36,517 nucleotides of DNA from an uncultured Methylococcaceae bacterium. Its GTDB lineage: Bacteria; Pseudomonadota; Gammaproteobacteria; Methylococcales; Methylomonadaceae. Shown here in pieces: positions 1-36,517 of this stretch; the first letter of the stretch is position 1, and every line of letters starts with the position of its first letter. The notes below the pieces were generated by a model that saw nothing but the letters and a program-made list of their open reading frames with translations, was not told where the DNA came from and made no database searches. Made by a program: the position numbers and the translations under genes. Location: NCBI GenBank assembly GCA_903927955.1, contig CAIYOW010000017.1:1-36517 (forward strand), written 5' to 3'.

Positions 1-718
1 AAGCCCCGCCCAGGCTATAACCTTTCAAGCCCAGTTCTTCAATCAGTTGCGCGGCATATTGGCCGGGCGGGTTGATGAACACTGAGCCGCAACTGGGTTG
101 GTTGGTGGGTTGGGTTTTGGCGCGTTGCTCCAACAAACCTTTTATTTTTTTTATGCTTTCAGCGGCATCACCTGGCTGTAATTGCAAATGGGCAGCCAAA
201 AACCATTCATCCTCAAAACCTTTGGCAGAGCGGTAGCTGATTTTAAAATCAGTCGGCTGGCGCACGGTTACGATACCATTGACTGCCAGCATTTCGACAC
301 GGTTGACAATAGGCCAAGTTTCTCCGCCAAATGCGCCAGCATTCATTTTCAATGCACCGCCCATGGTGCCAGGGATACCCGCCAAGAATTCAGCGCCTGC
401 CAAATCTAGTTCGCTGCAAAAACGTGCAACATGGGCGCACGGCACACCTGCTTCAACATATACTGTACCGTCTTCGGCAACAGCCATCTGTTTTAATCTG
501 CTTTTGGTGTTTATCACCGTGCCTCGGATGCCGCCGTCCCTGACCAATAGGTTGCTGCCCAGCCCCATCCAAAATATCGGCTCAGCAGATGGCAATAGCT
601 TTATAAATTCAATCAAATCGTTTTTGTCAAACGGTATGTACAGGCGGTCGGCCTTGCCGCCCACCCGCCAACTGGTGTATTTCGCCAATTTTTCATCCAG
701 CAACAGTTGCCCTTTCAC
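1..718 (-). CDS. murB: UDP-N-acetylenolpyruvoylglucosamine reductase MurB (partial, C-terminus beyond window)
   Basis: MurB is the cytoplasmic flavoenzyme that reduces UDP-GlcNAc-enolpyruvate to UDP-MurNAc with NADPH. This frame is missing from the ORF track because it runs off the left edge; I translated it by hand and 239 residues are visible. FAD-binding motifs YTSWRVGGKAD, GLGSNLLVRDGG and AGIPGTMGGALKMNAGAFGGE are followed by PSCGSVFINPPG, which contains the conserved proton-donor serine (GSVF.NP). Roughly 60 residues should be missing at the C-terminus. The start is a GTG (VKGQLLLDE) two bases after the murC stop; no ATG lies upstream in frame before murC, and the shine-dalgarno is weak, so coupling to murC is likely. 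It is the last visible gene of the dcw cluster. Confidence 0.95.
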   Translation of the reverse strand, partial: MKGQLLLDEKLAKYTSWRVGGKADRLYIPFDKNDLIEFIKLLPSAEPIFWMGLGSNLLVRDGGIRGTVINTKSRLKQMAVAEDGTVYVEAGVPCAHVARFCSELDLAGAEFLAGIPGTMGGALKMNAGAFGGETWPIVNRVEMLAVNGIVTVRQPTDFKISYRSAKGFEDEWFLAAHLQLQPGDAAESIKKIKGLLEQRAKTQPTNQPSCGSVFINPPGQYAAQLIEELGLKGYSLGGA

Positions 719-720
719 CG

Positions 721-2169
721 CTAGCCCACCAACGCTTCTGCCAACAAGTTTGGTAGTTGCGTGGCAATTTGCCCGACATTGCCAGCACCCAGCGTTAAAA
801 CCACATCATCCGCTTTTAAAATACTGACCAGGATTTTCGGCAATTCATCCCAGCTTTCTATAAACACCGGATCAACTTGTCCCCGCACCCTTATCGCCCG
901 GCTTAAAGCCCGGCCATCGGCTCCAGGAATAGCGGTTTCTCCAGCGGAGTAGACTTCCGCCAATATCAGCACGTCTACTGTGGACAGTACATGGACAAAA
1001 TCCTCGAACAAGTCACGGGTTCTAGTATAGCGGTGCGGCTGAAAAATAACGACGGCGCGGCGGCTTGGCCATGCCTGGCGCATGGCTTCAAAAGTCGCCG
1101 CCATTTCGCGGGGGTGATGCCCGTAGTCATCCACCAAAGTTACCCGGCCTTCTGCCAGCGGCGCATCACCATTAATTTGAAAACGTCGGCCCACACCGGT
1201 AAACGCCAGTAGGCTGCGTTTAATGGCAGCATCTTCAACATTTATTTTGGTAGCCACAGCAATGGCAGCCAGTGCGTTCAGCATGTTGTGCCAGCCCGGC
1301 ATGTTCAAGGTCACTGCCAACGGAGGGTAATTGCCTCGGCGAATGACAGTAAATGAGGTTTGCATACCTTGTTGGCAGACATCAATAGCACGGACATCAG
1401 CGTCTGGATGAACACCATAAGTCATTGTTGGTTTGGAGATGTGTGGCAATATGGCTTGCACACCTTCATCATCCAGACATAACACTGCCAAGCCATAAAA
1501 AGGCAAGTGATGTAAAAACTCCAAAAAAGTCTCTTTTAAACGCTGATAGCAGTTTTGGTAAGTTGCCATGTGATCTTGGTCGATATTCGTGACAATGGCG
1601 ATCATCGGCTGCAAATACAAAAAAGATGCGTCGCTTTCATCGGCTTCTGCCACCAGATAATTGCTAAGACCCAGTTTGGCATTGCTACCGGCACTGTTCA
1701 GCCGGCCACCAATGACAAAAGTGGGGTCTAAGCCACCCTCTGCCAATAGGCTGGCAGTCAGGCTGGTTGTGGTCGTTTTGCCGTGTGTGCCCGCAACCGC
1801 TATGCCGAAACGAAAACGCATCAGCTCTGCCAACATTTCTGCCCGCGGGATGATGGGGATGCGTTTCAGGGCAGCCTCTTCCACTTCTACATTAGTATGG
1901 TCAACCGCGCTGGAGACCACCAGCACATCAGCCTCTATGATATTTTCACGCCGATGGCCAATGTGGATGGTCACCCCTAAGTCTGCCAGGCGTTGCGTGA
2001 CAGGGCTGTCTTTGATATCCGAACCGGATATCTGATAGCCTAAATTGGCCAGCACTTCGGCAATGCCGCTCATCCCTGTGCCGCCAATCCCGACAAAATG
2101 GATATGATCGATATTGCCTAACACGGCAGCAATCAAACGGGTAGAAAGGGTGTTTTTTGGAAAATTCAT
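721..2169 (-). CDS. murC: UDP-N-acetylmuramate--L-alanine ligase MurC
   Basis: MurC is the ATP-dependent cytoplasmic ligase that adds L-alanine to UDP-MurNAc, the first stem-peptide step. The N-terminal UDP-binding loop [17 protein letters not shown] lies near residues 24-40 and the ATP-binding loop GTHGKTTT at 127-134; [18 protein letters not shown] and FQPHRYTRT are typical of the central and C-terminal Mur-ligase domains. I moved the start from the track's 2229 to the ATG at 2169 (MNFPKNTLS), giving 482 residues, close to the usual ~480-490. That ATG overlaps the murG TGA as ATGA, so translation is probably coupled. The 20 extra residues in the track ORF are cysteine-rich read-through of murG sequence. 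Confidence 0.97.
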
Positions 2170-3224
2170 GCACTTGCCTCTGTTATACAGGCTGCCGCCA
2201 CAGCAGCAGTCGCGTCTAGTCGGGCGCATCGTTGGGCGGCTTGTGACATAGCTGCCAAGTTTTCCCTTACCGTTTGTATCTGAGTAACTAAGTTGGTCGT
2301 ATCCAAGTCTTTTTGTAATATTGTCACGCTAGCATTGGCCTCGCCCAAGAATTTCGCATTGGCGACTTGATGGTCGTCAATGGCATTGGGCAGTGGAATG
2401 AATATAGCCGGTACGCCCATGGCAGCCACTTCGCTGACCGTCATTGCGCCAGCACGGCAGATGACTAAATCGGCCCATTGATACGCGGCTGCCATGTCGG
2501 TGATAAAGGCCTGCACATCGGCGGTCACTGCCAATTCCGCGTAGCGTTGGGTCACTTGTGCCTGCATGGCTGTACCCGTTTGGTGTGTGACGACGGCATC
2601 TTTGATCTGTGCCAGTGCTTCAGGCAGTGCATTGTTGAGTGCTTGTGCCCCTTGGCTGCCGCCCACCACTAACACATTCAAGCCATTATGGTCGGTTTTT
2701 AGGGTGGCTAATTCGGCTTGTCGCATAAATTGTTTACGCAGCGGATTGCCGGTGCATTGGGCCTTGATTTTTTTGTTAAAACTGTCGGGAAATGCCTCCA
2801 GTACCCGTTGCGCAAATTTGGCCAGCCAGCGGTTAGTGGTGCCGGGTACGCGGTTTTGTTCATGGATAACCAAGGGAATGCCCAGCAATTTCGCCATTAA
2901 ACCACCAGGGCCTGCAACAAAGCCGCCCATGCCCAATACTACATCCGGTTTGCGGCGGCGTAATATGACCCAAGCTTGCAGACAAGCTTTCAGCAACAAA
3001 AACACCGCTTTTAGCTTCGCCACCCAGCCTTTGCCTCTGACCCCAGCCACCGGTAACCAATCAATGGCAATACCCTGTTCGGGCACCACCCTGCTTTCCA
3101 GACCTTTGCGCGTGCCTAGCCAGCTGACTTGCCAGTTCTGATCAATTAAGTATTGGGCGACGGCGAGCGCGGGGAATACATGCCCGCCAGTGCCTCCCGC
3201 CATGATGACTATCGATTTGCCCAT
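2166..3224 (-). CDS. murG: Undecaprenyldiphospho-muramoylpentapeptide beta-N-acetylglucosaminyltransferase MurG
   Basis: MurG is the peripheral inner-membrane GT28 glycosyltransferase that converts lipid I to lipid II using UDP-GlcNAc. The N-terminal glycine loop [16 protein letters not shown], the second loop [21 protein letters not shown] near residue 121, [12 protein letters not shown] and the UDP-GlcNAc site [24 protein letters not shown] are all present. The 352-residue length matches the family. The ATG start lies inside the 3' end of ftsW (16-bp overlap) and the stop overlaps the murC start, so it sits tightly inside the dcw operon. No anomalies were seen. Confidence 0.97.
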
Positions 3225-4420
3225 GCCCCAAACCTTTTTTTAGGTGAACTGGCGTTAAGTTCGGCAGTTTCGCTATGCACCCGAAATAATAATGCCAGTG
3301 CGCAGCACATGCTGATCATGCTGCCGCCGCCATAACTCATTAGTGGCAAGGTCAAGCCTTTTGTAGGTAATATCCCCATGTTCACGCCCATATTTACGAA
3401 GGCCTGAAAAGCAAACCAAATACCTATACCGTAAGATAAATAGGCTGAAAATTTCTGCCCGGCCATTTCGGCGGCTTGGGCAATGGCAAAAGTCCGCCAA
3501 ACCAGTGCGGCAAAAAGGGTAATCACCATCATTACCCCCATAAATCCTAGCTCTTCACCGATGACCGAAAATATAAAATCGGTATGGGCCTCCGGCAAAT
3601 AAAACATTTTTTGTACGCCACTGCCAAGACCAACGCCCAGCCATTCGCCGCGTCCGATGGCAACAAGCGCATTTAACAATTGATAGTCAGTGCCCTTAGG
3701 ATCGTCGAATGGGTTCATAAAGCTGGTGACCCGCAATTTGCGATACTCGGAACTAAAAATTATAATTGCCGCTGCCGCCCCTAAGATTAAAAACAATAAA
3801 ATAAATTGCGACAATTGGGCGCCAGCCAAAAACATGATGCCCATGGCGATGATAATCAGCACCACTGAAGAGCCAAAATCTGGTTCCAATAGCAGTAAGC
3901 CACACGCTATGCCAAATAGCAGTAGCGGCTTTATCAAGCTAAAAGTTGATTTACGGATTGATTGATGATGGCGAGTGATATAACCTGCCATGTAAATCAC
4001 AGCAAAAAATTTCATCAATTCGGATACTTGAATATTAAGCCCGGCAATTTTTAACCAGCGTCTACTGCCGTTGACTTCAACACCTAAACCGGGTATTAGC
4101 ACCACTATCAATAATAACAGGCCAATACCAAACAACAGGCCACCCCGCTTTTCCCAAACCTGCATCGGGATTTTCTTGGCAATGACATACCCTAATACCA
4201 TACCTATTCCGATATGCGCCAGTTGTTTGAAAATATCATGTTGAAAGGGTGCTGCCAATAGCGGATCAAACAAATTACCGCTTTCTTTGTTGACCGCCCA
4301 ATGTAAAGATGAAGAGGCCACCATTACATAACCAAATGCTATTATAGAAGCACTGATCAGTGCCAGTAGGCCATCAAAATGAAAAAATTCTTTATTTGCT
4401 GGTTTTATGACGCGGCTCAT
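3209..4420 (-). CDS. ftsW: Septal peptidoglycan polymerase FtsW (SEDS family)
   Basis: FtsW is an integral-membrane SEDS glycosyltransferase that polymerises lipid II at the division septum together with FtsI. The 403-residue protein has about ten hydrophobic segments. SEDS signatures include GLGVEVNGSRRWLKIAGLNIQVSE, LLLEPDFGSSVVL, the large periplasmic loop region DYQLLNALVAIGRGEWLGVGLG.G, LPEAHTDFIFSVIGEELGF and the C-terminal GLTLPLMSYGGGSM. The location between murD and murG is diagnostic for FtsW rather than the elongation paralogue RodA. The ATG overlaps the murD TGA (ATGA), and the stop lies 16 bp inside murG. Confidence 0.96.
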   Translation of the reverse strand: MSRVIKPANKEFFHFDGLLALISASIIAFGYVMVASSSLHWAVNKESGNLFDPLLAAPFQHDIFKQLAHIGIGMVLGYVIAKKIPMQVWEKRGGLLFGIGLLLLIVVLIPGLGVEVNGSRRWLKIAGLNIQVSELMKFFAVIYMAGYITRHHQSIRKSTFSLIKPLLLFGIACGLLLLEPDFGSSVVLIIIAMGIMFLAGAQLSQFILLFLILGAAAAIIIFSSEYRKLRVTSFMNPFDDPKGTDYQLLNALVAIGRGEWLGVGLGSGVQKMFYLPEAHTDFIFSVIGEELGFMGVMMVITLFAALVWRTFAIAQAAEMAGQKFSAYLSYGIGIWFAFQAFVNMGVNMGILPTKGLTLPLMSYGGGSMISMCCALALLFRVHSETAELNASSPKKRFGAWANR

Positions 4421-5787
4421 CGGGCGAGCTCCATGACGGCTTTGACAAACTTGTTGCCACGGTCTTGATAGTTTTTAAATTGGTCTAAACTTGCGCAAGC
4501 GGGTGACAGCAGCACACTGTCTCCTGTTTTTGCCAATGAGGCGGCAATTTTTACCGCCTCATTCATGTTGCTGGCGGAATAGACGGGCACACAACCTGCC
4601 AAGGCTTGTTCTATCAATGGCGCGTCCTTACCCATTAACACCACACTTTTGGCTTTGGCATAGATCACTGGTCTGAGTTCGTTCATATCCGCACCTTTGG
4701 CTTCGCCACCGGCGATCAGGATAACTTTGTCCTGATAACCTTCCAATGCGGCAACACAAGCGCCAATATTGGTTGCTTTGGAGTCGTTTATCCAGGTGAT
4801 ACCACGGATATCAGCGACTTTTTGCATCCGGTGTTCCAATCCTTTGAAGTTACGCAAGGCATGGCACATGGCTTGGCTGTCTAGCCCCACTGCCGTACCT
4901 AAGGCCAATGCCGCCAAGGCATTGGCGGCATTGTGGCGGCCTTCCAGAGGCAACGAGGCGAGTGTCATTAATGGCGTTGACCCTTGCATCAGGTATTCCG
5001 TATCGCCGTGCTGGGCCAGATGGAAATCGGCGGGCTTTTTAATGGAGAATGTCAGTGTGTTTCGGTCCGGTTCAAGCATGTCGGACACTAAGGGGTCATC
5101 GGCGTTGATAACCATTGCACCATTGCCAGAGAATATACGTTTTTTCTGTGTGGCATAATCCGCTATGCTGCTATGCCTGTCCAGATGATCGGCACTGATG
5201 TTTAATACCGTTGCAGCAGCGGCGTTTAATGCCGAGGTGCGTTCCAATTGAAAACTGGATAATTCTATGACATAAAGTTGTGCTTGTTGGTTTAGCAAAT
5301 CTAATGCCGGAATGCCCAGATTGCCGCCAATAGCGACCCGCAAACCTGCCGCCGCCGCCATTTCACCCAGCATGGTGGTGACAGTGCTTTTGCCGTTGGA
5401 GCCGGTCACACCGATTATCGGCGCATCATCCGAACAGGCGAACAAGTCTATATCGCTGACAATTTTAGTGCCATTGGCAATCGCTTTAATGATCGCTTTT
5501 TCGTTTAATGCAATCCCGGGGCTAACCACCAGATGGGTGGACACTTTAAATGCAGGTTCATCAAAGCCACCTGTGAATACCGGTGTGTCCGGCATCATTT
5601 CAAAAAACTCTTGCAATAGTGGCGGGTTAGGGCGGCTATCGGTAATGGCAAACTTAAATCCCAGCTTGCGTAAAAAATGCGCGACCGAAATGCCGGTGCT
5701 GCCTATGCCGACCACCAGCACCTTAGACGTTTGGGGGTCTAAGGCAAAATGCGCTTTTAAATTTTGTAGAATGAGGGGCGTGTCCAT
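4417..5787 (-). CDS. murD: UDP-N-acetylmuramoylalanine--D-glutamate ligase MurD
   Basis: MurD is the cytoplasmic ATP-dependent ligase that adds D-glutamate to UDP-MurNAc-L-Ala. The N-terminal Rossmann-like loop VLVVGIGSTGISVAHFLRKLG lies at residues 23-43, the ATP loop GVTGSNGKSTV at about 126-136, followed by NISADHLDRH, EGRHNAANALAALALG, WINDSKATNIGA and the C-terminal LLSPACASLDQFKNYQDRG. The 456-residue length is standard. It is separated by 2 bp from mraY upstream and shares ATGA with ftsW downstream. Confidence 0.97.
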   Translation of the reverse strand: MDTPLILQNLKAHFALDPQTSKVLVVGIGSTGISVAHFLRKLGFKFAITDSRPNPPLLQEFFEMMPDTPVFTGGFDEPAFKVSTHLVVSPGIALNEKAIIKAIANGTKIVSDIDLFACSDDAPIIGVTGSNGKSTVTTMLGEMAAAAGLRVAIGGNLGIPALDLLNQQAQLYVIELSSFQLERTSALNAAAATVLNISADHLDRHSSIADYATQKKRIFSGNGAMVINADDPLVSDMLEPDRNTLTFSIKKPADFHLAQHGDTEYLMQGSTPLMTLASLPLEGRHNAANALAALALGTAVGLDSQAMCHALRNFKGLEHRMQKVADIRGITWINDSKATNIGACVAALEGYQDKVILIAGGEAKGADMNELRPVIYAKAKSVVLMGKDAPLIEQALAGCVPVYSASNMNEAVKIAASLAKTGDSVLLSPACASLDQFKNYQDRGNKFVKAVMELAR

Positions 5788-5789
5788 AT

Positions 5790-6872
5790 TTACCTCAGCT
5801 TAAGTGTGGCGAGACCAATCAGCACTAATATGATAGTGATGATCCAAAACCGGACAATCACCCGAGGTTCAGGCCAGCCTTTCAATTCGAAATGATGATG
5901 GATGGGGGCCATTTTAAATACCCGTTTGCCGGTGGTTTTGAAGGACACTACTTGAATAATCACTGACAAGGTTTCCATGACAAATACGCCCCCCATAATG
6001 ACCAGCACCATTTCTTGCCGTACCAATACCGCCAGCACACCTAAGGCGGCACCCAGCGCCAAAGCGCCCACATCCCCCATAAACACCATGGCGGGGTAGG
6101 TGTTAAACCATAAAAAACCCAGTCCTGCACCGATTAAAGCGGCGCAAAAAACAATCAGTTCACCGGCATTAGGCAAGTAAGGTATGGACAAATATTCCGC
6201 AAAAGCCACATGACCGGATAGGTACGCAAATATGCTTAACCCAGCGGCAACCATGACGGTCGGCATAATGGCAAGACCATCTAAACCATCGGTCAGGTTG
6301 ACCGCGTTGCTAGTGCCAACAATCACAAAATATGTTAGCACCACATACATCCAGCCCATATCAATCATGACATCTTTAAAAAATGGCAGGATAAATTGGG
6401 TTTCCGCAGGCAACACGGCGGTTTTGTAGAGGAACACGGCTGCAGCCATGCCAATCAGCGATTGCCCTAAATATTTGGCTTTTGCTGATAAACCGTCGCT
6501 ATTGCGTTTGATCACTTTTTTATAGTCATCCAAGAAGCCGATGACACCATAACCCAGCGTTACCAGCAGTATGACCCAAATATATCGGTTGCTTAGATCT
6601 GCCCAAAGCAACGTGCTTAACGCGATGGCAATCAAAATCAACGTGCCACCCATAGTTGGGGTGCCTGATTTTTGGTAATGGGATTGGGGGCCCAGTTCGC
6701 GGATGCTCTGGCCAATTTTCTTGACACTCAGTTTGTCAATCATCATGGGGCCAATCCATAAGGAAATGCCCAAAGAGGTTAGTACGCCCAGAATGGCGCG
6801 GAAAGTTAGGTAGTGGAACACCCTAAAGCCACCATCAAAACGCATCAAGTATTCTGTCAAATAAAGTAACAT
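5790..6872 (-). CDS. mraY: Phospho-N-acetylmuramoyl-pentapeptide transferase MraY
   Basis: MraY is a polytopic inner-membrane enzyme that transfers phospho-MurNAc-pentapeptide from UDP to undecaprenyl phosphate, producing lipid I. Family signatures are visible: the N-terminal [48 protein letters not shown] with the catalytic DDxx[29 protein letters not shown], and the C-terminal [25 protein letters not shown]. The 360-residue length and about ten transmembrane segments are as expected. It lies between murF (3-bp gap) and murD (2-bp gap). Confidence 0.98.
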
Positions 6873-6875
6873 GGT

Positions 6876-8237
6876 TTAAATCCTGAAATTATCCACCAGA
6901 GCCGCCACTACATTTTCCATGTGTTGCGCCCTTGAGCCTTTTATTAAAATTGTTTCCGTGCCGGTGATTTCCTGTTGTAATGCGGCAATTAAAGCTTGCT
7001 GGTCAGGGTAATGGCTTGCACCTGTGCCAAAAGCAGCCACGGTATGCCGACAATCATCCCCTACGGCAAAGACACGCTCTACGCCACTGGCTTTAATCAG
7101 CGGTGCCAATGCGGCGTGCAATTTGGCACTGTCTTCCCCTAGTTCACCAAACATGCCCAATACTAACCAAGGCCGCCCCTGGCAACTGGCTAATACATCT
7201 AGGCCTACTTTCAGCGAAGAAGCGTTTGCGTTATAGGAGTCGTCAATGATGATGTTGCCAAGACGGCCTATTAATGGCTGCAGCCGCCCTGTCACACATT
7301 TGACGCGCGCTAGGCCTTCGGCAATTTGCTCAAGGCTTAACCCTAAAGCCAATGCCGCAGCGGCAGCAGCCAAAGCATTCATGACATTGTGCTGGCCCGC
7401 CAACGGCAAATGGATGGTTATTTGTCCTCGCGGGCAAACCAGCTGAAAGCGGGTTAAAAACGCGTTATTGCTTATTTCGCTATGTATATCCAATGGGTAG
7501 ATATCGGCCTTGCTTTCCCAACCAAAAGACAAAATTTTTCTTGCTCCAGCCAAACCTTTCCAATAATTAAAATAGTGGTCGCTGTCGTTAAGGACCGCTA
7601 TGCCTTCTGCCTTAAGGGTTTGTATAATCTCACCCTTGGCCCTGGCAACACCGTCTAGGCTGCCAAAACCTTGCAAATGTGCAGCCCCGGCATTATTCAA
7701 AATCACCACGTCGGCTTGGGCATAGCGGCTGGTGTAAGCTATTTCCCCACGGTGGTTAGCCCCCATTTCTATGACGGCATAGCGATGCGTATCATGTATG
7801 CGCATCAAGGTGAGAGGTACGCCAATGTCGTTATTCAGGTTGCCTTGAGTGAATAAGGTGTTGCCAGCGGTGGCTAAAATGGCAGCGGTCATTTCCTTGA
7901 CGGTCGTTTTGCCGTTGCTGCCGGTGATGCCCACTACTTGCACATCAGCTTTGTTGCGCCATGCCCCCGCTATTTGCGCCAAAGCCAGACGGGTGTCGGC
8001 CACCACAATGTGCGGTATGTCGGCATGGAAGCCAGCATGGATAATGGCTGCCTGGGCACCCGCTTGTTGGGCTTGGCAAATAAAGTTGTTGCCGTCAAAA
8101 AACTCACCTTTGATGGCAATATAGAGTTGCCCGGGTTGGAGGCTGCGCGTATCAATGCCCAAGGATGATACTGCAAGGTCTTCACCGTATCGTTGCCCTG
8201 AAGTTATGGCGGCAATTTCACTTAGCAAGAGGTTCAT
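6876..8237 (-). CDS. murF: UDP-N-acetylmuramoyl-tripeptide--D-alanyl-D-alanine ligase MurF
   Basis: MurF is the cytoplasmic ligase that adds D-Ala-D-Ala to complete the UDP-MurNAc-pentapeptide. The ATP loop GITGSNGKTTVKEM lies at residues 103-116, followed by VIEMGANHRGEIAY, LPLAGQHNVMNALAAAAAA, IIDDSYNANASSLKVGL and LVLGMFGELGEDS. I chose the ATG at 8237 (MNLLLSEIAAITSG), which leaves a 2-bp gap after the murE stop and gives 453 residues. The track start at 8273 would add 12 unconserved residues overlapping murE. Neither start has a strong ribosome-binding site, consistent with translational coupling in the dcw operon. Confidence 0.96.
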   Translation of the reverse strand: MNLLLSEIAAITSGQRYGEDLAVSSLGIDTRSLQPGQLYIAIKGEFFDGNNFICQAQQAGAQAAIIHAGFHADIPHIVVADTRLALAQIAGAWRNKADVQVVGITGSNGKTTVKEMTAAILATAGNTLFTQGNLNNDIGVPLTLMRIHDTHRYAVIEMGANHRGEIAYTSRYAQADVVILNNAGAAHLQGFGSLDGVARAKGEIIQTLKAEGIAVLNDSDHYFNYWKGLAGARKILSFGWESKADIYPLDIHSEISNNAFLTRFQLVCPRGQITIHLPLAGQHNVMNALAAAAAALALGLSLEQIAEGLARVKCVTGRLQPLIGRLGNIIIDDSYNANASSLKVGLDVLASCQGRPWLVLGMFGELGEDSAKLHAALAPLIKASGVERVFAVGDDCRHTVAAFGTGASHYPDQQALIAALQQEITGTETILIKGSRAQHMENVVAALVDNFRI

Positions 8238-8239
8238 GG

Positions 8240-9775
8240 CTAAAACGGTGGCATTGGGTTGGCAGCATGGCAATCGGTTGCCTTGACTGGATACGCTTGG
8301 TTGCTGGCCAAGCAGCGGATCACGGTATCCCGGTCGCTAAACGGGTGGTAAGTGCCATTAATTTCTTGATAATTTTCGTGGCCTTTACCGGCGATCAGCA
8401 CATAATCTGCGGCATCCGCGTGGCTTATCGCATGGGCAATGGCTTGGGCGCGGTCGGCTATTACCTGCGCTTTGCCCATTTTGCAGCCTGCCAAAATATC
8501 GGCAATGATCGCTTGCGGGTTTTCAAAGCGCGGGTTGTCGTCAGTGACAATAATATGATCTGCCCAGTTTTCGGCTATTTTGCCCATTTCGGCACGTTTT
8601 CCGGCATCACGGTTGCCGCCACAGCCAAATACCAGCCATAAGGCATTGCCATTGTGTTGGCGTAGGCTGGCTAATGCTTTATCCAAGGCATCAGGGGTAT
8701 GGGCATAATCTATAAACACGGTGGGCTGGCCCGGTTTTCCAAAACGCTCCATACGACCGGCAATGGGCTTTAATTGTGCCAGCCGTGCAATTGCCGTTGT
8801 GAATGGCACAGCCGTTGCCAAGGCCACTGCCAGCACACATAAAGCGTTGGCGATGTTGTAGTCGCCATACAGCGGCAGCGAAACCTTTGCGGTATGATCA
8901 CGCCAACTGATACAAAAGCCAATGCCATCTGCCTGATGGGTGATGTTTTCCGCCAGCAAGCGTTCGCCTTTCGGCGGTTTTCGACCTGTTTGGCTAATAC
9001 CCCACAGCATCGTATGGGCGGGTAGGGTAGAAACCACTTGGTCACTGTAGGGGTCATCTAAATTCACCACTGCAAAGCTAAGTTCAGGTTTTGCAAACAA
9101 GGCCAACTTGGCTTGCAGATAAGCATCCATAGTCAGATGGTAATCTAAGTGGTCGCGGCTGAAGTTGGTGAACACAGCGCCTTTAAAGGTGATGCCGTTT
9201 ACCCTGCCTTGATCCAAACCATGTGAGGACACCTCCAAGACCACCGTTTGGTTGTGCTGTTTTGCCAGTTCCGCCAGCATGGTTTGCAAGGCCAGCGCGT
9301 CGGGTGTGGTGTTGGCGGTTTTGCTGAGCTGCCCAAAGGGACCCCAGCCGAGCGTGCCAATAACACCACAATTATCCAGCAGTTGGCCTAAAAAATGGCT
9401 ACAGGATGTTTTGCCGTTGGTGCCGGTAATGCCAATAACGTTGAGATGGCGGGACGGTTGCCCATAAAAACGCGACGCAATCAGTCCTAACGATTTATCC
9501 AAGCTATTAATGGCTATGACAGGCACATCAAGTTGTCCGGCAAAATTTTTCAGTAAATCAGCCCCCCCCTTTTGCGGGTCGAACAATAATGCCGTAGTGC
9601 CATTGTCTATCGCTTGCTGAAGATGCGACAAGCCATGTTGTTGTGAGCCTGCCAAGGCAATAAAGGCATTGCCGGGCTGCAATTTTCGGCTATCCAGAGC
9701 CAAGCCATTGATCAAGCAATCATTGTTCGAGCCACTAAGCTCCGCTAATCCATCAAGCAAGTCTCTCAACATCAT
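8240..9775 (-). CDS. murE: UDP-N-acetylmuramoyl-tripeptide synthetase MurE (meso-diaminopimelate-adding)
   Basis: MurE adds the third stem-peptide amino acid. The ATP loop GITGTNGKTS is at residues 115-124, with TTPDALALQ, VLEVSSHGLDQGRV, FTNFSRDHLDYHLTMDAY and YGDYNIANALCVLAVA following. TDDNPRFENP at 411-420 contains the DNPR motif that specifies meso-diaminopimelate over lysine, so the peptidoglycan is the Gram-negative A1gamma type. At 511 residues it is a little longer than E. coli MurE (495) because of an unconserved C-terminal tail (KATDCHAANPMPPF). The ATG overlaps the ftsI TGA (ATGA). Confidence 0.97.
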   Translation of the reverse strand: MMLRDLLDGLAELSGSNNDCLINGLALDSRKLQPGNAFIALAGSQQHGLSHLQQAIDNGTTALLFDPQKGGADLLKNFAGQLDVPVIAINSLDKSLGLIASRFYGQPSRHLNVIGITGTNGKTSCSHFLGQLLDNCGVIGTLGWGPFGQLSKTANTTPDALALQTMLAELAKQHNQTVVLEVSSHGLDQGRVNGITFKGAVFTNFSRDHLDYHLTMDAYLQAKLALFAKPELSFAVVNLDDPYSDQVVSTLPAHTMLWGISQTGRKPPKGERLLAENITHQADGIGFCISWRDHTAKVSLPLYGDYNIANALCVLAVALATAVPFTTAIARLAQLKPIAGRMERFGKPGQPTVFIDYAHTPDALDKALASLRQHNGNALWLVFGCGGNRDAGKRAEMGKIAENWADHIIVTDDNPRFENPQAIIADILAGCKMGKAQVIADRAQAIAHAISHADAADYVLIAGKGHENYQEINGTYHPFSDRDTVIRCLASNQAYPVKATDCHAANPMPPF

Positions 9776-11709
9776 GGCTTGGTGTAGTGGTTTTGGGTCA
9801 GTAATACAGGCATGGTTTCTTGCTTATCGGGTGTCACAGCCAAAATACGCATGGCGCCTGCCATCACCCGTGCAAATACAGGGGCTGCGACTTTGCCGCC
9901 ATAGTATTCGCCCGCATGGGGTTCATCAATCATGACCACCGCTATTAATCGGGGGTTTTTGGCGGGTATCATCCCTGCAAACACTGAGAAATAGCTGTTT
10001 TCGGTGTAGCCATGAGCCCCCGCTTTTTTTGCCGTGCCGGTTTTGCCTGCCACAGTGTAACCGTCAACCCGTGCTTCGGGGGCGGTGCCTTCTTTGGAAA
10101 CGACATGCTCCATCATCGCCCTTACGTTTCGGGCCGTTTGCGGAGAAAACACCCGCACCGGTGGTTCTATATAGGTGTCATCGTTATCATCCCGCTTTAA
10201 AATGGACACTGAATGCAACATGCCATCATTAGCCAGGGCGGTGTAGGCGCGGGCCAATTGCAAAGCTGATGTATTAAAGCCGTAACCAAACGCATGCACG
10301 GCACGGTCAAAATCTTTCCAGTGGTGGTAATCGCTCAATTTGCCTCTGACCTCCCCCTCAAAGCCTGAACCTGGTTTGATGCCAAAACCTAGTCGTTGAT
10401 AGGTTGAATGCTGATATTGGGGTGGCATCCGCAAAGCCATTTGGCTTACGGCGATATTACTGGAATGTTTGATGACACCCGTCAAATCCATTGAGCCGTG
10501 GTTGCTGGTATCTCTTACGGTATGGTTGCCAATTTGAAACGTACCGTGGGTATGAAAAATATCATTGTAGCTAATGTAATGACCATCCAAAGCCGCAGCA
10601 ACTATGAAGGGCTTGACGGTTGAGCCGGGTTCAAACACTTCGGTGATGGCGCGGTTTCGATAGAGGTTTTCTTGTAGCTCGCTTCGGTTATTAGGGTTAA
10701 ACTGTGGCTGGTTGGCGCAGGCTAAAATTTCGCCGGTTTTGGCATCTAAGATGACCATAGTGCCAGCTTTGGCGTGATTAGCTGTTACTGCCCGCTGTAG
10801 TTCCCGGTATGCCAAGTATTGGAGGCGCTGGTCGATGCTCAATTCAATATCTTGACCGTCGATAGGTGCTTGTACGCTTTCAATGTCATCAATGATGCGC
10901 CGTTGACCATCGAGCAGCACTTTCTTTTTACCGGGTGTGCCTTTGAGGCGCTGTTCATAACCCGCTTCCATGCCCGCTAAGCCAATGTCGATGTCATCCT
11001 TTCTGTCCATTTCTTTATTATCGTCACCTTTTTTTGGTGGGCGTCCTGTAAAACCGACCAAATGCCCCGATACGGATTCGGTTGGATAAAAACGTTTGGA
11101 TTCCTGACGGATAGTTACAGCCAATAGCCCCAGGCTTTTTATTTGTGTGGCTCTTTCAGGGTCAATATTTTTAGCCAAGACATAAAAATGATTATCTTTA
11201 AAATTCTTATTAATCGCATGTTCTTTAACCAACTTGGCGATGTGTCCTTTAGGCAGTTGCAATAATGTTTCCATTGAGGCAATTCCGTTGGCTTTTTCAA
11301 TTTTATATTTTGACACCTCCGCCGCTTGTTGCTCGCCAGTCAATTTTGAGTGCTGTTCTTTTCTCTTTTTAAGTTCCCGTTGGCGGATTAAAAATAGTTC
11401 ATGTTCAGTCAGCTGCTCCGAACCTAATGCAGAGGGGTCTATGACAATAGTTTCAACGACGGTGCTGACCGCCAAAGGATTACCGTTTCTGTCTTTGATC
11501 ATGCCGCGGTGGGCGGGCAATTCAACCACGCTGACCTGTTTGGCTTCACCTATTTCTATGTAATGCTGTTTGTCCAGCACTTGTAAAAAAAATGCCCGAC
11601 TAATAAGTACGCACATGCCCGCCAACATTATGGCGGTCAGAAACCTCCGCCTGGCGGTAAAATCGTCTTTGGCGGCTGCGGTCATTTTTTTTGCATGGAA
11701 AACGTTCAT
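9772..11709 (-). CDS. ftsI: Septal peptidoglycan DD-transpeptidase FtsI (PBP3)
   Basis: FtsI is a class B penicillin-binding protein, anchored by one membrane segment (about residues 22-43), that crosslinks septal peptidoglycan in complex with FtsW and FtsQLB. Active-site motifs are complete: STVK at 363-366 within EPGSTVKPF, SSN at 416-418 and KTGT at 556-559. The pedestal-domain signature HRGMIKDRNGNPLA is at 67-80. The 645-residue length exceeds E. coli FtsI (588). The excess lies in a lysine/glutamate-rich stretch at about 97-145 (IRQRELKKRKEQHSKLTGEQ...) and a second charged insert at about 223-240 (GRPPKKGDDNKEMDRKDD), both in the N-terminal periplasmic module. It overlaps ftsL and murE by ATGA. 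Confidence 0.96.
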   Translation of the reverse strand: MNVFHAKKMTAAAKDDFTARRRFLTAIMLAGMCVLISRAFFLQVLDKQHYIEIGEAKQVSVVELPAHRGMIKDRNGNPLAVSTVVETIVIDPSALGSEQLTEHELFLIRQRELKKRKEQHSKLTGEQQAAEVSKYKIEKANGIASMETLLQLPKGHIAKLVKEHAINKNFKDNHFYVLAKNIDPERATQIKSLGLLAVTIRQESKRFYPTESVSGHLVGFTGRPPKKGDDNKEMDRKDDIDIGLAGMEAGYEQRLKGTPGKKKVLLDGQRRIIDDIESVQAPIDGQDIELSIDQRLQYLAYRELQRAVTANHAKAGTMVILDAKTGEILACANQPQFNPNNRSELQENLYRNRAITEVFEPGSTVKPFIVAAALDGHYISYNDIFHTHGTFQIGNHTVRDTSNHGSMDLTGVIKHSSNIAVSQMALRMPPQYQHSTYQRLGFGIKPGSGFEGEVRGKLSDYHHWKDFDRAVHAFGYGFNTSALQLARAYTALANDGMLHSVSILKRDDNDDTYIEPPVRVFSPQTARNVRAMMEHVVSKEGTAPEARVDGYTVAGKTGTAKKAGAHGYTENSYFSVFAGMIPAKNPRLIAVVMIDEPHAGEYYGGKVAAPVFARVMAGAMRILAVTPDKQETMPVLLTQNHYTKP

Positions 11710-11981
11710 TTAGGCTTCACATAAATAATATTTTCACGGGATGGCATGACTAGCTTCAGCTTGTCCACCGCATTGCGTTCTATTTTGTTCTGATCGGTTA
11801 GGGTCGTGACATCCAGCTGCAATTGCCGCCATTCAACGTTTGATTGGTCTAATCCTTTTTTTTGCTTTTGTATTTCCAAAAACAAAAGCCGGTATCTGTA
11901 TTGGCTGTATATGACAGCCATTGCCGAACCCAAAACGACCAGCATTAAGCAGCCCACTAGGCAAATCCGCCATACCATCAT
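11706..11981 (-). CDS. ftsL: Cell division protein FtsL
   Basis: FtsL is a bitopic divisome protein that forms a coiled-coil with FtsB and, with FtsQ, activates FtsWI. From the ATG at 11981 (MMVWRICLVGCLMLVVLGSAM) it is 91 residues: a single transmembrane helix at about 5-25, then a periplasmic coiled-coil (YRLLFLEIQKQKKGLDQSNVEWRQLQLDVTTL) and the short C-terminal tail. The track start at 12044 would extend 63 nt into rsmH. The chosen ATG follows the rsmH TGA after only 1 bp. Identification rests on the position between rsmH and ftsI and on topology, since FtsL sequence is poorly conserved. Confidence 0.88.
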   Translation of the reverse strand: MMVWRICLVGCLMLVVLGSAMAVIYSQYRYRLLFLEIQKQKKGLDQSNVEWRQLQLDVTTLTDQNKIERNAVDKLKLVMPSRENIIYVKPK

Positions 11982-11982
11982 G

Positions 11983-12909
11983 TCACACCCGCTCCGCCAC
12001 ACGCATAACCGCGCTTCGTGAGCGGGCATTAATGGCGATTTCACTTGGACTTGCTTTGATAGCCTTGCCCACTTTTTTCAAAGCTCCTTTGTCTCGGTCT
12101 ACTTCTTTAATGGGCAGTTTGCCCAAGTTGAATTTATTGCCTGATTCATCACGGATAAATCGTTTGACTATGCGGTCTTCCAGAGAATGGAATGAAATGA
12201 CCACCAAGCGGCCTTGTGGCTTCAGTACTTGCACGGATTGCTGCAAGGCTGCCGCCAACTCATCCAGTTCGTGATTAACTGCTATGCGAATCGCTTGAAA
12301 AGTGCGTGTTGCAGGGTGCTTATGTTGTTCCTTAATGGGCACGGTGTCCTCAACCAGTTTTGCCAGCTCTAGCGTGGTTTTAATGGGGGCATTGATTCTG
12401 CGCTCAATGATTGCGGCGGCAATTCTCCTGGCAAAGCGCTCTTCGCCGAAATCAAACAGCACCTTGACCAAGGTTTTTTCGTCAACAGTTGCCAGCCAAT
12501 CTTGGGCGGACAGACCGGTTGTGCAGTCCATACGCATATCCAATGCCCCGTTGCGCATAAAGCTAAATCCCCTTTCCGGTGTGTCCAATTGCGGGGATGA
12601 AACGCCCAAGTCCAATAATATGCCGTCGACCTGTCCAGTCAGCCCGGCTTTTTCAATTTCGTCAGCCATGCTGGAAAACCAGCAATGTGATAATGTGAAT
12701 CGGTTGTCCTTGTTTAAGGTGCTGGCGTATTCTGAGCAGATGGCATCACTATCCCGATCGAAAGCCAGTAAGCGCCCTTCAGCCCCCAATTGCCCGAGAA
12801 TGGCTTGGCTGTGACCGCCGCGACCAAAGGTGCAGTCAAGATAAATGCCGTTTGCCGCTATTGCTAAATGCCGCAATGTTTCCGCCAGCATGACCGGTTG
12901 ATGTTCCAT
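11983..12909 (-). CDS. rsmH: 16S rRNA (cytosine1402-N4)-methyltransferase RsmH
   Basis: RsmH (MraW) methylates N4 of C1402 in 16S rRNA, the same nucleotide whose ribose is methylated by RsmI encoded nearby. The SAM-binding segment GIYLDCTFGRGGHSQAIL is near the N-terminus, followed by LLDLGVSSPQLDTPERGFSFMRNGALDMRMD, ATRTFQAIRIAVNHELDEL and LVVISFHSLEDRIVKRFI. I prefer the ATG at 12909 (MEHQPVMLAETLRHL, 308 residues). The track start at 12918 is a GTG three codons upstream (MPKMEHQ) and cannot be excluded. It is 14 bp after mraZ. Confidence 0.96.
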   Translation of the reverse strand: MEHQPVMLAETLRHLAIAANGIYLDCTFGRGGHSQAILGQLGAEGRLLAFDRDSDAICSEYASTLNKDNRFTLSHCWFSSMADEIEKAGLTGQVDGILLDLGVSSPQLDTPERGFSFMRNGALDMRMDCTTGLSAQDWLATVDEKTLVKVLFDFGEERFARRIAAAIIERRINAPIKTTLELAKLVEDTVPIKEQHKHPATRTFQAIRIAVNHELDELAAALQQSVQVLKPQGRLVVISFHSLEDRIVKRFIRDESGNKFNLGKLPIKEVDRDKGALKKVGKAIKASPSEIAINARSRSAVMRVAERV

Positions 12910-12923
12910 TTTAGGCACCGTTA

Positions 12924-13394
12924 TCAGAAAGACAGGTTGCCCAGTTCTGCGAGCCCCTCATCCGAGCCTTCGCCATTGAAAAAGTCGTTTTCTTTGGCAG
13001 TGAACGCCTCTTCGTTCCAAACCTCAAATTTTTCGCCCAAGCCTACCAGAACAATTTTTTTGTCCATTTGCGCATGTTTTCTGAGTTTTTCGGGCAATAG
13101 CAGCCTGCCTTGGCTATCCATTTCGCATTCTGTGCCATTGCCAATAAAGAAGCGCTTTAGATTGATGGCGGTAGGGTTAAGTGTGGGCAGGGCATTGATA
13201 GTTTTTTCTATCCGTTCCCATTCGGTTTCGGGATAAAGCCACAAGCAGCCTTTTTCGCTGGCGCAGCGCTGGTCCATAGCGATGCTCACGACCAGTTTAC
13301 GGTTACAAATTAGCTGCAATTCATCACGGTACTTGGTCGGAATTGCAAAGCGGCCTTTGTCGTCGAGATTGATTGAATTTGTGCCGCGAAACAA
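12924..13394 (-). CDS. mraZ: Transcriptional regulator MraZ
   Basis: MraZ is a DNA-binding AbrB-like protein that forms a ring and represses the dcw promoter by binding phased TGG-type repeats. Two SpoVT/AbrB-type repeats are visible: FRGTNSINLDDKGRFAIPTKYRDEL at the N-terminus and FIGNGTECEMDSQGRLLLPEKLR in the second half, each with the conserved D.(K/Q)GR core. The 156-residue length is standard. The start is TTG (leucine codon read as Met), fixed by the conserved MFRG start, with GGAG 7 nt upstream; a weak start may limit MraZ level. It heads the dcw operon, and a likely MraZ operator lies immediately upstream. Confidence 0.96.
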   Translation of the reverse strand: MFRGTNSINLDDKGRFAIPTKYRDELQLICNRKLVVSIAMDQRCASEKGCLWLYPETEWERIEKTINALPTLNPTAINLKRFFIGNGTECEMDSQGRLLLPEKLRKHAQMDKKIVLVGLGEKFEVWNEEAFTAKENDFFNGEGSDEGLAELGNLSF

Positions 13395-13403
13395 AATGCT
13401 TCT

Positions 13404-13465
13404 CCACTGCCGCCATAAAAAACCAAATTAGTGCAAAATACGCCATTATTTTCCATTTGTCGCCA
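13404..13465 (-). promoter_or_regulatory. Probable MraZ operator: 10-bp-phased TGG boxes
   Basis: On the minus strand TGG occurs at 13465, 13455, 13445, 13425 and 13415, all in exact 10-bp register (the register position at 13435 reads TGC), with one more TGG at 13406, out of phase by one base. The first three read TGGCG-N5-TGGAA-N5-TGGCG. E. coli MraZ is known to bind TGGGN repeats separated by 5 nt in its own promoter. Here the array begins at the last base of the -10 hexamer and covers the start site and leader, a repressing position. Assignment to MraZ is inference from geometry and location. Confidence 0.75.
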
Positions 13466-13493
13466 CTATAGAGTTATGCGGCTTGATAGTCAA
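13465..13493 (-). promoter_or_regulatory. Sigma70 promoter of the dcw operon (mraZ promoter)
   Basis: Reading the minus strand, TTGACT (13493-13488) is separated by 17 bp from TATAGT (13470-13465), each hexamer one mismatch from consensus. Transcription should start near 13457, giving a leader of about 60 nt before the TTG start of mraZ. No other comparably strong promoter is seen inside the dcw genes I read, so this could be the main promoter for the whole 13-kb cluster. Confidence 0.8.
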
Positions 13494-13756
13494 GAGGCTT
13501 TTTAGATGGAATCTTGCTTTTTTGACAATGACTTAGCAGATTTTTGCTGGGGTAACCCTAGGGGCGCGACAAGGCAGGGCAAATCTTATTGTTTTTCAAA
13601 ATGTTGAATTATTTGTAACGGTCTTGCGTTGGCGGACGTGTCTAGGTGTGGTTGCGTCCGAAGGCAAGAAAAACTTGGGTTGATAGGGTAAGTGCGGTGT
13701 GGCGGGAATAAATGGGGAGTAAATCTGTAGGTAAAACAAAGGCAAATAAGAAAAAG
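13494..13756. other. Intergenic region between dcw promoter and rnpB
   Basis: Together with the promoter and operator this makes a gap of about 360 bp without a protein gene. It contains T-rich sequence just 3' of rnpB on the minus strand, a CCCTAGGG/GGTTACC palindromic patch near 13545-13560 and no convincing ORF; the track's overlapping 60-70 aa ORFs here extend into the RNase P RNA and have no protein character. I see no strong intrinsic terminator, so some read-through from rnpB into the dcw promoter region is possible. Confidence 0.5.
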
Positions 13757-14103
13757 AAAGAGTTGGCCTGTAAGCCGGGTTCTGTCGAGAACAGCCATTC
13801 ATCTAGGCCGCAAGTCACCCTGCGGCTCAAGCAATCTACCCGGGAACCGCGCGGGCCACGCGTCTGTCCCCCTATTTGATCTTGCTCCGGGTGGGGTTTG
13901 CCATGCCACTTCTGTTACCAGTCGCGCGGTGCGCTCTTACCGCACCTTTTCACCCTTACCAACCTTGCGGCGGCGGTTTATTTTCTGCGGCACTTTCCGT
14001 AGGCTCGCGCCTCCCAGGCGTTACCTGGCACCCTGCCCAGTGGAGCCCGGACTTTCCTCCATTTTATCAAGCGATAAAACAGCGGCTGTCCAGCCAACTC
14101 TTT
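13757..14103 (-). ncRNA. rnpB: RNase P RNA (bacterial type A)
   Basis: RnpB is the catalytic RNA of RNase P, which matures tRNA 5' ends. On the minus strand the highly conserved 5' segment GGAGGAAAGTCCGGGCTCC (14060-14042) is followed by CAGGGTGCCAGGTAACGCCT, then AAGGGTGAAAAGGTGCGGT and TAAGAGCGCACCGC, GGTAACAGAAGTGGCA, CACCCGGAGCAAGATCAAATAG, and the 3' ATGAATGGCTG and AGAACCCGGCTTACA elements. The ends pair as an 11-bp P1 helix: AAAGAGTTGGC (14103-14093) with GCCAACTCTTT (13767-13757), which I used to set the boundaries (about 347 nt). The rsmI-rnpB-mraZ position is common in gammaproteobacteria. Confidence 0.97.
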
Positions 14104-14112
14104 CAGTTACAC

Positions 14113-14142
14113 ACTATAACACAGTCAATCGGCCAAAATCAG
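14113..14142 (-). promoter_or_regulatory. Promoter of rnpB
   Basis: A TATAGT -10 (14118-14113) lies 9-10 bp upstream of the P1-defined 5' end of RNase P RNA, exactly where a start at about 14103-14106 is needed. The best -35 is CTGATT (14142-14137) with an 18-bp spacer, a 3/6 match. A better-looking TTGACT (14127-14122) is only 3 bp from the -10 and cannot act as its -35. It lies in the 47-bp gap after rsmI. Confidence 0.65.
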
Positions 14143-14150
14143 CGGGGCGA

Positions 14151-15032
14151 TTATTTCAAAGCCAAGCCGTATTGTTTCGCATCGGTGCTTTGTATGTCCA
14201 GAGCGGCTTGGTAGAGCAGTTTTTTTCTAGCCCCAGTAATTTTGGCGGCTAAGCTGGCGGCGGTTTTTATTGAGCATTCTTGCATTAATATGCGTAGAAT
14301 TTTGTCGTGTTCAGGGCTTATCGCAGCTTCGTCCTTATTTTCAGCCGCAGCGTCGACGATCACCACAAACTCGCCTTTGCGCATGTTTTCATCTTGGGCA
14401 ACCAGTGCCAGTGCGTCCGCCAAATGCGCTTTGACAATTGTTTCATGCAGTTTAGTCATCTCCCGGGCGATTACAATCGTGCGGTCGGGCGGTAAAATCT
14501 CCGCCATGTCAGTAAGCGATGCCAAAATGCGGTGGCTAGACTCATAAAATACCCAAGTCATAGGCCATATTGCCCGTTCGCTAAAAAAGGCTTTGCGTGC
14601 CGAGGAGGTGCGGGGGGCGAAACCCTCAAAGCAAAATCGGCTGACTGGTAGACCGGCGGCCGACAATGCGGCAATCAGTGCGCATGCGCCCGGAATCGGC
14701 ACGACTTCAACACCGGCATCTTTGGCCATTTTTACCAGTGGCATTCCGGGATCGCTTAATAAAGGTGTTCCGGCATCGGACACTAAAGCTATAGAGCTGC
14801 CTTGGCGCAGTTTTTGTAGGATATTTGCCGATGCGGTTTCTTCGTTGTGCTGATGCAGTGCTACGGTCTTGTTGGTTATGCCGTAATGTTGCAGCAGCAT
14901 TTTTACATGCCGCGTATCTTCGGCGGCGATCATATCCACTTGTTTTAATGTTTCGGCTGCCCGGAGGCTTAAGTCCGCCAAGTTGCCGATAGGGGTGGCA
15001 ACCACGTAAAGTTTGCCCGGTTCAGTTACCAT
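14151..15032 (-). CDS. rsmI: 16S rRNA (cytidine1402-2'-O)-methyltransferase RsmI
   Basis: RsmI is a tetrapyrrole-methylase-fold SAM enzyme that 2'-O-methylates C1402 of 16S rRNA, complementing RsmH on the same nucleotide. The N-terminal KLYVVATPIGNLADLSLRAAETL, AAEDTRHVKMLLQHYGI, ALVSDAGTPLLSDPGMPLV, VVPIPGACALIAALSAAGLP, FEGFAPRTSSARKAFF, WVFYESSHRI and ARELTK-like AREMTKLHE motifs are all present. At 293 residues it is full length. It is divergent from yraN with only 36 bp between the two starts, and rnpB follows downstream. Confidence 0.97.
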   Translation of the reverse strand: MVTEPGKLYVVATPIGNLADLSLRAAETLKQVDMIAAEDTRHVKMLLQHYGITNKTVALHQHNEETASANILQKLRQGSSIALVSDAGTPLLSDPGMPLVKMAKDAGVEVVPIPGACALIAALSAAGLPVSRFCFEGFAPRTSSARKAFFSERAIWPMTWVFYESSHRILASLTDMAEILPPDRTIVIAREMTKLHETIVKAHLADALALVAQDENMRKGEFVVIVDAAAENKDEAAISPEHDKILRILMQECSIKTAASLAAKITGARKKLLYQAALDIQSTDAKQYGLALK

Positions 15033-15068
15033 TGTGTTTTGCCTGCTTGATTACATTGATTGAATTAT

Positions 15069-15440
15069 ATGCCTTTTCGAAACCCCGAAAGCAACACCGC
15101 CCATTTGGTCAGCGGCAAGAATGCCGAAGACACCGCCTATCAATTTTTGCTCGAACGAGGGCTAGAGCCGGTTGACCGCAATTTTCGTTGCAAGCAGGGC
15201 GAGCTGGACATTGTGATGCGGGACGGGCAAGCGTTGGTGATTGTCGAAGTCCGTTACCGGAAAACTAGCCGTTATGGTACTGCTGCTGAGACTGTCACAG
15301 TCACTAAGCAATCGCGTATAATAGCAACAACCTATTATTTTTTGTCACGGTCGCCGCAATACAAAGATTGTCCTATCCGCTTCGATGTGGTCGCTTTGTC
15401 GGGAGATGGCAGTATAAATTGGATAAAAAATGCTTTTTAA
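15069..15440 (+). CDS. yraN: YraN family (UPF0102) endonuclease-like protein
   Basis: YraN/UPF0102 proteins are small proteins with a restriction-endonuclease-like fold; their cellular role is not settled. GKNAEDTAYQFLLERGL, VDRNFRCKQGELDIVMRDGQALVIVEVRYRKTSRYGTAAETVT and the C-terminal PIRFDVVAL match the family, including the GE.D...(V)EV(R/K) core of the PD-(D/E)xK fold. I prefer the ATG at 15069 (MPFRNPESN, 123 residues); the track start is a TTG three codons upstream. It heads a plus-strand group with the diaA-like and dolP genes. In Pseudomonas and E. coli lpoA sits between rsmI and yraN; here it is absent. Confidence 0.9.
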   Translation: MPFRNPESNTAHLVSGKNAEDTAYQFLLERGLEPVDRNFRCKQGELDIVMRDGQALVIVEVRYRKTSRYGTAAETVTVTKQSRIIATTYYFLSRSPQYKDCPIRFDVVALSGDGSINWIKNAF

Positions 15441-15471
15441 TGGACTGCTGCGAGACTAGCTAACAGACAAT

Positions 15472-16056
15472 ATGGAACTACAAGGCCGTATCATCAGTCA
15501 CTTTACTGACAGCGTTCAAATTCAGCAAGATACAATGGCGAACTTGTGTGAGCTTATTGAATATGCCTCCCTTCGGGTATTAAATGCTTTGCTTAACGAC
15601 AAGAAAATACTGGCGTGTGGCAATGGTCGGTCGGCTTATGGTGCGCAAATGCTGGCATCAATCCTGCTTAGTCAGTTTGACCGCGACCGGCCGTCTTTGC
15701 CGGTGCTTGCATTGGCTACGGATGCGGCCACTTTGACGGGTGTCGCCAACCACCATGAGCTTGACAATGTTTTTGCCAAGCAAGTGCGGGCATTGGGGCA
15801 GGGTGGCGACGTGCTGGTTGTCTATGTGGATAATGGCGACCGGCCTAATGTTGCCAAAGCTATAGCGGCGGCGCATGACAAAGAGCTTTCGGTGATTGCC
15901 CTGACCGGCCTCAATGGAGATAGGGTTTCATCGTGGCTGCGCGAAGCGGATATAGAAATTTGTGTGCCAGCGCAATCTGCCATGCGTATCCATGAAACGC
16001 ATGTGTTAATCACCCATTGCTTGTGTGATCTCATAGATCATCAGCTGTTTGGCTAA
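15472..16056 (+). CDS. diaA: SIS-domain protein, DiaA/GmhA (phosphoheptose isomerase-like) family
   Basis: This 194-residue protein has a single SIS sugar-phosphate-binding domain: ILACGNGRSAYGAQMLASILLSQF (loop GNG.S), DAATLTGVANHHELDNVFAKQVRALGQGGDVLVVY and the C-terminal RIHETHVLITHCLCDLIDHQLFG. DiaA in E. coli binds DnaA and stimulates replication initiation; the paralogue GmhA isomerises sedoheptulose 7-phosphate. The CGNGRSA loop and the yraN-(this)-dolP order favour the DiaA-type gene rather than a heptose-pathway enzyme. A start at ATG 15472 follows yraN by 31 bp. Family assignment is firm; DiaA function is inferred from synteny. Confidence 0.85.
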   Translation: MELQGRIISHFTDSVQIQQDTMANLCELIEYASLRVLNALLNDKKILACGNGRSAYGAQMLASILLSQFDRDRPSLPVLALATDAATLTGVANHHELDNVFAKQVRALGQGGDVLVVYVDNGDRPNVAKAIAAAHDKELSVIALTGLNGDRVSSWLREADIEICVPAQSAMRIHETHVLITHCLCDLIDHQLFG

Positions 16057-16076
16057 TCCGGTCAAGGACTTTATCC

Positions 16077-16655
16077 ATGAATCCATTGTTGTTTACCCTG
16101 CTCTTGTCTAGCCTGTCGATTAGTGGTTGCGCCAATCATGCGGTTAGTGATCAAGTCATTGATGCATTGATGGTTAATGACCGCCGTAGTCACGATGCTT
16201 TGGTCAGCGACCTTGATATCGAGGTAAGTGTTAAGGATGTGCTGAAAGATGGTGGTGATGCCTTATGGTATAGCCACATTGTCACCGCTGTCTATAACGG
16301 CAAGGTGTTGCTGGTGGGTGAGCTGCCTGATGCGGCTGCGCGCACTAAGCTGATTGATGGTGTCCGGGTCATCAAAGGTGTTAAAGAGGTACATGATAAT
16401 GTAAGTGGTGATGCACCCATCAGCCCTGCATTGCAAAGCCAAGACCAGGCCACTAAAGAGGGGCTTCTGGCGGCGCTAAGCCAAATCAGGACTATTGAGG
16501 GCTTTAGCTCTTCAATGGTCAATGTCATTGTTGAAAATGGCGTCGTTTATCTTTTGGGGCTGGTGCACCGGAACGAAGGGGCAACTGCCGTCAATGTGGT
16601 TAGGCATCAGCACGGGGTGAGGCAGGTGGTCACCATTTTTGAGTACTTGGATTAA
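16077..16655 (+). CDS. dolP: DolP-like outer-membrane lipoprotein with two BON domains
   Basis: The 192-residue product starts with a lipoprotein signal ending SISGC (lipid-modified Cys18), followed by Ala rather than Asp, consistent with outer-membrane sorting. Two BON domains follow: about residues 45-115 (YNGKVLLVGELPDAAARTKLIDGVRVIKGVKEVHDNV) and 125-190 (VNVIVENGVVYLLGLVHRNEGATAVNVVRHQHGVRQVVTIFEYL). E. coli DolP (191 aa, two BON domains, also downstream of diaA) binds anionic lipid and supports outer-membrane integrity and division-site processes. AGGA is a good ribosome-binding site 8 nt upstream of the ATG. Length, topology and synteny all agree. Confidence 0.88.
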   Translation: MNPLLFTLLLSSLSISGCANHAVSDQVIDALMVNDRRSHDALVSDLDIEVSVKDVLKDGGDALWYSHIVTAVYNGKVLLVGELPDAAARTKLIDGVRVIKGVKEVHDNVSGDAPISPALQSQDQATKEGLLAALSQIRTIEGFSSSMVNVIVENGVVYLLGLVHRNEGATAVNVVRHQHGVRQVVTIFEYLD

Positions 16656-16686
16656 CGGGTTACGGGATTGCCAAAAAACTAAGGGC

Positions 16687-17286
16687 ATGGACAAACAATT
16701 TCAGATATTGCACAAAGAGTTGGCTTATCAAGGCTTTTTTCGCATGGAGAAGCTTCGGCTCAGGCATGTTTTATATGCGGGTGGCTGGAGCAAGGAAATA
16801 AGCCGGGAATTTTTTTTTCGTGGCCCGTGCGTTGCCGTCTTACTCTATGACCCTAATCTTGACCGTGTCGTGTTGATAGAGCAGTTTCGGGTGGGCGCTT
16901 TATTGCAACCCGAGCGCGCTTGGCTGGTGGAGATAGTTGCCGGTGCCATTGAGGCTGGGGAAAGCCCGCAAGAGGTCGCTTGCCGTGAATCGCTTGAGGA
17001 GGCGGGTTGTGATATTCAGGAGCTGATACGGGTTAATGAGTTTTACACCACGCCGGGGTGTTCCGCAGAAAGGATCACGCTATTTTGCGGTAAGGTTGAT
17101 AGTGCCAAAGTGGGCGGCGTTCATGGCCTGGCAGAAGAAGACGAAGATATTCTTGTCAAGACGGTCAGTTTTTCAGAGGCCATGCAAATGATTGGTGATG
17201 GCACTATTGAGTCAGCCATCCCAATTATTGCCATCCAATGGCTCGCTTTAAACAAGGCATCGCTTCAGCGGAAATGGTGTGCATAA
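16687..17286 (+). CDS. nudF: ADP-ribose pyrophosphatase NudF (Nudix hydrolase)
   Basis: NudF hydrolyses ADP-ribose to AMP and ribose 5-phosphate. The Nudix box GAIEAGESPQEVACRESLEEAG is at residues 86-107 (G-x5-E-x7-RE-x2-EE-x-G), preceded by VAVLLYDPNLDRVVLIEQFRVG and followed by EFYTTPGCSAERITLFCG, which is the ADPRase-specific continuation. I placed the start at ATG 16687 (MDKQFQILHKELAY, 199 residues; E. coli 209); the track start at 16639 overlaps dolP. AAGGG lies immediately before the ATG, a tight spacing. It probably ends the yraN-diaA-dolP group. Confidence 0.92.
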   Translation: MDKQFQILHKELAYQGFFRMEKLRLRHVLYAGGWSKEISREFFFRGPCVAVLLYDPNLDRVVLIEQFRVGALLQPERAWLVEIVAGAIEAGESPQEVACRESLEEAGCDIQELIRVNEFYTTPGCSAERITLFCGKVDSAKVGGVHGLAEEDEDILVKTVSFSEAMQMIGDGTIESAIPIIAIQWLALNKASLQRKWCA

Positions 17287-17331
17287 AAAACTGCTGGTCG
17301 GCCATGAAGTCCATGAGCTGGGCAAATAAGG

Positions 17332-17357
17332 CAGGCCAATTGCCTGGTGCTGTTTTT
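17332..17357 (+). terminator. Weak candidate terminator after nudF
   Basis: CAGGC (17332-17336), CAATT loop, GCCTG (17342-17346), then a short spacer and TTTTT (17353-17357). The 5-bp stem is short and the U-tract is displaced by 6 nt, so this is only a candidate. Its position between nudF and the yceD promoter is where a terminator would be expected. Confidence 0.3.
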
Positions 17358-17414
17358 GGTTAAGGGTTTAGCGGTTATTTCTAATGGATCGGTTGTTTAA
17401 ATTAGCGGGTATGT

Positions 17415-17443
17415 TTGACGTGCTTGCCATTTGCATATATTAT
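17415..17443 (+). promoter_or_regulatory. Sigma70 promoter of the yceD-rpmF-plsX-fab operon
   Basis: TTGACG (17415-17420), a 17-bp spacer and TATTAT (17438-17443) form a near-consensus promoter. Transcription should begin about 17449-17451, while the yceD ATG is at 17452, so the transcript would be leaderless or have only 1-3 leader bases. Overlapping alternative -10 hexamers (TATATT at 17436) would shift the start by only 2 bp. Confidence 0.7.
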
Positions 17444-17451
17444 AGCGGGTT

Positions 17452-17979
17452 ATGTCAGACCGATTGCCAGAATATATAGACCCTATCCAGCTTGCTGACA
17501 AGCAAGGCATTGTAAAGGGGCATGCGACCATTAACAGCCTAGCTCGCTTAGCGGATTTCCTCGCCAGCGATGCAGGGTCGATTGCGGTCGCTCTTTATTT
17601 TAGGCGGGAAGGTCGGCTAGTGCTGATTGAGGGTCGCTTGGAAGGTGTATTACAGCTTGTCTGCCAAAACTGCCTGGAACCTATCGAGTGGCCAATCAGC
17701 CATGCAGTCAGGTTGGGTGTTGTCATGTCAATCGAACAAGCCGATCGTTTGCCTGAAGACTATGAGCCGTTATTGTTGGATGGCGAAAAAATCTTAGTCA
17801 AAGACATTGTGGAGGACGAGTTGCTGCTGCTGCTCCCTACATTCCCTAAACATCAGCGGGCGTGTCCCATGCCTGCCAGAACTGATTGCCCTAGCGACGT
17901 GGCGAAGCCTAACGGCAAGCCGGTGCGTGAAAATCCATTTTCCATCTTAGCCAATTTAAAAAATACTGGAGACCTCTAA
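17452..17979 (+). CDS. yceD: YceD/DUF177 family protein, 23S rRNA accumulation-associated
   Basis: YceD proteins lie immediately upstream of rpmF in most bacteria and have been linked to 23S rRNA accumulation. The start aligns with the family ([14 protein letters not shown]), as do [14 protein letters not shown] with the conserved CxxC pair, [35 protein letters not shown], and the C-terminal [11 protein letters not shown]. The 175-residue length is normal. The ATG is so close to the upstream -10 that the message may be leaderless, yet the N-terminal family match argues against a later start. The stop overlaps the rpmF ATG (TAATG). Confidence 0.92.
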
Positions 17980-18164
17980 TGGCTGTACAAAAAAGCAAAG
18001 TCACGCGTTCAAGACGTGGTCAGCGCCGTTCGCACGACGCATTAACCGCCAAGACATTAGCCAATGACCCCATCACTGGTGAAACCCATTTACGTCACCA
18101 TATGACACCCAGCGGCTATTTTAAGGGGCGTCAAATTGTCGGTTTTGTTGTAGAAGAAGATTAA
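17979..18164 (+). CDS. rpmF: 50S ribosomal protein bL32
   Basis: bL32 is a small protein of the large ribosomal subunit. The N-terminal [22 protein letters not shown] is diagnostic, and the C-terminal [21 protein letters not shown] completes the 61-residue protein. No zinc-ribbon cysteines are present, so it is the C-minus form. GGAG lies 9 nt upstream of the ATG within the end of yceD, and the start overlaps the yceD stop by one base (TAATG), suggesting coupled translation. Confidence 0.98.
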
Positions 18165-18165
18165 C

Positions 18166-18209
18166 CGGTTGTTGGGATAATTCAAAAGCGTTCAACCGCG
18201 CCCAATAAC
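18166..18209 (+). other. Alternative stem-loops between rpmF and plsX
   Basis: CGGTTG (18166-18171) can pair with CAACCG (18193-18198), or GTTGTTGGG (18168-18176) with CCCAATAAC (18201-18209, one G-U). The two pairings are mutually exclusive. There is no U-tract, so it is not a terminator; it could affect mRNA processing or plsX translation. Chance cannot be excluded. Confidence 0.35.
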
Positions 18210-18239
18210 GGGCCGGCCACTTGGGATTAAGCGGAGTCA

Positions 18240-19277
18240 TTGGTCAGCGTGAGCCTTACAATTTCCATAGATGCAATGGGCGGCGATCATGGCCCAAAAG
18301 TCACTATTCCGGCATCACTGGATTGTTTAAAAGACAATCCGGCACTCAACTTGATATTGGTGGGTGATGAGGCCATTTTAAGGCCGTTGCTATCCCAAGC
18401 ATTAGGGGATTACCCGGGTCGGCTGAGCATACAGCATGCTTCCGAGTGTGTGGCTATGGATGAATCGCCAGCCAAAGCACTGAAAAATAAAAAAGATTCA
18501 TCTATGCGGGTGGCCATTAATTTGGTGCGCGATGGTCAGGCAGATGCTTGCGTCAGTGCCGGCAATACCGGCGCATTAATGGCGACGGCACGGTTTGTAT
18601 TAAAAATGATTCCTGGTATTGACCGCCCCGCCATTATATCCACTTTGCCTTCTATCTTTGGGCATACCCATGTGTTGGATTTAGGTGCGAATGTTGATTG
18701 CACCGCCGAACATCTGTTCCAGTTTGCCGTAATGGGCAATGAGCTGGTGAAGGCGGTGGACAGTATTGAGAATCCTCGGGTGGGCCTGCTAAACATTGGT
18801 GAGGAAGATGTAAAGGGTAACGAGCAAGTGAAAGCGGCGGCAAAACTGCTGGAAAGCTCGTCACTCAATTATATCGGCTATGTTGAGGGTGATTCCATTA
18901 ATGCAGGACACATTCCAGTGGACTTGATTGTTGTGGATGGCTTTGTGGGCAATGTCGCTTTAAAAGCGATAGAGGGTGCTGCAAAAATGATTGCGGGTGG
19001 TCTAAAAGACGCTTTTAACAAAAATTTGCTGGCCAAAATTGCTGGCCTTATCGCCTATCCTGTACTAAAGCTGTTCAAGCAGCGCATCGATCCACGCCGT
19101 TATAATGGTGCCAGTTTTTTGGGGCTGCGTGGGCTGGTTATTAAAAGCCATGGTGGTGCTGACCATTTGGCCTTTAAAACGGCTATCAATCTTGCTGAGT
19201 TGGAGATCAAGAAAGGCGTCATCCAAAAGATCAGCCAGCAGGTTGAAAAGACTTTATCTATGAGTACCCAAGCATGA
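18240..19277 (+). CDS. plsX: Phosphate acyltransferase PlsX
   Basis: PlsX makes acyl-phosphate from acyl-ACP and inorganic phosphate, feeding PlsY for phosphatidic acid synthesis. [102 protein letters not shown] and the C-terminal [16 protein letters not shown] match the family. The track start is a TTG at 18240 with GGAG only 3 nt upstream; a GTG at 18249 ([13 protein letters not shown]) is 12 nt from GGAG and also plausible. Either gives about 342-345 residues. The stop overlaps the fabH ATG. Confidence 0.95.
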
Positions 19278-20239
19278 AGCGGTATGCGCGTGTAATCGGC
19301 ACGGGTGGCTATTTGCCGGAGAAAGTGCTGACCAATGATGATATTTCATTGCTGGTGGATACATCGGACAGTTGGATTTTTGGGCGGACGGGTATTAAAA
19401 GCCGCCATATTGCCGATGCTGAGGAAACCGCTTCAAGTATGGCGGAGATTGCCGCCAGAGAAGCATTGGCAGCCGCGCAACTTGGGGCAGATGCCATTGA
19501 CCTGATTATTGTGGCGACTGGCACACCTGATAGGGTCTATCCTAGCACGGCTTGTATTTTACAGCAGCGATTAGGTGTAAAAAATGCTGTTGCCTTTGAT
19601 GTGCAAGCAGCATGTTCAGGGTCGGTTTTCGCGCTTAGCATTGCCGACCAGTACATCAAATCTGGCACTGCCAACACAGTGCTTATTGTCGGCACAGAGC
19701 TTTGCTCGAGGATAGTCGATTGGACTGACCGCAGCACCTGTGTGCTGTTTGGCGATGGTGCCGGTGCATTGTTGCTTCAGGCATCGGAGCAGCAAGGTGT
19801 GTTGTCAACTCATATCCATTCAGATGGCGAATTTGGTGATCTGTTGTATTGCCCAAACCCGCAGGTAGCCCCCGAAGCCAATAAGGCACACGGTTACATC
19901 ACCATGCAGGGGAATGAGGTTTTTAAGGTTGCCGTCAATACATTAGGCAGGATTGTTGATGAAACATTGGCTGCTAATCATTTAGAATTAAGTGCCATAG
20001 ATTGGTTAGTCCCCCATCAGGCCAATATCCGAATTATCGCAGCAACCGCTAAAAAATTAAAAATGCCAATGGAGCAAGTCGTGGTCACACTTGAAACACA
20101 AGGCAACACTTCGTCTGCCTCTGTGTTGTTGGCTTTTAATGAGGCGGTGCGTGATAGCCGTATCCAGCGCGGACAGATTGTGCTGCTTGAGGCATTTGGC
20201 GCTGGATTTACTTGGGGTTCGGCATTAATCAGATATTAA
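19274..20239 (+). CDS. fabH: 3-oxoacyl-ACP synthase III FabH
   Basis: FabH condenses acetyl-CoA with malonyl-ACP to start type II fatty-acid synthesis. The catalytic triad is complete: Cys114 in [11 protein letters not shown], His248 in VPHQANIRI and Asn278 in [24 protein letters not shown] at the start and [13 protein letters not shown] at the end are typical. The 321-residue length is standard. The ATG overlaps the plsX TGA (ATGA), so expression is coupled to plsX. Confidence 0.98.
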
Positions 20240-20270
20240 TAATAACTAAAATAACATTTACCATAATCAG

Positions 20271-21215
20271 ATGAACAAGCCTTCACCTAACCTTGCCTTT
20301 GTGTTCCCTGGACAAGGCTCGCAATCTCCTGGGATGTTGGATGATTTGGCAGGGCATCATCCTGAAGTCAAACATGCCTTTGATCTGGCATCCAATGTGC
20401 TGGGCAAAGATTTGTGGGATATACTCAATAACAAACCCGATGAATTGGCGCAAACCGGCAACACACAACCCATTATGCTGACTGCTGGGGTAGCGGTTTG
20501 GCAAGTGTGGTGCAAGCTAAGTGCCGTGCGTCCAGCTTGGATGGCGGGACATAGCCTGGGCGAATACACAGCCTTGGTATGTAGCGGCGCACTGGGATTT
20601 GAGGATGCTGTCGCGCTTGTGGCAACCCGTGGGCAATTGATGCAGGAAGCTGTGCCGCAAGGTGAGGGTGGTATGGCCGCTATTATCGGCCTTAACGACC
20701 AAGAAGTTATCAATATCTGTGCGGAAGTGGCTCTTGATGAGATTGTCGCGGCGGTAAACTTCAATTCAGTGGGGCAGGTGGTCATTGCCGGTAATATTGC
20801 TGCCGTTAATCGCGCCATGCAAGCCGCTAAGGCGGCAGGGGCAAAGCTTACCGTTCCTATACCGATCAGTGTGCCATCGCATTGCCTGCTCATGAAGCCC
20901 GCAGCGGAGAAGCTTGCCATGTATTTAGAAGGTGTCGAGTTCAAGACACCAGAAATAACACTAATCCATAACGTCGATATTGCTTCGCATAGCAGCTCCT
21001 ATGCCATCAGGGCGGCATTAACAGAGCAGCTTTATTTACCGGTGCGCTGGGTGGAAACAATCACTTATCTTCATAGCCAAGAAGTCGCCAATTTTGTTGA
21101 GTGCGGCCCTGGCAAGGTGTTGGTTGGATTGAACAAGCGCATTGTAAAGGCGGCAGGGCATTGGGCGTTGCTGGACACAGAAACCATGATGAATGTAGCG
21201 GAGCAAGTGGCATGA
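20271..21215 (+). CDS. fabD: Malonyl-CoA:ACP transacylase FabD
   Basis: FabD transfers malonyl from CoA to ACP. VFPGQGSQSPGM near the N-terminus, the nucleophilic Ser95 in GHSLGEYTALV, the arginine region VATRGQLMQEAVP and His204 in ISVPSHCLLM match the family; the C-terminal VECGPGKVLVGLNKRI is conserved. It is 314 residues. The start is ATG 20271, 31 bp after fabH, with no clear shine-dalgarno in the AT-rich gap. The stop overlaps the fabG ATG. Confidence 0.97.
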   Translation: MNKPSPNLAFVFPGQGSQSPGMLDDLAGHHPEVKHAFDLASNVLGKDLWDILNNKPDELAQTGNTQPIMLTAGVAVWQVWCKLSAVRPAWMAGHSLGEYTALVCSGALGFEDAVALVATRGQLMQEAVPQGEGGMAAIIGLNDQEVINICAEVALDEIVAAVNFNSVGQVVIAGNIAAVNRAMQAAKAAGAKLTVPIPISVPSHCLLMKPAAEKLAMYLEGVEFKTPEITLIHNVDIASHSSSYAIRAALTEQLYLPVRWVETITYLHSQEVANFVECGPGKVLVGLNKRIVKAAGHWALLDTETMMNVAEQVA

Positions 21216-21940
21216 ACAAAGCTGTGGCATTAGTGACCGGCGCAAGCCGTGGTATTGGCAAAGCCATTGCGGAACGGTTGGCTGTAGATGGTTTTTATGT
21301 GATCGGCACCGCAACAACAGCGAGTGGGGCGGATGCCATTACGCATTATCTTGGTGATAATGGTATGGGCATGTCGTTGGATGTCACCGATGCCGATGCT
21401 ATTGAGGCTGCCATCAAGACAATCAACGATACCTATGGTGTACCCGCAGTGCTGGTCAACAATGCTGGCATTACCCGTGACAATCTGCTGATGCGCATGA
21501 AGGACGAAGAATGGGATGATATTATCAGCACCAATCTGACATCGGTGTACCGTATGAGCAAGGCGGTGTTGCGCGGCATGATGAAAGCCCGATACGGGCG
21601 TATCATCAATATATCTTCTGTCGTCGGCGTTACCGGCAATGCGGGGCAGGCCAATTATGCCGCAGCCAAAGCAGGTATGATAGGCTTTGCCAAAGCTATG
21701 GCCAAAGAAGTGGGGTCGCGTAACATTACCGTCAATACCGTGGCACCTGGCTTCATTGACACGGACATGACGCGCGAGCTGAATGACGCAATTAAGACCT
21801 CGCTGCTGGCCGCAATTCCCTTGTCACGATTAGGGGATAGCAAAGAGGTTGCCCACGCGGTGGCCTTTTTGGCATCGGAAGGTGCCGCCTACATCACAGG
21901 CGAAACTTTGCATGTGAACGGCGGCATGTTTATGCCTTAA
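21212..21940 (+). CDS. fabG: 3-oxoacyl-ACP reductase FabG
   Basis: FabG is the NADPH-dependent short-chain dehydrogenase that reduces 3-ketoacyl-ACP. The cofactor loop TGASRGIGKAIA, NNAG (83-86), catalytic Ser136 (INISSVVGVTGNAGQ) and YAAAK (Tyr149, Lys153) are visible, with VAPGFIDTDMT and the C-terminal ITGETLHVNGGMFMP. The track ORF begins at 21101 inside fabD; the family start is the ATG at 21212 (MNKAVALVTG), giving 242 residues and an ATGA overlap with fabD. Confidence 0.97.
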   Translation: MNKAVALVTGASRGIGKAIAERLAVDGFYVIGTATTASGADAITHYLGDNGMGMSLDVTDADAIEAAIKTINDTYGVPAVLVNNAGITRDNLLMRMKDEEWDDIISTNLTSVYRMSKAVLRGMMKARYGRIINISSVVGVTGNAGQANYAAAKAGMIGFAKAMAKEVGSRNITVNTVAPGFIDTDMTRELNDAIKTSLLAAIPLSRLGDSKEVAHAVAFLASEGAAYITGETLHVNGGMFMP

Positions 21941-21942
21941 TA

Positions 21943-21972
21943 TTGTAGTTCTATTGCAATATCAAGTATAAT
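21943..21972 (+). promoter_or_regulatory. Promoter upstream of acpP
   Basis: A perfect TATAAT -10 (21967-21972) lies 18 bp after TTGTAG (21943-21948, 3/6 to the -35 consensus). The start would be near 21979, leaving a leader of about 95 nt before acpP. An extra promoter here fits the need for much more acyl carrier protein than the flanking enzymes. Confidence 0.6.
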
Positions 21973-22032
21973 TCGCGAACCGTCTGGAATTTCCGGAGGC
22001 GGGATTTCAAGAACAATAAATAACAATACCAT

Positions 22033-22055
22033 TGTAAGTCACCTAAATACTTACA
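22033..22055 (+). promoter_or_regulatory. Inverted repeat in the acpP leader
   Basis: TGTAAGT (22033-22039) and ACTTACA (22049-22055) form a perfect 7-bp inverted repeat around 9 nt, ending 7 nt before the GAGG ribosome-binding site of acpP. It could be an RNA hairpin next to the ribosome-binding site or a DNA operator; it does not resemble the E. coli FadR or FabR sites I know. Confidence 0.4.
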
Positions 22056-22074
22056 TTGTTTGAGGATAATAATT

Positions 22075-22305
22075 ATGAGCAATATTGAAGAACGGGTAAA
22101 AAAGATTGTCGCTGAGCAATTAGGCGTTAAGGAACAAATCGCTAATGATGCTTCGTTTGTGGATGATCTTGGTGCTGATTCTCTTGATACCGTTGAACTC
22201 GTGATGGCTCTTGAAGAAGAGTTTGAGTGTGAAATTCCAGACGAAGATGCTGAAAAAATCACCACCGTTCAGCAAGCCATCGATTACGTAGAAAAAAACG
22301 CATAA
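22075..22305 (+). CDS. acpP: Acyl carrier protein
   Basis: ACP carries growing acyl chains on a 4'-phosphopantetheine attached to the serine of the DSL motif, here Ser36 in [21 protein letters not shown]. The 76-residue acidic protein [18 protein letters not shown]...AIDYVEKNA is a textbook ACP. The track ORF starts five residues early; ATG 22075 is preceded by GAGG at a good distance. It has its own promoter and is flanked by a leader inverted repeat and a downstream stem-loop. Confidence 0.99.
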
Positions 22306-22320
22306 CCACCTGATAGCATT

Positions 22321-22339
22321 GGGTGGGCGTTGCCCATCC
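22321..22339 (+). other. Strong stem-loop between acpP and fabF
   Basis: GGGTGGGC-GTT-GCCCATCC forms an 8-bp stem (one G-U pair) with a three-base loop, 16 nt after the acpP stop. It is not followed directly by a U-tract, so it is more likely a 3'-stabilising or attenuating structure than a full terminator. It would favour acpP mRNA over fabF mRNA, an inference. Confidence 0.6.
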
Positions 22340-22384
22340 ATTGTAACAACCACCCAGCCTTAATTTTTCTTACGGTAAAGTACA

Positions 22385-23629
22385 TTGAGCAAGCGTCGAG
22401 TTGTCATAACTGGATTAGGTGCCGTAACACCTCTAGCAAACACCGTCTTGGAAACATGGAATGGCATAATCAATGGCAAAAGCGGCATCAGCTTTATAGA
22501 ATCTTTTGATATTTCTCCATTTTCCACGATTTTTGGCGGAGTCATACGCAATCTCGACATCCACCAATATATACCCGAAAAAGATGCCAAGCGTATGGAT
22601 GGTTTCATCCATTATGGTATAGCCGCTGGCTGCCAAGCCTTTGAAGATTCTGGCATTGAAGTGACCGAAGAAAACGCGTGCCGGATTGGCGTGGCCATTG
22701 GTTCTGGTATAGGTGGCATCACGGGCATAGAAGAATGCTACGCTGTCTATGATAAAAGCGGCCCGCGCCGCATCTCCCCCTTCTTTGTCCCTGGCAATAT
22801 CATCAACATGATATCAGGTAACCTCTCCATTAAGTATGGCTTGAAAGGTCCGAATTATGCCATTGTTACCGCTTGTGCGACGGGTACACATAACATTGGT
22901 GATGCCGCACGGCTTATTATGTATAACGATGCCGACGTGATGCTGGCGGGCGGTGCCGAACGTTGTACTTCGTCCCCCACAGCAATGGGTGGGTTTGCCT
23001 CTGCCAAGGCCTTGTCAAGGCGCAATGATGACCCGCAGAAAGCCAGCCGCCCGTGGGACCGTGACCGGGATGGCTTTGTCCTGAGCGATGGCGCAGGTGT
23101 TGTGGTGCTTGAAGAGCTGGAACATGCTAAAGCCCGTGGCGCAAAAATTTATGCAGAATTAGTTGGTTTTGGCATGAGTGGCGATGCTTATCACATTACC
23201 ACCCCGGCAGAAGGTGGCGAAGGTGCTGCCCGCTGTATTAAGAATGCATTGCGTGATGCAGGCATCAATGCTGAGCAAGTTGATTATATTAACGCCCATG
23301 GCACATCAACGCCAGCAGGAGATCTTGGCGAAACCTTGGCTATGAAAGCAGCCTTGGGCGGCCATGCCTATAAAGTTGCCATTAGCTCGACCAAATCAAT
23401 GATTGGTCATTTGCTCGGTGCTGCGGGTGGAATTGAGGCAGTGCTGACGGCATTAAGCATCAAGCATCAAGTAGCGCCAGCCACTATCAATTTAGATAAT
23501 CAAGACCCGCAATGTGATCTTGACTACGTCCCTAATATTTCAAGAGAAATGACCATTAATGTTGCCTTGTCGAATTCCTTCGGTTTTGGCGGCACTAATG
23601 GGACATTAGTGTTCCGGCGCTATTCCTGA
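22385..23629 (+). CDS. fabF: 3-oxoacyl-ACP synthase II FabF
   Basis: FabF is the elongating beta-ketoacyl-ACP synthase. The thiolase-fold triad is present: Cys164 in VTACATGTHNIGDAA, a His in INAHGTSTPAGD (about 304) and a His in SSTKSMIGHLLGAAGG (about 341). The N-terminal SKRRVVITGLGAVTPLA fixes the start, which is a TTG codon with only a weak GGTAAAG upstream. This weak start plus the preceding stem-loop suggests FabF is made at lower level than ACP. It is 414 residues, full length. Confidence 0.97.
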   Translation: MSKRRVVITGLGAVTPLANTVLETWNGIINGKSGISFIESFDISPFSTIFGGVIRNLDIHQYIPEKDAKRMDGFIHYGIAAGCQAFEDSGIEVTEENACRIGVAIGSGIGGITGIEECYAVYDKSGPRRISPFFVPGNIINMISGNLSIKYGLKGPNYAIVTACATGTHNIGDAARLIMYNDADVMLAGGAERCTSSPTAMGGFASAKALSRRNDDPQKASRPWDRDRDGFVLSDGAGVVVLEELEHAKARGAKIYAELVGFGMSGDAYHITTPAEGGEGAARCIKNALRDAGINAEQVDYINAHGTSTPAGDLGETLAMKAALGGHAYKVAISSTKSMIGHLLGAAGGIEAVLTALSIKHQVAPATINLDNQDPQCDLDYVPNISREMTINVALSNSFGFGGTNGTLVFRRYS

Positions 23630-23651
23630 TAGTCAGGCGGCTGGCCTGCCA

Positions 23652-24500
23652 ATGATTCTAGTCAACGGCGAACACACAGACGCTATTGCAATTGCTGACC
23701 GTGGCTTACAGTACGGCGATGGTGTTTTTGAAACCATCGCTGTCATGGATGGCAATCCCCTCTTGCTTGACCAGCATTTAGTCCGTTTAGAGGCGGGCTG
23801 TCAAACCCTTGCCATAAATTGTCCTGATCGTACTGTGCTGGCCTCAGAAGTTGCCAACTGCTGCCGCCATGCGGCCCGGCATTTTAAATCTGGCAATGCG
23901 GTGATTAAAATCATTGTGACCCGTGGCTCAGGTGGACGCGGTTACCGCCCGCCCGCGCAAACAACCCCTACCCGTATTATCAGTTTGTATCCTTGGCCGA
24001 CCACGCCAAAAAACTATGCTACCGAAGGCGTCACCCTACGTTTTTGCCAGACCCGACTGGGCATTAACCCGAGCTTGGCGGGCATTAAGCATCTGAACCG
24101 GCTGGAGCAAGTGCTGGCAAGGGCCGAGTGGGATGATCCTGATATTCAGGAAGGTGTTATGCTTGACGTGAATGACCAAGTGATCGAAGGCACTATGAGC
24201 AATCTGTTTTATGTAAAAGCTAACAGCCTTTATACCGCTAGTTTAAAGCAAGCGGGTATTGCTGGCATTGTACGCCAACAGATCATCAGTTTAGCGCATA
24301 AATCGGGGCATTGTGTTACTGAACACACCTATAACCAAGACATGTTATTGGCTGCCGATGAAATATTTATCAGCAATTCCATTATAGGTATCTGGCCGGT
24401 CAAGCAAATTGAGCAACACCCTTTTACCATTGGCCCCGTTACTTGGCATTTACAAGCGGCTCTCATGCAGATGATGTGCGGGAATCGTTGTGCAAACTAA
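23652..24500 (+). CDS. pabC: Aminodeoxychorismate lyase PabC (class IV PLP enzyme)
   Basis: PabC releases pyruvate from 4-amino-4-deoxychorismate to give p-aminobenzoate for folate. The class IV aminotransferase fold is shown by DRGLQYGDGVFETIAV at 17-32, the PLP lysine (Lys146) in SLAGIKHLNRLEQVLAR, VIEGTMSNLFYV and EIFISNSIIGIWPV. The pabC-mltG-tmk-holB neighbourhood makes PabC more likely than the related D-amino-acid or branched-chain aminotransferases. It is 282 residues, with ATG 23652 located 22 bp after fabF, and its end overlaps mltG by 11 bp. Confidence 0.93.
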   Translation: MILVNGEHTDAIAIADRGLQYGDGVFETIAVMDGNPLLLDQHLVRLEAGCQTLAINCPDRTVLASEVANCCRHAARHFKSGNAVIKIIVTRGSGGRGYRPPAQTTPTRIISLYPWPTTPKNYATEGVTLRFCQTRLGINPSLAGIKHLNRLEQVLARAEWDDPDIQEGVMLDVNDQVIEGTMSNLFYVKANSLYTASLKQAGIAGIVRQQIISLAHKSGHCVTEHTYNQDMLLAADEIFISNSIIGIWPVKQIEQHPFTIGPVTWHLQAALMQMMCGNRCAN

Positions 24501-25524
24501 GCAACTGGTTGCGTTATTATTAATAGTTATACTGTTTGCCAGCTGGGCAGCGTGGTTAAGTTATGTGACCGTATTAACAGCTCCAGCCGTTGTGGGTGCG
24601 CCAGTGACGGTGGAGATAGCAAAAGGTGATTCGTTTGACAAGATTACCAGCAAGCTTATCGAGCAGAAGCTAGCGATAAAACCACTTTGGTTCAAAGTAG
24701 TCGCTTTTCAGCACAACACTTATCAGCGGCTGAAAGCAGGCGAATATGAGTTGCCGGTGGGGGCTACCGTTCCGCAAATATTGATGCTGTTGGCTTTGGG
24801 CAAAACCAAACAACATGCCATCACTTTTCCTGAAGGCTGGTCTTTTAGGCAATTACTTGACGAACTGTCTAAAAATCAGTTTATTGGGCATACGGCAGAG
24901 CTGGCACCAGCAGCTGTGGGACTATTAGCTGATGCCACAGCCGTAAAAAAAGTGTTTTCAGCGCAAGGGATTGAACTGGCGCATCCAGAGGGTCTATTTT
25001 TTCCGGACACCTACTGTTTTGCCAAAAACACTCAAGATGTTGCCGTGTTAAAAATGGCTTATGACAAAATGCAACGGATAGTAGCCCACGAATGGCAATA
25101 TAAAGCGGATGGCTTGCCTTTGAAGTCGCCCTACGAAGCATTGATCTTGGCGTCGGTGATTGAAAAAGAAACTGGGCATAAATCTGAGCGGCCGCAAATT
25201 GCCGGGGTGTTTACCCGCCGCTTGCAGGCAGGTATGTTGTTGCAAACCGATCCAACAGTGATTTACGGTATGGGGGAACTTTACCACGGTAACATTTCCC
25301 GTCAAGATTTGCTTGAGGCAACACCCTACAACACCTACCAGTTTAAAGGCCTTCCCCCCACACCCATAGCCATGCCTGGACAAGATGCTATCCATGCCGC
25401 TTTGCATCCGGACAGTGGCGATAGCCTTTATTTTGTCGCCCGAGGCGATGGCAAGCATGTATTTTCGGCCACCTTGGCAGCCCATAACCAAGCTGTCAAT
25501 CTATATCAAAGAAAGCAACCATGA
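24490..25524 (+). CDS. mltG: Endolytic murein transglycosylase MltG (YceG-like)
   Basis: MltG is an inner-membrane-anchored lytic transglycosylase that cleaves nascent glycan strands and sets their length. One N-terminal transmembrane helix (about residues 7-30) is followed by a LysM-like region (VEIAKGDSFDKITSKLIEQ), then the YceG domain with FPEGWSFRQLL, EGLFFPDTYCFAK, the catalytic Glu225 in LASVIEKETG, LQTDPTVIYGMG, YNTYQFKGLPPTPIAMPG and LYFVARGDGKHVFSATLAAHN. The start is GTG, overlapping pabC by 11 bp; the stop overlaps the tmk ATG. It is 344 residues. Confidence 0.96.
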   Translation: MQTKQLVALLLIVILFASWAAWLSYVTVLTAPAVVGAPVTVEIAKGDSFDKITSKLIEQKLAIKPLWFKVVAFQHNTYQRLKAGEYELPVGATVPQILMLLALGKTKQHAITFPEGWSFRQLLDELSKNQFIGHTAELAPAAVGLLADATAVKKVFSAQGIELAHPEGLFFPDTYCFAKNTQDVAVLKMAYDKMQRIVAHEWQYKADGLPLKSPYEALILASVIEKETGHKSERPQIAGVFTRRLQAGMLLQTDPTVIYGMGELYHGNISRQDLLEATPYNTYQFKGLPPTPIAMPGQDAIHAALHPDSGDSLYFVARGDGKHVFSATLAAHNQAVNLYQRKQP

Positions 25525-26144
25525 AGCGCGGTAAATTTATCACCTTAGAAGGCGGTGAGGGCGTGGGAAAATCGACCAACCTAATATTCTTAAGGGAGGT
25601 GTTTGAACAGCGCAAAATCCCCGTCACAGTGGCCCGAGAACCTGGCGGTACCCAAATGGCGGAACAGCTTCGGCATTTGTTGCTGGATACCGGTAAAGAA
25701 GCCATTGGCAAAAAAACAGAGCTATTATTGATGTTTGCCGCACGGGCGCAGCATATTAAACATGTCATCGAACCGGCTTTGGCAAAAGGCCAATGGGTGT
25801 TGTGTGACCGGTTCACCGATTCCACTTACGCTTATCAAGGCGGTGGGCGTAACATGAAATCCGTCAATATAGAATGGCTGGAAAGGTTTGTGCAAGGCAA
25901 TTTAAGGCCGGATTTGACCATTTTGCTGGATGCGCCGGTAGAAACCGGCATGAGACGGGCGCGCAAACGCATCTTTACAGACCGCTTTGAATCAGAACAA
26001 ATCAGCTTTTTTGAACGGGTCAGGGAGGCGTATTTAGTTTTGGCAGCAGCTAATCCTGACCGTATCAAAGTTATTCGGGCTGACCGTCCCTTGTCAGACG
26101 TCCAAGATGCCATTATTGAGGCACTTATCCCATTATTTGAATGA
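25521..26144 (+). CDS. tmk: Thymidylate kinase
   Basis: Tmk phosphorylates dTMP to dTDP. The P-loop EGGEGVGKST lies at residues 10-19, the substrate motif AREPGGTQMAEQLR at about 39-52, DRFTDSTYAYQGGGR at about 97-111 and the lid region RARKRIFTDRFESEQISFFERVR later. The glutamate-rich LEGGEGVGKS form is that of bacterial TMKs. Length is 207 residues. Its ATG overlaps the mltG stop and its TGA overlaps the holB ATG. Confidence 0.97.
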   Translation: MKRGKFITLEGGEGVGKSTNLIFLREVFEQRKIPVTVAREPGGTQMAEQLRHLLLDTGKEAIGKKTELLLMFAARAQHIKHVIEPALAKGQWVLCDRFTDSTYAYQGGGRNMKSVNIEWLERFVQGNLRPDLTILLDAPVETGMRRARKRIFTDRFESEQISFFERVREAYLVLAAANPDRIKVIRADRPLSDVQDAIIEALIPLFE

Positions 26145-27163
26145 CACCTTTATTTACCTGGCAATACCCCGATTGGGCGAGGTTAAGCCAATATCGCGAT
26201 CAGCAACGAATCCCCCAAGCCATGCTTTTGCTAGGCCGTAGCGGTTTGGGCAAACAGCGGCTGGCCCGGCAATTTGCAGAATCGTTGCTGTGTGCAGAAC
26301 CGCAACCAGCAAGTTATTTGCCCTGTGGGGCATGCAAATCTTGCCAGCTCTTGCAAGCCGGATTTCATCCGGATTTTTTTCAGATCAGTCCTGAAAGCCT
26401 AGGCAAAGACATCACCATTGATCAAATGCGTGGACTGATTGAGGTGCTGACATTAAAGCCTCAGTATGCCCAATACCGGGTCATTATCATAGACCCTGCT
26501 GATCAAATGAACCTAAGGGCACAAAACGCTTTCTTAAAGTGTTTGGAAGAACCGGCCGATCGCAGCGTTATCTTGATGATAACGGAACGGCCGGGTAAAT
26601 TGCCTGCCACTATTGTGAGCCGTTGCCAGCAATTTGCATTGACCGTTCCCCCGCGACCACAAGTGATGGCTTGGCTGGCGACGGAAACGCAGCAACAGGA
26701 CTTAGCGTTGCCGTACTGCTTGGCACAAGGTGCGCCGCTAAAGGCATTGGCATATTGTACAGAGAATACCCTGCCGTTACGCCAAGATTGCTTTAAAGCG
26801 TGGTTGGAGCTGGCAAACCACAAAAGATCGCCGGTGCAAATCGCCGAGCTATGGAAAACCCTGCCCGAAGCACAATTACTGGTTTGGCTGCTATCTTGGG
26901 TGTCAGATATTATCAAATGCCATTATAAAGCCAGTACTAACCAGTTGGGCAATCCTGACTTGCAACCAAGCTTGCAAGTGTTGGCCCAACGGCTACAATT
27001 ATTAGATATGTTTAATTTCTACCAATTGTTGCTGTGTCGCTATACCGTCATCGACAGCACTCTCAATAAACAGCTATTGTTTGAAGAAATACTGATTCAT
27101 TGGCAAATGCTGAATTTTAACAATGGCTCATCAGGTCACCTATCCAAATCAATAGCACGTTGA
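26141..27163 (+). CDS. holB: DNA polymerase III subunit delta'
   Basis: Delta' is the stator of the clamp-loader complex that loads the beta clamp. An AAA+ fold is seen: GRSGLGKQRLARQFAESLLC (degenerate Walker A, no Ser/Thr after GKQ, as expected since delta' does not hydrolyse ATP), a four-cysteine zinc site (Cys51, 62, 65, 68 in CGACKSCQLLQAGFHPD), NAFLKCLEEP and the SRC motif in ATIVSRCQQF. It is 340 residues, with ATGA overlap to tmk. A pilZ-type gene often lies between holB and tatD in gammaproteobacteria; none is present here. Confidence 0.93.
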   Translation: MTPLFTWQYPDWARLSQYRDQQRIPQAMLLLGRSGLGKQRLARQFAESLLCAEPQPASYLPCGACKSCQLLQAGFHPDFFQISPESLGKDITIDQMRGLIEVLTLKPQYAQYRVIIIDPADQMNLRAQNAFLKCLEEPADRSVILMITERPGKLPATIVSRCQQFALTVPPRPQVMAWLATETQQQDLALPYCLAQGAPLKALAYCTENTLPLRQDCFKAWLELANHKRSPVQIAELWKTLPEAQLLVWLLSWVSDIIKCHYKASTNQLGNPDLQPSLQVLAQRLQLLDMFNFYQLLLCRYTVIDSTLNKQLLFEEILIHWQMLNFNNGSSGHLSKSIAR

Positions 27164-27244
27164 TTGCGACATTATCAGAATGGTTGGTTACAATCACGCA
27201 GGTAATTTACAACACCCCATTCCCTTATCTTAAGAGACCACGCC

Positions 27245-28021
27245 ATGTTCATCGATTCGCATTGCCATCTAGACCGTATCGATCTTGCTCCTTTCCAAGG
27301 TAGTTTTGACAACTTTGTCACTGATGCTAATCACCAAGGCATCAGCGGTATGCTCTGTATTGCCATCGATTTGGAAGCCTATCCGGCCATGCTGGCGATG
27401 GTCACGCCTTATGCCCACATTAATGTCAGCGTGGGTGTCCATCCCAATGTCAAGGAAGATTGGGAGCCAACCGTCGAAGAGCTGGTGAATTTGGGGGAGG
27501 ACGATAAGGTATTGGCAATAGGTGAAACTGGGCTGGACTACTACCGTGCCGGATGCGCGGTCACTGACCAGCAGCAACGCTTTAGAAACCACATCCGCGC
27601 CGCCAAAATTTTGGGCAAACCGCTGATTATCCATACCCGCGAAGCACAAGCGGACACATTGCGGCTATTGGCCGAAGAAGGGGCCGCCGATGTTGGTGGT
27701 ATTATCCACTGCTTCACCGAAGATTGGGCTTTTGCTGAACAGGCCTTAGACCTTAATTTTTATATTTCTTTTTCCGGTATCATCACGTTTAATAATACCC
27801 AAGCCATTAAAGAAGTGGCTCAGAAAGTACCGCACGACCGATATTTGATTGAGACCGACGCGCCCTATCTGGCTCCCGCCCCGCATCGGGGTAAACCTAA
27901 CTATCCTATGTATGTCCGCCATGTAGCCGACTGTATTGCCCAATTACGGTGCGTCAGCAGCGAAGAAATTGCCCAACAATCCGGAAAAAATTTCCATTCG
28001 TTATTTAAGCTGGCGGGTTAG
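27245..28021 (+). CDS. tatD: TatD family metal-dependent deoxyribonuclease
   Basis: TatD-family proteins are TIM-barrel metal-dependent nucleases; the copy next to tmk-holB corresponds to E. coli ycfH. Metal ligands are visible: FIDSHCHLD (His6, His8), AIGETGLDYYR (Glu), LIIHTREA, GIIHCFTED and the C-terminal Asp in LIETDAPYLAPAPHRGKPNYP. The 258-residue length is typical. ATG 27245 lies 81 bp after holB; I see no convincing promoter in that gap, so read-through from holB is possible. Confidence 0.93.
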   Translation: MFIDSHCHLDRIDLAPFQGSFDNFVTDANHQGISGMLCIAIDLEAYPAMLAMVTPYAHINVSVGVHPNVKEDWEPTVEELVNLGEDDKVLAIGETGLDYYRAGCAVTDQQQRFRNHIRAAKILGKPLIIHTREAQADTLRLLAEEGAADVGGIIHCFTEDWAFAEQALDLNFYISFSGIITFNNTQAIKEVAQKVPHDRYLIETDAPYLAPAPHRGKPNYPMYVRHVADCIAQLRCVSSEEIAQQSGKNFHSLFKLAG

Positions 28022-28024
28022 GTT

Positions 28025-28053
28025 AACCAACGAAATGACCAAATTGGTTTTTT
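28025..28053 (+). terminator. Weak candidate terminator after tatD
   Basis: AACCAA (28025-28030) can pair with TTGGTT (28044-28049) across a 13-nt loop, followed by TTTT (28050-28053). The stem is only 6 bp and AT-containing, so termination would be partial at best. Confidence 0.35.
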
Positions 28054-28065
28054 ATTGAAAAAAAA

Positions 28066-28099
28066 ATGTCATGAAACTGTTAAAATAAAACCTTACCAT
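28066..28099 (+). promoter_or_regulatory. Pho-box-like promoter upstream of manC
   Basis: ATGTCATGAAACTGTTAA (28066-28083) matches 14 of 18 positions of the enterobacterial PhoB box (two CTGTCA-type half sites 11 bp apart). TACCAT (28094-28099, 4/6 to the -10 consensus) follows after exactly 10 bp, the spacing seen at E. coli phoA, where the box replaces the -35. Transcription would start near 28106 with a leader of about 45 nt. PhoB binding is inference. Confidence 0.5.
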
Positions 28100-28151
28100 T
28101 ACAATAAGCGTACCGTACTGAAATTTTCCCCCCACTCAGAGGCGACCCATC

Positions 28152-29552
28152 ATGATTCCTGTTATCTTATCGGGCGGCTCCGGCACAAGGTTGTGGCCTT
28201 TGTCCCGTAGCCAGTATCCCAAGCAATTCCTGCCCTTGGTGTCGGGCAACTCCATGCTGCAAGAAACTATGCTCAGAATCCAGTCCCTGCCCAAAATGCA
28301 GGCACCGATAGCCATTTGTAATGAGGTGCACCGGTTTTTGTTGGCAAAACAGCTTCATGACATAGATGCCATACCTTCGGCTATTATTCTTGAACCTATG
28401 GGCAAAAACACCGCCCCCGCTGTGGCATTGGCGGCATTGTCCGCTCAGTCGCCGGATGATGTGTTGCTGATATTGGCGGCTGACCACATCATCATCGACA
28501 CCGAAGCCTTCCACGCCGCTATCGATCATGCCGAAGCACTTGCCAAACAGGGTTTGTTGGTCACTTTTGGCATTGTCCCCGATAGTCCAGAAATTGGTTA
28601 TGGCTATATTAAACAAGGGTCTGCTCTTGAACACACCGCCTATCAAGTGGAGGCATTTGTCGAAAAACCTGATTTGGCAACGGCAAACCACTATTTGCAG
28701 TCCGGTGAATATCTTTGGAACAGTGGCATGTTTGCTTTCACGGCAGGCAATTTCTTGGCGGAGCTAGAAAAGTTCAACCCAGAAATGCTGGAGTGTTGCA
28801 AACAAGCGCTGGCCACCGCAAAAGCAGACTTGGATTTTATCCGCTTGGATAAGGCTGTTTTTGGCAAATGCCCTGCCGATTCGATTGACTATGCGGTTAT
28901 GGAAAAAACCGACAAGGCTGCAGTGATCCCTTTAGCGGCCGGGTGGAATGACGTGGGTTCTTGGTCAGCCCTTTGGGATGTGCGCGACAAAGACGTTAAT
29001 GGCAACGCCATTACTGGCGATGTCATCACCATTGACACACGCAACTCCCTTATTCATGCCGAGAACAAACTGGTCACAGTAATTGGCTTAGATGACTTAG
29101 TGGTTGTGGAAACTAAAGATGCGGTGATGATTGCCACTAAAGAAGGCAGCCAATCCGTCAAAGAGGTAGTTGGCCAATTAATCAAGTTAAGCCGCAGTGA
29201 AGCCGAGACACACCCAAAGGTGGTTCGCCCCTGGGGGTCTTATGATTCCGTTGATAGTGGCGACCGCTATCAGACCAAGCTTATCAGGGTCAATCCCGGT
29301 GCCAAACTGTCTGTGCAACAACACCACCACCGTGCCGAGCATTGGATAGTGGTGAAAGGCACCGCCATGGTCACTAGAAATGATGATAAAACATTGTTGT
29401 TTGAGAATGAATCAATCTATATACCGATAGGCACTATACATTGTTTGGAAAACCCCGGCGTTATCCCTCTGGAAGTCGTCGAAGTGCAATCTGGCACCTA
29501 TCTAGGTGAAGATGACATCGTCCGCTATAGCGACCAATACGGACGAGTCTAA
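28152..29552 (+). CDS. manC: Mannose-1-phosphate guanylyltransferase / mannose-6-phosphate isomerase (bifunctional)
   Basis: The enzyme makes GDP-mannose, precursor of mannose-, fucose- or alginate-type polysaccharides. The N-terminal nucleotidyltransferase (about 1-280) shows LSGGSGTRLWPLSRSQYPKQF, EPMGKNTAPAVALAAL, ADHIIIDTEAF, FVEKPDLATANHYL, YLWNSGMFAF and GWNDVGSWSALWD. The C-terminal type II phosphomannose isomerase cupin (about 350-465) shows RPWGSYDSVDSGDRYQTKLI, PGAKLSVQQHHHRAEHWIVVKGTA and IPIGTIHCLENPG. At 466 residues this is the AlgA/ManC/CpsB/XanB form. No polysaccharide gene cluster adjoins it, so the pathway is unclear. It is convergent with rimK. Confidence 0.95.
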   Translation: MIPVILSGGSGTRLWPLSRSQYPKQFLPLVSGNSMLQETMLRIQSLPKMQAPIAICNEVHRFLLAKQLHDIDAIPSAIILEPMGKNTAPAVALAALSAQSPDDVLLILAADHIIIDTEAFHAAIDHAEALAKQGLLVTFGIVPDSPEIGYGYIKQGSALEHTAYQVEAFVEKPDLATANHYLQSGEYLWNSGMFAFTAGNFLAELEKFNPEMLECCKQALATAKADLDFIRLDKAVFGKCPADSIDYAVMEKTDKAAVIPLAAGWNDVGSWSALWDVRDKDVNGNAITGDVITIDTRNSLIHAENKLVTVIGLDDLVVVETKDAVMIATKEGSQSVKEVVGQLIKLSRSEAETHPKVVRPWGSYDSVDSGDRYQTKLIRVNPGAKLSVQQHHHRAEHWIVVKGTAMVTRNDDKTLLFENESIYIPIGTIHCLENPGVIPLEVVEVQSGTYLGEDDIVRYSDQYGRV

Positions 29553-29566
29553 CTCAATATCGCTGG

Positions 29567-30493
29567 CTAGCCCTTGCCACGGGTTCTAGTCAGCGATTTG
29601 TCTTTGGCACTTTCCAATGTTTCAAAGCGCTTTTCAATAAACTGGATGATCATGTCAGCGATATCCTTTTCGCTGGCAGCCTCAATGCCTTTCAGGCCTG
29701 GCGAGGAATTGACTTCCATAATCACCGGGCCATGGTTGGAGCGCAGCATATCCACGCCACAAACATTCAAGCCCATTATTTTTGCCGCCCTGACCGCAGT
29801 AGAGCGTTCCTCAGGCGTGAGTTTTATCAATGTTGCCGAGCCACCGCGATGCAAATTGGAACGGAACTCACCGTCCGCAGCCTGCCGCTTCATAGCAGCC
29901 ACCACCTTATCGCCAATCACAAAGCATCGGATATCGCTGCCGCCCGCTTCTTTGATAAATTCTTGCACCATAATATTAGCGTTGATGCCCATAAAGGCTT
30001 GGATGACGCTTTCCGCTGCATTATGGGTTTCCGCCAACACCACTCCAATCCCTTGGGTGCCTTGTAACAGCTTTATTACTAACGGGGTGCCGCCTACTTG
30101 GGCAATCAAGTCAGCAATATCATCAGGATTATTAGCGAAGCCCGTCACCGGCAAGCCGATACCTTTTCTGGCCAATAATTGCGTGGAACGCAGCTTGTCG
30201 CGGGAGCGGGAAATGGCGACCGACTCATTGAGCGGAAACACATTCATCATTTCAAATTGACGCAACACTGCTGTGCCATAAAACGTGACCGAAGCACCAA
30301 TACGCGGTATCACGGCATCAAATTGGCATAAATCCTCACCCCGATAATGAATCGACGGATTGTGGGAAGTGATGTTCATATAGCAACGCAATACGTCTAA
30401 AACCCGTACCTCGTGTCCGCGAGCCTGTGCCGCCTCCGCCAAACGGGCCGTTGAATAAAGCTTTGGGTTGCGTGAAAGAATGGCGATTTTCAT
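29567..30493 (-). CDS. rimK: Ribosomal protein bS6--L-glutamate ligase RimK
   Basis: RimK is an ATP-grasp ligase that adds glutamates to the C-terminus of ribosomal protein bS6 and can form poly-alpha-glutamate. The protein is strikingly like E. coli Rim[19 protein letters not shown] at the start, YMNI...[114 protein letters not shown] and [26 protein letters not shown] use the ATG at 30493 (308 residues); the track adds six residues. It stands alone, ending 14 bp from the convergent manC. Confidence 0.96.
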
Positions 30494-30640
30494 AATCTTT
30501 GAAGCCGACAAAATAAAAGGCCTATTTTCTCATGAAACAACCCAACAAGCATTAGAAAAACCGTTAGGCTAGGGTATTAAGTCCGATCATTGGCCATTAA
30601 TGGATATAAAGGCTGCTTATTTTAAGATGGGCGGCGATTT

Positions 30641-31495
30641 TTAAACTAGCCGGCCTGCTTTATAGTCAGCAATGGCCTGCTGTATTTCTGCTTGGGTGTT
30701 CATCACGAACGGGCCGTGTTGCACAATCGCTTCACCTATCGGGCGGCCCGCCAACAGCAAAAATGCCACCGGCTGATCTGCCCAAATTTCAAGCTGATCA
30801 CCAAGGGAAAGCACGCCTGCTTGTTGTGATGCCAGCGGCTGTGCAGCCAATTGGGGGCCAATCAAGGCTTGACCTTCATAGGGATAAACAAAGGCATTGT
30901 AATCACTGGTCAGCGGTAGTTCAAAATGACTGCCAGCGGGCAATCGGACATCCAGAAACAAAGCATCGGCGCTTATGCCTTGGATGGGGCCGGCGTGGAG
31001 TTGGCCTGCAAATTCAGCATTGCCCGCAATAATCTTAACGCTGCCACCATCGGCTAAGGTGAGCCAAGGCATGGCTTCTGGTTGAATATCCTGATAACGT
31101 GCCGGCTTCATTTTTTCTTTTGCCGGTAAGTTGACCCATAATTGAAAACCGCGCATTCGGCCGCTTTCTTGTTGCGGCATTTCCGAATGGATAATACCCC
31201 GACCAGCAGTCATCCATTGTGCGCCGCCACTTTTCAAGTCACCTCGGTTGCCCAAGTGGTCTTGGTGCAACATGTGCCCATCCAGCATATAGGTGATGGT
31301 CTCAAAACCGCGATGCGGGTGTTCAGGAAAGCCCGCTATATAATCATCGGCATTGGCGGATGAGAATTCATCCAGCATTAAAAAAGGGTCAACACGGTGC
31401 GCTTGGTTTTGCCCAAGGCTACGGCGCAATTTAACGCCCCCGCCATCTGCAGTGGCAATGCTTGGAATAATGTGTTGCAGTGTACGGATGTTCAT
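30641..31495 (-). CDS. Pirin family bicupin protein
   Basis: Pirins are iron-binding bicupins; bacterial members include quercetin dioxygenases, but the substrate of most is unknown. The N-terminal cupin has the metal ligands in PEHPHRGFETITYMLDG (two His) and AGRGIIHSEMP (His and Glu), with DPFLMLDEFSSANADDYIAGF upstream; the C-terminal pirin domain ends GPFVMNTQAEIQQAIADYKAGRL. It is 284 residues from ATG 31495, preceded by a G-rich ribosome-binding site. It lies 36 bp after rlmJ on the same strand and may be cotranscribed. I would not assign quercetinase activity. Confidence 0.92.
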   Translation of the reverse strand: MNIRTLQHIIPSIATADGGGVKLRRSLGQNQAHRVDPFLMLDEFSSANADDYIAGFPEHPHRGFETITYMLDGHMLHQDHLGNRGDLKSGGAQWMTAGRGIIHSEMPQQESGRMRGFQLWVNLPAKEKMKPARYQDIQPEAMPWLTLADGGSVKIIAGNAEFAGQLHAGPIQGISADALFLDVRLPAGSHFELPLTSDYNAFVYPYEGQALIGPQLAAQPLASQQAGVLSLGDQLEIWADQPVAFLLLAGRPIGEAIVQHGPFVMNTQAEIQQAIADYKAGRLV

Positions 31496-31531
31496 TTTTA
31501 CCCCCACGGTTTAAGCCAACATTATGAATGT

Positions 31532-32374
31532 TTATTCATCCACCAGAGTCTCTAGCCGACAAAAGCCATTGCCTTGTCCTGCCAATGCGCCAACCAGCCA
31601 AGGCAAGGTTTGGCGCATTAGCGCAGCTAAAGTCCACGGCGCATTAATGGCAATCATGCCACAGGCGGTCATGCCTTGTTCAGGGTGGTCGGCTGCAATG
31701 CCTAATTCAAATAGCTGGATATTACGGATGCCAGATTTTTTAAAGGCTCGTTCCAGTTCATCAACGCGCCGCCTTTCCACCACGGGATACCACAGCAAAA
31801 AAGTACCTGTTGCGAAACGTTGGTGCATCTTAACTAATGCATCAACGACTAATCGGTAATCATTTTTTAATTCGTAAGCGGGATCAACCAGCACTAAGCC
31901 ACGGCGTTCCAATGGTGGCAACAGCGGTAAGCTGGCAGTCAGGCCATCGGCGTGGAAACGCTTGACCCGCTTATCTTTAAAAGTCGTTTGGTTAAGCGCT
32001 TTTATCTCGGTTGGATGCAACTCAAACAAGCACAATCGGTCATTTTGGCGCAACAGATGCTGGGCTATCAATGGCGACCCTGGATAGCGGTTCAGCTTGC
32101 CGCTGGCATTGAATGCCTTGATGATATTAACGTAGGCCAGCACCGCATCCGGTAAATCACTGCGTGACCATAAACGGCCAATACCATTATCAAATTCACG
32201 GTTTTTTTGGGCAAAGGCATCATCTAGTGCATAATCACCCGCACCCGCATGGGTGTCGAGGTAGCAAAAGGTTTTGTCTTTCTTGGCAAGATAATGCAGG
32301 CTGTCTATCAGCACAAGATGTTTCAGCACATCGGCAAAATTGCCGGCATGAAAGCCGTGTCGGTAACTGAGCAT
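31532..32374 (-). CDS. rlmJ: 23S rRNA (adenine2030-N6)-methyltransferase RlmJ
   Basis: RlmJ methylates A2030 of 23S rRNA. The start is the family-conserved MLSYRHGFHAGNFADVLKHLVL at ATG 32374 (280 residues as E. coli RlmJ); the track adds 16 upstream residues. FCYLDTHAGAGDYAL is the SAM motif, followed by YPGSPLIAQHLLR, LFELHPTEIKAL, the motif IV region LVLVDPAYELKNDY and the C-terminal GMTACGMIAINAPWTL. Motif IV reads DPAY where E. coli has DPPY; a small residue at this place may be tolerated. It begins 4 bp after the DUF155 gene stop, so the two are almost certainly cotranscribed. Confidence 0.95.
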   Translation of the reverse strand: MLSYRHGFHAGNFADVLKHLVLIDSLHYLAKKDKTFCYLDTHAGAGDYALDDAFAQKNREFDNGIGRLWSRSDLPDAVLAYVNIIKAFNASGKLNRYPGSPLIAQHLLRQNDRLCLFELHPTEIKALNQTTFKDKRVKRFHADGLTASLPLLPPLERRGLVLVDPAYELKNDYRLVVDALVKMHQRFATGTFLLWYPVVERRRVDELERAFKKSGIRNIQLFELGIAADHPEQGMTACGMIAINAPWTLAALMRQTLPWLVGALAGQGNGFCRLETLVDE

Positions 32375-32378
32375 GGTG

Positions 32379-33173
32379 TCAAAAGACTTTATCGAAAATG
32401 GTGATGCTGATTTCAAAGGCAATCAGTCCGATGATAATCCATTCCAAAATGGTGGAATGGCGGTATTTTTGTTCATCAGCCAACATAACAAACAGCTCAT
32501 GGATAGTTTCCAGTTTTTTGGCCAACACTTCCGTGCGCGGGGCTATTTCCAGATATTGGGCAGTGATACTGTAGACTTTTTCATATTCGGGGTATTCCCA
32601 GAAAAAATCCGGCGTATCCAACAAATCGTAATTAAGGATAATGTCGCTTTTGGTCAAAAACAACTGACCACGAATTTTAGCGATGTTATGGCGGCTCAGC
32701 TGGATACGCCCGCTTTCAGCCAATGACTTGGGGATGTAACTGGTATTGTTGATGGTGTTAATGGCATGGGTTTCAAAAGAAGCCAGCTTAATGGATTGCG
32801 CCATACCTTGTGACAATGAAAACAGCAAAATGGCATCGGAATTTTCCACCTCGATATGGTCTTCTACAAAACGGGTGCGGGGGCAATCCAATGAGAAAGT
32901 AAAACGGTCTTCCTCGACCATAGCGAGGGGATTTTCGGCATGTTTCAACAATAATTCATGCAACGCTTGCTGCTGTTCCAAGCGGACATGCCAATGCACC
33001 ACTGCCCCGTAATTAAAAATGACCGACCATGTATCACCGTCTTCAATCAATAACGCACCCTTAATAATGCGTATCAGCGTTGATGCCGACAAATGGCTGG
33101 ACAATTGGTTGATGTCAAACCGTTGCGCCAAACAAAATGCTGCACACTGTTTTACTGATATTGGTTCAGACAT
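32379..33173 (-). CDS. RMD1/DUF155 family membrane-anchored protein
   Basis: The 264-residue protein matches the DUF155 family, which includes yeast Rmd1 and eukaryotic mitochondrial proteins; the molecular function of bacterial members is unknown. Family traits are visible: the N-terminal variable part, LIEDGDTWSVIFNYGAVVHWHV, the central EVENSDAILLFSLSQGMAQSIKLASFE region, the long helical region FFWEYPEYEKVYSITAQYLEIAPRTEVLAKKLETIHELFVMLAD, and a single C-terminal transmembrane helix (about 241-258, STILEWIIIGLIAFEI). It would be tail-anchored in the inner membrane with the bulk in the cytoplasm. It leads a likely operon with rlmJ and perhaps pirin. Confidence 0.85.
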   Translation of the reverse strand: MSEPISVKQCAAFCLAQRFDINQLSSHLSASTLIRIIKGALLIEDGDTWSVIFNYGAVVHWHVRLEQQQALHELLLKHAENPLAMVEEDRFTFSLDCPRTRFVEDHIEVENSDAILLFSLSQGMAQSIKLASFETHAINTINNTSYIPKSLAESGRIQLSRHNIAKIRGQLFLTKSDIILNYDLLDTPDFFWEYPEYEKVYSITAQYLEIAPRTEVLAKKLETIHELFVMLADEQKYRHSTILEWIIIGLIAFEISITIFDKVF

Positions 33174-33201
33174 GACAAATCCCTACCTGCATAATACTGG
33201 G

Positions 33202-33230
33202 ATAGTGGCAGGAATCCCCCAGTTAGTCAA
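33202..33230 (-). promoter_or_regulatory. Probable promoter of the DUF155-rlmJ operon
   Basis: On the minus strand TTGACT (33230-33225) is 17 bp from CACTAT (33207-33202, 3/6). The region also contains an imperfect inverted repeat, GGGAT (33199-33203) with ATCCC (33214-33218), across the -10 and spacer. The start would be near 33195, about 20 nt before the ATG. Confidence 0.5.
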
Positions 33231-33262
33231 TGAGCTATATGGATATTTGCGTATCAGCAGGG

Positions 33263-33685
33263 TTATTCCAACTTGGTTTGTTCTGCAATAGTCACTAGCC
33301 AACCATTTTCTGCTTCACAATGGGATGATTTGCCAGTCACTTTAATGTTGATACGGGCCACAGTGCCGTGCAGGGCTTCCGGCAACCGCCCTTTCACCAA
33401 ATAGTAAGGGTCTTTAAATTCAGCTTCTATTGGCACGGGGATATTTTTTACCTTCACTGATATTTGTTCAGGCTTGTTGACATTCAGGGCAATAAACGAG
33501 AACTCCGCACCCGGTACGACAGTGGTCAAGTGAGCCGGTAAAAATTTGCTCAGATGGGGTTTCATGCAAGCACTGCCGCCCCCACCGCCGCCCATACCTG
33601 GATTGTGTCCGCTATGATGTTCAGCGGCATACCCAGAACCCCATGCGGCAAACAGCAGGGACACCAGAAAAACTATTTTTTTCAT
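33263..33685 (-). CDS. Small secreted His/Gly-rich protein of unknown function
   Basis: I do not recognise the family. The 140-residue protein starts at ATG 33685 (MKKIVFLVSLLFAAWGSGYA) with AAGGA upstream; the track adds 19 residues of leader. A Sec signal peptide likely ends at A20. The mature N-terminus AEHHSGHNPGMGGGGGGSAC carries three histidines, one methionine and a Gly6 run; two further histidines follow closely (KPH, PAH). The remaining ~90 residues look like one beta-sandwich (FSFIALNV, ISVKVKNIPVPIEAEF, ARINIKV, GWLVTIAE). Two cysteines (Cys40, Cys123) could form a disulfide. A regulated promoter with a perfect palindrome precedes it. Metal binding is a reasonable guess, not shown. 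Confidence 0.85.
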   Translation of the reverse strand: MKKIVFLVSLLFAAWGSGYAAEHHSGHNPGMGGGGGGSACMKPHLSKFLPAHLTTVVPGAEFSFIALNVNKPEQISVKVKNIPVPIEAEFKDPYYLVKGRLPEALHGTVARINIKVTGKSSHCEAENGWLVTIAEQTKLE

Positions 33686-33771
33686 GCAGATTTTCCTTAT
33701 TATTGTTATTGGCAAAGAAAGATGCATATCATCGTATGCCATCAGGGCGCTACGGCAGGGTTGTTTTTATA

Positions 33772-33792
33772 TAACGCTATACTATAGCGTTA
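33772..33792. promoter_or_regulatory. Perfect 10-bp-arm palindromic operator across the -10
   Basis: AACGCTATACTATAGCGTT (33773-33791) is a perfect inverted repeat around one central base and extends by one further T-A pair on each side (33772/33792). It covers the whole -10 hexamer and the start region of the promoter for the small secreted protein, a classic repressor position. The TATA-N-TATA core and one-base centre resemble gammaproteobacterial Zur boxes (core GTTATANTATAAC), differing symmetrically at one position in that core. Confidence 0.7.
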
Positions 33793-33809
33793 GTTGAGTT
33801 AAATGCCAA
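33781..33809 (-). promoter_or_regulatory. Sigma70 promoter of the small secreted protein gene
   Basis: On the minus strand TTGGCA (33809-33804) is separated by 17 bp from TATAGT (33786-33781): both hexamers are one mismatch from consensus. The start near 33774 gives an approximately 90-nt leader, which contains a small inverted repeat GCATA-N6-TATGC (33724-33739). The promoter lies downstream of the terminator of the Ig-repeat gene, so the two genes are separate transcription units. Confidence 0.75.
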
Positions 33810-33834
33810 TGAAATGCACGCTGCAAATTGTGGC

Positions 33835-33862
33835 AAAAAAAAGCCCAGGATACCCCGGGCTT
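33835..33862 (-). terminator. Intrinsic terminator of the Ig-repeat protein gene
   Basis: On the minus strand AAGCCCGGG-GTAT-CCTGGGCTT forms a 9-bp stem (one G-U) with a four-base loop, followed by a run of T (33840-33835). It sits 37 bp after the stop codon of the Ig-repeat gene, a textbook rho-independent terminator. Confidence 0.9.
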
Positions 33863-33899
33863 GAGTTAGGCCGCCTGATAGGGCATTTAAAGGTTTACA

Positions 33900-36458
33900 T
33901 CATTTGGCAACCGTGATGGTTACATTAATAGTTGCCGTTTGCTTTTTGGTATCGGTTACTGTGAATACGGCGTTATATGTACCTACCTTGGTTGGCTTGC
34001 CACTGATGGCACCAGCGGTGGATATTTTAAGGCCAGTCGGCAAGCCAGTGGCTTTCCACTTCAAAGCACCCACGCCGCCCGTTGCTGCGGCTGTGCCAGC
34101 ATAGGCAGTCGCTATTTTTGCTGTTGAGGGAATGGTTGAACTACCCAGCACAATAGGTGGCAACGGAATAGGGTTGATAGTCAACACCGAAGTGCTGGTG
34201 ACACTTTGGCCTATGCTGTCCTTGGCGGTAATGGCAACCGTACTGGCTCCAGCAACCGTTGGCTTGCCGGCCACATTGCCAGCCGCATAGCTTAAGCCTT
34301 TGGGCAAGCCAGTGACTGACAACGTAAGTTTGCCTACGCCACCTGTGGCAGAAACTGTGCCGCTATATGCGCTGCCGACCATGCCCACAGGCAGGTTGGC
34401 AGTGGGCACTACAACCGGTGCAGCAGCGATAGTCATCGAAAGCGTGGTGTTGATCGTTTCGCCAATACTGTCATTTATCGAAACACTGACTGTTTGTACG
34501 CCATTTGTACCCAAGGCAGGCGTGCCGATGATATTTTTGCCGTCAAAAGATAAGCCACTAGGCAAGCCACTGACCGAAACCGTGTAAGGTGCAATGCCGC
34601 CAGCAGGCGTAATAGCTGTACTGGTGATGGGGCTGCCTACTTGCGCGTTGGGTAAAGTAACTGGGGTAAGGCTTAAGCCGGCTGCAATAGTCATTGAGCT
34701 GGCATTACAGAAACCTGCATTGTCGGATGTTCCAGTATAACTGACAATTTCGCCAAATTTAATACCGTTCGCTGCCAATGTTGATGGAACAAATGTTGTT
34801 TTGGCTTGTGGCGCGTACACCACGCTTTGACCACCATTGGCAAGGCCGCCTGCAATATCCATCCAAAACTTGCTGGCATTAGAAATGACCTTATTTGTGC
34901 CGGAACAAGCCGCGCCGCCACCTGCACCTGCTGCTGCAACGGTTAATGTTTGCGAAGCATTTTGGGAATAGCCCAAAGAATCGGTTGCGGTCAGTTGTAT
35001 TAATGTAGACCCCGCCACGGTGGGTGTGCCGCTAATGGTGTTGCCGACCAAGCTTAAGCCACTAGGCAATGCCCCAAAGCTGCTGAAGGCAATGGCACCA
35101 TAGCCACCGGTGACTGACAGTGCCTGGCTGTAAGGCGTGCCGACCATACCGGGAGCCAATGACAGGTTAAATACAATGGGTGCATCGGCAATATTGATTT
35201 GGGTGGTTGCCGTTGTACTGGTAAAGTTGCTGGCATCCTGTGCGATGATAGTTAACGGAAACGTACCCACAACGGTGGGTGTGCCGACTATAGTGTTGTT
35301 CACGGCATTAAACGTTAAGCCTGCAGGCAGCCCAGTCACACTGATGTTGAGCGTGTCGTTGGCAACACCGGGCGTGGCACTGATCACTTGACTGTAAGGC
35401 ATGTTCGCCGTTGCGCCAGAAATAGTGGCGTTAATCGATGGCGCGATAGGTAGCGGCGGCGCAGCCGGAATAACGCCATCAAAATTAATGCCGGCATTTT
35501 GTGCCACGATAAATTTACCTAAATCGCCTTTGCTTGGGCCATTTGCACCGGGTGTGTCGCCGTTAGGGCCTACTAAAGCTTCATTGGTGGCCGGATCGCG
35601 TTGCCCGGTGTATTGGTAAAACTCAAAACGGTAGACCACGCCTTTAGCTCCGGGATCAAGGGCAACGCCGGTCAAATCAATCTGGCCTGAACCTGGGCTG
35701 CCAGAATCAACTTGTAACAATTGCCATTCCAATTGAGTTTGGGTACGGGCTTTTTTGATGACAGCGTTTTCCGCCACCAAATCTTCCACTGCGACATTTT
35801 GCAGCGTGCCGGTTGCAGTCACTTTAACCCAACGGGGTTCGCCAAATTCATAGCCAAGCGGTTTGGGCGCGGCAATGGCTACATTGACTTTGGGGGCCTG
35901 TGGCACATTATTGATAGGCGGTTGCGGAGTGACCACCCATTGCGGATTGGGTACACTGGCTTGCACGGGTACTAGTGGGCCATTAGGGTTGGCGGCATTT
36001 TCCACTAGCCAAGAATAAGCTACATTAGGTGTGTTGACGTTAGTGCTGACACCAAAATGGTCGCAGGGATAAAGCGGGCCGTAGTTAGGCGCACCTAATG
36101 GCCAGCAACTGTCCGATGGGCTGACCGGCAAAGTGCCGGAAGGTGTGCCGGATGACCAAGAGCCGTTGTTGGTGGCTTGGTAGATGATTTTTACGCCAAA
36201 GCCAGTGGCATCGGTGAACTCAGTGACGGTAGGTGCGCCATAGCGCTCCATATTGGGCCAACGGTTGGCTGCGCCAAACAGCGAAGAAATGTCCTTGGCA
36301 TGAATATCGTGGATATCAATTTCAAAACCGTGGGCGGTTTTGCCAGTGTCATTGACCACATCAAAGTTAGCTAAAGAGCCAAATACTTGGGCGTGTAAGT
36401 TCGATGCCGATAAGGCCAAGGCCAAGCCGACGATCGGCTTGAGTGGAAATTTGTTCAT
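33900..36458 (-). CDS. Large exported protein with five putative-Ig (He_PIG-type) repeats
   Basis: The start is ATG 36458 (MNKFPLKPIVGLALALSASNLHA), preceded by GGAGAG; a Sec signal peptide ends near A23, giving 852 residues. Residues 24 to about 335 form an N-terminal region I do not recognise (SLANFDVVNDTGKTAHGFEI; Cys118 and Cys132). Five cadherin-like/putative Ig repeats follow at about 340-426, 427-509, 595-680, 681-764 and 768-852, each with a GLP.GL...G.P...G core (repeat 2 begins ALPSGL). Between repeats 2 and 3 is an ~85-residue insert (510-594) with Cys518 and Cys584. There is no LPxTG, PEP-CTERM or membrane anchor at the C-terminus, so it may be released or held on the surface noncovalently. 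A strong terminator follows. Confidence 0.88.
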   Translation of the reverse strand: MNKFPLKPIVGLALALSASNLHAQVFGSLANFDVVNDTGKTAHGFEIDIHDIHAKDISSLFGAANRWPNMERYGAPTVTEFTDATGFGVKIIYQATNNGSWSSGTPSGTLPVSPSDSCWPLGAPNYGPLYPCDHFGVSTNVNTPNVAYSWLVENAANPNGPLVPVQASVPNPQWVVTPQPPINNVPQAPKVNVAIAAPKPLGYEFGEPRWVKVTATGTLQNVAVEDLVAENAVIKKARTQTQLEWQLLQVDSGSPGSGQIDLTGVALDPGAKGVVYRFEFYQYTGQRDPATNEALVGPNGDTPGANGPSKGDLGKFIVAQNAGINFDGVIPAAPPLPIAPSINATISGATANMPYSQVISATPGVANDTLNISVTGLPAGLTFNAVNNTIVGTPTVVGTFPLTIIAQDASNFTSTTATTQINIADAPIVFNLSLAPGMVGTPYSQALSVTGGYGAIAFSSFGALPSGLSLVGNTISGTPTVAGSTLIQLTATDSLGYSQNASQTLTVAAAGAGGGAACSGTNKVISNASKFWMDIAGGLANGGQSVVYAPQAKTTFVPSTLAANGIKFGEIVSYTGTSDNAGFCNASSMTIAAGLSLTPVTLPNAQVGSPITSTAITPAGGIAPYTVSVSGLPSGLSFDGKNIIGTPALGTNGVQTVSVSINDSIGETINTTLSMTIAAAPVVVPTANLPVGMVGSAYSGTVSATGGVGKLTLSVTGLPKGLSYAAGNVAGKPTVAGASTVAITAKDSIGQSVTSTSVLTINPIPLPPIVLGSSTIPSTAKIATAYAGTAAATGGVGALKWKATGLPTGLKISTAGAISGKPTKVGTYNAVFTVTDTKKQTATINVTITVAK

Positions 36459-36517
36459 TGCACTCTCCAAGATAAAAATGACAGAAGACTCATACTAGCA
36501 GACCAATATTAATTAAA

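Follow-up and report, generated by a model that had tools for sequence, protein, structure and literature searches.

The window, a 36,517-nucleotide stretch of DNA (contig CAIYOW010000017.1) from the 2.94-Mb genome of an uncultured Methylococcaceae bacterium, carries a dcw cluster on its minus strand. The order on that strand is rsmI, RNase P RNA (13755–14101, between rsmI and the dcw cluster), mraZ, rsmH, ftsL, a gene for an ftsI-like penicillin-binding protein, and mur genes. mraZ (12924–13394, minus strand) begins with TTG and encodes 156 residues, the presumed regulator of the TGG-box operator described below. Its product matches Pfam PF02381 twice (58.1 and 51.9 bits) and NCBIfam TIGR00242 with 130.9 bits, above the curated cut-off of 98.35, which places it in the MraZ family with the two MraZ/AbrB-like repeats; it is 95% identical to the protein of its nearest named relative, likewise an uncultured Methylococcaceae bacterium, so that the genome belongs to a lineage of gammaproteobacterial methanotrophs. 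It also matches MraZ chains in the PDB, in the recent entries 9qlr, 9sx6, 9sz7, 9qlg and 9r4j. The contact between ring and box may already be visible in these structures; our literature search found no paper on them. The first dcw gene downstream of mraZ is rsmH (mraW; 11983–12918, minus strand; TIGR00006).

The TTG start of mraZ (13392–13394, minus strand) is common in the methanotroph family of this genome (29 of 31 leaders) and in its order (15 of 19), and is found in 16 of 125 other leaders. Two enzymes that methylate C1402 in the 16S rRNA decoding site are encoded by rsmI and rsmH, between which mraZ is located, and an E. coli mraW mutant is altered in non-AUG initiation, as cited in PMC8475190. 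Feedback on mraZ through its TTG start codon is conceivable for these two reasons.

The mraZ promoter and its TGG boxes

The mraZ promoter is of the sigma-70 type and was read directly from the minus strand: a −35 hexamer TTGACT at 13488–13493, a 17-bp spacer, and a −10 hexamer TATAGT at 13465–13470 that is kept in relatives. TTGAC with a 17-bp spacer is present in all 31 family leaders. Downstream, counted from the last base of the −10 hexamer, TGG occurs at offsets 0, 10, 20, 40 and 50, TGC at 30, and a further TGG at 59. Direct reading agrees with the positions in the earlier note, which had TGG at 13465, 13455, 13445, 13425, 13415 and 13406 and TGC at 13435, and with its statement that the array begins at the last −10 base (TATAGT runs from 13470 to 13465, and the first TGG starts at 13465).

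Boxes were scored with a model trained on leaders from outside the order. Box 0 (13463–13465, minus strand, as are all boxes; ATAGTGGCGA, 7.8 bits) overlaps the last −10 base and carries the GTGG core of the consensus AAAGTGG. Box 1 (13453–13455; CAAATGGAAA, 6.0 bits) and box 2 (13443–13445; ATAATGGCGT, 4.7 bits) occupy the canonical +10 and +20 slots. The TGC in the place of box 3 (13433–13435) is degenerate, scoring −3.8 bits, below background. Box 4 (13423–13425; AATTTGGTTT, 4.3 bits) is followed by six Ts, and box 5 (13413–13415; TTTATGGCGG, 1.7 bits) is weak. In boxes 1, 2 and 4, which score between 4.3 and 6.0 bits, A or T replaces the G that precedes TGG. The array thus contains more than the three direct repeats with TGG/GTG core and 10-bp period that mark MraZ sites, and it departs from one box per turn, since slot 3 is TGC and slots 4 and 5 follow; contiguity is typical of described MraZ sites and is not a known requirement. 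The TGG at 13406 was considered as a sixth box and rejected, because it belongs to the Shine-Dalgarno sequence TGGAG (13402–13406, minus strand), which precedes the TTG start at 13394 by 7 nt. The count is therefore five boxes and not six, and box 3 is no better than background.

Five of six slots are filled, while shuffling the 130-nt leader 20,000 times with dinucleotides preserved never filled more than three, which puts the chance of such an array in this leader below 1 in 20,000. A search of the 2.94-Mb genome for the exact five-TGG pattern gave a single occurrence, and its mirror control pattern gave none. Three TGGs at 10-bp spacing give 59 matches genome-wide versus 28 for the reversed control. 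Among the 30 of these 59 that were scored, the mraZ site ranks highest; the second-best (L093) lies inside a 539-residue reading frame.

A 23-bp element, TAAGTCATTGTCAAAAAAGCAAG (13513–13535, minus strand), begins 42 bp upstream of the −35 hexamer. It is present in 28 of 31 leaders of the family, 7 of 22 of the order and 48 of 104 others, mostly at distances of about 40–42 or 50–52 bp, one helical turn apart. The strict pattern has one copy per genome in matching relatives, adjoining mraZ where this was compared, and it persists in one family member (G028) that has lost mraZ. It may serve the dcw promoter as an activator or UP-type site.

Dependence of the array on mraZ in related genomes

The comparison set comprised 183 distinct mraZ leaders drawn from the family, order, class and phylum. 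TGG pairs exactly 10 bp apart numbered 333 in these leaders versus 17.1 in shuffles, and pairs at 9 and 11 bp were at background level. In 115 leaders from outside the order, mostly gammaproteobacterial, the slots +10, +20 and +30 from the −10 hexamer hold TGG in 88, 81 and 71 cases, respectively; the slot of box 0 retains TG in 71 of 88, where a fourth box overlaps the −10 hexamer itself, and in 29 of 30 family leaders. The box learnt from leaders outside the order, AAAGTGGG (A-A-A-G-T-G-G-G), is the published MraZ box, and the usual gammaproteobacterial operator has boxes at 10, 20 and 30. In E. coli, too, the leader has these three boxes, cagTGGgaaattgTGGggcaaagTGGg. Long runs are not peculiar to the window, as runs of five TGGs, each exactly 10 bp from the next, also occur in six other leaders (L116, L119, L128, L148, L191 and L193). 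The earlier note's description of the array as longer than usual stands for the family as a whole, although such length is not unique.

Genomes lacking an mraZ match provide a natural comparison. There are 29 of these, and rsmH is retained in 19. TGG triples at 10-bp spacing were found in none of the 19 regions upstream of rsmH, versus 120 of 183 mraZ-bearing leaders (Fisher, 9e-9), even though the 620 bp searched before rsmH is longer than the mraZ leaders and so makes triples easier to find. Since most of these regions have lost their homology to mraZ leaders, two members of the family itself are the sharpest cases. G028 (L226) keeps the promoter TTGACTAAG...CTATAGT and G027 (L236) keeps TTGACTATT...TTATAGT; in both, the mraZ promoter now stands before rsmH and the array is gone, with a single AAAAGTGG retained at offset 20 in G028. 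Loss of the array together with mraZ is the behaviour expected of a site that would be maintained only for MraZ. In G028, promoter and rsmH are still some 300 bp apart, which amounts to a natural mraZ deletion.

Together, the chance test, the register across 183 leaders, the match to the box consensus and the absence of the array from mraZ-less relatives support the assignment of the window array as a putative MraZ operator that covers the start site and leader. It sits at the promoter of mraZ, the first gene in the mraZ-rsmH-ftsL-ftsI cluster, and shares place, box consensus and 10-bp register with E. coli and most of the 183 leaders. The operator identity that the earlier note had proposed is borne out by these features and by the loss of the array where relatives lost mraZ.

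Described MraZ sites are similar in kind. Autorepression of the cluster by MraZ is reported for E. coli and Mycoplasma genitalium (PMC8475190). The E. coli operator, in the account of Eraso et al. 2014 given in PMC8475190, resembles that of the window in its TGGGN boxes, 10-bp period and position just downstream of the promoter, and differs in having three contiguous boxes with neither a skipped turn nor a distal box. In Burkholderia cenocepacia, a fragment with four repeats across the start site was bound by MraZ in EMSA (PMC7761207); the PmraBc site likewise consists of 7-nt repeats with 3-nt spacers downstream of the −10 and overlaps the start site, but its four repeats are contiguous, whereas the five TGGs of the window are spread over six turns and interrupted by a gap. 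In Mollicutes, MraZ is described as binding (AAAGTGKN3)3 as an octamer (Fisunov et al. 2016, as summarized in PMC5282649 and PMC8475190). That site, (AAAGTGKN3)n, shares the 10-bp direct repeats and GTG core and differs from the window in being contiguous and in accepting either G or T (K) as the third core base. The Mollicute HsdC controller site (PMC5282649) likewise spans the −10 and the start site with direct repeats that have a GTG core; its repeat spacing is off by 1 nt, and it controls restriction-modification genes. The window has no link to HsdC.

A spacing variant in the methanotroph family

We aligned 30 family leaders and 88 others on box 2 and compared the distal slots. TGG at +10 from box 2 (box 3) is present in 9 of 30 family leaders versus 70 of 88 elsewhere (p ~2e-6), and TGG at +20 or +21 (box 4) in 22 of 30 versus 21 of 88 (p ~2e-6); for box 5 the counts are 11 of 30 and 9 of 88 (p = 0.003). 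Within the family, 3 leaders have both box 3 and box 4, 6 have only box 3, 19 only box 4 and 2 neither (p = 0.003), and this mutual exclusion is absent outside the family (p = 0.76). Where box 3 is lost, TG often persists one base beyond its slot (37% at +11 versus 1% elsewhere). Spacing over two turns also depends on what lies between: in all leaders, TGG pairs with a TGG in the middle are 20 bp apart in 162 cases and 21 bp in 29, whereas pairs with none between are 21 bp apart in 38 cases and 20 bp in 27 (Fisher, 6e-11). The p-values for the family shift and the spacing ignore shared ancestry and overstate independence, because family members are related.

In the window, the operator takes the gapped form: box 4 stands exactly 20 bp past box 2, and a weak fifth box follows. 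In the sister genome (L004) all six turns are filled, at 0, 10, 20, 30, 41 and 51, with TGG in slot 3, and the distal box lies at 41–43 in most family members. An exact 10-bp phase, whose conservation the earlier note had raised, does not hold for the distal boxes of related leaders. The skipped box 3 is a common variation in the methanotroph family. The Methylococcales operator is of a known kind, in a lineage-specific spacing variant; as far as the leaders indicate, it has been stretched, usually through the decay of one repeat and the gain of another one turn beyond it.

Alternative readings and a model for the operator

It is unlikely, though by no means far-fetched, that only boxes 0, 1 and 2 form the MraZ operator and that the TGGs at 13425 and 13415 reflect chance or belong with the T-run, the ribosome-binding region or some other element of the leader. 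The low scores of the distal boxes would fit, as would the off-register positions in the sister and the wide sharing of the T-run after box 4 among leaders. Against this, TGG recurs 20–21 bp past box 2 in the family far more often than elsewhere and tends to replace box 3, and G028 has kept both promoter and T-run while losing the TGG of box 4.

Loss of the array with mraZ argues against a very improbable alternative, that the GG tracts of the non-template strand fold into a G-quadruplex like the one proposed at the Staphylococcus aureus mraZ promoter. A G-rich motif downstream of PmraZ in that organism is reported to fold as a parallel quadruplex, and similar motifs are reported in other bacteria (PMC11796246); however, the tracts in the window comprise two Gs with 8- and 18-nt loops, and a quadruplex needs neither strict 10-bp spacing nor an AAAG flank. 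The S. aureus motif, called 'conserved' in other bacteria, is perhaps the MraZ box array itself, and the motif mutations of PMC11796246 may have struck MraZ boxes. We consider it just as improbable that the repeats act in RNA, as a structured leader or a translation control element. Most of the array is transcribed in the leader and extends to the Shine-Dalgarno sequence, but RNAalifold returned no common structure for the family leaders, leader folding energies equal those of shuffles (mean z −0.06), and box 0 overlaps the −10 hexamer, ahead of the expected start site. RNA structure in the leader was rejected on the first two grounds.

We consider it very likely that the array as a whole is an autoregulatory MraZ operator whose distal part has been re-spaced in the methanotroph family. 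Its boxes, register, conservation, dependence on mraZ and family-level shift are established, and from them we infer that the MraZ of this genome binds the array, that it represses, and that proximal and distal boxes are occupied together. MraZ, the product of the first gene to be transcribed, would bind the TGG-centred boxes, which recur once per helical turn along a single face of the DNA, beginning at the last −10 base and running across the start site into the leader. Bound there, it would compete with RNA polymerase and limit open-complex formation or escape, and would thereby set the levels of itself, rsmH, ftsL, ftsI and the genes behind them. The sign may instead be activation, since deletion of mraZ in Neisseria elongata lowered dcw transcription (PMC9395523).

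In the re-spaced distal part, box 4, two turns after box 2, would substitute for box 3. Because box 3 is worn and a box two turns past box 2 replaces it, the MraZ oligomer would bridge one empty turn; the conserved box exchange points to a ring reaching across it to boxes 4 and 5. We tentatively extend this to MraZ rings in general, as a possibility that falls somewhat short of an even chance: contiguous boxes follow 10.0 bp per turn as if wound on a ring, whereas a skipped turn takes about 21 bp, near the natural twist. The family standard would then be a third box exchanged for one on the fourth turn, and an operator of five to six turns might give graded repression.

MraZ is among the most widespread regulators of bacterial cell division, but the way in which its ring recognises an operator of direct repeats is understood only in part. 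The natural series of operators described here, with contiguous, missing and displaced boxes and with relatives that lack mraZ, shows which contacts matter and supplies constructs that are ready for testing. Because Methylococcales attract interest for methane removal and in biotechnology, their dcw promoter is of practical use as well.
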